Origin: Wenyingzhuangia marina
Lineage (GTDB): Bacteria > Bacteroidota > Bacteroidia > Flavobacteriales > Flavobacteriaceae
Length of the DNA stretch: 64,000 nucleotides
Assembly: GCF_900130035.1 (NCBI RefSeq)
Contig: NZ_FQXQ01000002.1
Location: forward strand, 496,001-560,000
Reading direction: 5' to 3'
The notes beneath the pieces are model-generated. The model saw only the letters and a program-made list of their open reading frames with translations, did not search any database and was not told the DNA's origin. The position numbers and the translations under genes were made by a program. Positions 1 to 64,000 of this stretch are shown piece by piece. Each line of letters starts with the position of its first letter. The stretch's first letter is position 1.

Positions 1-1597
1 TATATCTTGAAAACACTCCGGTAAAATCTATAGCATGTACTCCACTCTCTAATTTATAATTCAAGATATTATCCCAAGAATATGACACCGAATTATGATT
101 ATTTACTTGAGCTCTTCTATTTGCAGGATTACCTACAACACTTTTTGAATATAATCCTCTGTACTCTCCATATCTAGTATATTTAATATTTGGAGAAAAT
201 TTTGTGGTAAGGGTTAGTCCCTCTATAGGTTTTACTTGCAAAGCAATATCACCAATATATTGTAAATATTTAGTTTCCCTAGTGATGTTATCTGCCTCAA
301 ACAATGGGTTGGTAACTTGATTTTCTTTTTGAGTTGGAAAAAAACGTAAAGAACCATCGTCATTATATGGACGACCAATAGGCTTTAATCTGTATGAACT
401 TCTAAAACCTTCATAACTTCCTTCATTCTGTATAGCATTGGTAATATGATTACTAACACTTAAATTCAACCACTTAGTCAAATCACTCTTTAAACTACCT
501 CTAACATTGTATCTAGTAAAATCTTCACCTTCTAAAGATCCTTCATCTGTGGTGTAACCCATACCTACAGAATAAACAGTCTTATCTGTACCTCCACTTA
601 AACTAACTGTATGGTTTGTTTGAAATCCTTTTTTCAACATTAAATCTACCCAATCAGTACTTACTCCATCAGCCACATTTTGCATTTCTTCTGCATCTAA
701 CCAATTAGACAAGTTAACATCTCCTCTTCTATAATTAAGGTTTCCAGATGCAAATTGATTCCCTACTACTACATCCTTAAGATACTCTACATACCCAGGA
801 CCATCTTGTACAGAAGGTAAATGATAAGCTTGTTTAAAACCAACATAATTACTATAATCAACTCTTAAAGCCCCTGATTTACCACGCTTAGTTTCAATCA
901 ATACAACTCCATTACTACCTCTAGAACCATAAATAGCAGTTGCAGAAGCATCTTTTAAAATATCCATTCTACTAATATCTGCAGGATTCAAGAATGAAAT
1001 ATCGTCCACAAAAATTCCATCTACAATAAATAATGGGTTCTGACCTGGGGTAAACCCTCCTTGGCTGGCAGTTTCATTATCGTTAATAGTACTTGCTCCA
1101 CGAATACGAATATTAAATCCACCTGAACCTGGTTTATTATTTGTACGCTGAACTACAACCCCAGGAGCTTGTCCTTGTAAAGCAGATATCGCATCCACTT
1201 TATTTGTTTTTTCTATTGACTCAGCATCCATTGAAGCTACAGAACCTGTTAAATCTTTTCTTTTAACAGTACCATAACCAACAATAACTACTTCATCTAA
1301 CTCTGTATTACTTTGTTCTAATTTTACACTTAATTTAGCTTGTCCTGCATAAGCTATTTCTTTAGTTGTGTACCCTACATATGAAACTGCTATAACATCT
1401 CCATTGCTAGCAGTAATTTCAAAGTTACCATCAAAATCTGCTATTGTTCCTTTTGAGGTTCCTTTAATAATGACATTAGCTCCAGGAACTGGAATATCAT
1501 TCGCATCCGTTACAACTCCCGTCACTTTACTTTGTGCCCATGAAGTTGATGAAAAACATAGCACTACGGCTATCATTAAAAGTTTAAGTTTCTCCAT
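1..1597 (-). CDS. SusC/RagA-family TonB-linked outer membrane receptor (partial, C-terminus outside window)
   Basis: Translating the minus strand from the ATG at 1597 gives an open frame of about 532 residues that runs off the left edge. It begins with a signal peptide (MEKLKLLMIAVVLCFSSTSWAQ). A carboxypeptidase-like regulatory domain follows (GVVTDANDIPVPGANV, then GTIADFDGNFEI), then the SusC signature NTELDEVVIVGYG and a TonB plug (LQGQAPGVVV; DILKDASATAIYGSRGSNGV) and the first barrel strands. Known role of the family: import of oligosaccharides with a SusD lipoprotein through the outer membrane, energised by TonB. The SusD partner should lie just beyond the left edge. The gene is divergent from the inositol oxygenase operon and has a direct-repeat operator candidate 110 bp upstream. 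The substrate cannot be read from the sequence. Confidence 0.93.
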   Translation of the reverse strand, partial: MEKLKLLMIAVVLCFSSTSWAQSKVTGVVTDANDIPVPGANVIIKGTSKGTIADFDGNFEITASNGDVIAVSYVGYTTKEIAYAGQAKLSVKLEQSNTELDEVVIVGYGTVKRKDLTGSVASMDAESIEKTNKVDAISALQGQAPGVVVQRTNNKPGSGGFNIRIRGASTINDNETASQGGFTPGQNPLFIVDGIFVDDISFLNPADISRMDILKDASATAIYGSRGSNGVVLIETKRGKSGALRVDYSNYVGFKQAYHLPSVQDGPGYVEYLKDVVVGNQFASGNLNYRRGDVNLSNWLDAEEMQNVADGVSTDWVDLMLKKGFQTNHTVSLSGGTDKTVYSVGMGYTTDEGSLEGEDFTRYNVRGSLKSDLTKWLNLSVSNHITNAIQNEGSYEGFRSSYRLKPIGRPYNDDGSLRFFPTQKENQVTNPLFEADNITRETKYLQYIGDIALQVKPIEGLTLTTKFSPNIKYTRYGEYRGLYSKSVVGNPANRRAQVNNHNSVSYSWDNILNYKLESGVHAIDFTGVFSRY

Positions 1598-1677
1598 TTT
1601 ATTTTGTTTAGTTAATAATTGTTTTACACTTACCATATATTATAATCATCCGATAAATAAATATCGTAAGCATTTGA

Positions 1678-1685
1678 TAAAATTA
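1678..1685 (-). promoter_or_regulatory. Weak -7-like box for susC
   Basis: On the minus strand this reads TAATTTTA, which matches the Bacteroidetes -7 consensus TAnnTTTG except for the last base. It sits 22 bp from operator site 1, and the surrounding TGATAAAATTAG is repeated exactly at 8973-8984 next to operator site 3. No -33 TTG is seen, which fits an activator-dependent promoter. Confidence 0.4.
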
Positions 1686-1706
1686 GCAGAGATTTCTTTT
1701 TTTGAA

Positions 1707-1733
1707 ATGGACATTTTATTCAAAAACATGGAT
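1707..1733 (-). promoter_or_regulatory. Operator candidate site 1 (21-bp-spaced ATGGA direct repeat) upstream of susC
   Basis: The plus strand has ATGGAC at 1707 and ATGGAT at 1728, start-to-start distance 21 bp, with CAAAAAC between them at 1721-1727. Compared with site 2 read on the opposite strand, the 25 bases from GGA to the final GGAT differ at only two positions. The site lies 110 bp upstream of the susC start. Two half-sites on the same DNA face are the usual binding pattern of AraC-type domains, such as the one at the C-terminus of the HTCS at 4636-8667. Confidence 0.6.
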
Positions 1734-1826
1734 AACTAACAATTATTTAATGATTATGATTTTTAGTTACGAAAACCACAAACAAAAAACACTTTCATTA
1801 TTTTATTAATATTTAAAAAACAAAAA

Positions 1827-1853
1827 ATCCATGTTTTTGCATAAAATATCCAT
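1827..1853 (+). promoter_or_regulatory. Operator candidate site 2 upstream of the inositol oxygenase operon
   Basis: On the plus strand ATCCAT occurs at 1827 and 1848, 21 bp apart, with GTTTTTG after the first. This is site 1 in inverted orientation, so in both cases the coding strand of the downstream gene carries TCCAT. A -7-like TTAATTTG lies at 1874-1881, 21 bp downstream. The oxygenase start is 154 bp away. Confidence 0.6.
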
Positions 1854-2006
1854 ATAGAAAATAAGCAACATTCTTAATTTGGATTTCTGTATTTCACTGA
1901 TTCTTAATCAGTAAATCCCAAACTATAATTCTTTACCATACTTTAATACATCAAAGAATTTAGTCATTACTTCAAAAGAAATTATTTAATCCAAACTTTA
2001 TATACA

Positions 2007-2885
2007 ATGAAAAATAAAACAAATAATAGCATCAACAATCCTATGGATAATATTGATGATTGGGAAGAAAACTTAATAGAACGTTACCCAGATCCTGAAA
2101 CACCAGCAAAAGAAAAAGAAGAATTTAGAAATTATGTTGATTCTGAAAGAGTGGATACTGTTAAGGAATTTTACCGCATCAACCACATCAACCAAACGTA
2201 TGATTTTGTATGTAAAAAAGAAGAAGAATTCTTAAAATTTGATAAAAAAGAGATGTCTTTATGGGAAGCTGTTGACTTCTTAAATACTTTAGTTGATGAT
2301 AGTGATCCTGATATTGATTTAGACCAACTTCAACATTTATTACAAACTTCTGAAGCAATTAGAGCTGATGGACATCCGGATTGGTTTGTGTTAACAGGTT
2401 TTTTACATGATATAGGTAAAGTACTTTGTTTGTTTGGAGAACCACAATGGGCAGTAGTAGGTGATACCTTTCCTGTAGGTTGTAAATTTTCTGACAAAAT
2501 TGTTTATCCAGAATTTTTTGAACAAAACCCAGACAGTAAGGATGAAAGATATAATACCAAATATGGTGTATACACTCCTAACTGCGGTTTAGATAATGTA
2601 AAAATGAGCTGGGGACATGATGAATACTTATATCAAATACTAAAAGACTATTTACCAGAACCCGCTTTATATATGATTCGTTATCATTCTTTCTACTCTC
2701 AACATAGAGAAGAAGATTACAATCATTTAATGAATGAAAAAGACCTTGAAATGTTTGAATGGGTGAAAAAATTCAATCCATATGATTTATACACCAAAGC
2801 TCCTGTAAAACCAGATGTAAAAGCTTTAAGACCATATTATGAAGCTTTGGTTTCTAAATACCTACCCGAAGTATTAAAATTTTAA
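2007..2885 (+). CDS. Inositol oxygenase (MIOX)
   Basis: This is a 292-residue diiron enzyme of the HD-domain superfamily that cleaves myo-inositol with O2 to D-glucuronate. All six family iron ligands are visible: H123 (ADGHPDW), H134-D135 (FLHDIGK), H204 (SWGHDEY), H227 (IRYHSFY) and D260 (FNPYDLY). Length matches animal and bacterial MIOX, and there is no signal peptide, so it should act in the cytoplasm. The symporter gene follows after 21 bp, which suggests import and oxidation of a cyclitol. An operator candidate lies 154 bp upstream. Downstream glucuronate genes are not in the window. Confidence 0.95.
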
Positions 2886-2906
2886 CCCTAACTAAAAACT
2901 TTTACC

Positions 2907-4478
2907 ATGCTATTTACCTATTTAGGATTTTTTGGATTTACATTATTTGTTATTTTTTATACTACTTATAAACTTAGAAAAGACAAGTTCACTACCTCTA
3001 AAGGTTATTTTTTAGCTGGTAAAAGTTTAACAGGTCCTATTATAGCAGGATCAATGATTTTAACCAATATTTCTACCGAACACTTAATTGGTATGAATGG
3101 TAGTTCTTATAAAAATGGAATTATTGTCATTGCATGGGAAGTAACTTCTGCCATCGCTTTGGTCATTGCCGCCATCTTCTTTATTCCAAAGTTTATTAAA
3201 ATGGGATTAACCACTATTCCAGAATTTTTAGAAAAAAGATTTGATGGAGCCATTAGATCCGTGGTGGCCTTTTTATTAATGTCTTCATTTGTGATTACCC
3301 TTTTACCAATTGTGTTATATTCTGGAGCCATTAACATAGAAAGTGTTTTTGATTTTTCTGTTATTTTTAATATTAGCAAAGAAGAGTCTTTAATATATAC
3401 AGTTTTAGTTATTGGTATTATTGGTTCTTTATACGCCATTTTTGGTGGATTAAAAGCTGTGGCGTATTCTGATTCTTTAAATGGAGTTGGATTGATGCTT
3501 GGTGGATTGTTAATTCCTGTAATTGCATTATTTCAAATTGGTGATGGAGATTTTTTTAGCGGATTAAGTACTGTCTATAATTTTGCACCAGACAAGTTTG
3601 ACATTATCGGTAAACCTGACTCCGTACTTCCTTTTTCTGTCCTATTCACAGGATTAATGATTAATCAGTTATATTTTTGGGGAATGAACCAGGCCATAGT
3701 CCAAAGAGCTTTTGGTGCTAAAAATTTGGTTGAAGCTCAAAAAGGATTGATTTATACAGGGGTTTTAAAACTATTTGTTCCAATTATTATTGTACTTCCT
3801 GGGTTAATTTCTTATTACTATTTTCAAGATAAATATTATGATACTCCAGATTTAATCTACCCTCTTTTAGTTAAAAAAGTATTACCTACCTATTTATATG
3901 GATTTTTTGCTGCGGTTATTTTAGGTGCTGTATTGAGTACTTTTAATAGTGTATTAAATTCTGCTAGTACCATTTTCTGTTTAGACATTTATAAGAAAAA
4001 CATCAATAAAAATGTATCAGATAGCAATTTAGTAAAGTACGGTAAAATATCATCTGTAGTTTTGGCTATTATTGCCATTGCTGTAGCTCCTATGGTTGCT
4101 TATGCTCCTGAAGGATTATATCAGCTACTACAACAATTAAATGGAGTATTTTTTATTCCAATTTCATCTATTATTATTGCAGGAATCTTTTTTAAACAAA
4201 TTAACACAAAAGGAGCCAAAGCTGGTTTATTTTTTGGATTTGTATTCTACATACTAACCACGTTCATTCTTCAGCTTGATATTCATTTTGTTCACTTATG
4301 GGGAATTGAGTTTGTGTTAAACTTTATTATCATGTTTTTAGTTTCTAAATTATTTCCAACAGCTGAAGACCATCCAGAAATGGACAAAGGAACAGAAGAA
4401 AAATCCTGGTCTAAAGTGAATATCGCCGGAATTATTTTAGTATTACTAACCATACTTATATACATATTATTATCGTAA
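2907..4478 (+). CDS. Sodium:solute symporter (SSS family), probable inositol transporter
   Basis: This is a 523-residue protein with the length, 13-14 hydrophobic segments and motifs of the SSS/SLC5 family: an N-terminal membrane anchor, then FFLAGKSL-like YFLAGKSLTGP, NISTEHLIGMNG, YAIFGGLKAVAYSD, and the late GAVLSTFNSVLNSASTIFCLDIYKK. The last is typical of SGLT-type carriers. It should import its solute across the inner membrane with Na+. It begins 21 bp after the inositol oxygenase gene and must share its transcript, so inositol (or an inositol derivative) is the likely cargo. That substrate is an inference from the neighbour, not from the sequence itself. The C-terminus ends with an extra hydrophobic helix. 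Confidence 0.9.
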   Translation: MLFTYLGFFGFTLFVIFYTTYKLRKDKFTTSKGYFLAGKSLTGPIIAGSMILTNISTEHLIGMNGSSYKNGIIVIAWEVTSAIALVIAAIFFIPKFIKMGLTTIPEFLEKRFDGAIRSVVAFLLMSSFVITLLPIVLYSGAINIESVFDFSVIFNISKEESLIYTVLVIGIIGSLYAIFGGLKAVAYSDSLNGVGLMLGGLLIPVIALFQIGDGDFFSGLSTVYNFAPDKFDIIGKPDSVLPFSVLFTGLMINQLYFWGMNQAIVQRAFGAKNLVEAQKGLIYTGVLKLFVPIIIVLPGLISYYYFQDKYYDTPDLIYPLLVKKVLPTYLYGFFAAVILGAVLSTFNSVLNSASTIFCLDIYKKNINKNVSDSNLVKYGKISSVVLAIIAIAVAPMVAYAPEGLYQLLQQLNGVFFIPISSIIIAGIFFKQINTKGAKAGLFFGFVFYILTTFILQLDIHFVHLWGIEFVLNFIIMFLVSKLFPTAEDHPEMDKGTEEKSWSKVNIAGIILVLLTILIYILLS

Positions 4479-4515
4479 ATAAATTAGTTTCTAATTTTAA
4501 GAATTACTATTTAAA

Positions 4516-4600
4516 TAAGGGTTTCATAAATAATTAGAATGAAAAACATTATATACTTTAAGTATTCTAATGAATTTTAAGAGGATTTATGAAACCCTTA
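4516..4600. terminator. Long imperfect hairpin between convergent genes
   Basis: A perfect 16-bp inverted repeat (TAAGGGTTTCATAAAT at 4516-4531, complement at 4585-4600) encloses a second 8-bp pair (ATTAGAAT at 4533-4540, ATTCTAAT at 4564-4571) and a small inner ATACT/AGTAT pair. It lies between the ends of the symporter and the HTCS gene and probably works as a bidirectional terminator. Neither side has a long T run, so a small mobile palindromic element is an alternative. Confidence 0.5.
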
Positions 4601-4635
4601 AATATAGTTTTACATATGATATAAATATTAAGAAT

Positions 4636-7600
4636 CTATTTTATTAAAGTACTTGGAGCCACTCCAAACTGTTTTTTAAAACACCTACTAAAATACAAAG
4701 GATCATTAAACCCTACCATATTAGCTACTTCAGAAACATTATAGTTTTTTGTTTGCAATAACTCTGCTGACTTTTTTAAACGAATGGTTCTTATAAACTC
4801 ACTTGGAGACATATCTGTAAGTTGTGTAATTTTTCTATATAATTTAGAAGTACTCATTGCTAATTCCTCACATAAAAACCCCATCGTTAGATTAGGGTTT
4901 GCTATATGTTGTTCAATTAGCTCTTTTATGTTAGAAATCAAATCTATATCTATTTGAGAATGAGCTAATGTAATTACATCACTTTCTACTTCATCTGAAA
5001 AAGTCTTTTTTAAATTAAAATGAATTTTAATAATATTATCTATTCTAGATTTAAGAACAGAAGGATCAAAAGGTTTTACCAAATAATCATCTACCCCTAT
5101 AGAATAACCTTTAATTCTATTTTCATTTTCTGCCAAAGCTGTTAAAAGAATAATGGCCGTATTACTTATATATTCATCTTGCTTTAGTGTCTCCACAAAA
5201 TCAAAACCATTCATTACAGGCATCATAACATCTACCACACATAGGGCTGGTTTTACTTTTTTACATATTGCCAATCCTTCTTTTCCATTTTCTGCTTCAT
5301 AAACCTTGTAATAAGTAGATAGATATTCCACTATATATTTTCTTAACTCTGTATTATCATCTATCACAACTATTTTATGCTTGATCTCTATACTTTTATC
5401 TATTTTTTTTACAGACTTATAAAAAGTATCATCTTGAAGTGGTAGTATAATTTCATGTTTATTTTCTTCTATTATAGCATCAAAAATTTCATTTTCTTGA
5501 TAAGTATCTTTAGTAACAGGTAACTTCACAAAAAACACACTTCCATCATTTGGTATGCTTTTTACTTGAATTTCTCCTTTATGAATTTCTACCAAAGCTT
5601 TTACAAAAGACAAACCAATACCTGTACCCGTAGTATTTTTTTTACTGTTTTCTGCTTGATAAAATCTAGAAAATATTTTTTCTTGACTTCCTAAAGGAAT
5701 TCCAATTCCATCGTCGCTAACTTCAATAATAAGATTTTTTTTATCATCATTTTCATAACCAACAAATAAGTCTACATTTCCATAATGATTGGTAAACTTC
5801 ATGGCATTTGATAATAAATTAAAGAGTATTTTATCGTATTTATCTACATCCAACCAACACGTCTCTACCTCATGATCTATATTTAAATTAAAATGAATAT
5901 CCTTTGATTGAGCATAAACCACAAAAGAATCAAAAACATTTTGAGTAATTTTAGCAACTTCAACTTTTGAAACTTTTAACTTTAACTGTCCTGTTTCTGC
6001 TTTTCTAAAATCCAAAATTTGATTTACTAATCTTAATAATCTATTTGCGTTTAAGTATATTAAATCTACCCTACTCTTGGCATATTCATTTTTAGCATTT
6101 AGTTCTAATAATTGTTTTATAGGTCCTAGAATTAAAGTTAATGGTGTTCTTAATTCGTGAGATATATTAGTAAAAAAACGAAGTTTTTCGTTATTTAATT
6201 TCTCTTCCCTTTCTCTTTTTACTTTCTCGTATAACAATTCTTGTCTTAATTTTATTTGTCTCCTTAAAAAATAAGCCAACAATACTAACACAACAGCTAT
6301 TAAGAACAAACCTTTGTAAGTAAACCAAAAAGAAGGTAAAATTTTAATTTGATATTCTGATGTTTTACTCCAAATACCATCACTATTACTAGATCTTATT
6401 TTAAACACATAATCTTTTGAAAACAAATTGGTGTACTGTACAGTTCTTAAATCACTATTGGTTTCTATCCAATCTTCATCAAAACCTTCTAACATATACT
6501 CAAACTTATTAAGTCTTTGATTGCTATAACAAGGAGTTGAGAATTGAATTGAAAAATTTCTGTTATTATAGTCTAAAACTACATTTTTACCGTAGTTAAT
6601 ATCTTTTTTAAAAGGAACCTGCCCATCAATACGACCTCCAGGAACAATTTCTTTATTCTGAACTTTAAACTCAGTAATAATAGGTTTTGGAGCATAATGA
6701 TTTTCCTTAATAGTATTTGGAGAAAAAGAAATAACACCATACTTACCTCCTATATATATTCTTGAATTATTGTAATTATAAAAACCAACTGAACTAAAAA
6801 TATCCAACCTAGTCCCACTTTTTACATGATAAATATTAATGGTATTTAAATCTGTGTTATACTTACCAATAGTGTTATTATTGATGTTTAACCACAAAGA
6901 ACCATCAACATCTAAAATCATGTCAGTAATCCATTTACCACTTAATTCTCTGGGTTCAGTAATCAATTCAAAATCATCTTTTTCTACAATATATTTTGCC
7001 AAACCAGCTCTGGTAGCTGCCCATACCTGTTTCTTAGAATCAATTAATATATCACTTAAATTATCTTGTGGAATTCCTCCTTTTTTATCAGGATTATATT
7101 GATATATTTTACTTTTTTTACTTGTATATTCATAATGAATCAAGCCTTCTTCAGCTGCAATCCACAAAGTTTCTCCATCTTTTTTAATTCTATTTATTTC
7201 ATAATTTGGGAACAATCTTTCTGTACCTAATTTAACAGACTTCTTTTTGATATCAAACCAAACAATTCCTTCTCCAAAAGAACCAACAAGCATGGTGTTC
7301 TCATCATATTTTAAAAAAGTGGATATGGCAGCATTACGATTTCCTATATCTACAACTTTCGAGGTATTTTTTAAATAATCATAAATTAAAAGTTTTCCAT
7401 TCCACAATCCACAATAGAAAATTTTACCATCAATAGTATAAATACTCGAAATGTCTTCTTTACAACTATACAAAGGCACAAAACTATTTTTATTAGTAAT
7501 AAAAAGTCCATTGTGCCAGGTTGCTAAAATAACATGATTGTCATAAGTTTTAGCAAACCCTCTGTTTCTTGGGATCTGATTTTCAGTATAGAGAGAAATA

Positions 7601-8667
7601 TCTTTATTTAAATGAATTTGATTTTCATATGGATCATACTTATCCAATCCATCTTCTGTTCCAATCCATAAAACTCCTGAGGGATCAAAATAAAGAGCTG
7701 ATATTAAATTATCCACCAAAGAAGTTTCTTCTGTTAAAATAGAATAATGCCAATCAAACTCTCCTTTTACTAAATCTTCTAATTGATTAAAAACTAACAA
7801 ACCCGATAAAGTCCCTAACCAATATTTTCCGTTAGGACTTCGTGCTATAGACAAAAAGTGTGGTCCTATTTTTTCTCTTAATTTTTCGTCTTTTATTTCT
7901 AAAGTTTCAAATACATTTTGAATCTTATTTAGCTTGTACAAACCATTTCTTGTTCCAACAAAAATGTCTGATTTAAAATCCTCATATATAAAATTTATAT
8001 ATGGATTTTTCTTTTTGTTTTTTTTAATTGTAAGAGTATAATGACTAACACTAGTAATTAAACCTTTTGCATCTAAAGAAATTTTAGCTATACCTGCTGT
8101 ATCATAACTTCCTATCCATAAATCTCCATTTTTATCTTCAAAAATTTCTTTTATATAATAATAACTGGGAAGTTTTACTTTTTCAAACTTATTCTCATCA
8201 GGATAATAAATATATAATCCTTTATTTTTTGTACCAACCCAAATTCTTTTATACTTGTCTATATATATAGATCTAATTTCTTTATCAGGAAGACTATTAG
8301 GGTTGTTTTTGTCTGGTAAAAAAGTGGTGAATTTTTGAGTGCTAAGATCTAAAACGGTTAAACCAAATCTAGTACCAATCCAAAGATTATTTAAACTCTC
8401 ATCATATTTCAACACAGTGATGTCATCATTATAAAGTTCTTCTTTGTTTAAAGAAGTACTTAAATAAGATTTAAATTGATATCCATCAAAACGATTAAGT
8501 CCCGAAAAAGTTCCTAACCAAAGAAAACCTTGTTTGTCTTGTACGATATGTCTAACCGAATTTTGTGAAATTCCATCTTTACTATTATAATGCTCAAATT
8601 TTAAACTTTGAGCAAACGACATAAAGTTTGAAATTAAAAAAAAGAGAAAGACTGTTTTTTTTATCAT
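4636..8667 (-). CDS. Hybrid two-component system sensor/regulator (HTCS)
   Basis: This 1343-residue one-protein signalling system is typical of Bacteroidota polysaccharide loci. Order: signal peptide (to about residue 20), periplasmic beta-propeller repeats of the Reg_prop type with recurring WIGT and LWIG blades (about 30-690), Y_Y_Y domain (about 700-775) and one membrane helix (about 783-803). The histidine kinase has H837 in NISHELRTP, an N box near 950 and GTGIGLSF near 1015. The receiver has D1146 in VVDVMMPVMNG, and an AraC-type HTH follows (about 1245-1340, ending GFNDPLYFSRCFKKQFG). It senses a glycan fragment in the periplasm and activates its locus. It is convergent with the inositol genes, and three 21-bp-spaced direct repeats upstream of susC, MIOX and itself are its probable targets. 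Confidence 0.95.
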   Translation of the reverse strand: MIKKTVFLFFLISNFMSFAQSLKFEHYNSKDGISQNSVRHIVQDKQGFLWLGTFSGLNRFDGYQFKSYLSTSLNKEELYNDDITVLKYDESLNNLWIGTRFGLTVLDLSTQKFTTFLPDKNNPNSLPDKEIRSIYIDKYKRIWVGTKNKGLYIYYPDENKFEKVKLPSYYYIKEIFEDKNGDLWIGSYDTAGIAKISLDAKGLITSVSHYTLTIKKNKKKNPYINFIYEDFKSDIFVGTRNGLYKLNKIQNVFETLEIKDEKLREKIGPHFLSIARSPNGKYWLGTLSGLLVFNQLEDLVKGEFDWHYSILTEETSLVDNLISALYFDPSGVLWIGTEDGLDKYDPYENQIHLNKDISLYTENQIPRNRGFAKTYDNHVILATWHNGLFITNKNSFVPLYSCKEDISSIYTIDGKIFYCGLWNGKLLIYDYLKNTSKVVDIGNRNAAISTFLKYDENTMLVGSFGEGIVWFDIKKKSVKLGTERLFPNYEINRIKKDGETLWIAAEEGLIHYEYTSKKSKIYQYNPDKKGGIPQDNLSDILIDSKKQVWAATRAGLAKYIVEKDDFELITEPRELSGKWITDMILDVDGSLWLNINNNTIGKYNTDLNTINIYHVKSGTRLDIFSSVGFYNYNNSRIYIGGKYGVISFSPNTIKENHYAPKPIITEFKVQNKEIVPGGRIDGQVPFKKDINYGKNVVLDYNNRNFSIQFSTPCYSNQRLNKFEYMLEGFDEDWIETNSDLRTVQYTNLFSKDYVFKIRSSNSDGIWSKTSEYQIKILPSFWFTYKGLFLIAVVLVLLAYFLRRQIKLRQELLYEKVKREREEKLNNEKLRFFTNISHELRTPLTLILGPIKQLLELNAKNEYAKSRVDLIYLNANRLLRLVNQILDFRKAETGQLKLKVSKVEVAKITQNVFDSFVVYAQSKDIHFNLNIDHEVETCWLDVDKYDKILFNLLSNAMKFTNHYGNVDLFVGYENDDKKNLIIEVSDDGIGIPLGSQEKIFSRFYQAENSKKNTTGTGIGLSFVKALVEIHKGEIQVKSIPNDGSVFFVKLPVTKDTYQENEIFDAIIEENKHEIILPLQDDTFYKSVKKIDKSIEIKHKIVVIDDNTELRKYIVEYLSTYYKVYEAENGKEGLAICKKVKPALCVVDVMMPVMNGFDFVETLKQDEYISNTAIILLTALAENENRIKGYSIGVDDYLVKPFDPSVLKSRIDNIIKIHFNLKKTFSDEVESDVITLAHSQIDIDLISNIKELIEQHIANPNLTMGFLCEELAMSTSKLYRKITQLTDMSPSEFIRTIRLKKSAELLQTKNYNVSEVANMVGFNDPLYFSRCFKKQFGVAPSTLIK

Positions 8668-9003
8668 AAAAACATTTTATTTTCAAATTAACAAAAGACT
8701 AATTTACATTAAAACATCATTTTAAACTTGTTTATTTCATGTCTTATAAAATGATTATACACAGCTTCTTTTTGTTATAAACCACAATTAATCTTTCGCT
8801 TTTTATAACCTTCTAAAACTCTACATAAATAAGTTTTTTTTCTAAACATCAATCTACATATCAACATAAAAAATAATCACTACAAATACATTAAAAAACT
8901 TTCTTGAAAGATGATATTTGTTGTAGGTACAATATCAATATTTTTTTAGCAATAATGATTACTAACTCCTTCTGATAAAATTAGTCAGAATACTTTTAAA
9001 AAA
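8668..9003. other. Long leader or spacer upstream of the HTCS gene
   Basis: No convincing gene is found here. If the promoter next to site 3 (-7-like box at 8976-8983) drives the HTCS gene, this stretch is an AT-rich 5' untranslated region of roughly 300 nt. The longest minus-strand frame starting with ATG that I checked is only 24 codons and looks non-coding. Confidence 0.4.
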
Positions 9004-9030
9004 ATGGACTGAGACTTCAAAAGTATGGAA
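9004..9030 (-). promoter_or_regulatory. Operator candidate site 3 upstream of the HTCS gene
   Basis: ATGGAC at 9004 and ATGGAA at 9025 are 21 bp apart, and CAAAA falls at the same internal position (base 15 of the site) as in sites 1 and 2. The -7-like TAATTTTA (minus strand, 8976-8983) is 21 bp away, inside TGATAAAATTAG, which is identical to the sequence beside site 1. Orientation relative to the downstream gene is the same as at the other sites. Autoregulation of the HTCS is the simplest reading. Confidence 0.55.
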
Positions 9031-9075
9031 TCATAATCGTAAACAACTGTTTTTAAACAGTTTCTATAGATTCAA

Positions 9076-9110
9076 TTTCTATTAAGTACAAAACAAATAC
9101 TTAATAGAAA
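9076..9110. repeat. 13-bp perfect inverted repeat
   Basis: TTTCTATTAAGTA at 9076-9088 and its complement at 9098-9110 are separated by 9 bases. A second short hairpin (AACTGTTT/AAACAGTT) precedes it near 9044-9062. Neither has a T run, so they are not obvious terminators. They could be folded RNA or a protein site upstream of the HTCS. Confidence 0.35.
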
Positions 9111-9161
9111 ACAAGAAGTTTATCTATCTAAACTTAACTTTCATTATTAAAAAACAGAAAC

Positions 9162-9193
9162 AAAAAACCACAACGTGAGTGTTGTGGTTTTTT
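9162..9193 (-). terminator. Intrinsic terminator of the CoA-disulfide reductase gene
   Basis: AAAAAACCACAAC (9162-9174) pairs perfectly with GTTGTGGTTTTTT (9181-9193) around a 6-base loop. It starts 20 bp past the stop codon at 9213 and has T runs on both strands, so it can end transcription in both directions. Confidence 0.85.
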
Positions 9194-9212
9194 ATACAAA
9201 ATCATTCAGTCT

Positions 9213-10865
9213 TTAATATAATTTGTCCCAAATAGTAAAACCGCCTGATAAATTTTTAACATTTTTAAATCCTTTGTCTTTTAATAATAAATAAGATAAA
9301 TATCCTCTCATTCCTTTAGCACAGTAAACAATTGTTAATTTATTTTTATCCAAGTTTAATAGTTTTTTAGCTCTAATAGTATCTAATTCAATATGAACTG
9401 CTCCAGGAAGCATGTAAGATTTTTCTATCTCTGCTTTGTTTCTAACATCTATTATTTGATAATTGTTTTCTAAATTATTCGTTAGTAAATCATGTAATTG
9501 ATTAGAACCAATTTCATCATAACCGCCTTTATAAGCGTTTGAACTTACAAAACCAGTAACAATCACAGGATCTTTAGCTGGTGAAAAAGGTGGTGCATAA
9601 GCCAAGTCTAAATTTGATAAATCTTCTATACTTAATCCAGCATATATCGCTGTACTCATCACATCAATTCGTTTGTCAACCCCATGTTCTCCAAAAGCTT
9701 CGCAACCTAATATTTTACCAGTATGTGGAGCATAATAAGTCTCTATAATAATATCTTTTTGGTTTGGATAATAACTAGGAGTTGCTCCCGTAATAACAAG
9801 ATTAGTTTTAAAATCTATGTTGTTTTTTATCATAAAATCAGGATTCAATCCTGTTCTTCCCAAAGTATAATCAAATACCTTTATAATGGCTGTTTTATAA
9901 CCTCCTTTATACAATTCGTTACCACCTGCAGCATTGGCTCCTGCAGTTCTACCTCCTTTATTAGAATGAGTTCCTAAAGGTAAATAGTCATGTTCATTTG
10001 TTAAAATATTTTTGATACTTGCACAATCTCCCGCTGCATAAATATCTGGCAGAGAAGTTTCCATCTTTTGATTGACTTTTAAGGCCCCATTACCAATATG
10101 GGCTGCTCCTTTATTGGTTAACATTTCTGTATTGGGTTTAATCCCTACACTCATGATAACAAAATCAGTTTTTACCTCTTTTAAAGGAGTTGGAATGGAA
10201 AATATTTTACCTTGATTTACATTAAAGTCTTTAACAAAAGTATTTGTAATCACCTCTACACCATGAGTTTCTAATGTATTTTGAGCAAATTTTCTAAACT
10301 TACTTTCCCACATGGGTAATACACCATCACCTCCTTCTATGAGTGTTACTTTTTTACCTAATTCTATTAAATTTTCTACGACTTCAACACCTATCAAACC
10401 TGCTCCCATAATAGTCACATGATTTGCTTTATCAAGCACTCCTTTTTGAGTGATTTTATCAAAATCTTCTATAGTTCTACATGGCGACCAATTTTTAGCT
10501 TTTTCTATATTTTTAATAGGAGGAATAATAGTTTTAGCTCCTACGGTATAAATAAGCTTATCATAAAAATACTCACCCTTAGTAGTGATAACTTTATGTT
10601 CTAATGGATAAATATCTATAACTTCTTCTTCTAAATTCACATCAATATTAAACCTTTCTCTAAGTAAGTTAGCCTCTACAACAAGTAATTTTTCTCTTGT
10701 TTTTATTACACCAGACAAAGCATAAGGTATTCCACAAGTTGCATAGCTTATATTTTTACATTTCTCGAATAATTTAATATCTGCATCTTCATTTTGTCTT
10801 CTTGCTTTTGCAGCAGCAGAAGGACCTGCTGACAAACCTCCTATCACTATAATTTTTAACTTCAT
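9213..10865 (-). CDS. CoA-disulfide (or polysulfide) reductase with C-terminal rhodanese domain
   Basis: This is a 550-residue flavoprotein. An N-terminal FAD motif (IIVIGGLSAGPSAAAKARR, residues 5-23) is followed by the single redox cysteine C44 in NISYATCGIPYALSG, a second NAD(P)H motif (TIMGAGLIGVEVVE), the FAD-binding YAAGDCA and the C-terminal dimerisation domain. A rhodanese module ends the protein, with C515 in VYCAKGMRGYLS. Fused enzymes of this layout reduce CoA disulfide, CoA persulfide or polysulfide with NAD(P)H and handle sulfane sulfur or thiol redox balance in the cytoplasm. The frame is open up to 10928, but the ATG at 10865 is chosen because the first 21 codons have no family counterpart and the Rossmann strand should be near the N-terminus. 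The exact substrate is not certain. Confidence 0.88.
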   Translation of the reverse strand: MKLKIIVIGGLSAGPSAAAKARRQNEDADIKLFEKCKNISYATCGIPYALSGVIKTREKLLVVEANLLRERFNIDVNLEEEVIDIYPLEHKVITTKGEYFYDKLIYTVGAKTIIPPIKNIEKAKNWSPCRTIEDFDKITQKGVLDKANHVTIMGAGLIGVEVVENLIELGKKVTLIEGGDGVLPMWESKFRKFAQNTLETHGVEVITNTFVKDFNVNQGKIFSIPTPLKEVKTDFVIMSVGIKPNTEMLTNKGAAHIGNGALKVNQKMETSLPDIYAAGDCASIKNILTNEHDYLPLGTHSNKGGRTAGANAAGGNELYKGGYKTAIIKVFDYTLGRTGLNPDFMIKNNIDFKTNLVITGATPSYYPNQKDIIIETYYAPHTGKILGCEAFGEHGVDKRIDVMSTAIYAGLSIEDLSNLDLAYAPPFSPAKDPVIVTGFVSSNAYKGGYDEIGSNQLHDLLTNNLENNYQIIDVRNKAEIEKSYMLPGAVHIELDTIRAKKLLNLDKNKLTIVYCAKGMRGYLSYLLLKDKGFKNVKNLSGGFTIWDKLY

Positions 10866-10948
10866 ATCATCTAATTTGATCATATAAAGATACTTGTAGC
10901 CAATAAATCTATTAGTAACAAAGGTCACATATAAAGACTAAAAAGTAT

Positions 10949-11713
10949 TTATTTTTTATTTTTAGAAAAACACATTTCCATCATTTTAAAAAGTTCAGGA
11001 TGTTTACGTTTTAATAAATCTGGGCGTTCAAAAAAATATTCTGCAGCAACAGCAAAAAACTCTTGTTGATTAGTTCCTCCATAGGCTCTAATATCAGATT
11101 CGTTACTATTAATAGCTTCCATTTCATCATGGATTAATTTTAACCAAGGAATCACATAAGTATTTGACAACAAAGCACTAGGAATACCATCTACTACTCC
11201 ATCAGATTTATCAATTAAGTGAACAAATTCATGTATGGCTGTATTATTTTTATCTGTATTATTTTTAAATCCTTGATGTAAAGCTTTGCGAGATAAAATC
11301 ATTTGATTTTCATACCTCCCAGAACCAATCATTCCAGCCACAATACGATTTTCCCCTTGATACATTAAATCTGTATTAAAGTTATCTGGATAAATAATAA
11401 CAGATGACAAATTACGATACTGCCAAGAATCAAAATAAAAAACTGGAATAACAGCACTTGCTGCTACCAATACAATATCTAGAGTTTCTAACTCAAAACC
11501 AACTACATCTATATAAACCTCTTTTAAAAATGTTTTAACCTTTACTCTAAAAAGCTCTTTCTCTTTTTTGTCAAGTTTTTGATAAAACAAAACATTAGCT
11601 TCTAGTATTTCATCTAAATCAATAGGAATCTTTGCTTTCTTATTCGGTTTGTCTTTTTGGTAACTATAAATACCCAACACCAAAATTATAGTAACTATTA
11701 TTGCGATAATCAT
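10949..11713 (-). CDS. MtfA-like (M90 family) zinc-dependent peptidase
   Basis: This is a 254-residue protein with one N-terminal membrane helix (residues 1-18) followed by a soluble domain carrying the metallopeptidase motif H161-E162-F-V-H165 in NTAIHEFVHLIDKSDG. The rest (SAVIPVF near residue 87, VIIYPDNF near 105, FFAVAAEYFFERP near the C-terminus) fits the M90/MtfA family. In E. coli MtfA titrates the Mlc repressor, but flavobacteria lack that phosphotransferase circuit, so the substrate here is unknown. The gene lies between glnA and the CoA-disulfide reductase gene, all on the same strand, with a terminator separating it from glnA. Confidence 0.85.
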   Translation of the reverse strand: MIIAIIVTIILVLGIYSYQKDKPNKKAKIPIDLDEILEANVLFYQKLDKKEKELFRVKVKTFLKEVYIDVVGFELETLDIVLVAASAVIPVFYFDSWQYRNLSSVIIYPDNFNTDLMYQGENRIVAGMIGSGRYENQMILSRKALHQGFKNNTDKNNTAIHEFVHLIDKSDGVVDGIPSALLSNTYVIPWLKLIHDEMEAINSNESDIRAYGGTNQQEFFAVAAEYFFERPDLLKRKHPELFKMMEMCFSKNKK

Positions 11714-11741
11714 TTTTTAAAAATAGCTATTTCTCACAAAA

Positions 11742-11766
11742 AAAGCCCTGCATGTTGCAGGGCTTT
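11742..11766. terminator. Terminator after glnA
   Basis: AAAGCCCTGCA (11742-11752) pairs with TGCAGGGCTTT (11756-11766). It lies 26 bp past the glnA stop, with A and T runs at both ends. Confidence 0.85.
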
Positions 11767-11791
11767 AAATATATTTTTTGCTTGTTATTTA

Positions 11792-12811
11792 TTAGCAAAC
11801 AGTTTTAACTGTTTTAATAATACGTGCAGCAATTTTGTATGGATCTCCGTTTGAAGCAGGACGACGGTCTTCTAACCATCCTTTGTATCCTTTTTCTACA
11901 GCGATGATTGGAATACGTATAGAAGCTCCTCTATCTGATACTCCCCAAGAGAAATCAGTAATAGCAGCAGTTTCGTGCTTACCAGTTAAACGTTGATCGT
12001 TAAACTCTCCATATACTTCAATGTGTTCTTTTACATAAGGACGGAAAGCTTCACAAATCTCAGCATATTTTTCTTTAGAACCACAAGTTCTTAATACTGA
12101 GTTAGAGAAGTTGGCATGCATTCCTGAACCATTCCAGTCCATATCTTTTCCTAATGGTTTTGGGTGATACTCAATGTACATTCCTCTACCTTCAGTTAAA
12201 CGATCTAATAAATATCTAGCAACCCAAATTTCATCACCTGCTTTTTTAGCTCCTTTAGCAAATAATTGGAATTCCCATTGTCCAGAAGCAACCTCTTGGT
12301 TAATTCCTTCAAAGTTTAATCCAGCTTCAATACATAAGTCAGCATGTTCTTCTACTAAATCACGTCCGTGAGTGTTTCTACCTCCAACTGAACAGTAGTA
12401 CATACCTTGTGGCTTAGGGTATCCTCCTCTTGGGAATCCTAAAGGTAATTCAGTTTCAGTGTCCATGATAAAATATTCTTGCTCAAATCCAAACCAGAAA
12501 TCATCGTTATCATCATCAATAGTAGCACGTCCATTAGACTCGTGTGGAGTTCCATCAGCATTGTATACCTCAGTCATTACTAACCACCCATTGATTCTTG
12601 CAGGATCAGGATAAATAGCTACTGGCTTTAAGATACAGTCAGAAGATCCTCCTTCTGCTTGTTGTGTAGATGAACCATCAAAAGACCAATTTCCAATTTC
12701 TTCTAAAGTTCCTTGGAAGTTTTCATGATCCTCAACTTTAGTTTTACTTCTTAAGTTTTGAGTTGGATAGTATCCATCTAACCAGATGTACTCTAATTTA
12801 ATTTTAGCCAT
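11792..12811 (-). CDS. glnA: Glutamine synthetase, eukaryotic-like type II
   Basis: This is a 339-residue enzyme that makes glutamine from glutamate, ammonia and ATP. It is the short GSII form rather than the about 470-residue GSI. The beta-grasp start (LEYIWLDGYYPTQNLRSKTKV), WSFDGSSTQQAEGGSSDCIL, the metal-site segment FWFGFEQEYFI, GINQEVASGQWEFQ, the ammonia-site region NGSGMHANFS and the end RIPIIAVEKGYKGWLEDRRPASNGDPY are all present. It has its own promoter (-7 box at 12861-12868) and a terminator. Many flavobacteria carry this type as the main nitrogen-assimilation enzyme. No adenylylation-site tyrosine of the GSI kind is expected. Confidence 0.95.
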   Translation of the reverse strand: MAKIKLEYIWLDGYYPTQNLRSKTKVEDHENFQGTLEEIGNWSFDGSSTQQAEGGSSDCILKPVAIYPDPARINGWLVMTEVYNADGTPHESNGRATIDDDNDDFWFGFEQEYFIMDTETELPLGFPRGGYPKPQGMYYCSVGGRNTHGRDLVEEHADLCIEAGLNFEGINQEVASGQWEFQLFAKGAKKAGDEIWVARYLLDRLTEGRGMYIEYHPKPLGKDMDWNGSGMHANFSNSVLRTCGSKEKYAEICEAFRPYVKEHIEVYGEFNDQRLTGKHETAAITDFSWGVSDRGASIRIPIIAVEKGYKGWLEDRRPASNGDPYKIAARIIKTVKTVC

Positions 12812-12860
12812 AATAAAATATTATATTTAATAAAAGTTTCGTTTTTATCTTTAATGAAAG

Positions 12861-12890
12861 CAAATATAAAATAATTATTCGAACGCACAA
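12861..12890 (-). promoter_or_regulatory. glnA promoter
   Basis: On the minus strand TTG (12890-12888), 19 bp and TATATTTG (12868-12861) form a full match to the Bacteroidetes promoter TTG-N19-TAnnTTTG. The predicted 5' untranslated region is about 45 nt. Confidence 0.75.
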
Positions 12891-13038
12891 TTGAAATACT
12901 ACGTATTTTTACGTAGAATATTTATTTTTCCTTAATTCGTAAAAAATCATGTGTAAAATTAACAATATCAAAATATCACTATTGCGTTAACACATAAATA
13001 ATACTGATTTTTAACAGTTTTAAACCTTATTGCTTTTT

Positions 13039-13072
13039 TTGATAGTAGATAAAAATCAAATAACTAAATTTG
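13039..13072 (+). promoter_or_regulatory. purM promoter
   Basis: TTG at 13039-13041, 23 bp, then TAAATTTG at 13065-13072. It overlaps an in-frame upstream extension of purM and so argues for the ATG at 13102 as the real start. Confidence 0.7.
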
Positions 13073-13101
13073 CAGCACCATTAAAAACAACAAACGATCA
13101 T

Positions 13102-14289
13102 ATGAGTTCTGAAGTAAGTAAAAGATATAGCCAACGTGGAGTATCAGCTTCTAAAGAAGATGTACACAACGCAATTAAAAATGTGGACAAAGGATTATTC
13201 CCTAAAGCATTCTGTAAAATTGTTCCTGATTACTTAACAAACGATGAAGATTATTGTTTGATTATGCATGCTGATGGAGCAGGAACTAAATCTGCTTTAG
13301 CTTATATGTACTGGAAAGAAACAGGAGATATTTCTGTTTGGAAAGGAATTGCTCAAGATGCTTTAATTATGAATATTGATGATTTATTATGTGTAGGTGC
13401 TACAGATAATATTATGTTATCATCAACTATTGGGCGTAACAAAAATTTAATTCCAGGAGAAGTACTTTCTCAAATTATTAATGGAACTGAAGAATTATTA
13501 GCTGAATTAAAAGAATTTGGTGTGACTATTCACTCAACTGGTGGAGAAACTGCAGATGTAGGTGATTTGGTAAGAACTATTATTGTTGATTCTACGGTGA
13601 CTGCAAGAATGAAACGTAGTGATGTAGTAAACAATGCCAACATAAAACCAGGTGATGTAATTGTAGGTTTAGAATCTTTTGGACAAGCTACTTACGAAAA
13701 AGAATACAATGGAGGAATGGGATCTAACGGATTAACTTCTGCTAGACATGATGTTTTCCATAAATATTTAGCAAAGAAATATCCTGAATCTTTTGATGCT
13801 GCTGTTCCTGAAGAATTGGTGTACTCTGGTAACACAAAATTGACAGATGCTGTAGAAAATTCTCCTCTTGATGCTGGTAAATTAGTTTTATCTCCAACTA
13901 GAACCTATGCTCCTATTATCAAGGCTATTTTAGCTAAATATACTCCGAAAGAAATTCACGGAATGGTACACTGTTCTGGTGGAGCACAAACTAAAATTTT
14001 ACACTTTGTAGAAAATTTACACATTGTAAAAGATAACATGTTTGACGTGCCACCTTTATTCAAATTAATTCAAGAAAATTCTGGTACAGATTGGAAAGAA
14101 ATGTATCAGGTATTTAATATGGGACACAGAATGGAAATTTATGTTCCTGCAGAAATTGCTAAAGATATTATTGAAATTTCTAAAAGCTTTAACGTAGATG
14201 CTAAAATTATTGGTCGTGTAGAAACTCCTAAAACAGAAGGAACTAAATCTTTAGAGATTTCTAGTCCATTCGGCGTTTTTAACTATTAA
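13102..14289 (+). CDS. purM: AIR synthase (phosphoribosylformylglycinamidine cyclo-ligase)
   Basis: This 395-residue enzyme catalyses ATP-dependent closure of formylglycinamidine ribotide to aminoimidazole ribotide, step five of purine synthesis. PurM-family features are the N-terminal RYSQRGVSASKEDVHNAI, the nucleotide-binding HADGAGTKSALAY and IAQDALIMNIDDLLCVGA, the glycine-rich HSTGGETADVGD, and the C-terminal GMVHCSGGAQTKI. It belongs to the divergent Bacteroidota subgroup, somewhat longer than the 345-residue E. coli protein. The ATG at 13102 is preferred to an upstream in-frame start at 13030 because a promoter -7 box (13065-13072) lies inside that extension. Confidence 0.85.
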   Translation: MSSEVSKRYSQRGVSASKEDVHNAIKNVDKGLFPKAFCKIVPDYLTNDEDYCLIMHADGAGTKSALAYMYWKETGDISVWKGIAQDALIMNIDDLLCVGATDNIMLSSTIGRNKNLIPGEVLSQIINGTEELLAELKEFGVTIHSTGGETADVGDLVRTIIVDSTVTARMKRSDVVNNANIKPGDVIVGLESFGQATYEKEYNGGMGSNGLTSARHDVFHKYLAKKYPESFDAAVPEELVYSGNTKLTDAVENSPLDAGKLVLSPTRTYAPIIKAILAKYTPKEIHGMVHCSGGAQTKILHFVENLHIVKDNMFDVPPLFKLIQENSGTDWKEMYQVFNMGHRMEIYVPAEIAKDIIEISKSFNVDAKIIGRVETPKTEGTKSLEISSPFGVFNY

Positions 14290-14310
14290 TAAAACTCCTT
14301 ATAAATTTAA

Positions 14311-14339
14311 AAAGCTATCTATAAATTATAGATAGCTTT
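14311..14339 (+). terminator. purM terminator
   Basis: AAAGCTATCTATAA (14311-14324) pairs with TTATAGATAGCTTT (14326-14339) and is followed by more T residues, 22 bp after the purM stop. Confidence 0.8.
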
Positions 14340-14359
14340 TTTTATATAAAATATTAGAT

Positions 14360-14776
14360 ATGAAAATCGAAGTAGAAAACTACATCAACAATACCTTAAG
14401 TAAAATTGCCATTTTAGACGAACCAAATGTAGCTTTTGAAGAAATTGAGATTTTAGAATATAGAACACATTATGAAAATGGAGCTATTTTTACTCATCAA
14501 AATGGAGACAATTATGCTTTGGCAATTTTAAATGCCATTACCCAAGAAAGCTACTACCATATTTCTAAAACCATTAAAAAAACCAAAAATATAAGTGTTA
14601 AAAATATTCAAGATTTGGTGGCTGAACATTTTTTGAAATGTTACGTTGCTGGAAATTCTGAGGAATATTCTAAATGGAATAATGGTGATTTAGGAACTGC
14701 TTTTTTACAAGTTGATGAAGAAAACAAAACCATCACCCCACATTTCATCAATACAACTGCTCAAAATAGAAAATAA
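14360..14776 (+). CDS. Hypothetical protein, 138 residues
   Basis: I do not recognise a family. The protein is soluble and acidic, with no signal peptide or membrane segment. Visible features are a repeated Ile/Glu-rich start (VAFEEIEILEYRTHYENGAIF), a central segment resembling an alpha/beta domain (NYALAILNAITQESYYHISKTIKK), and a well-formed C-terminus (TAFLQVDEENKTITPHFINT). Codon use resembles its neighbours. It ends 2 bp before the stop codon of the convergent lpxK gene, so the two transcripts must overlap. It lies just after the purM terminator. Confidence 0.7.
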   Translation: MKIEVENYINNTLSKIAILDEPNVAFEEIEILEYRTHYENGAIFTHQNGDNYALAILNAITQESYYHISKTIKKTKNISVKNIQDLVAEHFLKCYVAGNSEEYSKWNNGDLGTAFLQVDEENKTITPHFINTTAQNRK

Positions 14777-14778
14777 TT

Positions 14779-15795
14779 TTAATGCTTTACAAAAGCTAAA
14801 ATTTCCTTATCAAAAATAGTTTTATTATCTAGAAAAACGGTTTCAATAGGAATATATAAGAGTTTTTTGATGTCTTTTTCTAAGCGAACATAATCTTTTT
14901 CTGTAGTTAGAATTACTGCTTCTTTTTCCTTTTGTTGAATCATCTTAATTTCATCAGCTGTAAAGTTGTGATGATCTGAAAATTTTAAATGTTCAAATTT
15001 TAGCCCTTTACTTTTTAAGTGAGCTACCAATGGTTCTGGCTTGGCAATTCCTGTAACCAACACTACTTTTTGATGTTGTAATTCATCTAATAGAACTTCT
15101 TCTACACCTTTTAAAATAGAGGAATAACCTATGGTTATAAAGAATACTTTTTGCTGTTTTGATGGATTTATTTTTGCTATTATTTTTCTTTGTTCCTCTT
15201 TAGATAAATCTACAGGACATTTGGTTACTACAATAAGGTTAGCTCTTTTTTTACCCCACCACAACTCACGCAAGTTTCCAGTAGGCATCATAAAATCTTT
15301 GTAAAACAAATCAGAATAAGCAGTTAATAAAATTTGATATCCTGCTTTTATTTTTCTGTGCTGATAAGCATCGTCTAACAATACTACATTGGTAGTAGGT
15401 CTTAATTGTAAAAGTTGAGTTACTCCTGCTACCCTATCTCCATTAACCGCAACATTAATTTTTGGAAATTTTTGATGATATTGAAAAGGTTCATCTCCTA
15501 ATTCTTCAACAGTGGTATTTTTATCAGCTAATACAAACCCTTTAGATTTTCTTTTGTAACCTCTACTCAACACTGCTATTTGTAAATCATTTTGTAACAA
15601 ACGTACCAAATATTCTATCTGAGGAGTTTTTCCAGTTCCCCCAACGCTTAAATTCCCAACAGTTATGATAGGAATATCAAAAGAAGTAGATTTTAAAATT
15701 CCCCAATCATAACATAAATTTCTAATAGAAACAATTATTCCATACAAAACAGAAAATGGTAAAAGTAAAATTCTTAATATCGTAATGAAATTCAT
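14779..15795 (-). CDS. lpxK: Tetraacyldisaccharide 4'-kinase
   Basis: This 338-residue enzyme phosphorylates the 4' position of the lipid A disaccharide precursor at the inner membrane. The N-terminal amphipathic/membrane helix (residues 1-25), the P-loop GNLSVGGTGKT (47-57), LSRGYKRKSKGFVLAD, ELGDEPFQYHQKFP, the DDAYQHRKI motif and the Walker-like LTTEKDYVRLE near the end are all family hallmarks. It is divergent from the Nif3 gene; lpxK-Nif3-zinc-ribbon is a familiar order in Bacteroidota. The stop codon nearly touches the convergent hypothetical gene. Confidence 0.95.
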   Translation of the reverse strand: MNFITILRILLLPFSVLYGIIVSIRNLCYDWGILKSTSFDIPIITVGNLSVGGTGKTPQIEYLVRLLQNDLQIAVLSRGYKRKSKGFVLADKNTTVEELGDEPFQYHQKFPKINVAVNGDRVAGVTQLLQLRPTTNVVLLDDAYQHRKIKAGYQILLTAYSDLFYKDFMMPTGNLRELWWGKKRANLIVVTKCPVDLSKEEQRKIIAKINPSKQQKVFFITIGYSSILKGVEEVLLDELQHQKVVLVTGIAKPEPLVAHLKSKGLKFEHLKFSDHHNFTADEIKMIQQKEKEAVILTTEKDYVRLEKDIKKLLYIPIETVFLDNKTIFDKEILAFVKH

Positions 15796-15872
15796 TTGTT
15801 AGCTATAAGTTGAATAGTGATTTCAAAACTAAAACAATTCCATTCTAGAAACAACAAATAGAACAAAATCTG

Positions 15873-15880
15873 TATTTTTG
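15873..15880 (+). promoter_or_regulatory. -7 box directly in front of the Nif3 start codon
   Basis: TATTTTTG matches TAnnTTTG fully and ends 3 bp before the ATG at 15884. No -33 TTG is visible at normal spacing. If used, transcription would begin at or next to the ATG, giving a leaderless message. Confidence 0.4.
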
Positions 15881-15883
15881 AAT

Positions 15884-16978
15884 ATGAAGATTAAAGAAAT
15901 TACGAGTTATATAGAAGAAATAGCTCCTTTGAGCTATGCAGAAGATTTTGACAATGTAGGTTTGTTAGTAGGTAATTACAATACCGAAGTGACAGGAGTA
16001 TTGGTTACTTTAGATACTTTAGAACAAACCGTTGATGAAGCCATTGAAAAAAAATGCAATTTAATTATCAGCTTTCATCCTATTATTTTTGGTGGACTTA
16101 AAAAATTTAACGGAAATAATTATGTAGAAAGAGTGGTGATGAAAGCCATTAAAAACGATATTGCTATTTATGCCACACATACCGCTTTGGACAACTCTTT
16201 TAATGGAGTAAGTGCAAAAATGTGTGATGTGTTAGAGTTACAAAATAAATCTGTCTTAATCCCTCAAAAAGGAACTATTAAAAAACTAATCACTTTTGTA
16301 CCCACAAACAATGCCGATAGTGTTAGAGAAGCGCTTTTTGAAATTGGAGCGGGAGCTATTGGAAATTATAAAGAATGTAGTTTTAATGTAAATGGAATAG
16401 GAACTTTTAATGGTAATGAAAACTCTAATCCTGTAATAGGAACCAAAGGAATTACCTCTAAGGAAAAGGAAACTCAAATAGGAATTACTTTTCCTAAACA
16501 TCTAGAAAGTAAAGTCATTAAAACCTTACTTAAAACACATCCTTATGAAGAAGTAGCTTATGAAATTAGTACTCTAGAAAACTACAATCAACATATAGGA
16601 ATTGGTATGATTGGTGAGTTAAAAGATGCTATGGAAGTCAGCGATTTTTTACGTTATGTAAAACTTAAAATGAACACAGAGTGTATTAGACACTCTGCTC
16701 CTTTAAACAGAGAAATAAAAAAAATAGCTGTACTTGGTGGATCAGGTAGTTTTGGAATTAATGCAGCTATTAGTAAAGGAGCAGATGCTTATATTACTGC
16801 AGATTTTAAATATCATGAGTTTTACAAAGCAGAAGGAAAAATATTAATTACCGATATTGGACACTACGAAAGTGAGCAGTTTACAAAAAATCTATTAGTT
16901 GATTATCTTAAAGAAAAATTTCGTAATTTTGCAATCATTTTATCGGATAAAAGTACAAACCCAATATATTACTCATAG
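15884..16978 (+). CDS. Nif3-like dinuclear metal center (YbgI/YqfO) protein
   Basis: This 364-residue protein belongs to the Nif3/DUF34 family (also annotated as GTP cyclohydrolase I type 2). The two halves of the Nif3 fold are present: YAEDFDNVGLLVGN and ISFHPIIFGGLKKF at the start, and VAVLGGSGSFG-like IAVLGGSGSFGINAA and DIGHYESEQF near the end. The His and Glu residues of these motifs bind two metals. Between them sits the CutA-like YqfO insertion (about residues 130-240, with KTLLKTHPYEEVAYEI). Function is not settled in any organism. An in-frame TTG at 15878 overlaps the -7 box, so the ATG at 15884 is used. The next gene follows after 5 bp. Confidence 0.88.
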   Translation: MKIKEITSYIEEIAPLSYAEDFDNVGLLVGNYNTEVTGVLVTLDTLEQTVDEAIEKKCNLIISFHPIIFGGLKKFNGNNYVERVVMKAIKNDIAIYATHTALDNSFNGVSAKMCDVLELQNKSVLIPQKGTIKKLITFVPTNNADSVREALFEIGAGAIGNYKECSFNVNGIGTFNGNENSNPVIGTKGITSKEKETQIGITFPKHLESKVIKTLLKTHPYEEVAYEISTLENYNQHIGIGMIGELKDAMEVSDFLRYVKLKMNTECIRHSAPLNREIKKIAVLGGSGSFGINAAISKGADAYITADFKYHEFYKAEGKILITDIGHYESEQFTKNLLVDYLKEKFRNFAIILSDKSTNPIYYS

Positions 16979-16983
16979 TTATT

Positions 16984-17757
16984 ATGGCAACTAAACAAGA
17001 AGTATCTGTAGAAGACAAGTTAAGAGCTTTATACAATTTACAATTAATCGACTCTAGAATTGATGAAATCACAAGCGTTCAAGGAGAGTTACCACTAGAG
17101 ATTGAAGATTTAGACAGTGAAATTGCTGGGTTATCAACTCGTATAGAAAAATTAAACCAAGACGTTGCAAGTTTTGAAACTGAAATTGCTAACAGAAAAT
17201 TAAGTATTGTTGAATCAAAAGAATTGGTTAAAAAATACACTGAGCAACAAAAATCAGTTCGTAACAACAGAGAATTTGATTCTTTAACTAAAGAAGCTGA
17301 ATTTCAAGAATTAGAAATTGAATTGGCTGAAAAAAGAATTAAAGAAGCTTATGCTAAAATTGAGCATAAAAAAGAAATCATTGCAAAAACTACTGAAAAA
17401 TTAAACTCTCAACAAGCGCACTTAGACCACAAAAAATCTGAGTTAGATGCAATTTTAAAGGAAACTGAAAATGAGCAAAATGAGTTGAGTAAGCTTTCTG
17501 AACAAATGGCTGATAAAATTGATGACCATTTATTAGTTGCTTATAAAAGAATTAGAAAGAGCGTAGTAAACGGTTTAGCAGTTGTTGCTATTGAAAGAGG
17601 TGCTGCAGGTGGATCTTACTTTACCATCCCTCCTCAAGTTCAAATTGAAATTGCTAGTCGTAAAAAAATTACCATTGATGAATACTCTGGTCGTATTTTA
17701 GTTGATGCTGCGTTGGCAGAAGAAGAAAGAGAAAAATTATCTTCTATTATCAAGTAA
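16984..17757 (+). CDS. Coiled-coil zinc-ribbon-type protein that has lost its cysteines
   Basis: This 257-residue protein consists of a long charged coiled coil (about 15-190) followed by the C-terminal DUF164/C4 zinc-ribbon fold seen in a widely conserved bacterial family. The ribbon is recognisable by GGSYFTIPPQVQIEIASRKK and GRILVD, but the four Cys positions that normally bind zinc are replaced (GAAGG instead of a CxxC knuckle; DEYSGR instead of CxxCGR). No cysteine occurs in the whole protein. It is translationally close to the Nif3 gene (5-bp gap), which is a common pairing. The cellular role is unknown. Confidence 0.8.
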   Translation: MATKQEVSVEDKLRALYNLQLIDSRIDEITSVQGELPLEIEDLDSEIAGLSTRIEKLNQDVASFETEIANRKLSIVESKELVKKYTEQQKSVRNNREFDSLTKEAEFQELEIELAEKRIKEAYAKIEHKKEIIAKTTEKLNSQQAHLDHKKSELDAILKETENEQNELSKLSEQMADKIDDHLLVAYKRIRKSVVNGLAVVAIERGAAGGSYFTIPPQVQIEIASRKKITIDEYSGRILVDAALAEEEREKLSSIIK

Positions 17758-17782
17758 AAAATAATTATAACATTATTTTAAA

Positions 17783-17814
17783 AAAAAAGAGCATTTTAAC
17801 AAATGCTCTTTTTT
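17783..17814 (+). terminator. Terminator of the Nif3/zinc-ribbon operon
   Basis: AAAAAAGAGCATTT (17783-17796) pairs with AAATGCTCTTTTTT (17801-17814) across a 4-base loop, 26 bp past the stop. Confidence 0.85.
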
Positions 17815-17918
17815 TTATGTCTAATCACCTACACTAAAAAGCAACTCATCTAAAAGTCTATAATATAAATAAGGTTTGTAAGTACTTTTGATATTATAAT
17901 CAATAAAACATCAACACC

Positions 17919-18017
17919 ATGAATAAAAGTACACTAAGCAACCTAAATGGATCTCCAGAGTTTATAAACTTTTGGATTGCACAATTACTGTTTCTAATAT
18001 TTATTTTATCTATTTAA
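17919..18017 (+). CDS. Possible 32-residue single-helix membrane peptide
   Basis: The frame reads MNKSTLSNLNGSPEFINFWI, then AQLLFLIFILSI and a TAA stop. The polar N-terminus followed by one strongly hydrophobic helix of about 15 residues looks like a small membrane protein. A full -7 match TACTTTTG lies at 17883-17890, 28 bp before the ATG, although no -33 TTG is at the right distance. It sits alone between two terminators. Homologues would be needed to accept it. Confidence 0.3.
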   Translation: MNKSTLSNLNGSPEFINFWIAQLLFLIFILSI

Positions 18018-18099
18018 TCTTAACAAATTTTTCAGAAGAGCAACTAGAGATTACCACAAAGAAAAGATTAAATGATATTACGCGTTAAAACAAGAGCAT

Positions 18100-18131
18100 A
18101 AAAAAACCCACTTACATCGTTAAGCGGGTTT
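18100..18131 (-). terminator. Terminator of the cold-shock gene
   Basis: On the minus strand AAACCCGCTTA pairs with TAAGTGGGTTT (one G-U pair) around a 6-base loop and is followed by a T run. It lies 25 bp past the stop. On the plus strand the wobble becomes an A-C mismatch, so it is directional. Confidence 0.75.
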
Positions 18132-18155
18132 CATTTTCTTTAAAAAGAGTAAATA

Positions 18156-18347
18156 TTATAAAGCTTTAACGTCTACTGCGTTTAATCCTTTTCTACCTTC
18201 TTTTAAGTCGAACTCTACTGCATCTCCTTCACGAACTTCGTCAATCAATCCTGAGATGTGCACGAAATAATCTTGTTTTGTTTCATCGTCAATAATAAAT
18301 CCAAATCCTTTTGATTCATTAAAGAACTTTACTGTACCTTTTTTCAC
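18156..18347 (-). CDS. Cold-shock domain protein
   Basis: This 63-residue single-domain protein binds single-stranded nucleic acid and acts as an RNA chaperone. RNP1 (KGFGFI, residues 13-18) and RNP2 (YFVHIS, residues 27-32) are intact, as is the start MKKGTVKFFNESKGFG. It is a single-gene transcript with a -7 box at 18373-18380 and its own terminator. Whether it is cold-inducible or constitutive cannot be told. Confidence 0.95.
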   Translation of the reverse strand: MKKGTVKFFNESKGFGFIIDDETKQDYFVHISGLIDEVREGDAVEFDLKEGRKGLNAVDVKAL

Positions 18348-18372
18348 TTTGTAATAAAATTTAAATAAAGAA

Positions 18373-18380
18373 CAAACATA
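18373..18380 (-). promoter_or_regulatory. -7 box of the cold-shock gene
   Basis: The minus strand reads TATGTTTG, a full TAnnTTTG match, 25 bp from the ATG. A TTG lies 24 bp further upstream, slightly wide for the -33 element. Confidence 0.5.
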
Positions 18381-18450
18381 GTATTATTTAAATAAAATAC
18401 ACTACAAATCTTAATATTTATTTACAATTAACAAACTGTAATTCAATAAA

Positions 18451-18478
18451 AAAGCCCATCCTAGTTAGGATGGGCTTT
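18451..18478 (-). terminator. Terminator of the rimP-nusA-infB operon
   Basis: AAAGCCCATCCTA (18451-18463) pairs with TAGGATGGGCTTT (18466-18478), 19 bp past the infB stop, with A residues that become a T run on the minus strand. Confidence 0.85.
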
Positions 18479-18497
18479 AATTTATATTACTTAGAAA

Positions 18498-21431
18498 TTA
18501 TTTTAATTTCTTTTTTACTTCTACTATTTGGTAAGATTCAATCACATCTCCAACAGCAATATCATTGTAGTTTTTAATCTGAACACCACAGTCATAACCT
18601 TTGGTTACTTCTTTAACATCATCTTTAAAACGTTTCAATGCAGTCAACTCACCATCATGAACCACAATACTATCTCTAATAATTCTAACTTTAGAGTTTC
18701 TTGTAATTTTACCTTGAACGACCATACATCCTGCAATGTTACCAACTTTAGAAATTTTGTATACTTCTCTAATTTCTACATTACCTAGAACTTCTTCTTT
18801 GGTGTCTGGAGATAACATACCTTCCATCGCATCCTTAAGATCGTTAATAGCATCGTAAATAATAGAATAAGTTCTAATATCAACTTCTTCCGTATCTGCA
18901 ACTTGTCTAGCATTACCTGCTGGTCTTACATTAAATCCAACAATAATAGCATCCGAAGCAGAAGCCAATAACACGTCAGACTCAGTAATAGCACCAACTC
19001 CTTTATGTAAAATATTTACTTGAATTTCTTCAGTAGATAATTTTTGGAAAGAATCTGTTAATGCTTCTACAGAACCATCTACGTCTCCTTTTAAAATAAT
19101 ATTTAACTCTTTAAAGTCTCCTAATGCAATACGACGACCAATTTCATCTAATGTAAGTGTCTTCTGAGTTCTTACAGATTGTTCACGTTGTAATTGAGAA
19201 CGTTTTGATGCAATTTGTTTTGCTTCTCTTTCATCTTCAAATACGTTAAACTTATCTCCTGCTTGTGGAGCTCCGTCTAACCCTAAAATAGATACAGGTG
19301 TTGATGGAGGAGCTTGTTCAACATTCTTTCCTCTTTCATCAAACATGGCTCTTACTTTACCAGAATGTTTACCTGCTAAAATATAATCACCAATTTTTAA
19401 AGTACCTGCTTGAACCATGATGGTTGAAACATATCCTCTACCCTTATCTAATTGTGCTTCTACAACTGTACCAACAGCTGGCTTGTTAGGATTAGCCTTT
19501 AATTCTAAAATCTCAGATTCTAAAACTACTTTTTCTAAAAGTTCTTCAACTCCTAAACCAGTCTTTGCAGAAATTTCTTGACATTGATATTTACCTCCCC
19601 AGTCTTCAACTAACATATCCATGCTAGCTAATTGTTGTTTTACGTTATCTGGGTTAGCCGTTGGCTTATCAATTTTATTTAATGCAAATATAATAGGTAC
19701 TCCTGCTGCTTGTGCATGACTAATTGCTTCTTTTGTTTGAGGCATCACATCATCATCCGCTGCAATTACAATAACTACAATATCTGTTACCTGAGCACCA
19801 CGAGCACGCATTGCTGTAAAGGCCTCGTGACCAGGTGTATCTAAAAATGCAATTTTTTGACCTGTAGCAATCTTTACAGAATAAGCACCAATATGTTGTG
19901 TAATTCCACCAGATTCTCCTGCAATTACATTTGCTTTACGAATATAATCTAATAAAGAAGTTTTACCATGATCTACGTGTCCCATAATTGTAATAATAGG
20001 AGCTCTATCTTCTAAATCTTCTTCACTATCTTCATCTTCTGCTACAGCTTCTTCAACTTCTGCTCCAACAAACTCAACATCATAATTAAATTCTTCAGCT
20101 ACAATCTTAATGGTTTCAGCATCTAGACGCTGATTCATCGTTACCATCATTCCTAACATCATACATGCTGAAATAATTTCAGTTACCTGAACATCCATCA
20201 TTGTTGCAACTTCACTTACAGTAACAAATTCTGTTACTTTAAGAACTTTACTATCTGCTGCCTCTTGTGCCTGAGCATCATCAGCTTGTTGACGGTGTAA
20301 ATCACGCTTTTCTCTACGGTATTTAGCACCTTTATTCTTTTTAGACTTTCCTTGTAATCTTTCTAAAGTCTCACGTACTTGTCTTTGTACTTCTTCATCT
20401 GTTGGCTCTTCCTTAGTAACAGGTGCTGCAAATCGTCCTCTTTGCCCTGGTCCTCCGGCTGGTCTTCTGTTTGGTCCTGTTCCTTGATTATTTCTTTGTC
20501 CTGGAGCTCCTCCTGGTCTATTTCCTTGTCCTCCCGGAGTACGATTAGCCGTATTAGGAGTTCCTGGTTTTACAATTCTCTTACGCTTTTTCTTAGCATC
20601 ATTTGCTGCATTAGCAGCTGCTTTAGGATCTGGCTTTTTCTTTTTTGGTCTTTCAAATTGTTTTAAATCAATTGTAGTACCTGTAAGTCTTGGCCCTGTA
20701 AGTTTTTGATATTGTGTTTTAATAGCCTCTGGTTCTCCTCCTTCTTCAGGATCATTAGAAGTAGTTGCTTCTGGAGTAACTGCTTTTTGCTCTGGTGCTT
20801 TTTCTTTAGCTACAGGTTTATTTACAGTTGTAGAAGTCTTTTCTTTAGAAAATTCAGGTTTTGGAGCTTCTACTTTAGGTTTTGGCTCTTCCTTTTTTAC
20901 CTCTTTTTCTATTTTTGGAGTCTCTTTAAGTACTTCGGGAGCAGATTTAACTATTTTAAGACCTCCTAATTTAGGTGCGCTAGCTTTAATTACTTCTGGC
21001 TCTTTAGGTTTTTCTTCTACTTTAACAGGTTCTACTTTTGGAGCTTGTGGCTCTTCTTTTTGAACCGGAGCTGGAGCTGGCTTAGACTCTAAATCTATTT
21101 TACCAACTGTTTTCAACTCTAACTTTTCAGCCTTAGCCTTTAGAACTTTGTTTCTTTCTTCTTCTTCTTTACGTTTTTTCTCCTCTTGAGCAATACGTAA
21201 CTCTTCTTTTTCCTTTCTTTTCTCTTCTCCTACTTCTTTAGAATCGGCTTTCTTTTGGGCATCCGTTTGAAATCCGTCTAATAAGATTTGATACTCTTGA
21301 TTAGAAATTTTTGTGGTAGGACGAGCCTCTATTTCTATCCCTTTGGATGAAAGATGCTCTACCGCCCTATCTAACGATATGTTTAATTCTCGTAAAACTT
21401 TGTTAAGCCTTAATGTTTTGCTTACAGACAT
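18498..21431 (-). CDS. infB: Translation initiation factor IF-2
   Basis: This is a 977-residue GTPase that places initiator tRNA on the 30S subunit. An N-terminal IF2_N domain (about 1-55, MSVSKTLRLNKVLRELNISL) is followed by a long low-complexity linker rich in Lys, Glu and Pro and then Gly/Arg/Asn (about 80-380). A second IF2_N follows (about 400-450), then the G domain with G1 GHVDHGKT at 484-491, DTPGHE and NKID, then domains II-IV. The unusually long charged linker is typical of Bacteroidota. It is the last gene of rimP-nusA-infB, 61 bp after nusA. Confidence 0.97.
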   Translation of the reverse strand: MSVSKTLRLNKVLRELNISLDRAVEHLSSKGIEIEARPTTKISNQEYQILLDGFQTDAQKKADSKEVGEEKRKEKEELRIAQEEKKRKEEEERNKVLKAKAEKLELKTVGKIDLESKPAPAPVQKEEPQAPKVEPVKVEEKPKEPEVIKASAPKLGGLKIVKSAPEVLKETPKIEKEVKKEEPKPKVEAPKPEFSKEKTSTTVNKPVAKEKAPEQKAVTPEATTSNDPEEGGEPEAIKTQYQKLTGPRLTGTTIDLKQFERPKKKKPDPKAAANAANDAKKKRKRIVKPGTPNTANRTPGGQGNRPGGAPGQRNNQGTGPNRRPAGGPGQRGRFAAPVTKEEPTDEEVQRQVRETLERLQGKSKKNKGAKYRREKRDLHRQQADDAQAQEAADSKVLKVTEFVTVSEVATMMDVQVTEIISACMMLGMMVTMNQRLDAETIKIVAEEFNYDVEFVGAEVEEAVAEDEDSEEDLEDRAPIITIMGHVDHGKTSLLDYIRKANVIAGESGGITQHIGAYSVKIATGQKIAFLDTPGHEAFTAMRARGAQVTDIVVIVIAADDDVMPQTKEAISHAQAAGVPIIFALNKIDKPTANPDNVKQQLASMDMLVEDWGGKYQCQEISAKTGLGVEELLEKVVLESEILELKANPNKPAVGTVVEAQLDKGRGYVSTIMVQAGTLKIGDYILAGKHSGKVRAMFDERGKNVEQAPPSTPVSILGLDGAPQAGDKFNVFEDEREAKQIASKRSQLQREQSVRTQKTLTLDEIGRRIALGDFKELNIILKGDVDGSVEALTDSFQKLSTEEIQVNILHKGVGAITESDVLLASASDAIIVGFNVRPAGNARQVADTEEVDIRTYSIIYDAINDLKDAMEGMLSPDTKEEVLGNVEIREVYKISKVGNIAGCMVVQGKITRNSKVRIIRDSIVVHDGELTALKRFKDDVKEVTKGYDCGVQIKNYNDIAVGDVIESYQIVEVKKKLK

Positions 21432-21492
21432 ATATACTTTTTACTATTTTTTTTGTTTAAGAAGATCTTTTGAATAAAGGCTACTGACTACC

Positions 21493-22743
21493 CTATCTAT
21501 CAAATTCTTCTTTTAATATACGTTGAACCTCAATAATGGTTTCTTCTTCCAAATCGGTTCTGCTCACTAATTCAGCCACATCTTTGTCTATAACACTTTT
21601 TGCAGTATCTAAACCAATGCTTTTGAATTCGTCAATAATCCATGCTTCTATTTCATCAGAAAACTCTGTCAATTCTACATCTTCATCGTCTTCTGCTCCA
21701 TCTCTTAACACATCAATTTCATAACCTGTTAATTGAGTTGCTAATCTAATGTTTACTCCATTTCTACCAATTGCTTTTGATACTTCCTCTGGACGTAAGT
21801 AAACTTCAGCTTTTGCTTTTTTGTCTCCTTCTGCCTCAAAGATATCCATTTTTACAACTTTAGCAGGACTTAATGCTCTAGAAATGTATAATTGAATATT
21901 TTTTGTGTAATTAATTACATCAATATTTTCGTTTCCTAACTCACGTACAATACCGTGAATTCTAGATCCTTTAATACCAACACACGCTCCAACTGGATCA
22001 ATTCTATCGTCATAAGAATCAACAGCAATTTTTGCTTTTTCACCAGGAATACGTGCTACACCTTCAATAGTAATTAAACCGTCAAAAACTTCTGGTATTT
22101 CTTGTTCAAATAGTTTAGTTAAAAATTCTGGAGCGGTTCTAGATAAAATAATAACTGGTTTGTTACCTCTTAACTCAACAGTTTTAATAATTCCTCTTAT
22201 AGAATCACCTTTTCTAAAGAAATCTGAACGAATTTGCTCGCTCTTAGGTAACACCAATTCATTCCCTTCATCATCTAATAAAATAACAGCGTTATGTTTA
22301 ATATGATGAACTTCTGCTGTATATAAATCTCCTTCTAATTCTTTAAACTTTTTATACAAGTTTGTACTATCGTGCTCATATAACTTAGAAATCAAATTTT
22401 GACGTAATGCTAAAATAGCTCTACGTCCTAATTGATGTAACTTAATTTCTTCAGATACTTCCTCACCAATTTCAAAGTCAGGCTCAATTTTTCTTGCTTC
22501 AGACAATTCAATTTCTTCATTATCATCTTCAGACATTTCATCTGCAACCACTACACGGTTTCTCCAAATCTCTAAATCCCCTTTATCTGGGTTAACGATA
22601 ATATCAAAATTTTCATCTGAACCATACTTCCTTTTCAATGCAGCTCTAAAAACTTCTTCTAAAATAGACATTAACATTACACGGTCAATGTTCTTATCAT
22701 CTTTAAATTCTGAAAATGAATTGATTAAATCTATATTCTCCAT
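21493..22743 (-). CDS. nusA: Transcription termination/antitermination protein NusA
   Basis: This 416-residue RNA polymerase-binding protein modulates pausing, termination and antitermination. The N-terminal polymerase-binding domain (about 1-125), S1 domain (about 130-200, with LYTAEVHHIKHNAVILLDDEG) and two KH domains (about 220-345, with DPVGACVGIKGSRI and EVSKAIGRNGVNIRLA) are all present. As usual outside proteobacteria it lacks acidic repeats at the C-terminus. It is 9 bp after rimP. NusA acts on hairpin pausing, which is relevant to the terminator-like hairpin in the operon leader. Confidence 0.96.
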   Translation of the reverse strand: MENIDLINSFSEFKDDKNIDRVMLMSILEEVFRAALKRKYGSDENFDIIVNPDKGDLEIWRNRVVVADEMSEDDNEEIELSEARKIEPDFEIGEEVSEEIKLHQLGRRAILALRQNLISKLYEHDSTNLYKKFKELEGDLYTAEVHHIKHNAVILLDDEGNELVLPKSEQIRSDFFRKGDSIRGIIKTVELRGNKPVIILSRTAPEFLTKLFEQEIPEVFDGLITIEGVARIPGEKAKIAVDSYDDRIDPVGACVGIKGSRIHGIVRELGNENIDVINYTKNIQLYISRALSPAKVVKMDIFEAEGDKKAKAEVYLRPEEVSKAIGRNGVNIRLATQLTGYEIDVLRDGAEDDEDVELTEFSDEIEAWIIDEFKSIGLDTAKSVIDKDVAELVSRTDLEEETIIEVQRILKEEFDR

Positions 22744-22752
22744 TTAAATATT

Positions 22753-23217
22753 TTAACTAAATAATATTTTTACTTTTGTTTCTTTTATCTCTTCATAAGT
22801 TAAAGTAACTGATTTACTAACAGTAACTTTCCCTTTTCCAATTTCTTTAGGCTCTCTTGTTTCCCAACTTAAAACGATTCCTGCATCGGTTACTTCTTCA
22901 AGTACTCCTTCGTATTTTTCGTTTTCAGTAATTACTTTTAAAGTTCTACCTATGTTTTTAATATATTGCCTTTGCAACACTATTGGCTTTGCAATATCTG
23001 GTGTTGCAACTTCAATACTAAAATCTTCTTCGTCTCTATCTAAATTCGCTTCTACAGCTCTACTTACACGAATACATTCACTTAAAGGCACTCCTTTGTC
23101 TCCATCTATGATGACCGAAATTTTATTTTCAGCTCCAATAACCAATTCTACCAAAAACAATTCATCGTTTTCTTGTAGTGCTTCGTCAATGTATCCTTCG
23201 ACTTTCTTTTTATCCAT
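22753..23217 (-). CDS. rimP: Ribosome maturation factor RimP
   Basis: This 154-residue small protein is needed for late 30S subunit assembly. The N-terminal half has the family pattern LFLVELVIGAENKISVIIDGDKGV (a beta-strand pair, shown in part here) and the central DFSIEVATPDIAKPIV, followed by an Sm-like C-terminal domain with GRTLKVIT and GVLEEVTDAGIVL. It is the first coding gene of rimP-nusA-infB, the order found in most bacteria. A GC-rich hairpin plus T tract ends only about 10 nt before its start codon. Confidence 0.93.
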   Translation of the reverse strand: MDKKKVEGYIDEALQENDELFLVELVIGAENKISVIIDGDKGVPLSECIRVSRAVEANLDRDEEDFSIEVATPDIAKPIVLQRQYIKNIGRTLKVITENEKYEGVLEEVTDAGIVLSWETREPKEIGKGKVTVSKSVTLTYEEIKETKVKILFS

Positions 23218-23226
23218 ATATATCTA

Positions 23227-23253
23227 TAAAAAGTGGGGCTAATTAGCCCCACT
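23227..23253 (-). promoter_or_regulatory. Terminator-like attenuator hairpin in the rimP leader
   Basis: A perfect 22-bp palindrome at 23232-23253 (half-site AGTGGGGCTAA) is followed on the minus strand by TTTTT (23231-23227), and the rimP ATG is at 23217. The promoter at 23278-23306 lies upstream, so every rimP-nusA-infB transcript must pass it. It can act as an intrinsic terminator (attenuation) or block ribosome access. NusA is known to affect such hairpins and to regulate its own operon in other bacteria. Confidence 0.7.
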
Positions 23254-23277
23254 CATCGATTTCAATTATTTCCAACG

Positions 23278-23306
23278 CAAATATACGAGTTTTTTATTGA
23301 TTCACA
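23278..23306 (-). promoter_or_regulatory. Promoter of rimP-nusA-infB
   Basis: On the minus strand TTG (23306-23304), 18 bp and TATATTTG (23285-23278) give a full promoter match about 60 bp from the rimP start. Confidence 0.75.
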
Positions 23307-23374
23307 AGATTTTAATCCTAAAGACTAATCTCTTACCATCCTTAACAAAACCAAGGCATAAATAGGCTTTAAAT

Positions 23375-23410
23375 AAAAAAGTCTTAAACCAAAAGGATTA
23401 AGACTTTTTT
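23375..23410 (-). terminator. Terminator of tRNA-Gln
   Basis: AAAAAAGTCTTAA (23375-23387) pairs with TTAAGACTTTTTT (23398-23410) immediately downstream of the tRNA 3' end. It isolates the tRNA transcript from the rimP promoter. Confidence 0.85.
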
Positions 23411-23411
23411 G

Positions 23412-23482
23412 TTGTCCCACAAGGACTCGAACCTTGAACGACGGTACCAAAAACCGCTGTGTTACCATTACACCATGGGACA
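23412..23482 (-). tRNA. tRNA-Gln (anticodon TTG)
   Basis: The minus strand folds as a cloverleaf: acceptor TGTCCCA/TGGGACA, D arm GTGT-AATGGTA-ACAC, anticodon arm GCGGT-TTTTGGT-ACCGT with anticodon TTG at loop positions 3-5, and T arm CAAGG-TTCGAGT-CCTTG. The length is 71 nt including discriminator A. CCA is not encoded. The gene has its own promoter and terminator and lies upstream of rimP on the same strand. Confidence 0.95.
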
Positions 23483-23497
23483 GTGCGTTAGCGGTTG

Positions 23498-23527
23498 CAA
23501 ATATACAGCACATCTACAATTCTGCAA
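23498..23527 (-). promoter_or_regulatory. tRNA-Gln promoter
   Basis: On the minus strand TTG (23527-23525), 19 bp, TATATTTG (23505-23498). The predicted start is about 10 nt before the tRNA 5' end. Confidence 0.75.
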
Positions 23528-23672
23528 AACTTTTTTCAAAAAAAAATCACTTTTTTTTTCACTTGAGAATCTTCTATTTGAAAATCAACATTTTAATGTT
23601 TTATTATTTTTATCCCAAACCTATATTTCGGAACATTTTTTGCTTAAAAGTACTTCAGCATTTATATTTATT

Positions 23673-23680
23673 TAAATTTG
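23673..23680 (+). promoter_or_regulatory. -7 box of the DUF2723 gene
   Basis: TAAATTTG matches TAnnTTTG fully, 31 bp before the start codon at 23712. A clear -33 TTG at usual spacing is not seen. Confidence 0.5.
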
Positions 23681-23711
23681 TGACTAAAATTTTAGTTTCT
23701 CAATAAACAAT

Positions 23712-26700
23712 ATGGAAGAAAAAACATATCAAAAATGGAACATCATCACAGGATGGGTTCTGTTTACAATATCATTAATTACCTATACTCTTACTCTTGA
23801 ACCTACTGTTAGCTTTTGGGATTGTGGAGAATATATTTCAACAGCTGTAAAACTAGAAGTAGGTCATCCACCAGGAGCTCCTTTATTTCAAATGCTTGGA
23901 GCGTTTTTTGCTATGTTTAGTTTTTCTGCAAGTAATGTTGCTTACATGGTCAACTTTATGTCTGGTTTGGCAAGTGCATTTACGATCCTGTTTATGTTTT
24001 GGTCTTTAACCAATCTTATCAAAAGAGTTGCTGTTAAAAACAACCTACTAGACACTAACAAAATGATTGCTATTATAGGAAGTGCCGCTGTGGGAAGTTT
24101 GACCTATACTTTTTCTGATAGTTTTTGGTTCAGTGCCGTAGAAGCTGAAGTATACGCCATGTCATCATTTTTAATGGCTTTGCTATTCTGGCTTGGTTTA
24201 AAATGGGAAAAATCATTTGGTCAACCTAGGAACAACAGATGGCTAATTCTTATCTGCTTAATTATAGGACTCTCTTTTGGTGTACACATCTTATCTTTAT
24301 TGGTTATTCCATCATTAGTATTTATTTACTTAAACCATTATTACGAGAAATACACTATCAAAACTTTTATCATTGCAAATGTCATCGCCATTGGAACACT
24401 TGCTTTTATTTTTAAATTCTTATTCCCATACACTTTATTATTCTTTAGTGCTTCGGAATTATTCTTTATTAATAATCTAGGTTTACCTTTTAACACAGGA
24501 ACTATTATTGCCGGTATCGTTATTATTGTTGCTTTCTATTTTGGATTAAAATACACTCGTAAAAACAATCTATACCTAGGAAACACGGCTTTATTATCTA
24601 TTATGTTTGTTATGATTGGTTTTTCTTGTTGGTTAATGCTACCTATTAGAGCAAACGCCAATACCATGATTAACGAAAACAATCCTTCCTCTGCAAGAGA
24701 ACTTTTAGCTTACTACAACCGTGAGCAATATGGTGATGCTAATATTTTTTATGACACTTATTACTCTGAGAAATACAACAAAGAACCTGCCATGGATGCC
24801 AACGGTAATCCTATTATGGAAGATGTAAAACCTAAGTATGAGAAAGATGAAAAAAGCGGAAAATACATCATTGTAAACGACTATAAAAATGCTCAACAAA
24901 AAACCAGCGATTTACACAAAGGATTTATTCCTAGAATGGTAGTACAGGGCTTAGAGCAAAACTATAAAATGATTGCTGGCATTCCCAAAGACAGCAAAGC
25001 CAGACCAACCATGGCTCAAAACTTAAAATACATGGCTGAATACCAATTTGGATACATGTATTTTAGATATTTATTTTGGAACTTTGTTGGAAAACAAAAC
25101 GATATCCAAGGAAACATGGATCCTTTAAATGGAAATTGGATTACTGGAATCAATTTTATTGACAAATTATTTGTAGGGCCACAAACTTACCTACCTACTG
25201 ATGTTATTGAAAACAAAGGAAGAAATATTTACTACGGAATTCCTTTCATATTAGGAATTATTGGCTTGATGTACCAACTAAGTAAAGACAAACGTAATTT
25301 TTACAACTTATTTTTATTCTTTGCTTTTACTGGTTTTGCCATTATTTTTTACACCAACCCAAAACCTTTTGAACCAAGAGAAAGAGATTACGCTATTGTA
25401 GGATCTTTTTACATTTTTGCAATGTGGATAGGTTTTGGAGTCTATGCTATTATCGAAAAAATAAATGAATACAAAGCAACAAAAATAATTCCTATTGTAG
25501 TTACATCTATATGTTTATTGGCCTCTCCTCTACTAATGGCTTCTCAAAACTGGGATGACCACGACAGATCTAATAGGTATACAGCTTATTTTAACGCCAA
25601 AGCTTATTTAGATTCTTGCGACAAAGATGCCATCTTATTCACCATTGGAGACAACGACACCTTTCCTCTATGGTATTTACAAGAAGTAGAAAAACACAGA
25701 ACTGACATCAAAATCATCAACTCAAGTTTATTAGCTACTGACTGGTATATCGATCAAATGAAACGTAAGGCTTACGAATCAGACCCTATTCCATCTCAAT
25801 TAACACACAAACAATACAGACATGGTAGTTTAGATGTTGCCTACCACACAGGACAAGTACAAGACCGTTGGAATATTGATGATTTTATGATGTGGATTAG
25901 CTCATCAGACAAAAGAACTTACGTCGAAATTAGTGAAGGTAAATTTGAAAAATTTTATCCAACCAATAAATTACGACTAACTGTTAACAAAGAAACTGTA
26001 TTAGCAAACGGAACTGTTAAACAGAAGGATGCTGATAGTATTGTTGATTATATGGATTTAGATGTTGATAATCGTGGATTGACAAAAAACAGAATTTTAA
26101 TGTTAGATATCCTTGCCAACAACAACTGGAAACATCCTATTTATTTTACTGGTGGTGCCAATGCTGATGAAGAATATATATGGTTAAAAGATTACCTACA
26201 ACTTGACGGTATGGCTTACAAACTAGTTCCTATAAAAACCAAAACAGAATATGGTGTTTTAGGAATGGGAAGAATTGATAGTGATGATTTATACGAAAAG
26301 GTAAAAAAATGGGATTTTGGATACCGTGGAAAAGATTTTTACCTAGACATTGAATCTAGAAAAAACTCTATTTCATACAGAAATACAATTTCGAGACTGG
26401 TAGAAGCATTGATTAATGAAAAAAAGTTTGACAAAGCTGAAGAAATGCTAGATCTTAGTTTTAACAAAATGCCTATAGAAAAATATCATCAATATGCTGT
26501 CTGCTTAGGATTCCCAGAACAATATTATCTAATTAACAAACCAGAAAAAGCTAAAACAGCTGCTAATATCTTAATTAGAAAATTCCAAGAACAACTAGTC
26601 TACTATTCTCAATTCAATAAATACGATTTAAACTATTTATTCTCAGAGGTAGAAACACAATTTAAAATGTATCAAACCATTGCTGCTGACGTTAATAAGT

Positions 26701-26783
26701 ACGACAAAGATGAGGAATACAAAAAGAAAGTTGAAGAAGAGTTTTTACAACATATAAAGCTATTTGAAACTCTCTTTGAATAA
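23712..26783 (+). CDS. DUF2723 (TMEM260-like) polytopic membrane protein, probable GT-C-type glycosyltransferase
   Basis: This 1023-residue protein has about 11-13 membrane helices in the first 620 residues and a soluble C-terminal half with TPR-like helices near the end. The conserved N-terminal loop EPTVSFWDCGEYISTAVKLE, followed by VGHPPGAPLFQMLG, is the DUF2723 signature. It resembles the first loop of lipid-linked-sugar-dependent GT-C enzymes, where an acidic residue is catalytic. Human TMEM260 of this family is an O-mannosyltransferase, and in Bacteroidota a role in protein or surface glycosylation is plausible but not shown here. The deacetylase gene follows after 4 bp. Confidence 0.82.
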   Translation: MEEKTYQKWNIITGWVLFTISLITYTLTLEPTVSFWDCGEYISTAVKLEVGHPPGAPLFQMLGAFFAMFSFSASNVAYMVNFMSGLASAFTILFMFWSLTNLIKRVAVKNNLLDTNKMIAIIGSAAVGSLTYTFSDSFWFSAVEAEVYAMSSFLMALLFWLGLKWEKSFGQPRNNRWLILICLIIGLSFGVHILSLLVIPSLVFIYLNHYYEKYTIKTFIIANVIAIGTLAFIFKFLFPYTLLFFSASELFFINNLGLPFNTGTIIAGIVIIVAFYFGLKYTRKNNLYLGNTALLSIMFVMIGFSCWLMLPIRANANTMINENNPSSARELLAYYNREQYGDANIFYDTYYSEKYNKEPAMDANGNPIMEDVKPKYEKDEKSGKYIIVNDYKNAQQKTSDLHKGFIPRMVVQGLEQNYKMIAGIPKDSKARPTMAQNLKYMAEYQFGYMYFRYLFWNFVGKQNDIQGNMDPLNGNWITGINFIDKLFVGPQTYLPTDVIENKGRNIYYGIPFILGIIGLMYQLSKDKRNFYNLFLFFAFTGFAIIFYTNPKPFEPRERDYAIVGSFYIFAMWIGFGVYAIIEKINEYKATKIIPIVVTSICLLASPLLMASQNWDDHDRSNRYTAYFNAKAYLDSCDKDAILFTIGDNDTFPLWYLQEVEKHRTDIKIINSSLLATDWYIDQMKRKAYESDPIPSQLTHKQYRHGSLDVAYHTGQVQDRWNIDDFMMWISSSDKRTYVEISEGKFEKFYPTNKLRLTVNKETVLANGTVKQKDADSIVDYMDLDVDNRGLTKNRILMLDILANNNWKHPIYFTGGANADEEYIWLKDYLQLDGMAYKLVPIKTKTEYGVLGMGRIDSDDLYEKVKKWDFGYRGKDFYLDIESRKNSISYRNTISRLVEALINEKKFDKAEEMLDLSFNKMPIEKYHQYAVCLGFPEQYYLINKPEKAKTAANILIRKFQEQLVYYSQFNKYDLNYLFSEVETQFKMYQTIAADVNKYDKDEEYKKKVEEEFLQHIKLFETLFE

Positions 26784-26787
26784 CATC

Positions 26788-27417
26788 ATGAGGTTATATC
26801 CTATTAAAACTGCTAAAATTTTCAAGTCCATTTTTAACAAATGGACTTGGAGTTTTAACACCTCTCAAAAAGAAGTATACCTAACATTTGATGACGGCCC
26901 CATTCCCAATATTACTCCATGGGTATTAACTGAACTAAAAAAACACAACGCTAAAGCAACCTTTTTTTGTATTGGGGACAATATTAAAAAACACCCAGAG
27001 GTTTTTCAACAAATCATTACAGAAAACCACCGAATTGGAAACCACACCTTTCATCACCTAAAAGGATGGAAAACCGACACAAAAAAATATATTGAAAACA
27101 TTTTATTAACGGAAGCGTATATACCTAAAAAAAAACAAAAATTATTTAGACCTCCTTACGGTAAAATCAGTTTAAAACAATCCAAAAAACTATTAGAGCT
27201 TGGCTATAAAATTATCATGTGGGATGTGTTAAGTGCAGATTTTGACAAACACTTATCTGCCAAAGATTGCATTAAAAATGTATTATCAAAAGTAGAAAAT
27301 GGAAGCATTATTGTTTTTCACGATAGTGAAAAAGCTTTCCCTAGACTTCAAGAAACACTTCCTAAAGTCCTAAGTGAATTAACTAAAAAAGGATACTCTT
27401 TTAAAGCAATCTCTTAA
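26788..27417 (+). CDS. Polysaccharide deacetylase (NodB/CE4 family)
   Basis: This 209-residue metal-dependent deacetylase probably acts on N-acetylated cell-surface sugars. The five CE4 motifs are visible: TFDDGP (33-38, with D35 and D36), H86-TFH-H90, RPPYGK, the MWDVLSADF segment and IIVFHDS. No clear signal peptide is present; a short hydrophobic/aromatic start (IFKSIFNKWTW) may anchor it. The ATG at 26788 is chosen over an in-frame TTG at 26764 because it lies 4 bp after the upstream stop codon, whereas the TTG lies inside the upstream gene. Its stop overlaps that of the convergent thioredoxin-like gene by 3 bp. Confidence 0.88.
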   Translation: MRLYPIKTAKIFKSIFNKWTWSFNTSQKEVYLTFDDGPIPNITPWVLTELKKHNAKATFFCIGDNIKKHPEVFQQIITENHRIGNHTFHHLKGWKTDTKKYIENILLTEAYIPKKKQKLFRPPYGKISLKQSKKLLELGYKIIMWDVLSADFDKHLSAKDCIKNVLSKVENGSIIVFHDSEKAFPRLQETLPKVLSELTKKGYSFKAIS

Positions 27418-27713
27418 ACGTATTGTTGAACCAAAGTAATCAACGTATTAGCATCTTGCTCTCCAGATTGTCTCCACTTCATTACTCCATTTTTATAGAT
27501 TACAAAAGTAGGATTTCCTTTTACCTTTAAAGCATTTGCTAAAATTTCGTTTTTTTGAATGTCGATTTTAATCACTTTGGCTTTATCCCCCAAAGCAGCA
27601 ACAACATCTCTTAAAACTACTCCTGTAGGCTCTTCTTCTTCCTCACTCCATTGAGCATAAAAATCAATCAAAACAGGAATTTCAACATTGATTAAATCAC
27701 CAAACTTAGTCAT
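27414..27713 (-). CDS. Thioredoxin-fold protein without the CxxC motif
   Basis: This 99-residue protein has the thioredoxin fold signature: PVLIDFYAQW at 13-22, KVIKIDIQKN, the cis-proline segment KGNPTFVIYKNG, and the final helix. The active-site CGPC is replaced by S23 and a run of five Glu residues (WSEEEEEPTG), and there is no cysteine in the protein, so it cannot do dithiol exchange. A binding or chaperone role is possible. The frame is open to 27782, but the ATG at 27713 fits the fold, while the Cys-rich upstream stretch does not. Confidence 0.8.
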   Translation of the reverse strand: MTKFGDLINVEIPVLIDFYAQWSEEEEEPTGVVLRDVVAALGDKAKVIKIDIQKNEILANALKVKGNPTFVIYKNGVMKWRQSGEQDANTLITLVQQYV

Positions 27714-27951
27714 ATGTAAATGTTTAATAATTAGCTTGTAAGTACTGCACACACTGCAAACTACACACAAATAACACTGCAATATAACTTTTTTGCGAAT
27801 TATACAAAAAAAACAAGAGGTATTTTACAGATTTCTGCTCCATTTCAGTACTTTTCAAGTGATTTTCATCTATATCAAACCCAAAAAGCCCTCTTCAACC
27901 TGATAATTTTAACACTTTTTAATTACATTTACCAATCTTAATTTTTGATTT

Positions 27952-30759
27952 ATGGCCACACAAAAAAGATTGTTTTTACTAGATGCTTTTGCTTTGATTT
28001 TTAGAGGATATTATGCTCTGATAAAAAATCCAAGAATCAATTCCAAAGGAATGGATACTTCGGCAATTCTAGGATTCACAAATTCTTTATTAGATGTTAT
28101 CAAAAGAGAAAAACCTGAACTTTTAGCTGTTGCTTTTGACAAAGGTGGATCAGTAACAAGAACCGAAGCTTTTGAAGCATATAAAGCCAATAGACAAGAA
28201 ACACCCGAGGCCATTAAAATTGCTGTTCCTTATATTCATGAGATTTTAAAAGCCATGAACATTCCTATTATTGAGGTGGAAGGTTTTGAAGCGGATGATT
28301 TGATTGGAACTTTAGCCAAACAAGCTGAAAAAGAAGGTTGCCAAGTTTATATGGTCACGCCTGATAAAGATTATGCTCAATTGGTTTCTGAAAACATTTT
28401 TATGTACAGACCTGCCAGAATGGGGAACGGAATTGAAATTTGGGATGTAGAAAAAGTAAAAGTAAAATTTGAAGTAGAAACCCCTTTACAAGTCATAGAT
28501 TATTTAGGAATGATGGGAGATGCTGTAGACAACATTCCCGGTTTACCAGGGGTTGGAGACAAAACTGCCAAAAAATTCATTAAAGAATATGGTTCTATGG
28601 AAAACCTTTTAGCCAATACACATGAGCTAAAAGGAAAAATGAAAGAAAAAATTGAAGCCAATAAAGAGTTAGGGTTATTATCTAAAGAACTAGCAACCAT
28701 TATTTTAGATTGTCCTGTGGAATACCACGAGGAAAACTTTACCATGTGTGCACCAAACATTGAAGAAACTTCGAAAATTTTTCAAGAACTAGAATTTAGG
28801 AGAATTGCCGACACAGTTCATAAAATATTTGGAACAGAAGCACCTGAAATTACAGTAGAAAATCCAACTCAAGAGGCTCAAAAAACAAATAGTAAAGAAC
28901 CTCAATTAGACTTGTTTGGAAACGCTGATACTACCCAAAACACAAGCTCTTCTTTTGGATTTAATACCATTAGCAATACCAAACCAATTTATCAGTATTT
29001 AAACACTCATGTCGCTAGAAAATTATTTATTAGCAAACTTTTAAATCAACCTAAAGTTGCTTTTGAAATTGTAACAGAAAGAGAAAACTTTATTGATAAA
29101 ATTATTGGTTTTAGTTTTTCTTATGAAGCAAGTACAGGATATTATATTCCTGTAACCGAAAATACCGATCAAATAATGACGGAATTAAAAGCTTTCTTTG
29201 AAAATGAGAACATTGAAAAGATTGCCTATGATATCAAAAGTAATATCAAATTCTTAGCACAGTATGATATTTCTTTAAAAGGAAAAATATTTGATATTAG
29301 CTTATCTCATTACCTACTTCATCCTGACATGAGACATCAACTAGACGTATTGTCTGAGACTTATTTAAAGTATGAAGTAACACATCAAGACAATGTTATT
29401 GGGAAAGGAAAAAACAAAATAAAACTAGCCGAAGTTTATTTGTCTATTACAACTCCTTATTCTTGCGAACAATCTGATATTTGTTTTCAACTAGAAACAC
29501 AATTCAGAAAAGAATTAGGCGAAAACAATCTTGAGAAATTATATGATGAAATTGAATTGCCATTATTAAGGGTATTGGCAAAAATGGAATTGACAGGAAT
29601 TAACCTTGATGTTCCTTATCTAAACGAATTGTCGGAGGTTTTAACTACCGATATTGCAGTACTAGAAAAAGAAATTTATACCCTTGCTGGGGAGGAATTC
29701 AACATTGCTTCTCCAAAACAACTAGGGATTGTTTTATTTGAAAATCTAAAATTAGTAGACAAAGCAAAAAAAACCAAGACTGGTCAATACGCTACAGGAG
29801 AAGATATTTTAAGTAAACTTGCAACTGAGCATGAGATTGCTGCCAAAATATTAAAGTATCGTGGATTGGTAAAATTAAAGAACACTTATGTAGATTCTTT
29901 ACCTAATGAGGTCAATCCAATCACCAAAAGAGTACACACAACTTACAGTCAAGCAACTGCTGCCACTGGTAGATTGAGCTCTAACAACCCAAACCTGCAA
30001 AACATTCCTATTAGAACAGAACGAGGAAAACAAATCCGTAAAGCGTTTATTAAAAAGAATGAGGACTATATTTTATTTGCTGCCGATTATTCTCAAATAG
30101 AATTAAGATTAATTGCAGAACTAAGTCAAGATCCAGAAATGCTGGCTTCTTTCCAAAAAGGAGATGATATCCACCGCTCTACCGCTGCCAAAGTTTTTAA
30201 TGTTCCTATTGATGAAGTAACCCGAGAACAACGTAGCCACGCCAAAACAGTAAACTTTGGAATTATATATGGTGTTTCTGCTTTTGGATTAAGTCAACAA
30301 ACCAATTTAAGTAGAAAAGAGTCTAAAGAATTGATTGATACTTATTATGAAACTTATCCTACATTAAAAAAATACATGGCCAGTCAAGTAGATTTTGCCA
30401 AAGAACATGGATATGTAAAAACTTTGTTAGATAGACGTAGATATCTAAACAACATCAACTCAGCCAATGCAATTGTTCGTTCTGCTGATGAACGAAATGC
30501 TGTGAACGCTCCTATTCAAGGAACGGCTGCTGATATCATTAAAATTGCCATGATTAAAATTCAAAAGGCATTAGAAAAAGGGAATTATAAAACCAAAATG
30601 CTTTTACAAGTACACGATGAATTAGTTTTTGATATGCACAAAGATGAAATCGACCTCTTAAAGCCTTTAATTGTTTCCGAAATGGAAAACGCTTATAAAC
30701 TAAGCGTTCCTTTAGTCGTTGACACTGACATGGGAGACAATTGGCTAGATGCACATTAA
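27952..30759 (+). CDS. polA: DNA polymerase I with degenerate proofreading domain
   Basis: This 935-residue repair and Okazaki-fragment polymerase has a 5'-3' exonuclease domain (about 1-290, with GFEADDLIGT and GMMGDAVDNIPGLPGVGDKTA), a 3'-5' exonuclease-like domain (about 345-525) and the polymerase domain (about 540-935, with DYSQIELR, RSHAKTVNFGIIYG and QVHDELVF). In the middle domain the metal-binding acids are gone. The DxE of motif I is E372-I-V374, the Asn and Asp of motif II are changed (YDIKSNIKF), and the motif III Asp is Q507 (YSCEQSD). It should therefore lack proofreading, like Taq polymerase. The start ATG at 27952 fits the family start KRLFLLDAFALIFRGYYA. Confidence 0.96.
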   Translation: MATQKRLFLLDAFALIFRGYYALIKNPRINSKGMDTSAILGFTNSLLDVIKREKPELLAVAFDKGGSVTRTEAFEAYKANRQETPEAIKIAVPYIHEILKAMNIPIIEVEGFEADDLIGTLAKQAEKEGCQVYMVTPDKDYAQLVSENIFMYRPARMGNGIEIWDVEKVKVKFEVETPLQVIDYLGMMGDAVDNIPGLPGVGDKTAKKFIKEYGSMENLLANTHELKGKMKEKIEANKELGLLSKELATIILDCPVEYHEENFTMCAPNIEETSKIFQELEFRRIADTVHKIFGTEAPEITVENPTQEAQKTNSKEPQLDLFGNADTTQNTSSSFGFNTISNTKPIYQYLNTHVARKLFISKLLNQPKVAFEIVTERENFIDKIIGFSFSYEASTGYYIPVTENTDQIMTELKAFFENENIEKIAYDIKSNIKFLAQYDISLKGKIFDISLSHYLLHPDMRHQLDVLSETYLKYEVTHQDNVIGKGKNKIKLAEVYLSITTPYSCEQSDICFQLETQFRKELGENNLEKLYDEIELPLLRVLAKMELTGINLDVPYLNELSEVLTTDIAVLEKEIYTLAGEEFNIASPKQLGIVLFENLKLVDKAKKTKTGQYATGEDILSKLATEHEIAAKILKYRGLVKLKNTYVDSLPNEVNPITKRVHTTYSQATAATGRLSSNNPNLQNIPIRTERGKQIRKAFIKKNEDYILFAADYSQIELRLIAELSQDPEMLASFQKGDDIHRSTAAKVFNVPIDEVTREQRSHAKTVNFGIIYGVSAFGLSQQTNLSRKESKELIDTYYETYPTLKKYMASQVDFAKEHGYVKTLLDRRRYLNNINSANAIVRSADERNAVNAPIQGTAADIIKIAMIKIQKALEKGNYKTKMLLQVHDELVFDMHKDEIDLLKPLIVSEMENAYKLSVPLVVDTDMGDNWLDAH

Positions 30760-30780
30760 TTTTTATCTTAAAATTATAAC

Positions 30781-32748
30781 ATGATTAACATTACTACTTT
30801 ACTATTTCCCAAACGCTTTAGTTTGTTAAAAAGCTTTAGTGCTTTATTTTTAATAGTTTCTTCATTAGTAAGACTAAGCTTATATATATGGTCTATTAAA
30901 AGTATAGGATTTTCTATTGTTGATTTTATCAAAGTAATAGGGATTGGACTTTTTTTTGATTTTGGAACCCTTGCCTACATTATGGCTATTTACGGAATTT
31001 ATTGGTTTTTATTCCCTAGTAAGTTCTACGGAAACTGGCTTGATAAATTACTCACAAAATTCACTTACTTTTTATTAGTCTTTATTTTTGTATTTGCTTT
31101 TTTAGGAGAGTTTACTTTTTGGGAAGAATTTGCTAGAAGATACAATTTCATTGCTGTAGATTACTTACTCTATACTTATGAGGTAATAGAAAACATCAAC
31201 GAATCTTACCCTCTACCTCTATTAATTGGAATCATTGTTTTATTAACATTAGGAGCTTTTTACATTGCTAAAAAACAAGAAGCCTTTATTGATTGTTACA
31301 ACAATTATGATGGTTATATTAGAAAAATAATTCCTTATGGTTTTTGGGTTTTGGTAGCAGGAGTTTTTCACTTATTTGTACAAAACAAACAAGCCGAAAT
31401 TTTCACCAATAGATATGAAAACGAATTAGCCAAATCAGGTGTTTATTCTTTTTTCGCTGCCTACAATGCAAACGAATTGGATTATGATGAATTTTATATT
31501 ACACAGCCTAAAGAAAAATCTTTAGAAATAGTACAACAAAGTCTTTTACAAAAAGGAGATAAACTATTGTCTCAAAATAACATTTTAAGAACTATTAAAA
31601 ATAGAGGCAAAGAACAAAAACCAAACATAGTTTTTATCTGTATGGAAAGTTTAAGTGCTAATTTTATGGAAGCCTTCGGGAATCAAAAATTATTAACTCC
31701 TTTCTTAGACAGTCTAGCTCAAAAAAGTGTGTTTTACACCAATTTACAAGCCACGGGAACAAGAACCATCCGTGGAATGGAGGCTATTACACTTGCCATC
31801 CCTCCTACTCCAGGAAGAAGCATTGTAAAGAGACCCAACAACGATCATTTGTTTACTATTGGAGAAATCTTAAATCAAAAAGGATATAGTAGAACCTTCT
31901 TTTATGGAGGCGATGGACATTTTGATAATATGAATGGTTATTTTGGCAACAATGGTTTTGATATTGTTGACAATCCAAAAGATGCTAGCTCAGCCAAAGA
32001 ATTCCCTACCAATCGAACTACTTTTACCGAAGAAGAAATTACTTTTGAAAATGCTTGGGGAGCTTGTGATAGTGATATTTATAACAAAGCCCTCAAACAA
32101 ATAAATATTCAATACCAAAGCAAAAAGCCTTTCTTTAACTTTATCATGACCAATACAAACCATAGACCTTATTCTTTTCCTGAAGGATCTATTAAAGACA
32201 AACCTGGCAGTAGAGTTTCTGCCATACGTTATGCTGACTGGGCTATGAAACGTTTTTTTACAGATGCTAAAAAACAACCTTGGTACAAAAACACTGTATT
32301 TGTAATTCTATCAGACCACTGTGCATACAGCGCTGGTAGAACAGAATTAGAAATTGGAAGCTATCACATACCTGCATTAATTTACAACCTACCAAATACA
32401 AAAGCCCAAAAAGTGAACAAACTCTGTTCTCAAATAGATCTGCTTCCCACCTTATTTGGATTTTTAAACTGGTCTTATGAAAGTAAAATATTTGGAAAAG
32501 ACATCACTAAAATGCAACCCCAAGAAGAAAGAGCTTTTATAGCCAACCACAGAAAGTTAGGATTTAGGAAAGGAAACGAGGTGGTGATTCTAAATGAAAC
32601 AAAAGGAAGTAATACCTATCATTGGAATGCCGATGATAACACATTAACTTTAACAGAAAGTAATAAAAATTTATTAGAAGAAACCATTGCAAACTACCAA
32701 ACGGCTTATGAATTATTTAAAAACAATGAGCTTAAAATTAAAAATTAA
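30781..32748 (+). CDS. LtaS-like membrane sulfatase/phosphoglycerol transferase
   Basis: This 655-residue protein has five hydrophobic segments in the first 200 residues followed by a periplasmic sulfatase-fold domain (about 275-590). PNIVFICMESLSANF carries the metal-binding Glu, T329 in TGTRTIRGME is the expected nucleophile, and GGDGHFDN, NTNHRPYSFP and LSDHCAYSAG supply further metal ligands. Gram-negative members of this family transfer phosphoglycerol or phosphoethanolamine to surface glycans or lipids. The exact acceptor is unknown. It lies 21 bp after polA and may be cotranscribed. Confidence 0.85.
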   Translation: MINITTLLFPKRFSLLKSFSALFLIVSSLVRLSLYIWSIKSIGFSIVDFIKVIGIGLFFDFGTLAYIMAIYGIYWFLFPSKFYGNWLDKLLTKFTYFLLVFIFVFAFLGEFTFWEEFARRYNFIAVDYLLYTYEVIENINESYPLPLLIGIIVLLTLGAFYIAKKQEAFIDCYNNYDGYIRKIIPYGFWVLVAGVFHLFVQNKQAEIFTNRYENELAKSGVYSFFAAYNANELDYDEFYITQPKEKSLEIVQQSLLQKGDKLLSQNNILRTIKNRGKEQKPNIVFICMESLSANFMEAFGNQKLLTPFLDSLAQKSVFYTNLQATGTRTIRGMEAITLAIPPTPGRSIVKRPNNDHLFTIGEILNQKGYSRTFFYGGDGHFDNMNGYFGNNGFDIVDNPKDASSAKEFPTNRTTFTEEEITFENAWGACDSDIYNKALKQINIQYQSKKPFFNFIMTNTNHRPYSFPEGSIKDKPGSRVSAIRYADWAMKRFFTDAKKQPWYKNTVFVILSDHCAYSAGRTELEIGSYHIPALIYNLPNTKAQKVNKLCSQIDLLPTLFGFLNWSYESKIFGKDITKMQPQEERAFIANHRKLGFRKGNEVVILNETKGSNTYHWNADDNTLTLTESNKNLLEETIANYQTAYELFKNNELKIKN

Positions 32749-32835
32749 TCCTAATAATTAATTCTCAGAAACTTACACTGTTATTTTTTATTAAAATTCT
32801 CATAAAAAAATAATGATAATCTAAACAAATAGTTC

Positions 32836-32902
32836 TATTTTTGCACACCCTTGGGAGAATCCAAGAAGAATTATTGTTTAATTATTACAAAAACTAGTGT
32901 AA
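32836..32902 (+). promoter_or_regulatory. rplM promoter and leader hairpin
   Basis: TATTTTTG at 32836-32843 is a full -7 match, so the transcript should start near 32848. The leader begins with a 5-bp hairpin (CTTGG at 32850-32854, CCAAG at 32861-32865, loop GAGAAT), then AT-rich sequence to the ATG at 32903. Such leaders often bind the ribosomal protein they encode. Confidence 0.45.
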
Positions 32903-33358
32903 ATGAACACATTAAGTTACAAAACAGTATCGGCTAACAAAGCAACTGCTGACAAGCAATGGGTTTTGGTTGATGCGGACGGACAAACATTGGGTCGTTT
33001 AGCTTCTAAAGTTGCAAAACTAATTAGAGGTAAGTACAAGCCAAGCTACACTCCTCACGTGGATTGTGGTGACAACGTTGTTATTATCAACGCTGAAAAA
33101 ATCAATTTAACTGGAAAAAAATGGTCTGACAAATCTTACATTCGTCACACAGGTTATCCAGGTGGTCAAAGAAGTTTAACTGCAACAGAAATGTTCGAAA
33201 AAGATCCTACAAGATTAATTGAGAAAGCAGTAAAAGGAATGTTACCTAAAAACAAATTAGGAAGCGCTCTTTACAGAAACTTATATGTTTACGCTGGTGT
33301 TGAGCACGCTCAAGAAGCACAACAACCAACAGCTATTAACTTAAATGACCTTAAATAA
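32903..33358 (+). CDS. rplM: 50S ribosomal protein L13
   Basis: This 151-residue early-assembly protein of the large subunit binds 23S rRNA. Conserved segments include WVLVDADGQTLGRLAS, GKYKPSYTPHVDCGD, INAEKINLTGKKW and the MLPKNKLGSALYRNLYVYAG block. It is followed at 2 bp by rpsI, the usual L13-S9 pairing. Confidence 0.98.
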   Translation: MNTLSYKTVSANKATADKQWVLVDADGQTLGRLASKVAKLIRGKYKPSYTPHVDCGDNVVIINAEKINLTGKKWSDKSYIRHTGYPGGQRSLTATEMFEKDPTRLIEKAVKGMLPKNKLGSALYRNLYVYAGVEHAQEAQQPTAINLNDLK

Positions 33359-33360
33359 GC

Positions 33361-33747
33361 ATGGAAACTATTCACAAGATTGGTAGAAGAAAAACTGCCG
33401 TAGCAAGAGTATATGTTTCTGAAGGAAAAGGAAACATGACTATTAATGGTAAAGATTTACCAGCTTACTTTACTACTGGAACTTTACAGTACAAAGCTAA
33501 GCAAGCGTTATTATTAACTGACAACTTAGAATCTTTCGATATTACAGTAAATGTATTTGGAGGTGGTGTAACTGGACAAGCTGAAGCTATCCGTTTAGCT
33601 ATTGCTAGAGCATTATGTGAAATTGATGCTGAGAACAGAGCAATCTTAAAACCAGAAGGATTATTAACTCGTGACCCTAGAATGGTTGAGCGTAAGAAAT
33701 TTGGTCAGAAGAAAGCACGTAAGAAATTCCAGTTCTCTAAACGTTAA
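33361..33747 (+). CDS. rpsI: 30S ribosomal protein S9
   Basis: This 128-residue small-subunit protein has a C-terminal tail reaching the P-site tRNA. GRRKTAVARVYVSEGKG, the GGGVTGQAEAIRLAIARAL core and the basic end KKFQFSKR with terminal Arg are all standard. It is translationally coupled to rplM (2-bp gap). Confidence 0.98.
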   Translation: METIHKIGRRKTAVARVYVSEGKGNMTINGKDLPAYFTTGTLQYKAKQALLLTDNLESFDITVNVFGGGVTGQAEAIRLAIARALCEIDAENRAILKPEGLLTRDPRMVERKKFGQKKARKKFQFSKR

Positions 33748-33782
33748 TCTTACACATTATTATTTATTAAAAAAATTAATCG

Positions 33783-33849
33783 ATTGTTTAGCAAAAATAG
33801 TAGAGACTTCTACAAAGAACTACTCCGCTATTGCTAACATCTAAACAAT
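33783..33849 (+). promoter_or_regulatory. Structured leader of rpsB-tsf
   Basis: ATTGTTTAG (33783-33791) pairs exactly with CTAAACAAT (33841-33849). Inside, TTAGCAA (33789-33795) can pair with TTGCTAA (33831-33837), and GTAGA-GACT-TCTAC (33800-33813) forms a small hairpin. The structure ends 9 bp before the rpsB ATG at 33859, where S2 could bind to repress its own translation, as in other bacteria. Confidence 0.5.
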
Positions 33850-33858
33850 ATCCATATT

Positions 33859-34593
33859 ATGGCAAATATTCAAGAATTATTAGAAGCTGGTGTACACTTT
33901 GGACACTTAACAAGAAAGTGGAATCCAAGTATGGCTCCTTACATCTACACAGAACGTAACGGAGTACACATCATTGACTTATACAAAACTTCAGCTAAAA
34001 TAGACGATGCATCTGCTGCATTAGAAAAAATTGCTGCATCAGGAAGAAAAATCTTATTTGTTGCAACAAAAAAGCAAGCTAAAGATATCGTTGCTGAAAA
34101 AGCTGGAGCTGTAAACATGCCTTACATCACTGAAAGATGGCCTGGAGGAATGTTAACTAACTTCGTTACTATTCGTAAAGCAGTTAAAAAAATGTCTCAA
34201 ATTGATAGAATGAAGACTGATGGTTCTTTCGACGCTTTATCAAAAAGAGAAAAATTACAAATCGAACGTCAACGTGCTAAATTAGAAAAGAACTTAGGTT
34301 CTATTGCTGATATGACTCGTTTACCAGGTGCTTTATTTGTAATTGACGTTAAAAAAGAACACATTGCTGTTGCTGAAGCTAAGAAATTAAACATTCCTGT
34401 TTTCGCAATGGTAGATACAAACTCTGATCCTAGTGATATTGATTTTGTGATTCCATCTAACGATGATGCTTCTAAGTCTATTGACAAAATCTTAACCTTA
34501 ACTACTGGAGCTATTGCTCAAGGATTAAGTGAAAGAAAAGCTGGAAAAGATGCTCCTGCAGAAACTGCAGCAGTTGAAGAAAAAGCTGAATAA
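33859..34593 (+). CDS. rpsB: 30S ribosomal protein S2
   Basis: This 244-residue small-subunit protein has the start NIQELLEAGVHFGHLTRKWNP, the RNA-binding ILFVATKKQAKDIV and ERWPGGMLTN, and GALFVIDVKKEHIAV with the terminal DSDPSDIDFVIPSNDDA-type segment. The acidic Ala/Glu-rich tail is common in Bacteroidota. The tsf gene follows after an attenuator hairpin, the common order. Confidence 0.98.
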   Translation: MANIQELLEAGVHFGHLTRKWNPSMAPYIYTERNGVHIIDLYKTSAKIDDASAALEKIAASGRKILFVATKKQAKDIVAEKAGAVNMPYITERWPGGMLTNFVTIRKAVKKMSQIDRMKTDGSFDALSKREKLQIERQRAKLEKNLGSIADMTRLPGALFVIDVKKEHIAVAEAKKLNIPVFAMVDTNSDPSDIDFVIPSNDDASKSIDKILTLTTGAIAQGLSERKAGKDAPAETAAVEEKAE

Positions 34594-34612
34594 TCATATA
34601 AATTTAACATGA

Positions 34613-34645
34613 AACGGTACAAAAAAAATATAATTTTGTACCGTT
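34613..34645 (+). terminator. Attenuator between rpsB and tsf
   Basis: AACGGTACAAAA (34613-34624) pairs with TTTTGTACCGTT (34634-34645), followed by a short T run. It sits between the two genes and probably lowers tsf transcription relative to rpsB. Confidence 0.65.
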
Positions 34646-34676
34646 CATTTTTATAAAAACTTTAAAACACAATACT

Positions 34677-35642
34677 ATGGCAGATATTAAGGCAGCTGAC
34701 GTGATGAAATTAAGAAAATCATCAGGAGCTGGAATGATGGACTGTAAAAAAGCTTTAATCGAAGCTGAAGGAGATTTTGACAAAGCAGTAGATGTATTAC
34801 GCAAGAGAGGACAAAAAATGGCAGAAAAAAGAGCTGACCGTGAGTCTAGTGAAGGTGCTGCTATCTCTGTTGTTAATACTGATAAAACAGCTGGAGTTTC
34901 TATTGTATTAGGATGTGAAACTGATTTTGTTGGTAAAAACGAAGATTTTGTTGCTTTAGCTAAAGAATTAGCTGCTGCTGCATTAAACTTTAAAACAAAA
35001 GAAGAGTTTTTAGCTTCTGATTTTGGTGGTGTTTCTGTTGCTGACAAATTAGTAGAGCAAACAGGAGTTGTTGGTGAAAAATTAGAAATTAACGATTTTG
35101 CAAGAGTTGAGGCTCCTTTCGTTGGTTCTTACATTCACGTTGGAAACAAAATCGCTACTTTAGTTGGTTTATCTGAAGCTGTTGATGGTGCTGAAGCTTT
35201 GTCTAGAGACATTGCTATGCAAGTTGCTTCTATGGGAGCTACTACATTATCTTACAAAGATTTTGATCCTGAATTCGTTGCTGCAGAAACTGAAGCAAGA
35301 ATTGCTGCAATTGAAAAAGACAATATTGAATTAGGAAGATTGGGAAAAACATTAAAAAATGTTCCTCAATATATTTCTAAATCTCAATTAACTGATGAAA
35401 TAATGGCTAAAGCTGAGGCAGATGCTAAAGCTGAGTTAACTGCTGAAGGAAAACCAGAAAAAATCTGGGATAGAATCTTACCTGGTAAAATGGAAAGATT
35501 TATTTCTGACAACACTACTTTAGATCAAGAGAAATGTCTTTTAGATCAAAATTTCATTAAAGATGAAAAAATAACTGTTGCAGAATATGTTGCTGCTTCT
35601 AATGTAGAAGTAGTTGCTTTCTCAAGAGTAACTTTAGGATAA
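34677..35642 (+). CDS. tsf: Elongation factor Ts
   Basis: This is the 321-residue guanine nucleotide exchange factor for EF-Tu. The N-terminal UBA-like domain (ADVMKLRKSSGAGMMDCKKAL), the core with VSIVLGCETDFVGKNEDF, and FVGSYIHVGNKIATLVGL are present. It is longer than the E. coli protein (283 residues), as in other flavobacteria. It has its own terminator, before pyrH. Confidence 0.97.
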   Translation: MADIKAADVMKLRKSSGAGMMDCKKALIEAEGDFDKAVDVLRKRGQKMAEKRADRESSEGAAISVVNTDKTAGVSIVLGCETDFVGKNEDFVALAKELAAAALNFKTKEEFLASDFGGVSVADKLVEQTGVVGEKLEINDFARVEAPFVGSYIHVGNKIATLVGLSEAVDGAEALSRDIAMQVASMGATTLSYKDFDPEFVAAETEARIAAIEKDNIELGRLGKTLKNVPQYISKSQLTDEIMAKAEADAKAELTAEGKPEKIWDRILPGKMERFISDNTTLDQEKCLLDQNFIKDEKITVAEYVAASNVEVVAFSRVTLG

Positions 35643-35666
35643 TTTATATTCTAATTATAATATTTA

Positions 35667-35693
35667 AAACCTCTCATTTTTATGAGAGGTTTT
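35667..35693 (+). terminator. tsf terminator
   Basis: AAAACCTCTCA (35667-35677) pairs with TGAGAGGTTTT (35683-35693), then more T residues. Confidence 0.85.
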
Positions 35694-35751
35694 TTTATGT
35701 AATAAAATCAAGAAACAAACTTATCAAGCTATAAATATTCGTGTAAAATTT

Positions 35752-35759
35752 TATATTTG
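35752..35759 (+). promoter_or_regulatory. -7 box of pyrH-frr
   Basis: TATATTTG is a full TAnnTTTG match 19 bp before the pyrH ATG. No -33 TTG is seen at usual spacing. It lies after the tsf terminator, so pyrH-frr has its own start. Confidence 0.55.
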
Positions 35760-35778
35760 CACTACCTAAATAACAATC

Positions 35779-36489
35779 ATGCAATACAAAAGAATACTAT
35801 TAAAATTAAGTGGAGAAGCTTTAATGGGAGATAAGCAATATGGTATAGATCCTAAAAGGTTATCCGAATATGCTCAAGAAATTAAAGCAGCTGTTGAAAC
35901 TGGATTAGAAATTGCAATTGTAATTGGGGGAGGAAATATCTTTAGAGGGGTTTCTGGTGCTGCACAAGGAATGGATCGTGTACAAGGAGACTACATGGGA
36001 ATGTTAGCAACTTGTATCAACGGTATGGCTTTACAAAGTGCTATAGAAGCTACTGGTGTTAAAACCAGGTTACTTACCGCTATTAAGATGGAAGAAATTG
36101 CTGAACCTTTTATCAAAAGAAGAGCTGTAAGACATTTGGAAAAAGGTAGAGTGGTCATTTTTGGAGCTGGAACAGGAAATCCATATTTTACAACTGATAC
36201 TGCTTCTGTATTAAGAGCTATAGAAATACAAGCCGATGTTATTTTAAAAGGAACACGTGTAGATGGAATTTATACAGCAGATCCAGAAAAAGACAGCAAC
36301 GCTACTAAATTTGATACGATTTCTTATAGAGATGTATTAGACAAAGGTTTAAAAGTAATGGATTCAACAGCTTTTACTTTAAGTGAAGAAAATAGCCTAC
36401 CTATTTTAGTATTCGATATGAATACTAAGGGAAATCTTCAAAGATTAATTTCAGGAGAAAAAATTGGTACAGTAGTTACAGATAAATAA
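35779..36489 (+). CDS. pyrH: UMP kinase
   Basis: This 236-residue enzyme of the amino-acid-kinase fold phosphorylates UMP to UDP with [27 protein letters not shown], the [16 protein letters not shown] segment, [19 protein letters not shown] and [17 protein letters not shown] mark the substrate and ATP sites. It is followed at 8 bp by frr. Confidence 0.97.
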
Positions 36490-36497
36490 TATACAAG

Positions 36498-37052
36498 ATG
36501 AACGAAGAAGTTACATTTATTATTGACAGTACTAAAGAGGGAATGGATGCTGCCATTGCTCACTTAGTAAAAGAATTCGGAAATATTAGAGCGGGGAAAG
36601 CTTCGCCAGCTATGTTAGGGAGTGTAATGGTTAACTATTATGGTTCTCCTACTCCAATTGGTCAAGTTGCGAACATTAACACACCAGATGCTCAAACCAT
36701 TACCGTACAACCTTGGGAAAAAAACATGATTCCTGAAATTGAAAAAGGAATTATTGTAGCAAACTTAGGTTTTAATCCTATGAACAACGGAGAGCACATT
36801 ATTATTAGTGTTCCTGCTTTAACAGAGGAAAGACGTAGAGAATTATCTAAGCAAGCAAAAGCAGAAGCTGAGCATGCTAAAGTTAGTATTCGTAACATTC
36901 GTAGAGATGCTAACAATGATATTAAAAAAGTAGAGATTTCTGACGACGAGAAGAAAGTTGCAGAAGATAGAGTTCAAACTTTAACTGATACCTATATCAA
37001 AAAAGTAGATGAAGTATATGTAGTTAAAGATGCTGAAATCATGAAAGTATAA
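36498..37052 (+). CDS. frr: Ribosome recycling factor
   Basis: This 184-residue two-domain tRNA-mimic splits post-termination ribosomes together with EF-G. Conserved RAGKASPAMLGSVMVNYYGS, PLGQVA-like PIGQVANINTPDAQTI and the long helices with RRELSKQAKAEAEHAKVSIRNIRRDAN are present. It forms a two-gene operon with pyrH. Confidence 0.97.
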   Translation: MNEEVTFIIDSTKEGMDAAIAHLVKEFGNIRAGKASPAMLGSVMVNYYGSPTPIGQVANINTPDAQTITVQPWEKNMIPEIEKGIIVANLGFNPMNNGEHIIISVPALTEERRRELSKQAKAEAEHAKVSIRNIRRDANNDIKKVEISDDEKKVAEDRVQTLTDTYIKKVDEVYVVKDAEIMKV

Positions 37053-37079
37053 ATTTACTTTCTACAAACTAATAACATA

Positions 37080-37121
37080 AAGCCATCTAATAAAGTACTT
37101 TGTTACTTAATTAGATGGCTT
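37080..37121 (+). terminator. pyrH-frr terminator
   Basis: AAGCCATCTAAT (37080-37091) pairs with ATTAGATGGCTT (37110-37121), with a partial inner stem, followed by TTTTT. Confidence 0.8.
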
Positions 37122-37164
37122 TTTTTATATAATTTTACACCCCTCATACAATTCTATACTTTTT

Positions 37165-39501
37165 ATGAAATTTTGGAATACTGTTGCTAGAACCATTCTT
37201 ATCCATAGAGTCGCTACCATTATTATAATAGCTGTTATTACAGGTCTATTAGCATCACAATTTAAGAATGTACAGTTTTCTTACACAGAAGCCAACTTAC
37301 TTCCTGAGGACAATCCTGTAAATATAGAATATGATAAATTCCTTAATATATTTGGAGAAGAAGGGAATATTATTGTCTTAGCAGTTAAGGATAGTACTCT
37401 TTTTTCTGATGTAAAAAAATTTAATAATTGGATTGCGCTAGCAGATGAAATTTCATCTCATAAAAAAATAATAGAAGGAGTTGTTTCTTTTAGTAATATC
37501 AAAGAACTAAAGAAAAATGTTGAGGAGCAAAAATTTGAACTCACTTCAATATTTACCAAGAAAAAATACAATCAACAAGAAGTAGACAGTATTAGCAATC
37601 ATATTTTTAATGATTTGCCTTTTTATGATCACCTCCTATTCAATAAAGAAACTGGAACTATTCAAACCATTGTTTATGTTGATAAACAAATTGTAAACAC
37701 CAAAATTAGGTCTGATTATATAAAAGACACTTTTAATCCTCTTATTAAAAAATTTAACAAAGAAAATAACTTACAAGTTAGGGTTTCTGGAATGCCTTAC
37801 GTTCGTAGTATGAACGCTGCCAGCGTAAAGTCAGAAATGGGAATGTTTGTGCTACTTGGTTTAGGAGTTACAGGACTTATTTTCTTTTTATTTTTTAGAT
37901 CACTTAGGGCTACAGCCATCACTTTAGCCGTTGTTATTATTGGAGTGCTTTGGTCATTTGGTTTTATTGGTTTATTAGGATATCAAATATCTATTTTAAC
38001 AGCTTTAATTCCGCCTTTAATTATTGTAATTGGGGTGCCAAATGCTATATTTTTAATTCATAAATATCAGCAAGAAATTCATAAACACGGTAACAAAGCA
38101 AAGTCTTTACAACGTGTAATTACCAAAGTTGGAAATGCAACTTTAATGACCAACCTTACGACTTCTGCGGGTTTTGCTACTTTTATTTTTACAAAAAGTA
38201 CCATTCTTAAAGAATTTGGTGTTATTGCATCCATCAATATTATGGGGATTTTCATAATCTCTCTATGTTTAATTCCAATTCTATATAGTTTTATGCCTTT
38301 GCCAAAACCAAAGCATTTAAAGCATTTAGAAAAAAAATGGGTTGATACTATTGTGAAGGGAATGACTAAGATTGTTAGAAACAAAAAACCTTTTGTTTAC
38401 ATCGTCTCTTCTATTCTATTATTGATAGCTATTCTTGGTGCTTTTCAAATAAAAGTATCGGGTAGTTTGATTGAGGACATGTCTAAAAAAACACAATTCT
38501 ATAAAGACATTGTTTTCTTTGAAAAAGAATTTGGCGGAATTTTACCTCTTGAAATTTTAGTAGATACTAAAAAAGAAAAAGGAGTGATGAATTTAGCGAC
38601 CTTAAAACGTATTGATAAACTTGAGTCAGAAATTCTTAAAATTCCTGAATTCTCTAAACCTATTTCCATCAACAATCTTGTAAAGTTTACCAAACAAGCT
38701 TTTTATAATGGTAATCCTGATTTTTATAAATTACCAACCTCACAAGAAAAAAACTTTATTTTAAGTTATGCTCAAAATTCTGGAAGAGACACCAATGCCT
38801 TGTCTAACATGGTAGACAAAACAGGTCGTTATGCTCGTATTACCACTTTTATGAAAGATATAGGTACAGAAAGAATGGAGCAAATTCAAGAAGAGCTTCA
38901 AATTATTATAGATAAAAACTTTCCTAAAGAACGTTATAATGTAACCATGACAGGAAAAGCGTTGGTATTTGTAAAAGGAACTAATTATTTAATTCACAAT
39001 CTAATCATATCTTTAGGTTTGGCAATTGTATTGATTGCTGTGTTTATTGGTGGATTATTTAAAAATTCTAAAATGATTTTAATCTCCTTAATACCAAACG
39101 TATTCCCTTTAATATTAACTGCTGGATTGATGGGATTTTTAGGAATTCCTCTAAAACCCTCAACCATTTTAGTATTTAGTATTGCTTTTGGAATCTCTGT
39201 AGATGATACCATACACTTTTTAGCCAAATACAGACAAGAATTAATAGCTAGTAAAGGAAAGGTTAGAAAATCGGTTTACAAAGCCATTAGAGAGTCTGGA
39301 ATTAGTATGTTTTACACCTCTATTGTTTTGTTCTTTGGATTTTTAGTTTTTGTTATCTCTAGTTTTGGAGGAACCAAGGCTTTAGGAGGGTTGGTTTCTA
39401 TCACTCTTTTGTTTGCAATGATATCTAACTTGGTCATCTTACCTTCTTTATTATTAACTTTTGAAAGAACTATTAACAAGAAAAAGAAATCTAAAAAATA
39501 A
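37165..39501 (+). CDS. RND/MMPL-family transporter (HAE3-like)
   Basis: This 778-residue inner-membrane protein has the RND repeat plan: one helix near residue 15, an extracytoplasmic domain (about 35-225), helices 2-6 (about 230-375), a helix near 415, a second extracytoplasmic domain (about 435-605), then five helices to the end. GISVDDTIHFLAKYRQE in the second half and the sterol-sensing/MMPL-like core LTALIPPLIIVIGVPNAIF in the first half are typical. At half to two thirds the length of drug pumps, it resembles hopanoid- or lipid-handling members. No membrane fusion or outer membrane partner is adjacent. The cargo is unknown. Confidence 0.85.
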   Translation: MKFWNTVARTILIHRVATIIIIAVITGLLASQFKNVQFSYTEANLLPEDNPVNIEYDKFLNIFGEEGNIIVLAVKDSTLFSDVKKFNNWIALADEISSHKKIIEGVVSFSNIKELKKNVEEQKFELTSIFTKKKYNQQEVDSISNHIFNDLPFYDHLLFNKETGTIQTIVYVDKQIVNTKIRSDYIKDTFNPLIKKFNKENNLQVRVSGMPYVRSMNAASVKSEMGMFVLLGLGVTGLIFFLFFRSLRATAITLAVVIIGVLWSFGFIGLLGYQISILTALIPPLIIVIGVPNAIFLIHKYQQEIHKHGNKAKSLQRVITKVGNATLMTNLTTSAGFATFIFTKSTILKEFGVIASINIMGIFIISLCLIPILYSFMPLPKPKHLKHLEKKWVDTIVKGMTKIVRNKKPFVYIVSSILLLIAILGAFQIKVSGSLIEDMSKKTQFYKDIVFFEKEFGGILPLEILVDTKKEKGVMNLATLKRIDKLESEILKIPEFSKPISINNLVKFTKQAFYNGNPDFYKLPTSQEKNFILSYAQNSGRDTNALSNMVDKTGRYARITTFMKDIGTERMEQIQEELQIIIDKNFPKERYNVTMTGKALVFVKGTNYLIHNLIISLGLAIVLIAVFIGGLFKNSKMILISLIPNVFPLILTAGLMGFLGIPLKPSTILVFSIAFGISVDDTIHFLAKYRQELIASKGKVRKSVYKAIRESGISMFYTSIVLFFGFLVFVISSFGGTKALGGLVSITLLFAMISNLVILPSLLLTFERTINKKKKSKK

Positions 39502-39520
39502 TATCATATTTAAGTATATA

Positions 39521-39555
39521 AAAATCCCTGAGTATAAATTTTACTCAGGGATTTT
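39521..39555. terminator. Bidirectional terminator
   Basis: AAAATCCCTGAGTA (39521-39534) pairs with TACTCAGGGATTTT (39542-39555). It lies between the convergent RND and GH2 genes and serves both. Confidence 0.85.
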
Positions 39556-39593
39556 TATTTTATTCACAATCTTCAAAATTTTAAAATCTTTAA

Positions 39594-42491
39594 CTATTTA
39601 TTTTGATTTGAATTCGGTTTTAATTCATCCGGACTGTCTTTGGTAAAAGTATCAAACAATTCTTTTGAGGGAGATTTAAATAGTTCTTCTATGATCTCTA
39701 TATTCAATTCATTTTTAGGTTCAAATTTATACGAATCCATATAATCAATCAATGATCTATATAATTGTAAAGAAGCTGGTTTATTTTTTACCTCAGCAGA
39801 TATATCAGCACTAGAAACCATTATTTTTCCATTCCCAACTTTGGCTTCAAAAACCATAGCCAATCTCCTGTTCATAAACCAAGTATCTATCGGCTGAATT
39901 AATGGACGAAAATCTGATGGAAAACCTTCAAGATTCATCACCTGTGCTCTATTCTGAATTTCCCACCATTGCAAATCACTATGATAACTTGTAGGAAAGT
40001 CAGCAAAAGCAGGGCTATCTTCTTGAATCAACATTCCCGTAACATGTGGAGGTCTCATTTTAAACCAAGAGGTATTCCAAAATACTGGCTGAAAATACAT
40101 TTGTACTTCTTTTCCTTTTATTACTTTACCCGAAGCATTTAAAAATACATTTCCTCCTTTTTCTAAAATTTCTTTAGCTTTTGCATCTAAGCTTGTGGTA
40201 TAATACACCGTAGAAACTGCCTTTTGTTTTGCTATTGGATATACCCAAAAATCCCAATCATTCACAAAATTGGTTCCTTGAACGCTCACTTCTAAATTTA
40301 ATTTTGAAGCTTTTTGAATAGCTTCTAATGGAAATGTTAAAGAACCTACAAACATTCCGTTTCCATTGTCATATGTTTTAGCATCAAACTGACTAGACTT
40401 TAAAATTTGTCCTGCTTCATTTTTAATCGTCCAATGAATAACGGCATTTTCTAAAGGAGCTTTTCCTGAGTGAAATAACTCAACAGTAGCTTTAAAAGTT
40501 TCATTATTTTGATAAACAAATTTTGAAATTTCTGCCAAAGGAACCGTTTGATTACAAAATCTTGAATATTCTTTTGCTGTTACATAACCTTTTTCTTCCC
40601 AAAAAGCATCTAAAACACCTATAATGGCAGAACCTTGACCAGGAAAATCTTGTAAACCTAATAATTGAAAACCTGCATAACCTGGGGTTCTTAACATTTT
40701 TTCTATGTCAGTTTTATAACTCAACACTTGTAATTTTCCCGAAGCATTTAAAAAGTCTTTTGCCTGATCTCCCATATGATGATCTATCAAATCTTGCTGA
40801 AACATCTCAAAGTTTTTGGCTTTGTAAACACCTGTATATTTTTTGATTTCATCAAAATTTGGAAACACACAATACTGCCCCACTTCATGTGCAACAAATG
40901 GAACTATAAAAGGAGCAATACCTTTGCTAAAATCTTCTACCGTTTCGGGTCTATGACTTTTCCAATTCACACCTCTTACTCCACCACGAACCTGAAATTC
41001 TGCATTAGGCACTACTGGCCAACTCCCCCCAACAGACATTCCTGTATATACGTGCCTACTGTCTTTTTCTTTCCAAAAATCTACAAACTTATTTAAGTAA
41101 GAAACCTGATTTCCTGAAGGTTCATTTCCAGCTGATAACATCACAAAAGAAGCATAATTTCCATAATACTTATTCATTTTTAAAGTCTCATCATAAATAT
41201 ATTGATCTATCGGCTGACCTCTTCCTAGTTTTGGTCCATGATTCGTCCAAGTAGGTCCTTCTGGCTGTAAATAAATCCCTACCAAATCGGCAGCCATAAA
41301 AGCTGCTTCTGGCGGACACCAAGAATGAAAACGTACATGGTTCAATCCAAAATCTTTCGCTTTGTTAAATATTTTTTTCCAAGCATCTACCGTTGTAGCA
41401 GGATATCCTGTTAAAGGAAACTCACAATTATTTAAAGTTCCTCTTAAAAAAACAGGGGTTCCGTTGATTAAAAACTGATTTCCTTTAATACTAAACTCTC
41501 GCATTCCAAAAGTAACCTCTTTAGTTTGCTTCACTTTTTTAGAAGTCAATGTTACTTCTAAACGATACAAAGCTGGATCAAACTCATCCCATGTTAGCAT
41601 TCCTTTTCCAAAAGGAAGTTCTATAGTAACCGTTTGATTTTCATTTTTAGATATCGCTACTTTTGTGCTAACTTCTTTTGTTTTATCAGACTTATCTGAA
41701 TTAAAACTTTTGGCCTGAACACAGACTTTTCCTTTAAAATTTTGAAGTGAAGTATTTTTTAAATCAATGGTTACCTTTGCTTTTCTGTTTTTGATATCAG
41801 GATACACCTCTACATCTTCTATATATACTGGAGCAAAAGATTCTAAAGCCATTTTTCCTATAATTCCATTCCAATTTCCTTGCGTATGATCACTAATACT
41901 ATGTGAATCTGGCCCAACATTTATTTTATCTCTGTTGTCAACTCTAATGGTAATTCTTTGTTTTCCTGGTTTTAAAAAAGCGCTTAAATCATATTCATGC
42001 GGAGCAACCAAAGAATTTTGTAAACCAACCTCTTGATCATTAATCCACACACGAGTTTCTATATGTGTCCTTTCTAAATGTAAAATCACGTGTTTTCCTC
42101 TCCAGTTTTTAGGAATAGTCACTTCTTTTTGATACCATGCTGCTCCCACATAATGCTTGGCAGGCGTTAACCAAAAGGGAATGTGAATATTATCTGGTTG
42201 ACGGAATTTTTCTAAACTAGCTCTAAAATAAAAAGAACTATCGTAAATAGTACCTGTCCAATTAGTGCTTAATGTAATATCATCCCCTTTTAGATTCTTA
42301 GCCATAGAACCTGGCAATTTTACCAAATCTTTTAAATCTCTTTTAAACCACTCTGCTAAAACTCCTTCGTCTTTTCTATCTATTTCAAAATGCCAAGTTC
42401 CTTTTAAATCGATTTCATCACCTTCTTTAAAACTACTTAACGTAAAAATGGTTAATAATAAAAGACTGAAATATAAATACTTTTTTACCAT
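39594..42491 (-). CDS. Glycoside hydrolase family 2 enzyme (beta-galactosidase-like)
   Basis: This 965-residue secreted enzyme has a signal peptide (MVKKYLYFSLLLLTIFTLSS), a jelly-roll sugar-binding domain (about 25-205, with HVILHLERTHIETRVWINDQEVG), an Ig-like domain (about 210-320) and a TIM barrel (about 325-620). The expected acid/base is E457 in SAGNEPSGN and the nucleophile E536 in VAHEVGQ. A C-terminal beta-rich region follows. The ATG at 42491 is used because it places the signal peptide at the N-terminus; the frame is open to 42530. It is the last gene of the porter-DUF5107-GH35-GH2 operon. Beta-galactosidase is the best guess, but GH2 also includes glucuronidases and mannosidases. 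Confidence 0.85.
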   Translation of the reverse strand: MVKKYLYFSLLLLTIFTLSSFKEGDEIDLKGTWHFEIDRKDEGVLAEWFKRDLKDLVKLPGSMAKNLKGDDITLSTNWTGTIYDSSFYFRASLEKFRQPDNIHIPFWLTPAKHYVGAAWYQKEVTIPKNWRGKHVILHLERTHIETRVWINDQEVGLQNSLVAPHEYDLSAFLKPGKQRITIRVDNRDKINVGPDSHSISDHTQGNWNGIIGKMALESFAPVYIEDVEVYPDIKNRKAKVTIDLKNTSLQNFKGKVCVQAKSFNSDKSDKTKEVSTKVAISKNENQTVTIELPFGKGMLTWDEFDPALYRLEVTLTSKKVKQTKEVTFGMREFSIKGNQFLINGTPVFLRGTLNNCEFPLTGYPATTVDAWKKIFNKAKDFGLNHVRFHSWCPPEAAFMAADLVGIYLQPEGPTWTNHGPKLGRGQPIDQYIYDETLKMNKYYGNYASFVMLSAGNEPSGNQVSYLNKFVDFWKEKDSRHVYTGMSVGGSWPVVPNAEFQVRGGVRGVNWKSHRPETVEDFSKGIAPFIVPFVAHEVGQYCVFPNFDEIKKYTGVYKAKNFEMFQQDLIDHHMGDQAKDFLNASGKLQVLSYKTDIEKMLRTPGYAGFQLLGLQDFPGQGSAIIGVLDAFWEEKGYVTAKEYSRFCNQTVPLAEISKFVYQNNETFKATVELFHSGKAPLENAVIHWTIKNEAGQILKSSQFDAKTYDNGNGMFVGSLTFPLEAIQKASKLNLEVSVQGTNFVNDWDFWVYPIAKQKAVSTVYYTTSLDAKAKEILEKGGNVFLNASGKVIKGKEVQMYFQPVFWNTSWFKMRPPHVTGMLIQEDSPAFADFPTSYHSDLQWWEIQNRAQVMNLEGFPSDFRPLIQPIDTWFMNRRLAMVFEAKVGNGKIMVSSADISAEVKNKPASLQLYRSLIDYMDSYKFEPKNELNIEIIEELFKSPSKELFDTFTKDSPDELKPNSNQNK

Positions 42492-42545
42492 GTTATCATG
42501 TTGTTTTTTGTTTAACTCACTCATCATCATTTATTTTAAAAATGA

Positions 42546-44984
42546 TTAATGCAAGGTTACATTTACCTTATATTCTACTGATATTTTTGGTTCTTTAATT
42601 TCTAAAAAACTTTTTTTATCGCTAAAATCAGGAATTACGTTCTTGTCTAAATAACTCAAATAAGAAGCATCTTTATACATCGGCATAAAATAAAAATACA
42701 TGTGATTACTTTTTAAGGCTTCTTGATATTTTTTTAATCCTATAGTCCAAGGTTTACTTGTGTACAAATCATCGGTTTGTAATTCTCCATTCATCATACA
42801 AATTCCACGATCTCCCATATAATCAAAAGTGATAAATACATCGTTGATGGTTGACAAATCTAAATAGGTAGATTTTAGTACAAAATGACTATTATCTGTT
42901 TGAATCAAATCAAGAGCAGGTGTTACTTTTGGAAGCGTAATACGCCAAGAATTACTATGAGGAAAGGTAGATTTTATAACTGTTAATTTTCCTTGTGTAG
43001 TATTTACATTGTCCAGAGCAGGATATACCGTAAAATCTATTTGTTCTTTATTGTTGCTGATGAATGAAACTTGTTTGTCATCATTTAAAACCACAGCATC
43101 ACTCAAAATAATTTGTTGTTGATCGTCCTCTCCTACAGCGCACATTTTTAAAGCTTCTTCTTGAGGCAATACTAAAAAAGAAACACCATTGACTTGAAAT
43201 TCGTTGATGCTGTTTTTTTTACAAACCACTACCGTATTTCCATTTTTCTTGAACGTTTTAGTTCCTTTTCCCTTTACCTTAACATTTCCTTTAATATGCA
43301 TTTCTGGAGCAATACCATCCACAGCAACCATTACATGATAAGGCTTATTATTATTTACAAAGTGATAAAAAGGTTGAAGTGTTGCCATTTCAATAAGCAC
43401 TCCATCATAATTAACATGAAAAGGAAAAATAGCAGAACTACCGGATTTTAAGGTAAAGGTTCCCGATGCTGGAAACTTCACTTCTCCTTTTTTAGTGTTA
43501 ATTGTAATGTTGAGATCCTCTAAATCTTTTGTTTCTAAATGATCCTGAAAATTATGCATAAACAAATATCCTTTGTTTCCATCACTCCTAACAGAATAGC
43601 GTAAAGTCTCTGTGTTGCCTGGCTTGATTTCATCATTTGTTTTGGGTAAAACAGGATATAATGGAGCCAAATCATTCCCATAAGACTGTAGAAAATAGTT
43701 GATTAATTTTAAGGAATAAAAACCACTAGTCACTTTTCCAAATTCCCCAATGGGAGCTTGATAATCATAGGATTTATTATTCAATCCAGAACCTTCAGAC
43801 ATATAATAATTACCTACAGAAGGAGTCGTTCCTCCGTGATACATATAAAATCCAAGTCCATTAGTTCCACTTCCAACGGTACGAACCATTAATGGTAAAA
43901 AACTTTCTCCTGGTACTCTAGGTCTACGATCATAAGTAACAGCCATTCCTGTTCCTAATTCTGCTGCCATAGAAGGATACAAATTCACATCATAACTCAC
44001 AGGAGCATAATCCGGATTTTGTTGTAAATCTTTAAACAAATAAAAAGACGAAGGTTTGTTTCCTGAAGTCCAAAATGGATAAGCATAACCTGCCATCACA
44101 GGAATAGATTCTTTTTCTATAATGGTAGCATACCCCCAACCTGTAGCGGTATAAATAGGAGCGACTAATCCTGCATCTATAGCTAAATTTTTAAGGGTTT
44201 TCATATGGTCTTTACCTACATTGGCAAACTCATTTCCTTTGTCATTAATTCCGACACCATCTTGTACAATTTTACGATCACGTCTCGCAGCAGTTCTCTC
44301 TTTTGGAGCTCCTATGTAAGTAAAAGCCCATGGTGCCGAAGAATGTTGATATTCATTCTCTATCTGAACCCCAACGATAGGACCTCCATCTTTAAACATC
44401 AAACCTTTTAATTGTTTTCCGATTTCTTGATAAAAACGATTGACATAATACAGGTAAGTTTGATCGTTGCTCCTTACATCTATAGGTCGTCCATACAACC
44501 AATCTGGAAGTCCTCCATTACGCATTTCTCCATGAGCAAAAGGTCCCACACGCATAATGACTTGTAAACCATTTTTTGCACACAATTCCGTAAAAGTTCT
44601 TACATCATAATCGGCTTCCCAATTAAAAACACCTTCTTTAAACTCATGTAAATTCCAAAACACATAAGTAGCTACTACCGTAATTCCACCGGCTTTCATT
44701 TTTTTTATTTCTTCCTCCCAATATTGATGTGGATAACGGCTGTAATGAAATTCTCCAATAACAGGAATAAACGGTTTCTTATTATGTTCTAAATAAAAAC
44801 TATTCACACTAATAGTATCTCCTTTAGAATTACTTCCTCCTAAATCTAAATGATCTCGTAAAACATTTGTTTTTACATTTGAGACATCAATCTTATAATG
44901 GTTTTGAGCAAACAGTTTTACCTGATTAAATACGATCAAAAGCATAACTAAAATTGTAACATTTTGTTTTTTATTGACTTCCAT
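42546..44984 (-). CDS. Glycoside hydrolase family 35 beta-galactosidase
   Basis: This 812-residue secreted enzyme (hydrophobic signal near residues 9-27, ending LFAQ) removes terminal beta-galactose. The GH35 barrel is clear: GEFHYSRYPHQYWEEEIKKM, VFWNLHEFKEG, MRVGPFAHGEMRNGGLPDWL, and VGVQIENEYQHSS with E211 as acid/base. E342 in MAAELGTGM is the expected nucleophile. Beta-sandwich domains fill the C-terminal half. It lies 15 bp upstream of the GH2 gene and 21 bp downstream of the DUF5107 gene. Together with the nearby GH43_24-like gene it points to a beta-galactan or arabinogalactan substrate. Confidence 0.92.
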   Translation of the reverse strand: MEVNKKQNVTILVMLLIVFNQVKLFAQNHYKIDVSNVKTNVLRDHLDLGGSNSKGDTISVNSFYLEHNKKPFIPVIGEFHYSRYPHQYWEEEIKKMKAGGITVVATYVFWNLHEFKEGVFNWEADYDVRTFTELCAKNGLQVIMRVGPFAHGEMRNGGLPDWLYGRPIDVRSNDQTYLYYVNRFYQEIGKQLKGLMFKDGGPIVGVQIENEYQHSSAPWAFTYIGAPKERTAARRDRKIVQDGVGINDKGNEFANVGKDHMKTLKNLAIDAGLVAPIYTATGWGYATIIEKESIPVMAGYAYPFWTSGNKPSSFYLFKDLQQNPDYAPVSYDVNLYPSMAAELGTGMAVTYDRRPRVPGESFLPLMVRTVGSGTNGLGFYMYHGGTTPSVGNYYMSEGSGLNNKSYDYQAPIGEFGKVTSGFYSLKLINYFLQSYGNDLAPLYPVLPKTNDEIKPGNTETLRYSVRSDGNKGYLFMHNFQDHLETKDLEDLNITINTKKGEVKFPASGTFTLKSGSSAIFPFHVNYDGVLIEMATLQPFYHFVNNNKPYHVMVAVDGIAPEMHIKGNVKVKGKGTKTFKKNGNTVVVCKKNSINEFQVNGVSFLVLPQEEALKMCAVGEDDQQQIILSDAVVLNDDKQVSFISNNKEQIDFTVYPALDNVNTTQGKLTVIKSTFPHSNSWRITLPKVTPALDLIQTDNSHFVLKSTYLDLSTINDVFITFDYMGDRGICMMNGELQTDDLYTSKPWTIGLKKYQEALKSNHMYFYFMPMYKDASYLSYLDKNVIPDFSDKKSFLEIKEPKISVEYKVNVTLH

Positions 44985-45005
44985 AAGACTAAGTTATATA
45001 TAATA

Positions 45006-48000
45006 TTATTGAAGATTCATCAAGTCATTTAGCATTGATAAATGAATTTGCACTCCTTGATGATTGAGATCCATTTCACTAGCCTGTGTCAAATGTTTTT
45101 TTGCATTCACAACATCTCCCAATCCATAAAAACCAAGTCCAAGCATATAGTGACAGTGAATTTTGTTACGGAAAATTAAATCATCATCCCAAATCAATAA
45201 ATCAGGTAAGGAAACCGCAAAATAATCTAATTTAATGATGTCATTTAAATGTTTCTTTCCAAAAGCTACCAACGCATGAAAACGTTTTTTTGCTTCTTCT
45301 TTTCTGTCTAATTTAAGCAAAGCCAATCCTTGATAAAATATTTTATCTGGTTTTTGATCATTATAAAAAATAGCGGCGGCTGGTTTTGTATCTCCGTCTT
45401 TAGCTAACTCCCAATAATGACGTGCTTTTTCTAACTCTCCTAAACTTTCATAAGCACATCCTAACCAGTAATAGAAATCATTTTCTTGTGCTCCTGATAA
45501 TTTCCCTTCTCCTAAATGATGAGGATATACCAAACATTGTTTTAACAAATTAATTGCTTGTGATTCGTTGTTACCCGCTAAAAATTGTTTTGCCAACTCT
45601 ACCCTAGCTATTTGATATTGCGTAGGTACTTTTCCTTCTCCTCCTTCCCAAGGATGGAAAATTCTTTGATCAATCCATTCAATCGCTTTAATGTATTTCC
45701 CTGATTGATTACATAACGTAGCATATTCTAAATACACATCATCACGTTGTAATACTAGATCGATATGTTTTTCCAAAAATACTAATCTTTCTGAAAAAGG
45801 TTTACATAAACGCTTGTACAACTGATCTAATTCCATAAGAATACGAGCATCCGTAGTATCTAATTCAAAAGCTTTTTCTAAAGTAACCAAAGCTTTTTCT
45901 TCTTGTTGTAATTTATTAAAATAAGCCAGTGATAAATTTCTATGTACCGTTGAAAAAGTAGCATCAATACTTACCGATTTTTCCCAACAAGCAATGGCTT
46001 CTTGGTACTGACGTTTGTCATACCACAAGTTCCCTAAATAATAAGGAGCTTTGGCATCCTTTATATTTATTTTTTGTGCAGCTTCTAAAGCTAAAATAGC
46101 TTCTAAACGGTTTGGAAAACAATATTCTGGTGCATGATTAGTAGCCAATTCAAACACAGATTTACTCTCTTTATTCGCCAAACTCAACGCCCAACCCATA
46201 TAGTAATAAGTCATTGGAGTTGTAGCACAAACTTTTGTTCCAGCTTCTAATAACTGAACTGCTTCACCATACATTCCTGCAGCAATATAATCCAAGGCTA
46301 CCACTTCATAATTATGGATTTCTCCTCGCATTACTTGGTGCATTTCTTTTAAATCTTCAGTTTTATTTGTGATTAAATATGATTCAAACCTACATCCAAA
46401 ATTGAACAAATCTATTTTTAAAGAATCGTTAATTAAAGTCAATGCTTCTTGTGCTCTTCCTAATTTTCTTAAAATAGCCGCTTTTAAAGTTCTCGCTTTA
46501 TGGTTATGCCAATTACGAATTAAAGATTTCTCTACTTCGTACAAAGCTTCAGTTAAATTGTTTTGCACACATGATATTTGAGCACACCCAAAATAACCTG
46601 CATCTTGCATGGCAGCATTCCAACACGATTTGTAAAAAGCATCATACGCTTCTTTATGTTTTCCTTGGTATTGTAAAGACAATCCTAAATTGTAATGAGG
46701 TTCTCCATCGTATGGATTTGGATTGCGTTGTAATTGAGTTTTAATGGCTTTTTTAAAGTAGGTTTCAGCTTCTACAAACTTTCCTCTACGCAACAACCAA
46801 AGCCCCATAGCATTGTTATTTCTAACATCAGAAGGATCACGTTTTAAAGCTTCTAAATAGTAATCAGTCGCATTATAAGTGGCATGGCGATATTGTTCTA
46901 AATGCAACCCTGTTAAATACAATTGTTCACAAGTATCGGTTTCCTCAGGAGAAAAAGCTGCTTTGGCTGCTTCTGGCGTTTCTTTTCCTTCTTGTTCTTC
47001 TGCCTTGATACTCAATAATTCTCTTCCATTTTCAGCATACACAGATAACACCAAATTGATAACCTCAACATCACCTATAGAAACTTCTTTTTCATAAACT
47101 TGTTCCGGACTTAAATCTAAAACCTCATCAAAATATCCCTCTAAAACAACATTGGCATTTTTTTGTAACGAAGTAACAAATACCTGTACAATGGCTTTAT
47201 CATCTTTTTTATGGATGTTTAACAACACATCTTGTGAAGCATTTTTAACCATTCCTAACTCACGATACGGCAAGAAATATTGAGTAAATGTTTTTTCTTC
47301 ATAAGGTTGCATCCATGTAAAATCTGGTTGGTTGTCTGTATATACCCCTGCCATTAATTCAATATAAGGGCCATCCTCATCTGTTAAATTTCTATCCCAG
47401 GCTTTTCCAAAATCTCCATTTCCCCAAGTCCATTGTTTTTTTCCTGGTGAAATGTGATGGTTGGCAATATGCAACACTCCTGCTTGTGTATCATTTTCAT
47501 AACCACCAACAAAATTGAATTCTGAGTTGATAGCCATGTATGAAGTAGGTACAGGGATGTTTTTATAATTAGAAATATCCACTCCTTCAGAATAATCTAC
47601 TTTGTAATAAGTTCCAGTAGCAATTGGAAAGGTAGAAACATCTCTTTTTCCATGATCAAATACTGCATGTACATCTGGGGGGAAAACGGATTGATAATGT
47701 TCGTTTACTGCTACTGCTGGATTCGCCCACCATAAAAAAGTTTGAGGAACTGGTGTTGGATTGTATAATTTTCCTTTAATTTCTAAATAAGCTTTTCCGG
47801 GATGTAACGTAAATCCTGCCATCCCTTTTTGATGAAACATTTTTTCATTTTCACTTACCCAAACCGTAATACTTCCATCTTCATTATTTTCAATGGTATG
47901 GTCTACAGGTAAAAAAGTACTAGGGCGATGATGTTGTGGCCAGTTGAATTCTATTCCTCCAGAAATCCAAGGACCTGTAAGTCCTACCAAAGCAGGTTTA

Positions 48001-48293
48001 ATGACTTGATTATAATAAATAAAATGACGTTCTTTTATTTTATCATATGCCATTTGAACCCTTCCACCAAGCTCAGGTAAAATCATCACTTTTATATATT
48101 CATTTTCAATATATACAGCTTTGTAAACTTTGTCCAGCTTCTCATCTTCAATCTTTTCCACTACGGGATAAGGATATACTGCTCCACTACTTCCTTGGTA
48201 CACCCTTTTTTCCAAAAAAACAGGGTTCTTCTCTGCCTCTCCTATTTCGTAAGTAGGAATCACAACCTCTTCTTCCCAAGCATTAACACTCAT
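45006..48293 (-). CDS. DUF5107 and TPR-repeat protein
   Basis: This 1095-residue protein without a signal peptide has an N-terminal DUF5107 domain (about 15-345). This resembles galactose-mutarotase-type beta-sandwiches: EYIKVMILPELGGRVQMAYDK, IEFNWPQHHRPST, WWANPAVAVNEHYQSVFPPD and WTWGNGDFGKAWD are conserved-looking blocks. A short beta domain follows, then about 15 TPR helical pairs from residue 445 to the end. It is cotranscribed with a sugar porter and two beta-galactosidases, so a cytoplasmic sugar-handling role is likely. DUF5107 has no function I can name with confidence. Confidence 0.85.
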   Translation of the reverse strand: MSVNAWEEEVVIPTYEIGEAEKNPVFLEKRVYQGSSGAVYPYPVVEKIEDEKLDKVYKAVYIENEYIKVMILPELGGRVQMAYDKIKERHFIYYNQVIKPALVGLTGPWISGGIEFNWPQHHRPSTFLPVDHTIENNEDGSITVWVSENEKMFHQKGMAGFTLHPGKAYLEIKGKLYNPTPVPQTFLWWANPAVAVNEHYQSVFPPDVHAVFDHGKRDVSTFPIATGTYYKVDYSEGVDISNYKNIPVPTSYMAINSEFNFVGGYENDTQAGVLHIANHHISPGKKQWTWGNGDFGKAWDRNLTDEDGPYIELMAGVYTDNQPDFTWMQPYEEKTFTQYFLPYRELGMVKNASQDVLLNIHKKDDKAIVQVFVTSLQKNANVVLEGYFDEVLDLSPEQVYEKEVSIGDVEVINLVLSVYAENGRELLSIKAEEQEGKETPEAAKAAFSPEETDTCEQLYLTGLHLEQYRHATYNATDYYLEALKRDPSDVRNNNAMGLWLLRRGKFVEAETYFKKAIKTQLQRNPNPYDGEPHYNLGLSLQYQGKHKEAYDAFYKSCWNAAMQDAGYFGCAQISCVQNNLTEALYEVEKSLIRNWHNHKARTLKAAILRKLGRAQEALTLINDSLKIDLFNFGCRFESYLITNKTEDLKEMHQVMRGEIHNYEVVALDYIAAGMYGEAVQLLEAGTKVCATTPMTYYYMGWALSLANKESKSVFELATNHAPEYCFPNRLEAILALEAAQKINIKDAKAPYYLGNLWYDKRQYQEAIACWEKSVSIDATFSTVHRNLSLAYFNKLQQEEKALVTLEKAFELDTTDARILMELDQLYKRLCKPFSERLVFLEKHIDLVLQRDDVYLEYATLCNQSGKYIKAIEWIDQRIFHPWEGGEGKVPTQYQIARVELAKQFLAGNNESQAINLLKQCLVYPHHLGEGKLSGAQENDFYYWLGCAYESLGELEKARHYWELAKDGDTKPAAAIFYNDQKPDKIFYQGLALLKLDRKEEAKKRFHALVAFGKKHLNDIIKLDYFAVSLPDLLIWDDDLIFRNKIHCHYMLGLGFYGLGDVVNAKKHLTQASEMDLNHQGVQIHLSMLNDLMNLQ

Positions 48294-48326
48294 CTTTTTA
48301 TTTATTTAAAACTATATTCAATTGTA

Positions 48327-49718
48327 TTATTTAACCAACTCTTGTTCTATTTCTTCTAAACTTTTTCCTTTGGTTTCTGGGAGTTTTTTGCTAATAAATA
48401 AAAATCCAAACAAACAGATTATTGCATATACCCAAAAAGTACCCGCTGCACCAAAACCTTTATTTAAAAGGGGGAAAGTATAAGTAAGTGCAAAACAAGC
48501 AATCCATAAAGAAAAGGTAGCAACAGCCATAGCGGCTCCTCTTATTCTATTTGGAAATATTTCTGATAAAATCACCCAGGTAATAGGGGCTAAAGACATG
48601 GCATAAACACCAATACCAATCACAACTAAAGACAATACAGCAATTCCTTTTAACTCAAAATAAAAGGCACTTCCCAAAAGAAGATAAGTAACTGCCAAAC
48701 CTAGAGAACCTAACAACATTAATTTTTTACGTCCCCATTTGTCAACCGTAAACATCGCAACCAAAGTAAATAGCAAGTTTACACTTCCTGTAATCACAAT
48801 ATTGAATAACGTATCACTTACACCATAACCGGCAGCAGTAAAAATTTCATCAGCATAATTAAAAATAATATTGATACCACACCATTGTTGAAAAATAGCT
48901 AATACAATTCCTACCACTAACACCATTCGATACTTAGGCTGAAACAAAGCTTTAAAATCAACCTTTTCTGTAACGTTATTTAAAGTAGCTTGTATGTTTT
49001 CTATTTCCATTTTAGCATATATCTCTCCTCCTATTTTAACTAAAGTAGGATATGCTTTTTCTTTTTTCTCCACTTTCATTAACCAACGTGGACTTTCTGG
49101 AACAAAAAAGGTAAAAATAAAAAAGGCAATGGCTGGAACTAATTCTGCCCAAAACATCCATCTCCAACCTGTAGTTCCGTTCCATGAAGCTTTAATAAAC
49201 TCATCTGTGGCATCTACAGGAACCACATCAGCTATGATAATATTAACTACTTGAGCAGCTAATATTCCAATCACAATGGTCATTTGATTTAAAGAAACAA
49301 ATCTCCCTCTAAATTCTGATGGAGAAACTTCGGCAATATACATAGGGGATAAGGCTGATGCCAACCCTATTCCTAAACCACCAACAACTCTATAGATAAT
49401 AAAAATTTCATACGATTCTGAAATACCTGTTCCAAATGCTGAAATGGTAAATAATAAAGCCGCCAATAACAAAGGACGTTTTCTTCCAAACTTATCACTA
49501 ATAACTCCAGAAATAACAGCTCCTAAAATACAGCCTATCAAAGCAGAACTCATGGCCCAAGCTTGTAGATTGGCTGAATTGGCTATATCAAAAAAACGTT
49601 CATAAAAGGGTTTCGCTCCACCAATCACCACCCAGTCATAACCAAAAAGTAATCCTCCCATGGCAGACACCATAGAAATAGACAAAATATAACTTTTGTT
49701 AAATTTTATATTTTTCAT
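48327..49718 (-). CDS. MFS sugar porter (XylE/GalP-like)
   Basis: This 463-residue, 12-helix inner-membrane symporter has the sugar-porter signatures: GYDWVVIGGAKPFYE in helix 1, SDKFGRKRPLL, RVVGGLGIGLASALSPMYIAEVSPSEFRGR-type loop after helix 4, PESPRWLMK after helix 6, QQWCGINIIFNYADEIF in helix 7, DKWGRKKLML and PETKGKSLEEIE at the end. It is the first gene of the operon with DUF5107, GH35 and GH2, so galactose or a related monosaccharide is the likely cargo. The -7 box at 49781-49788 and the direct-repeat operator at 49811-49837 lie upstream. Confidence 0.93.
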   Translation of the reverse strand: MKNIKFNKSYILSISMVSAMGGLLFGYDWVVIGGAKPFYERFFDIANSANLQAWAMSSALIGCILGAVISGVISDKFGRKRPLLLAALLFTISAFGTGISESYEIFIIYRVVGGLGIGLASALSPMYIAEVSPSEFRGRFVSLNQMTIVIGILAAQVVNIIIADVVPVDATDEFIKASWNGTTGWRWMFWAELVPAIAFFIFTFFVPESPRWLMKVEKKEKAYPTLVKIGGEIYAKMEIENIQATLNNVTEKVDFKALFQPKYRMVLVVGIVLAIFQQWCGINIIFNYADEIFTAAGYGVSDTLFNIVITGSVNLLFTLVAMFTVDKWGRKKLMLLGSLGLAVTYLLLGSAFYFELKGIAVLSLVVIGIGVYAMSLAPITWVILSEIFPNRIRGAAMAVATFSLWIACFALTYTFPLLNKGFGAAGTFWVYAIICLFGFLFISKKLPETKGKSLEEIEQELVK

Positions 49719-49780
49719 AAAATTTTTATTGATTTATTCAGTATTTCACAAAAAGAAAACTGATTTATTACAAATACACA

Positions 49781-49788
49781 CAAATATA
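49781..49788 (-). promoter_or_regulatory. -7 box of the sugar-porter operon
   Basis: The minus strand reads TATATTTG, a full match. No TTG occurs in the -33 region; the operator candidate at 49811-49837 takes that place, as expected for an activator-dependent promoter. Confidence 0.6.
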
Positions 49789-49810
49789 CTTTTAGTATTA
49801 GAGATAAAAA

Positions 49811-49837
49811 ATGGAGGATAGTTGTAAATTAATGGAT
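49811..49837 (-). promoter_or_regulatory. Operator candidate site 4 upstream of the sugar-porter operon
   Basis: ATGGAG at 49811 and ATGGAT at 49832 are again 21 bp apart, with TGTAAA at the position where sites 1-3 have TTCAAA or TGCAAA. It lies 93 bp upstream of the porter start and 23 bp from its -7 box, in the same orientation to the gene as sites 1-3. Either the adjacent AraC protein or the distant HTCS could bind it. Confidence 0.55.
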
Positions 49838-49882
49838 TATATTACGATTATACTTTATTTTAGCTAAAAAAAGAACATTATC

Positions 49883-50761
49883 ATGAACAATATAACGACT
49901 CCGAAAATTAAAGAAGGGTTTATAGGACAATCAATTATTGTCTTAACGAATCATGTTAAAAATAAAGTAGCAAAACATCCTTTCTACAACAACTTATTTG
50001 CCAATGCAATTGGGTATTTTCCTTCTGCAAAACACCATAATAGGGTTAGAAAAAACGGAGTAGATGAGTATATATTTATTTACTGTATAGAAGGTAAAGG
50101 CTGGATAAAAATAAACAACCAAACCATTATACTAACCGCAAATACAGGATACATGATTCCTAAAAACACAAAGCACCAATACGGAAGTGACGAAACCAAT
50201 GCTTGGAGTATTTATTGGATTCATTTTACAGGAAGTTATGCTCCAACATTTTATCATCGTTTTACAGAAAATAAAGAAGTAGCCACTAATATTCCTTTTG
50301 ATGAAAATAGAATTAAAACTTTACATAAAATTATTCAACTACTAGAGCATGATTTAGAAGATGAAAAAATAGAATTGGCTCATTTTAAATTGATTAGTTT
50401 TTTAACTAATCTTTGCTACAAAAACACCTTAGATTATAATGTTCAAGATAGAATAGCGCTTTCCATTATTTATATGAAAAATCATATCAAACAAAATTTT
50501 AGCATTGTTGAATTAGCGAATCAAACATCGCTATCAGTCTCTCGATATACTGAACTTTTTAAGCTAAAAACAGGAAGTACTCCTATTCAATATTTTATTA
50601 GATTAAAAATTGAAAAATCTTGTGAGTATCTAAATTTCACCAATTATAGTATCAAGGAAATATGTCAAGAAGTTGGCATTTCTGATCCTTATTATTTTTC
50701 TAGAGTTTTTAAAAAACAAATGGGCATGTCTCCAATGCAATACAAAAAAACGTATTGTTAA
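49883..50761 (+). CDS. AraC-family transcriptional regulator with cupin sensor domain
   Basis: This 292-residue protein has an N-terminal cupin ligand domain (about 20-170, [20 protein letters not shown] and [13 protein letters not shown]) and a C-terminal AraC DNA-binding domain (about 195-290, with two HTH motifs; [22 protein letters not shown] and the ending [18 protein letters not shown] in part). It is transcribed divergently from the porter-GH operon and is the natural candidate for its activator, probably responding to a sugar. It is convergent with the GH43-like gene. Confidence 0.9.
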
Positions 50762-50793
50762 ATACAAGAAAATTTACTTTTTATTTCTCTCTA

Positions 50794-52206
50794 TTACTTT
50801 TTAATTATTATCTTATCTACAGACACAAAATCATCTGTACCACCAAATTTAGTTCCATTCTTTGTGTACCAATTTCCATGAGCTCCAACAACACTAACTA
50901 CTAATTTATAGTTGCCTTTTGTTAAAACAGGACTTAAATATTTTAAAGAACTTTCTGGATATTTACAATACATTTCAATAATATTGGTCTGTATTGTTTT
51001 CCCTTTTTCGTCTTGAATATCAACTTTAGCATAGCCTCCATTAGGGCGAGAAACTCCATAAACCCCTATTTGAGTGCCTTTAAAATTTATGGAAAATGAG
51101 GCGTTTTTATCATTGGCACAACTGTCAGAAAATTCATCTTTAGTCTGAGTCCAATTTCCTGTATAATTAATTTCTTTTGTATTGGTATTGTCTATTATTT
51201 TACCCTTTATTTTTTTAGTTGACCACTCTCCTGTTTCTGTATTTATCTGCCAACTTTGTTTAAAATCGGGAAGATAAATAGAGTCCTTAGTAACTGTTAG
51301 TGGTTGCCAAACATATGTAGCGGCAGAGTTTTGACGAGGAAAAGACCAACGATCTCCCATATAAATAAAAGAGGTTTGCTTAGATCCTTGAACAGGGAGT
51401 ACAAAAGTACATTGAGAATTCCATGTTAGCGAACCTTTAGGTGCAAAATGACCATGTGATTTCCACGGTCCTTTTAAAGATGTGGCTGTAAAATAATAAT
51501 TATCATTTCTTTCCCAAGAAGTTAAACTAGAGCCTAACCAAAAATAAACCCCTTCATTTTTAAAAATAATAGGAGATTCACATTGACCTGTCATGTTTTT
51601 AACTACTTGTGATGTTACGCTTTTATAGTCATCATTCAGTTTATACAAATTCCCTGAATGTGTAACAATGTATCCACTACCATCGGTATCTTGAAAAATA
51701 CCCATATCCCATTTTTTTATTGGCTTCCCATCAAATAAAACAGGGCCTTGAAAAGTATAAGTTCCATTAATGGTTTTACTCGTTGCATAGCCTACACACT
51801 GATCTTTATATTTTAAATTATCAGTATGTAAAAACATAACATACTCTCCCGTTTTAGGACATTTTAACACCTTAGGACGTTCTCCAATTCTTTTAGGACC
51901 TAATCTTCCTGAATCTTGAACAGGAAGCACCATTTTTTCAAAAGTCCAATTATACAGATCTTTTGAAGAATAACAACTAATTCCATTAAAATCAATACTG
52001 TCATCACTTTTAAATTCTCCAAAAAGATAATAAACATCTTTTTCTTTGGTAACTCCTGCTCCGTGAGCACTAACAGTATTACCATAATTATCAAACCAAG
52101 GAATCCCTGAATAAACAGCATCTATTTTTTGGGCCTGAGCGTATGAAATAATACTTATCATCATCAAAGCAATAGAAATGTATCTTTTTAATCTGTTATT
52201 TATCAT
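50794..52206 (-). CDS. GH43 subfamily 24-like exo-beta-1,3-galactanase with C-terminal carbohydrate-binding domain
   Basis: This 470-residue secreted enzyme (signal peptide ending YAQAQ near residue 26) has a five-bladed propeller (about 28-325) and a beta-sandwich domain (about 345-470, ending FVSVDKIIIKK). The pattern matches GH43_24: E109 in IGERPKV, E210 in CESP as acid, and Q265 in WNSQ. Q265 is where fungal Pc1,3Gal43A uses a Gln instead of the usual Asp base; the E-to-Q spacing of 55 is the same as I recall for that enzyme. It should release galactose from beta-1,3-galactan, the backbone of arabinogalactans. The beta-galactosidase operon lies next to it. Confidence 0.85.
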   Translation of the reverse strand: MINNRLKRYISIALMMISIISYAQAQKIDAVYSGIPWFDNYGNTVSAHGAGVTKEKDVYYLFGEFKSDDSIDFNGISCYSSKDLYNWTFEKMVLPVQDSGRLGPKRIGERPKVLKCPKTGEYVMFLHTDNLKYKDQCVGYATSKTINGTYTFQGPVLFDGKPIKKWDMGIFQDTDGSGYIVTHSGNLYKLNDDYKSVTSQVVKNMTGQCESPIIFKNEGVYFWLGSSLTSWERNDNYYFTATSLKGPWKSHGHFAPKGSLTWNSQCTFVLPVQGSKQTSFIYMGDRWSFPRQNSAATYVWQPLTVTKDSIYLPDFKQSWQINTETGEWSTKKIKGKIIDNTNTKEINYTGNWTQTKDEFSDSCANDKNASFSINFKGTQIGVYGVSRPNGGYAKVDIQDEKGKTIQTNIIEMYCKYPESSLKYLSPVLTKGNYKLVVSVVGAHGNWYTKNGTKFGGTDDFVSVDKIIIKK

Positions 52207-52257
52207 AATAATTTTAAAAATTTTTATTTGTTTTCAATGTATAAATTTAAAACAAAT

Positions 52258-52289
52258 AAAACTCAGGATTGAATTCAATCCTGAGTTTT
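52258..52289. terminator. Terminator between the isochorismatase-like and GH43 genes
   Basis: A perfect 32-bp palindrome (half-site AAAACTCAGGATTGAA) with A and T ends. It lies 54 bp past the isochorismatase-like stop and 52 bp before the GH43 start on the same strand. Confidence 0.8.
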
Positions 52290-52342
52290 ATTTAAACTTA
52301 CACTATTTGTTAAATGCTACTTATTTTATTTTTGACTTAATC

Positions 52343-52894
52343 TTAAGCAAGTAGATAATCCTTTGTGTTTTTTACATCGGCAGAGAAAAAATCTAACGCA
52401 GCTAAAATGGCGTGATGCACATCATCCGCTTTTACTGTTATTCCGTTAATTTCCAAATCTCTTGATGCGCAAGTATCTCCAATTACCGTAACATTAAAAC
52501 CAAAATCAAATGCGGCTCTTGTCGTTGCATCTACACACATATGGGTCATCATTCCCGTAATAACCACTTCGGTCACATCATTTTCTTGTAAATAATCTAA
52601 AAGCCCTGTGTCTCTAAAACTATTTGGATAATATTTTTTAAATACTTTTTCACCGTCAAGTGGTTTAACGTTTTTATGAATTTCTGCTCCTTTTGTACCT
52701 TCAACAAAAATGGGCATGGCCTCAGGATTAGCTGATAAGTGCTGTATGTGGGCTATTGGTAAATCATTTTCTCTAAAATGACTTAGCACTTTTCTGGCAT
52801 TTATACTAGCTTCCACAGGATTTATCAAAGGAAGTCCTCCATTTTCAAAATATTCATTTTGGATGTCTATAATAATCAATGCTTGTTTGCTCAT
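52343..52894 (-). CDS. Isochorismatase-like cysteine hydrolase
   Basis: This 183-residue protein has the family catalytic triad visible as D10 (IIIDIQNEYF), K86 or K87 (VFKKYYPNSF) and C120 (GMMTHMCVDATTRAAFDFG). Members hydrolyse amides or related bonds (nicotinamidase, ureidoacrylate and isochorismate hydrolases), and the substrate cannot be told from the sequence. It lies 66 bp downstream of an AraC-type regulator on the same strand, which may control it, and ends at a strong terminator. Confidence 0.9.
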   Translation of the reverse strand: MSKQALIIIDIQNEYFENGGLPLINPVEASINARKVLSHFRENDLPIAHIQHLSANPEAMPIFVEGTKGAEIHKNVKPLDGEKVFKKYYPNSFRDTGLLDYLQENDVTEVVITGMMTHMCVDATTRAAFDFGFNVTVIGDTCASRDLEINGITVKADDVHHAILAALDFFSADVKNTKDYLLA

Positions 52895-52960
52895 AATGAT
52901 ATACGTTTTTGTTATGCTACAAAATTAACATACATCTAAATTTCATCTTATACCAAATCA

Positions 52961-53833
52961 TTAAGAAATGATACCATTTTGATAATCATCTAAAAATTCT
53001 GATGTGGTCATTCCTGTTTGGCTTTTAAAAAAACGCATTAAATGATTTGGTTCTGAAAAATTGAGTTTATCAGCAATTTGTGCAACGGTCATTTCAGAAT
53101 AAATAAGATAATCCTTAATTTCTATCAACAATCGTTGTTTCAACAAATGTGTAGATGTTACATTAAACTGTTCCTTAACAGATTTGTTTAATGTTATACG
53201 ACTAATACCCAAAAGTTCTGTATAATCACTAATTCTTTGTTTTTTTTCGATATGAGTCTCTATAAGTTGTTTAAACTGAAATCCATAATTATTTTCATGC
53301 TTGGTAATTGATAATTGATGTTTCTCACTATATTGTCTGTTTAGTTTCTGTAAAAGATAATAAATGAGCGAGCGAATAATATGAACACTATCTAATCTAG
53401 TTTTTAGTAATTCTGTCTTAATCTCTGACAATAACATACAATAACGCTCTAAGCTTTCATTTTTAACATCCATTTGCAATGGAAACTCTAACTGATAGAA
53501 ATATGATAATCGATACGTAAACAATTTATCTGAGAAAAAATCATTTAAAAATTCTTCTCTGAATACTAAGAGTGTAAAATCTAAATGTTCAGCATTAAGA
53601 TTCCATTGACGTTTCTGAAAAGGAGAAATAAATACAATACTATTATCTTTTATTTTTATTTTTTTGTAATTCAGAGTTAGCTGACCACTACCTTTCTTGA
53701 TAAAAACGATTTCAAAATAATCTGTATTAAACAACCTCTGACTAAGATATGCCTCCCCGACTTCTTCCGAAGAAAGTACATTGAGTAAAAAGTCCACTCC
53801 ACATTCTGTTTTATTAAATTTTATTGTTTTCAA
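52961..53833 (-). CDS. AraC-family transcriptional regulator
   Basis: This 290-residue protein has an N-terminal cupin-type domain (about 25-150, EIVFIKKGSGQLTLNYKKIKI and FISPFQKRQW) and a C-terminal AraC HTH domain (about 185-285, SDYTELLGISRITLNKSVKEQ and DKLNFSEPNHLMRFFKSQTGM, shown in part). It probably regulates the isochorismatase-like gene 66 bp downstream. It differs clearly from the regulator at 49883-50761. No ATGGA direct repeat is seen nearby. Confidence 0.88.
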   Translation of the reverse strand: MKTIKFNKTECGVDFLLNVLSSEEVGEAYLSQRLFNTDYFEIVFIKKGSGQLTLNYKKIKIKDNSIVFISPFQKRQWNLNAEHLDFTLLVFREEFLNDFFSDKLFTYRLSYFYQLEFPLQMDVKNESLERYCMLLSEIKTELLKTRLDSVHIIRSLIYYLLQKLNRQYSEKHQLSITKHENNYGFQFKQLIETHIEKKQRISDYTELLGISRITLNKSVKEQFNVTSTHLLKQRLLIEIKDYLIYSEMTVAQIADKLNFSEPNHLMRFFKSQTGMTTSEFLDDYQNGIIS

Positions 53834-54076
53834 TGTAATTCGTATTTAATTAATAAAACTAAAATCATCTATTTTCAATTTTACAATTTCAAAAATAATG
53901 TCTTTTTATTTATAGACTTTATTTTTCAAAGCCGTTTCAAAATTTCGTTTCCCAATGTAACAGAACGGATACATAACATCACTCCAAACTTCTACTTTTA
54001 TTTATTAAAAATATTTTATGATTGCGATTGTTATTGTTATTTACCTTACAACCTAAGAGTCCTTAATATGCAAAAA
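53834..54076. other. Spacer with no recognised feature
   Basis: This AT-rich gap between the AraC start and the SnoaL-like gene's terminator should hold the AraC promoter, but no full TTG/TAnnTTTG pair could be assigned. Confidence 0.4.
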
Positions 54077-54120
54077 AAAACGAGAATGGCCAAGCAATAA
54101 AAGCTAACTATTCTCGTTTT
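54077..54120 (-). terminator. Terminator of the NmrA-SnoaL operon
   Basis: AAAACGAGAAT pairs with ATTCTCGTTTT (54110-54120) around an AT-rich loop; the minus strand has a T run after the stem. It begins 16 bp past the stop at 54136. Confidence 0.7.
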
Positions 54121-54135
54121 ATATAGGCTCTTATA

Positions 54136-54567
54136 TTAATCCCAAAACTCATCTTCAGCAGATTGGTCTTCGGAAAACAGCCAAACTTGGACTATTTTAC
54201 CGTCTAAAACTTCAAACAAATCAACACCGTTCATATCCACCGTTTTATCACCTATTTTCCCAGTAAAATGAACAGGGAAAGACACTAAATTTCCATTAAC
54301 CATCATCGCTCCTGTAGGCTCTATAACTAAAGTGCCTTGTGTTGCACCCATCATATCACCTAACATTTTACCTATAGCTTCAAGTCCTGTTTTTGTACCA
54401 GCAAACTGATGACTTCCTGGTTGATGCCATTTTGCTTCTGGACTAAAATGTGAAAATGTGGTAGGAATATCTCCCTGTGAAAGAGCTATTGAATAAGCTG
54501 TTACTACTTCTATTGCTGTCATATTATTTGTTTTTAAATTATTAATAAAATTTTGAGTAAGTCTCAT
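54136..54567 (-). CDS. SnoaL-like (NTF2-fold) protein
   Basis: This is a protein of up to 143 residues with the NTF2-like cone fold: AIEVVTAYSIALSQGDIPTTFSHFSPEAKWHQPGSHQFAGTKTG-type start (shown only as a description of its motifs), FEVLDGKIVQVWLFSEDQSA at the end. An internal ATG at residue 15 (MTAIEVV, start 54525) is the more likely start, because residues 1-14 have no family counterpart. Members include polyketide cyclases and ester- or ketosteroid-isomerase-like proteins; the function here is unknown. It lies downstream of the NmrA-like reductase on one transcript controlled by HxlR. Confidence 0.82.
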   Translation of the reverse strand: MRLTQNFINNLKTNNMTAIEVVTAYSIALSQGDIPTTFSHFSPEAKWHQPGSHQFAGTKTGLEAIGKMLGDMMGATQGTLVIEPTGAMMVNGNLVSFPVHFTGKIGDKTVDMNGVDLFEVLDGKIVQVWLFSEDQSAEDEFWD

Positions 54568-54582
54568 TAGATTTACAATGAC

Positions 54583-55482
54583 TTATCCCTTAAAAAAATA
54601 TTCCCTATTTTCTCTTGCCCATTCTGCTAACGATGTCATTTGAACAGGAAGCTTCTCCAAAACTTCGTTCATTTGAGCATTAAACTTAGGAGGGTATTCT
54701 GTTGCATTCTGTAAACTTTCGTAGTACGCTGCAACGCTTGAAGCTCCTGCTTCTCCTACCATTGGTTTTAGTATATCACCAAATTCTTGAGGCTTCTGAG
54801 GATAATAGGCTATTTCTTCCTTCACACCTTGTGAAAATTGTTCAGCCAAATCATTTCCTCTTAAATTGTCTAGACCACTGATTTTGAAAGCATCTGATTT
54901 TAACGCTACATTGTAAATAGCTTCTACCACAAAGGCACTTACATCTCTAGAAGCAATCCAACCTATTGGCATTGCTTCTGGTGTAGGGTAAGCAAGTTTT
55001 TTTTCATTTGTTATAAATGGTGCACAAAAAGGACCCATCATATTTTCCATATAAATAGTTGGTTGGATAATCACGTAATCCATTCCACTGTTTTTCAAAT
55101 ATTCGTAAACATCTAATTTCACATCATCTACAGGTGACCCAATTTTTTGCGACTCTAACCAGCCACTTGTATTCCAAACAATTTTATTGACTTCATTTGC
55201 TTTGGCTGCATCAATTACATTTTTAGCATATTGCAATCCGTCAAATGGATTTGGTAATGAAACTGGTATCATAAAGGCAATTGCATCAACGCCTTTGGTG
55301 ATTTCAAGCATCTTATCCGCATCATTCATATTAGCCAAAATTGGTGTTGCTCCTGCCTGAGCCAATTTTTCAAAACTATTTTCTGAGCTGGTAGCAGCGA
55401 TTACTTCTGCATCCTTTTTCTTTGCTTCTCCTATTATACTAAATTGTTGTGAGCCTGTAGCTCCGAATACTAAAATTTTCAT
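54583..55482 (-). CDS. NmrA-like NAD(P)-binding protein
   Basis: This 299-residue atypical short-chain dehydrogenase has an N-terminal Rossmann motif KILVFGATGSQQFS (2-15), the NmrA-type SENSFEKLAQAGATPILANMND and the central VNKIVWNTSGWLES. It may be an NAD(P)H-dependent quinone or aldehyde reductase, or a redox-sensing protein; homologues include QorB- and TMR-type proteins. The ATG at 55482 is used because the promoter (55560-55590) lies inside the longer open frame that starts at 55590. It is divergent from the HxlR gene, which is a common arrangement for electrophile-stress pairs. Confidence 0.87.
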   Translation of the reverse strand: MKILVFGATGSQQFSIIGEAKKKDAEVIAATSSENSFEKLAQAGATPILANMNDADKMLEITKGVDAIAFMIPVSLPNPFDGLQYAKNVIDAAKANEVNKIVWNTSGWLESQKIGSPVDDVKLDVYEYLKNSGMDYVIIQPTIYMENMMGPFCAPFITNEKKLAYPTPEAMPIGWIASRDVSAFVVEAIYNVALKSDAFKISGLDNLRGNDLAEQFSQGVKEEIAYYPQKPQEFGDILKPMVGEAGASSVAAYYESLQNATEYPPKFNAQMNEVLEKLPVQMTSLAEWARENREYFFKG

Positions 55483-55554
55483 TTGTTTGATTTTTAAATT
55501 ATTTAAAAAAAAGATATCTACTTGATAAATTTTCTTTGTTTTTTTGACTAAAAC

Positions 55555-55590
55555 TTGTACAAAGCTACAAAAGCACTTACTTTTGCACAA
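55555..55590. promoter_or_regulatory. Interlocked divergent promoters of hxlR and the nmrA-like gene
   Basis: Plus strand: TTG at 55555-55557, 20 bp, TACTTTTG at 55578-55585 (towards HxlR). Minus strand: TTG at 55590-55588, 20 bp, TAGCTTTG at 55567-55560 (towards the NmrA-like gene). Both are full matches and occupy the same 36 bp. The inverted repeat ACTTGTACAAAG (55553-55564) with CTTTTGCACAAGT (55580-55592) coincides with them and is a good HxlR operator candidate. Confidence 0.75.
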
Positions 55591-55643
55591 GTACCCACCT
55601 CTTTGTTAGGTACCTACAAAATGGTTAGAATTAATAAATAACA

Positions 55644-55976
55644 ATGGAAAAAAAAACAAAAATAAATTCACCTTGTGATGAAAGGTGTCCTGTAAGAGCC
55701 TCATTATCTCTATTAAGTGGAAAATGGACATTGATGATACTATTTCAAATAAACAACGGTGTGATGCGGTATGGTGAATTAAAAAGAGCTGTTACTGGTA
55801 TCAGCGAAAAAATGTTGATTCAAGAATTGAATATGCTAGTTGAAAATAAATTGGTTAGTAAAAAAGTCTATCCACAAATACCACCTAAAGTAGAGTATCG
55901 TTTGACTGAATTAGGATTAAAAACCTTGCCAATTGTAGATCAATTAGCACAATTTGGATTGGAAAATTTAGTATAG
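55644..55976 (+). CDS. HxlR-family winged-helix regulator
   Basis: This 110-residue DNA-binding protein has the family start CDERCPVRASLSLLSGKWT with two cysteines (C11, C15 region) before the winged helix, then MRYGELKRAVTGISEKMLIQEL as recognition region and YRLTELGLKTL. HxlR members such as YodB and QsrR sense electrophiles or oxidants through such an N-terminal Cys and repress a divergent reductase gene. The layout here is the same. It ends with its own terminator. Confidence 0.93.
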   Translation: MEKKTKINSPCDERCPVRASLSLLSGKWTLMILFQINNGVMRYGELKRAVTGISEKMLIQELNMLVENKLVSKKVYPQIPPKVEYRLTELGLKTLPIVDQLAQFGLENLV

Positions 55977-56001
55977 AAAGACTTGTCTTTTAATCTAATT
56001 A

Positions 56002-56029
56002 AAAAACTCACTAAAATTAGTGAGTTTTT
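56002..56029 (+). terminator. HxlR terminator
   Basis: AAAAACTCACTAA (56002-56014) pairs with TTAGTGAGTTTTT (56017-56029), then G and TTTTTT, 26 bp past the stop. Confidence 0.8.
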
Positions 56030-56224
56030 GTTTTTTAAATTATATGAGGCATCTTATACGTATCTGCAATCAATTTTGTTGAATGTAATATTCCTTCGCT
56101 AGAATGACCTAATTTTGATTCCAACGATCTAATTTGATATGATTAATTGATTTCAATATATCACAATATTCTAAAAAACCATAATTAAAATTACCAAAAC
56201 AAACATCCTAATTAAAATTGGTTG

Positions 56225-57958
56225 TTATTCTATTTCAAAAACAACAGCTGTAGCAAATGGCATATCCTTAGGACAAGTTATTAATAAACCATCAGCCGTT
56301 TCTTTCCATTTTAACTTTCCTTTGTAACCCAGCAACTTAACTGTTTTAACTTTTTTACCGTAATGCTTTGCATCTGCAGCAAGAGACTTAATTTTTATTT
56401 GAGTATTCGGGGCTGGTACATTCATACAAAAAGCATACAGTTTGTTGTTTTTACCAACTGTAAATCGGATATCCTGAGCATCAAACTTAAATTCAGCTTG
56501 TTTTTGACCCAATTTTCCGCCAGGAAGCATTTTTAATTTTCCATTAATCATCTCGCCTTCGGCTGGAATGACCCAGGCATGACTTCCATATACTCCTTCT
56601 CCATTAATTCGCATCCAATTCCCTACTTCTTTCAACATTTTTTGACTTTCTTCGTTAATTGAACCGTCCGGCAATAAAGAAATACATATTGCTGCATTTC
56701 CATCCCGTGCTATAGCTTCAATGATATAACGAATCATCATACCTGAATCATAGGTAAAATCTGGAGCATAAAACCAATCGCCTACAGGAGCTTCAGCAAT
56801 CCATGGCTGGTCTTTTTTAATATTTGCAGGAACTCCAAACTCTTCTGTATTTACGGTACCATTAGTATTATGACGAAATTTAACAATACTAAAAGTATTT
56901 ACTTTACCACGACGTTGTAAACTACGATTATAAAAATCAGCCATAACACTTTGCATCGCATTAGATTTTAGTCCCGTTCCTGTTCCATCGCCTGTAAATG
57001 GTCCTTGAACAGTACCATCAGTATAAATAAAATCAGGATCGTAATGTTTAACAACATCCATCATTCTTAAAGCCCAATTTTTTGCGTACCATTTAGCATA
57101 TCCTATATGATTACTAAATATTCCTGCCGGTGGCGGTGACCAATTAGTATGTGCTTTTTCATCTACCCCTTTATACGCTCTTAAATCGATCCCATAAAGC
57201 ATTTTCGGATCGTATCCTTCCCACCATTTTCCTTTTCCATCGGCAAGCGTAAGATGTCCATCATAAGGAATTCCTTTTTTACTTCCTTCTTTATCACTTC
57301 CAAATGCTGTTTGCCACCACCACCATGTATACTCATGATGAAAAGTGACTCCGTATCGCATTCCGTTTGCTTTACAAGCTTTTGCCCATTCCCCAATCAA
57401 ATCTCTTTTAGGTCCAATATTTACAGAGTTCCATGGTTGATATTCAGAATTCCACAAATCATAATTATCATGATGTACCCCTTGAATCATTAAAAAACGA
57501 GCCCCAGCATCCTGATAAATTTTTGTGAGTTTCTCCGGATCTAGCTTTGTAGGATTCCAATCACGTAATACTTCTTTATATCCTGCTTCAGAAGGATGAC
57601 CGTATTTTTTAATATGATTTTTATAGGCTAATTTATCTGATTTATAAAGGTTACGTGCGTACCAATCGCCACTTTCTCCAGCAGCTTGAGGTCCAAAATG
57701 AACCCAGATTCCAAACTTTGCTTCACGAAGCCAAGCAGGTTCTCCAGGGTAATTTTTCTCTATCGATTCCCAAGTGGGGTTAAAAGGCCCTTCTGCAATA
57801 GGAATTTTTAAATCAACCTCTTGAAATGTTTCCGAATTCCCCATGGGAACACTATTAATAGGTAATGAATTTGGTACTTCTGGAATTGGATTTTTTCCTT
57901 GAGCATAAACGCTGAACTGAAGTAAGGATAAAAACGTGAATAAAATTTTTGTTCTCAT
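56225..57958 (-). CDS. Glycoside hydrolase family 29 alpha-L-fucosidase
   Basis: This 577-residue secreted enzyme (signal peptide ending FSVYAQG) removes alpha-L-fucose. The GH29 barrel starts at PAWLREAKFGIWVHFGPQA. MIQGVHHDNYDLWNSEYQPWNS, the GVTFHHEYTWWWWQ segment and D314 in DFIYTDGT (nucleophile position) follow. A C-terminal beta-sandwich is present (about 470-577). It is the last gene of the SusD-GH31-GH97-mutarotase-GH29 operon, 11 bp after the mutarotase gene. Confidence 0.88.
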   Translation of the reverse strand: MRTKILFTFLSLLQFSVYAQGKNPIPEVPNSLPINSVPMGNSETFQEVDLKIPIAEGPFNPTWESIEKNYPGEPAWLREAKFGIWVHFGPQAAGESGDWYARNLYKSDKLAYKNHIKKYGHPSEAGYKEVLRDWNPTKLDPEKLTKIYQDAGARFLMIQGVHHDNYDLWNSEYQPWNSVNIGPKRDLIGEWAKACKANGMRYGVTFHHEYTWWWWQTAFGSDKEGSKKGIPYDGHLTLADGKGKWWEGYDPKMLYGIDLRAYKGVDEKAHTNWSPPPAGIFSNHIGYAKWYAKNWALRMMDVVKHYDPDFIYTDGTVQGPFTGDGTGTGLKSNAMQSVMADFYNRSLQRRGKVNTFSIVKFRHNTNGTVNTEEFGVPANIKKDQPWIAEAPVGDWFYAPDFTYDSGMMIRYIIEAIARDGNAAICISLLPDGSINEESQKMLKEVGNWMRINGEGVYGSHAWVIPAEGEMINGKLKMLPGGKLGQKQAEFKFDAQDIRFTVGKNNKLYAFCMNVPAPNTQIKIKSLAADAKHYGKKVKTVKLLGYKGKLKWKETADGLLITCPKDMPFATAVVFEIE

Positions 57959-57969
57959 ATTTTATTTTT

Positions 57970-58339
57970 TTAGTATTTATTTTTAATAAGTTTATTATAA
58001 TTTATATATCTGTTCCATCGGTAACCATTTTTCACCATCCTTGTGGCTCCCGGGGGTGCTTGTTGGAATTGCCACATTAATTTCTCCCATTCCTGAACTT
58101 TTGGATTGGCCGCGTCCATCATCTGTTTGCGTTCTGAACTATAACTTTCGTCTACTTCCATAATCATAAACAATCTGTTGGCTAGAATGTAAATTTCCAT
58201 ATCTATAATACCCGAATCTTTGATACTTTTAGTAATTTCAGACCAAGAACTTCCCTGAGAATGATACTGTTTATATAGTTCTATTAGCTCTGGATCATCC
58301 ACTAAATCACAAGCGTAACATATTTTTTTTTGAGTTCAT
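57970..58339 (-). pseudogene. L-rhamnose/L-fucose mutarotase family (DUF718), frame broken in an A9 run
   Basis: The main frame (57970-58302 with a GTG start) encodes the body of a RhaM/DUF718 mutarotase, which interconverts pyranose anomers: DDPELIELYKQYH, DMEIYILANRLFMIMEV, MDAANPKVQEWEKLMW. Upstream in the same frame the sequence keeps matching the family (ICYACDLV) back to about 58324 but has no start codon before a TGA. An ATG at 58339 begins MNSKK in another frame, and the two frames meet in nine A residues (complement of 58323-58331). Eight A would give a continuous MNSKKICYACDLVDDPEL. It may be a real frameshift, slippage-controlled expression, or a homopolymer sequencing error. Neighbouring GH29 suggests L-fucose as the sugar. 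Confidence 0.75.
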
Positions 58340-58396
58340 AAACTAAATTTTAATAAAGAATAAATAGGTCTTTTTCGGTCTGGAATTTATTTGAAT

Positions 58397-60340
58397 TTAT
58401 TTTTCTACAACAGCTACAAATCCTCCCCTTGGAAGACATTCCACATTCAAAAGGTCTCCTTTTTTTACTTTTATAACTTCAACAGCAAATGATTTATCAT
58501 TTTCCCCGTCTTTAATAAGTTTTAATTTAAAATTCCCTGTACCTAGAAAATCAAAGTTTATTTTTAATGTTTGTATTTCTTCATTACCATTAAGTCCTCC
58601 TAAATACCATTGATTTCCTTTTTTTCGAGCGATAATAACTTTCTCTCCCGGATAACCATCTAAAAGTTTGGTTTCATCCCAACTTACAGGAACATTTTTT
58701 AAAAATTCTTTAGGTTCTGAAGGTAAACTTTTATAGCCTTCTGGCCTATCGGCAAAATGCTGAAAACCTGACTCAAAAACTACTGATAATGCCAATTCAT
58801 GAGCATAAGAAGTACTATGCAGATGTTGCGAATTGGTAAAAGTTACCGGAGTATAATCCATCGAACCAACTACATTTCTAGTAAAAGGAAGTGTTGTATT
58901 GTGAGCCGCAGCTTTATCTGTAAGAACAGTATTATTATTATACCATTCTGCACCATAAACAGCTTCGGTAGTCATCAAATTTGGATAAGTGCGAGCCCAA
59001 CCACGCGGCACTGTTGCGCCATGAAAATTTACCATGATCTTATATTTTGCAGCATCTTTTAAAATAGCAATACAATATTTCATCATATCCTGCTGGTCAC
59101 CGGCAAAAAAATCAACTTTAATACCATAGATTCCCATTTTATTAAGCCATGCAAATTCTTTAGCTCTTTTTTCAGGAGTTAATAAACGGTCATTAGGAGT
59201 TGGCTCAAGCCAAGATGTGCCCGAATTATACCAAATCATAGGTTTAATACCTTTACTTTTAGCATAATTTACCACATCAATTATATTCCCACCGTTGCTC
59301 ATAACATCCCATTCCCAATCAATGAGCACATAGGGCCACTTCATTTCTACGGCTAAATCGATATACTCAACAACTTTTTGATAATCTTTAGATCCATGAT
59401 TATAAGCCCAATAAATCCAAGAAACCGCACCAGGTTTTATCCAATTTATTTCTTCTACTTTATTAGGTTCACTCACGTCAGTGATTAAAGTCGATTCGAC
59501 TACATCGGACAATCCACCAATAATTAATGTATGCCATTGAGAATTCCAAGGCAGAGTAGTTTTGACTCCAGTTTGCTTAAAAGTATCTCTTGGCGAAGCA
59601 TATCTTACTTTGTATTGATTTGGATTTTTAGAATTATTTAATTTTGAAGCACAATTATTTCCTGAAATATTTGCCTCAGAAATCAATACCCAAATAGGAT
59701 TATTATTTATTTTGAACAAAGCTGGAAATCCCCATTCTTGTTTATTATTTTTATTATCATTACTTTTTCCTGTATCTGAAAACGGGTAAAAACCTTCATA
59801 AGAATCCGTATATGTTTGTAACCAACGATTGGTAGTTGATGGAAAAACATAAGTGGTGCTTTCGTCAATAACATTTACTAATGAATTGCTTTTATTGGTA
59901 AATTCATAACGAAATGCTACTCCATCATTATAAACCCTAAAAACGATATTCAGAGGTTCATTATTCGAGTTTATACATTTAAAAACTTTTTCAGTTCCTA
60001 AATTATCACACCATTTTCGCTTACCGGAAATCATTTCGTATTTCTGGTTTACCTCCTTGGATTTAGATTCGCTAATTAATTTCAAATTATCCGTAAATTG
60101 CTGGTCGTCTCTTAAAATACCCAAAGGAGAATTTGGTATTATTTCAATATATTTCGATTTGTTTTTATACAAAATTTTAAAATATACCTGACCAAAAGAA
60201 TTTTTATCAGATTCTTTCTTCGAAACAATTGCCTTAATATTTTTATTTGGTGAGACAATTTCTTGAGCATTTATTGTAAATGTAGTTGAAATAACGAGAC
60301 CGAATATTAAATAGATGTATTTCATTGATCTTACTTTCAT
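58397..60340 (-). CDS. Glycoside hydrolase family 97, retaining (alpha-galactosidase-type) subgroup
   Basis: This 647-residue secreted enzyme (signal peptide ending TINAQE) has an N-terminal beta-sandwich (about 25-285), TIM barrel (about 290-560) and C-terminal beta domain. The barrel has GAVSWIYWAYNHGSKDY, VLIDWEWD, D410 in YGIKVDFFAGD and E459/E465 in MTTEAVYGAEW. NFHGATVPRGW has Gly where the inverting enzyme SusB has a catalytic Glu. Asp in KVDF plus Gly in NFHG is the pattern I know from the retaining alpha-galactosidase BtGH97b. There are two possible starts (60340 or 60325), both leaving a signal peptide. It follows the GH31 gene after 5 bp. Confidence 0.88.
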   Translation of the reverse strand: MKVRSMKYIYLIFGLVISTTFTINAQEIVSPNKNIKAIVSKKESDKNSFGQVYFKILYKNKSKYIEIIPNSPLGILRDDQQFTDNLKLISESKSKEVNQKYEMISGKRKWCDNLGTEKVFKCINSNNEPLNIVFRVYNDGVAFRYEFTNKSNSLVNVIDESTTYVFPSTTNRWLQTYTDSYEGFYPFSDTGKSNDNKNNKQEWGFPALFKINNNPIWVLISEANISGNNCASKLNNSKNPNQYKVRYASPRDTFKQTGVKTTLPWNSQWHTLIIGGLSDVVESTLITDVSEPNKVEEINWIKPGAVSWIYWAYNHGSKDYQKVVEYIDLAVEMKWPYVLIDWEWDVMSNGGNIIDVVNYAKSKGIKPMIWYNSGTSWLEPTPNDRLLTPEKRAKEFAWLNKMGIYGIKVDFFAGDQQDMMKYCIAILKDAAKYKIMVNFHGATVPRGWARTYPNLMTTEAVYGAEWYNNNTVLTDKAAAHNTTLPFTRNVVGSMDYTPVTFTNSQHLHSTSYAHELALSVVFESGFQHFADRPEGYKSLPSEPKEFLKNVPVSWDETKLLDGYPGEKVIIARKKGNQWYLGGLNGNEEIQTLKINFDFLGTGNFKLKLIKDGENDKSFAVEVIKVKKGDLLNVECLPRGGFVAVVEK

Positions 60341-60345
60341 GTTTT

Positions 60346-62979
60346 TTATTTTCTTGGAACAGCAATACTACTTCCATTGTATTGTACCGAAATATTGGTT
60401 TTTCCGTTTTCGATACCAAAGCCATTTGACTCATCTACCCAAACAATATTAAATACACGGTTTTTAATTAATCCATTAAAATTTCCACCTTTGCGTTTAC
60501 CAATTGTCAGGGTTTGTTTTTGTTCATTCCATTCAAAAGGGATAAAAGAAAAAGCACCTTTCTCATAGTTATAATTTGTTCCTTCATCTTCATAAAGTTC
60601 AAATTTGCCATTAGCACCTTTATACACTCTGATTTCAAGTGTATCGGAAGGCTTTTGGTTGGTGTACTGCATTTTTTCGCCTATTGGAATAATTGAACCC
60701 GATTTAACATATAAAGGAATGGTTGAAATAGATGCAGCTGTTTCTACTATTTGTCCGCCTTTATATTGTTTTCCTGTCCAAAAGTTAAACCATCCTGATT
60801 TGTTTTCAGGTAAGTAAACATCCCATTTATTTATATTCTCCGAAACAACAGGTGCCACAAGAAAAGCAGCTCCAAACATATACTCATATTTTTGCTGAAG
60901 TGCTTTTATATCATCTGAAAAATCCATGACCAATGGACGCATCAAGGTTCCATTATTAAAAGTTATGTTGGCTGCTTGCGAATAAATATATGGCATTAAA
61001 CGGTAACGTAAATTTAAAAATTTTAAAGCTTCTGATTCCACTTTTTTACCAAATCTCCAGAATTCAGTATTTGTTTGGTATCCATGCACTCTTTGTAAGG
61101 GTGAGAAAGTAGCTAACTGAAACCACCTTAAAAAACGTTCGTGAAATTTAACATCAGTGTATTGATTTTTACCAGGACGAAAAAATCCTCCTGCATCGAA
61201 AGTCCACCAGGGTAGTCCTGTTATAGAATAATTTAATCCGGCTGTTAGTTGTCTTTGTAAAGTCCCCCAATCATTACCTACATCTCCTGTCCATACCGCA
61301 GCAGCATAACGTTGTTGACCTGAGAATCCGCTTCTAGTTAGAATAAAAACTCTTTTATCAGGAGCATCTTTTCGAGAACCCTCATATACTGTTTTTGTTA
61401 CATACATTGGATAAACATTTCGCATTTGCTCTCCTGGAATTGTTCCGTTATTTATTTTTCTGCCTACTAAATCATCATTTTCAGGTTCTGTAGCATCTTG
61501 CCACCAAGCATCTATTTCGTATGGCTTTAATAACTTTTCACTAAAATTCTTCCAATAATAATCTGCAGCTTCAGGATTGAAAAAATCTACCCATTGGGTA
61601 TTTGGTATATAATAATTTTTCTTATTAAATTCTTTCCCCAATACACTTTCTTTATCTATTTTGGACCAAACAGAAAGCATCAATCGCATATTCATTTGGT
61701 GTAACTCTTTTACCATTGCTGACGGATCGGGATACATCTGTTCATCAAACTTCATTGAATTCCAACCATATTTACCCCAATATTGCCAATCTTGAACAAT
61801 TAAATCCATTGGTAATTTTTTATCTCTAAATGTTTTGGCATTTTTCAATAAATCATTTTGTGTAGTAAAACGTTCACGGCAATGAATATAACCTAATGCC
61901 CAAATAGGCATAAGAGGAGCTTGCCCTGTTAAATTACGGTAACTTGAAATAACTTCATCTGCATCTCCTGCAAAAACAACATAATCCAACTTATTAGCTA
62001 CTGGAGACCTAAAAACTGTTTCATTGGCAACTTTTCTATAATATACTACAGGCTTGTCATTTTTTTCTCCGGTAACTACAATGTTATGTTTTCCTGCTGT
62101 TAGTCTAACAAATGTACTGGTTGTTGGTGGTAACCAATGATTCTTAAAGTTAAACACCTCTTTACCATCAATTTTTAACTCCCATTTTCTAGCCATTTTT
62201 TGACCAACATCTAACAAAATAGCATATTCATCATTCTCTTTAATAGTAAAACTTCCAGTAAACACACCATCTTGTCGGGTTTCCTTTTGTGTACCATTGG
62301 TAGTGGTAACATCAATGCTAATAGACTCTCCTCTTATCCCAGATGATTTTAAATTAACAACAGAATCTGCTGGATTAAAATCAGTAAGACCATAATTGTG
62401 CCATAGCAAACCATAGCCTTTACTTGACATAATAAATGGAATAGCAATTTGTGTATTTACCTGAGTTAATCTTCTAGGCAGTCCTTTAATATTCAAATGT
62501 CCATCTTGAAACTGACCAGTACCAAAGATATATTCTTCAGGTAATGTACTAAAACCTTGTTCTACAATATAACATGACTCACCTTGTACTGAACTTGGCT
62601 TAAGAATACGTCCTTTGGGTTTTTCGCTTAAAAAAACGTTTCCTTTGGAATTTCGATAAGACAATGTTCCACTTTTTTTATCTACTACCACAGTCATTTT
62701 TGACATAGCAATTTCAATTCCTGAATTGGATTCCGAAACCTTAAAGTCAGGCAGGTTAACTTTTGAAGTAAAAACTAATTCAGGAATTTGACTTTTCATT
62801 TCCAAAGCATATTGAACTCTTACGGTATTTTCGGCTAGAGGACTCAAATGTAGTTCTCCTTTTTCAAGAGTTATAACTACTTTATCGTTATGTTTTTTAT
62901 ACCCCTTAACCACTTGTCCAATAGAAAATATTGGAGTAAGTAAGACAAATAGAATTGTTATTTGCTTCATTTTTTTCAT
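60346..62979 (-). CDS. Glycoside hydrolase family 31 with PA14 insertion (alpha-xylosidase-like)
   Basis: This 877-residue secreted enzyme (signal peptide to about residue 22) has an N-terminal GH31 beta-sandwich interrupted by a PA14 domain (about 220-330; TRQDGVFTGSFTIKENDEYA, WELKIDGKEVFNF, and RLTAGKHNIVV). A TIM barrel then carries D495 in WWQDATEPE as nucleophile and D566 in VWTGDVGNDW as acid/base, followed by C-terminal beta domains. PA14 at this place is known from alpha-xylosidases such as CjXyl31A that act on xyloglucan fragments, but alpha-glucosidase or alpha-galactosidase activity is not excluded. It is the first enzyme gene after susD. Confidence 0.9.
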   Translation of the reverse strand: MKKMKQITILFVLLTPIFSIGQVVKGYKKHNDKVVITLEKGELHLSPLAENTVRVQYALEMKSQIPELVFTSKVNLPDFKVSESNSGIEIAMSKMTVVVDKKSGTLSYRNSKGNVFLSEKPKGRILKPSSVQGESCYIVEQGFSTLPEEYIFGTGQFQDGHLNIKGLPRRLTQVNTQIAIPFIMSSKGYGLLWHNYGLTDFNPADSVVNLKSSGIRGESISIDVTTTNGTQKETRQDGVFTGSFTIKENDEYAILLDVGQKMARKWELKIDGKEVFNFKNHWLPPTTSTFVRLTAGKHNIVVTGEKNDKPVVYYRKVANETVFRSPVANKLDYVVFAGDADEVISSYRNLTGQAPLMPIWALGYIHCRERFTTQNDLLKNAKTFRDKKLPMDLIVQDWQYWGKYGWNSMKFDEQMYPDPSAMVKELHQMNMRLMLSVWSKIDKESVLGKEFNKKNYYIPNTQWVDFFNPEAADYYWKNFSEKLLKPYEIDAWWQDATEPENDDLVGRKINNGTIPGEQMRNVYPMYVTKTVYEGSRKDAPDKRVFILTRSGFSGQQRYAAAVWTGDVGNDWGTLQRQLTAGLNYSITGLPWWTFDAGGFFRPGKNQYTDVKFHERFLRWFQLATFSPLQRVHGYQTNTEFWRFGKKVESEALKFLNLRYRLMPYIYSQAANITFNNGTLMRPLVMDFSDDIKALQQKYEYMFGAAFLVAPVVSENINKWDVYLPENKSGWFNFWTGKQYKGGQIVETAASISTIPLYVKSGSIIPIGEKMQYTNQKPSDTLEIRVYKGANGKFELYEDEGTNYNYEKGAFSFIPFEWNEQKQTLTIGKRKGGNFNGLIKNRVFNIVWVDESNGFGIENGKTNISVQYNGSSIAVPRK

Positions 62980-63053
62980 TTAATCTTTATCTAGAATTCT
63001 AAAAAAAAGCCACTTATACTATGATATTTTTTTATATTACTACTTAAAAAAAT

Positions 63054-63080
63054 CATTTCCTGTTTTTTAAGCAGGAAATG
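63054..63080 (-). terminator. Attenuator between susD and the GH31 gene
   Basis: CATTTCCTG (63054-63062) pairs with CAGGAAATG (63072-63080); on the minus strand a T run follows the stem. It is 8 bp past the susD stop and probably lowers expression of the enzymes relative to susCD. Confidence 0.65.
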
Positions 63081-63088
63081 AAAAATAA

Positions 63089-64000
63089 TTAATTAGGATA
63101 TCCAGTATTTTGAGTCAATTTAGTATTGACATTTCTTTCTGCCTGAGGAATAGGCCATAATTCATTTACTCCTTCAACAAAATTTCTTTTTTGATACATC
63201 AAATAGCCATCTTCATCAACATCAAAAGCAGTGTAATTAGCAGGATCATTTGTTAATTTCATACCTGTAAACTGACGATTCAATTTCTCGGCAGCAACTC
63301 CCCATCTTAGAATATCATAGTAATGAAGTCCTTCAAAAGCAAACTCTACCTCGCGCTCCATTCTAATTTTATTTCGTAATTCGGTTGGATTTGTTGTTGT
63401 TATTGCTGGCATATTAACATCTGCTCTTGATCTCACTTTATTAATTGTTTCATCTAATAATGCCTGATTTATAGCTTCACCTGCTTCTAATTTAGACTCT
63501 AAATAACTCAATAACACTTCAGCATAACGAATAATACTCCAATTTCCTCCATAATTCATTAGATTCCCACCTGTAAATGAAGGATCCATGAATTTATTAA
63601 TACAATAGCCACTCCAGTTGTATCTGGTAAACCTATCAGGAGAATTACTATCTGGTCTGCTTACAAATGTTTTTCCTTGAAACACCGTTCTGTCCGAAAT
63701 CATAATGGTATAATCTAACCTGGGATCTCTATTGTTATATGGATTTGCAGGATCAAATAAAGGAGATTCATCGATGCTTAAACCATCTGTACATTCATAT
63801 TGTTTTACTAATTCATTGTAAGGAGAAAACTGATGCCAACCACCATAAGCCTCTGGATAAAGATACTGAGGTAGAACATGTCCATACACATCTTCCTGGT
63901 ACTGAGTGGTAAGAATAAATTCTTTATTTATTTCATTATTAGCATTAAACATCGTTTCAAAACTAGCATTTAAAGTGTAAGCCTCACTATCTATAATTTT
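63089..64000 (-). CDS. SusD/RagB-family outer membrane lipoprotein (partial, N-terminus outside window)
   Basis: The frame is open to the right edge (304 residues visible) and holds the C-terminal part of a SusD-like glycan-binding lipoprotein. YSIIRYAEVLLSYLESKLE-type segment (WSIIRYAEVLLSYLE), INKVRSRADVNMPAI, RNKIRMEREVEFAFEGLHYYDILRWGVAAEKLN in part, and the end NELWPIPQAERNVN all match the family. It works on the cell surface as the lid of a SusC transporter, which should be encoded just beyond the right edge. It starts the operon GH31-GH97-mutarotase-GH29. Confidence 0.94.
   Translation of the reverse strand, partial: KIIDSEAYTLNASFETMFNANNEINKEFILTTQYQEDVYGHVLPQYLYPEAYGGWHQFSPYNELVKQYECTDGLSIDESPLFDPANPYNNRDPRLDYTIMISDRTVFQGKTFVSRPDSNSPDRFTRYNWSGYCINKFMDPSFTGGNLMNYGGNWSIIRYAEVLLSYLESKLEAGEAINQALLDETINKVRSRADVNMPAITTTNPTELRNKIRMEREVEFAFEGLHYYDILRWGVAAEKLNRQFTGMKLTNDPANYTAFDVDEDGYLMYQKRNFVEGVNELWPIPQAERNVNTKLTQNTGYPN

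Follow-up and report, generated by a model that had tools for sequence, protein, structure and literature searches.

The operators of hybrid two-component sensors (HTCSs) in Bacteroides thetaiotaomicron have been predicted to be direct repeats averaging 21 bp (Ravcheev et al. 2013, PMC3878776). They lie before susC operons that adjoin an HTCS gene, and close pairs of HTCS paralogues, such as HTCS_Rgu-1 and -2, have been proposed to share one motif (PMC3878776). The same study describes a heparin regulon, HTCS_Hep (BT4652-63), in which an HTCS controls a PUL for a glycan containing glucosamine and uronic acid. The word inositol is absent from the main text of that paper.

Here, we analyze a 64,000-nucleotide stretch of the Wenyingzhuangia marina genome (the window) in which susC and a divergent gene for myo-inositol oxygenase (MIOX) are separated by two inverted copies of an element of this kind. 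As in B. thetaiotaomicron, the element is a direct repeat of about 21 bp located before a susC operon adjoining an HTCS gene, and the locus carries a pair of HTCS paralogues comparable to HTCS_Rgu-1 and -2; this likeness is one of geometry and arrangement. In contrast to the regulons that the main text of PMC3878776 describes, the putative regulon includes an inositol oxygenase, a PI-PLC and a glucosamine N-acetyltransferase. It would share with HTCS_Hep the control of a PUL for a glucosamine- and uronic acid-containing glycan, but the PUL proteins scanned by Pfam in W. marina comprise no heparin lyase or sulfatase, and GH92, PI-PLC and GH115 are present instead. We think it quite likely that the two copies and a third one serve as activator operators within a single HTCS regulon, whose glycan is most probably the head group of glycosyl-inositol-phosphoceramides (GIPCs). 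Observations of five kinds bear on this reading, namely sequence, conservation, promoter geometry, regulator co-occurrence and gene families.

Organization of the locus

The 5′ part of susC occupies positions 1..1597 of the window (minus strand); the window edge cuts the gene, which encodes 1017 amino acids in all and continues to the left. Read in the adjoining 40 kb, susC is the first of 13 closely spaced genes that encode, in order, SusC, SusD, GH92, GH28, GH28, GH2, GH92, GH89, an acetyltransferase, a PI-PLC, GH115, a phosphoesterase and HTCS2, with which the series ends at C3:468360. The GH2 is of the LacZ type, the acetyltransferase is a NagX/HGSNAT-like membrane glucosamine N-acetyltransferase (with an NCBIfam match below the cut-off), the phosphatase is a calcineurin-like phosphoesterase, and the PI-PLC is of the Ca type (PF16670, E 3.5e-126), its nearest solved structures being 3h4w and 5fyo. 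Divergent from susC, an operon of MIOX (2007..2885, plus strand; PF05153, E 1.4e-112) and a sodium:solute symporter (2907..4478, plus strand; PF00474, NF007790) runs rightwards and is followed by HTCS1 (4636..8667, minus strand). The symporter is presumed to be an inositol importer from its adjacency to MIOX. Among the best 80 of 582 matches, W. gilva is the closest relative with a name, its MIOX being 97% identical.

The first-pass annotation had pointed to one element in two opposite orientations between susC and MIOX, and the two copies, ATGGACATTTTATTCAAAAACATGGAT at 1707-1733 (plus strand) and ATGGATATTTTATGCAAAAACATGGAT at 1827-1853 (minus strand), do agree in all but two of 27 bases. 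Operator 1 (1707..1733, plus strand) reads ATCCATGTTTTTGAATAAAATGTCCAT on the susC coding strand and presumably drives the susC operon leftwards; its counterpart stands before susC in relatives. Operator 2 (1827..1853, minus strand) reads ATCCATGTTTTTGCATAAAATATCCAT on the MIOX coding strand and presumably drives MIOX and the symporter rightwards. The follow-up revealed an additional copy, operator 3 (ATGGACTGAGACTTCAAAAGTATGGAA, 9004..9030, plus strand), which is located 337 bp upstream of HTCS1 and points towards that gene. All three share one orientation relative to their respective downstream genes and carry the direct repeat ATGGA-N16-ATGGA, the half-sites of which recur with a period of 21 bp, in agreement with the earlier description of two helical turns. 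The formula that had been offered for scanning, ATGGAY-N8-TKCAAAA..., is two bases too long and needs a spacer of N6.

Each operator faces a −7-like box, as had been stated for the first two. The box for susC (TAATTTTA, 1678..1685, minus strand) and that for MIOX (TAATTTGG, 1875..1882, plus strand) are found 21 nt beyond operators 1 and 2, respectively, and are weak, each deviating from TAnnTTTG at one position; the box beyond operator 3 (TAATTTTA, 8976..8983, minus strand) is 20 nt away.

The W. gilva counterpart of operator 3 (97% identical over 65 bp) precedes a second series of genes, susC-susD-GH89-acetyltransferase-HTCS1. W. marina has none of the first four of these in the corresponding interval from operator 3 to HTCS1 (window 8667-9066). 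Operator 3 probably now drives HTCS1 alone.

Occurrence of the motif and its distance from the promoter

A degenerate form of the pattern, with up to three mismatches allowed, matched the window twice and did not match any of 100 dinucleotide shuffles. The genome-wide scan that the first-pass annotation had proposed was run with ATGGAYN7KCAAAAN2ATGGAW: the 3.24-Mb genome contains three exact matches, all at this locus, compared to an expectation of 0.0024 derived from the window composition. When up to two mismatches were allowed, the genome gave ten matches and the reversed control seven, so the inexact matches are at background and only the exact ones are informative. Six of the seven inexact matches lie inside stop-free frames of at least 80 codons, but so does operator 1, and coding overlap is therefore no discriminator. 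A non-coding sequence with two mismatches at C5:252657-252683 (L021:1501-1527) has a −7-like box 21 nt downstream and fronts what appears, by eye, to be a GH43 gene; it is a possible distant member of the regulon, but matches of this quality do not exceed background.

An inverted repeat of this kind could in principle arise by chance, as the spacer is AT-rich and the words are short. The shuffles and the composition-based expectation reject this explanation and, together with the site conserved in front of MIOX at 57 of 114 loci, reduce its probability to a negligible level.

TAnnTTTG is the −7 box of Bacteroidetes promoters, and the string occurs alongside the word "promoter" in the Flavobacterium literature. 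We collected 67 distinct sites with at most one mismatch from this and related loci and recorded the position of TAnnTTTG, again with at most one mismatch. For 55 of the 67, the distance from the site to the start of the box is exactly 21 nt, 28 of these boxes being perfect, and the next commonest offset is represented by 16 sites. An activator bound beside the polymerase would be expected to lie at such a fixed distance.

Conservation upstream of MIOX

A search for MIOX in 397 genomes of the family yielded 64 genes in 62 genomes. Of the 63 family genes beyond that of the window, 40 were read with their surroundings in stretches of 20 kb, two of which were shorter (L055-L094). Together with the best 80 of 582 loci confirmed in a wider contig search with a 21-sequence MIOX alignment, and with the home locus, these gave 121 loci, of which 114 were left after removal of seven duplicates. 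A site was counted if it had at most two mismatches and the activating orientation and was located within 3 kb upstream of MIOX.

The operator is present before MIOX in 57 of the 114 non-redundant loci, all of which are PUL-linked wherever the flank is visible, and the reversed pattern is found upstream of MIOX in none of the 114. It occurs in 49 of the 61 loci called PUL-linked by an identity threshold and in eight of the 53 not so called. Six of these eight are Flavobacterium loci with a diverged SusC/GH92 PUL beside MIOX, one is a PUL of Maribacter polysiphoniae (L100), and in the last (L134) the contig ends 462 bp before MIOX. Read at length, the F. glycines and M. polysiphoniae loci each prove to hold a complete PUL comprising HTCS2, phosphatase, GH115 and GH92, to which F. 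glycines adds PI-PLC, GH89 and the acetyltransferase, and the M. polysiphoniae stretch a PI-PLC. In Cyclobacterium, Algoriphagus and others, MIOX adjoins an SSF symporter in most non-PUL loci, as it does here. These pairs differ from that of W. marina in that the operator precedes MIOX in none of the 45 remaining loci outside the PUL class and an HTCS2 orthologue occurs in none of eight genomes tested.

In twelve of the 61 loci called PUL-linked, no site stands before MIOX, which counts against a shared regulon. In four of them (L068, L123, L139, L145), the site is present on the susC side only; in three (L077, L080, L081), the stretches read contain no close relative of HTCS2; and in the remaining five (L059, L073, L107, L108, L130), no site with up to two mismatches precedes MIOX although related PUL genes are present. 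L073 has an exact, correctly placed ATGGA-N16-ATGGA from which the inner element is missing. Also unfavorable is L174, a site-less locus outside the PUL class that nonetheless has SusC beside MIOX.

According to the first-pass annotation, both sites should persist in relatives that keep this gene order. This prediction largely held: both facing sites are present in 14 of the 24 other divergent susC/MIOX loci, the rest having, at up to two mismatches, the susC-side site only (four), the MIOX-side site only (three) or neither (L059, L108, L174).

We also built a weight matrix from 43 distinct sites of the loci under study. Its best score was 9.5 in 480 background windows and, for loci not in the PUL class, 5.0 in the 700 bp preceding MIOX. 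The majority of PUL loci scored 25–39 and some degenerate ones 12–24, and among the 13 PUL loci below 9.5, five have a site further upstream (L056, L058, L100, L102, L103) and eight have none. The site-bearing loci are related to each other, and MIOX loci without a site are further removed from them. The absence of the site therefore also tracks phylogeny, and the counts of sites, HTCS2 and MIOX given here and below are not phylogenetically independent.

Association with HTCS regulators

An orthologue of HTCS2 (E ≤ 1e-250) was found in 40 of the 397 family genomes, with an identity of 52–87% in genomes other than that of W. marina. It is present in all 23 genomes that have a MIOX at least 78% identical, a cut-off chosen, like that of 61% for PI-PLC used below, on seeing the lists, and also in 17 of the 374 that remain. 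None of the eight genomes with a MIOX of 71–77% identity is among the 40 that carry HTCS2. In a second, hand-picked set, the orthologue is present in eight of eight site-bearing genomes (60–69% identical, one match being partial and covering residues 6–1141) and in zero of eight genomes with a site-less MIOX, which give no HTCS2 match above 41% identity.

Seventeen HTCS2 genomes thus have no MIOX of this kind, and in ten of them we read 40 kb around the HTCS gene. All ten HTCS2-type PULs encode SusC, SusD and GH92, and eight contain a site with at most two mismatches, whereas the reversed control gave one match in the ten. The site points towards susC in six (G106, G127, G326, G007, G218, G362); against the association, it points only towards a divergent neighboring gene in two (G002, G179) and is absent from the 40 kb read in the other two (G123, G387). 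A distant MIOX is encoded elsewhere in some of these genomes. As eight of ten MIOX-free HTCS2 PULs keep the site and the 45 non-PUL MIOX loci lack one, the motif follows the regulator, with which it is associated across genera, and we reject the alternative that it is tied to MIOX.

The domains expected within a single HTCS protein (a periplasmic sensor with Reg_prop and Y_Y_Y, then HisKA, HATPase, a receiver and an AraC-type HTH) were identified in HTCS1 by Pfam, which bears out the AraC-type domain previously attributed to it; HTCS2 is assigned solely through its 67% overall identity to HTCS1. The identity of the two proteins rises to 83% in the DNA-binding domain and is complete across the stretch taken for the second recognition helix, and for this reason both HTCS1 and HTCS2 may bind the operator. 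The DNA-binding domains of HTCS2-type proteins are 64–90% identical to that of HTCS2, compared to 33–50% for six other HTCSs. Most Bacteroides HTCSs carry an S/CHIP motif in the receiver (PMC11253607). Inspected by eye, the corresponding positions read SNTA in HTCS1 (window 4636-8667) and SHTA in HTCS2 (L023:12360-16409). A minority of HTCSs also deviate from S/CHIP, so that the two proteins may nonetheless belong to the HTCSs, and their receivers may have weaker self-inhibition.

The element has the features of an HTCS operator: a direct repeat of about 21 bp, a position before the susC operon of an HTCS-encoding PUL, conservation together with an HTCS orthologue (with exceptions) and a fixed distance to the −7 box. 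It is nevertheless conceivable that another regulator binds the operator, or that the operator represses, and that the HTCSs are bystanders, because the operator could be assigned to either of two paralogues and binding of an HTCS to it is a prediction, the receivers deviate from the usual S/CHIP motif, and three loci that encode the HTCS (L130, L107, L073) show no site in front of MIOX at two mismatches. Such an arrangement is improbable in view of the co-occurrence with HTCS2 (23 of 23 genomes, and eight of eight versus zero of eight), the site kept in eight of ten HTCS2 PULs without MIOX, the constant 21-nt offset to the −7 box, and a geometry which, in line with the AraC-type activation previously suggested, agrees with that of the HTCS operators predicted in PMC3878776.

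Predicted substrate of the PUL

GIPCs are described as the predominant glycosphingolipids in plant membranes and consist of ceramide-phosphate-inositol-GlcA followed by mannose or GlcN/GlcNAc, plus Ara, Gal and Fuc (PMC12201980); α-Man-(1-4)-α-GlcA-(1-2)-inositol is a known oligosaccharide (reference title in PMC11496612). The W. marina locus encodes enzyme families for mannose, GlcN(Ac), GlcA and inositol-phosphate, a set that is incomplete in some relatives. We read 18 HTCS2 PULs at length (the home PUL included, and G302, which has no HTCS2 orthologue, left out): 16 contain GH92, 15 a phosphatase, 14 GH115, 13 PI-PLC, nine GH28, seven the N-acetyltransferase and seven GH89. W. gilva is scored in these counts as lacking phosphatase, GH115 and PI-PLC because its stretch ends with the contig; its PI-PLC and HTCS2 are found at the start of another contig. 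Judging from the enzyme families, the substrate is most likely the GIPC head groups of plants or algae. A phospholipase C step on GIPC, predicted here, is also the reaction of the GIPC phospholipase C of Botrytis cinerea, but that enzyme was chosen as a putative fungal sphingomyelinase (PMC11496612), whereas the one considered here is a predicted Ca-type PI-PLC in a bacterial PUL. Several observations fit GIPC less well: the GH89 match is only 35–36% identical in three of the seven PULs, GH28 has no obvious place in GIPC, and G123 and G106 have GH115, GH89 and the N-acetyltransferase with neither MIOX nor PI-PLC in the 40 kb read.

Relatives also encode a fucosidase, GH43, GH51 and a NagB/PIG-L protein. 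The last is encoded just before susC in one relative (L185:8172-10100), and the F. glycines locus has a similar frame after the symporter, hinting at glucosamine in the substrate. In L062:2141-3994, the PI-PLC follows an α/β-hydrolase (BD-FAE-like) domain within one fused protein, and the open frames at PI-PLC in G328 and G340 are similarly long.

The GPI glycan is Man3-GlcN-inositol, sometimes with β-Gal, and is not known to contain GlcA. The same regulon could serve a GPI anchor or a GPI-anchored arabinogalactan protein: two GH92s, the LacZ-type GH2, the N-acetyltransferase, GH89, PI-PLC and the phosphatase are all compatible with it, and arabinogalactan or pectin attached to it could be a target of the GH43, GH51 and GH28 present in relatives. 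This main rival to GIPC is disfavored by GH115, found in 14 of the 18 PULs, and GH89 and the N-acetyltransferase are limited to seven each; we regard it as rather unlikely. Heparan sulfate, considered on account of GH89 and the N-acetyltransferase, is disfavored by PI-PLC, GH92 and GH115.

PI-PLC of at least 61% identity occurs in 16 of the 397 genomes, all of them among the 23 with a MIOX of at least 78%. Weakening this association, seven of the 23 have no PI-PLC at 61% and three genomes without this MIOX have one of 57–60%. In the MIOX-free HTCS2 PUL of G002, fucosidase, sulfatases and rhamnosidase are encoded nearby, and the HTCS2 family of regulators seems to serve other glycans too. In G265, the genes behind the site are SDR-UxuA-MIOX-SSF-UxaC-DctP-DctQ-DctM, with altronate dehydratase further on, and UxuA precedes MIOX in G121 as well; the genes of these two loci would imply a route from inositol via glucuronate to KDG.

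These genes also lend themselves to a reading in which inositol is incidental, that is, the PUL targets a mannose/glucuronate/fucose polysaccharide, and MIOX accompanies it since the two routes converge on glucuronate metabolism, as the presence of UxuA and UxaC within the MIOX series of G265 might indicate. The HTCS2-SusCD-GH92 core occurs without MIOX or PI-PLC in all ten such stretches read, and the one MIOX-free PUL checked by Pfam contains fucosidase and sulfatases. A dispensable role of inositol is at odds with the confinement of PI-PLC of at least 61% to genomes with this MIOX (16 of 16), the phosphatase in 15 of 18 PULs and the symporter adjoining MIOX, and we give this reading as little weight as the GPI one.

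Discussion

Returning to GIPC head groups as the most likely substrate, we infer operator binding, activation, ligand, enzyme activities and substrate as follows. Read on the strand of the gene, each operator consists of two directly repeated TCCAT half-sites, spaced with a period of 21 bp and enclosing a TTTTG element, and lies 20–21 nt upstream of a Bacteroidetes −7 box. A dimer of AraC-type domains of HTCS1, HTCS2 or both would bind one face of the DNA and help the polymerase to start, and a single periplasmic oligosaccharide signal would thereby switch on the susC PUL, MIOX with the symporter, and HTCS1 itself. The products of the susC PUL would take up and strip an inositol-phosphate-linked glycan: GH92 would remove α-Man, GH115 α-GlcA, and the glucosamine N-acetyltransferase with GH89 GlcN/GlcNAc; PI-PLC and the metallophosphatase would free inositol. 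The symporter would import the freed inositol, and MIOX would oxidize it to glucuronate.

That one signal may govern both a SusC importer and the import and oxidation of inositol had been proposed in the first-pass annotation, and the conservation of the sites and the co-occurrence of the regulator support this reading. The further-reaching version, in which a widespread HTCS PUL of the Flavobacteriaceae dismantles plant or algal GIPC head groups completely and passes the inositol ring through MIOX into glucuronate metabolism, is in our estimate evenly balanced between true and false.

In its geometry, the operator is of the known HTCS type. The first-pass annotation knew of no described locus with a link between glycan and inositol, and the best-ranked results from the open-access literature likewise contained none: neither an HTCS that ties inositol catabolism to a glycan PUL, nor a bacterial PUL for GIPC, nor a connection of GIPC or inositol oxygenase with a PUL was among them.

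The operator motif and its 21-nt offset provide a ready search tool for the regulon. If the proposed scheme is true, the locus supplies enzymes, a sensor and an operator whose part in GIPC breakdown can be tested, and it gives bacteria a pathway for one of the major lipids of plant membranes. It would also give inositol oxygenase a use in plant- and alga-associated Bacteroidota.
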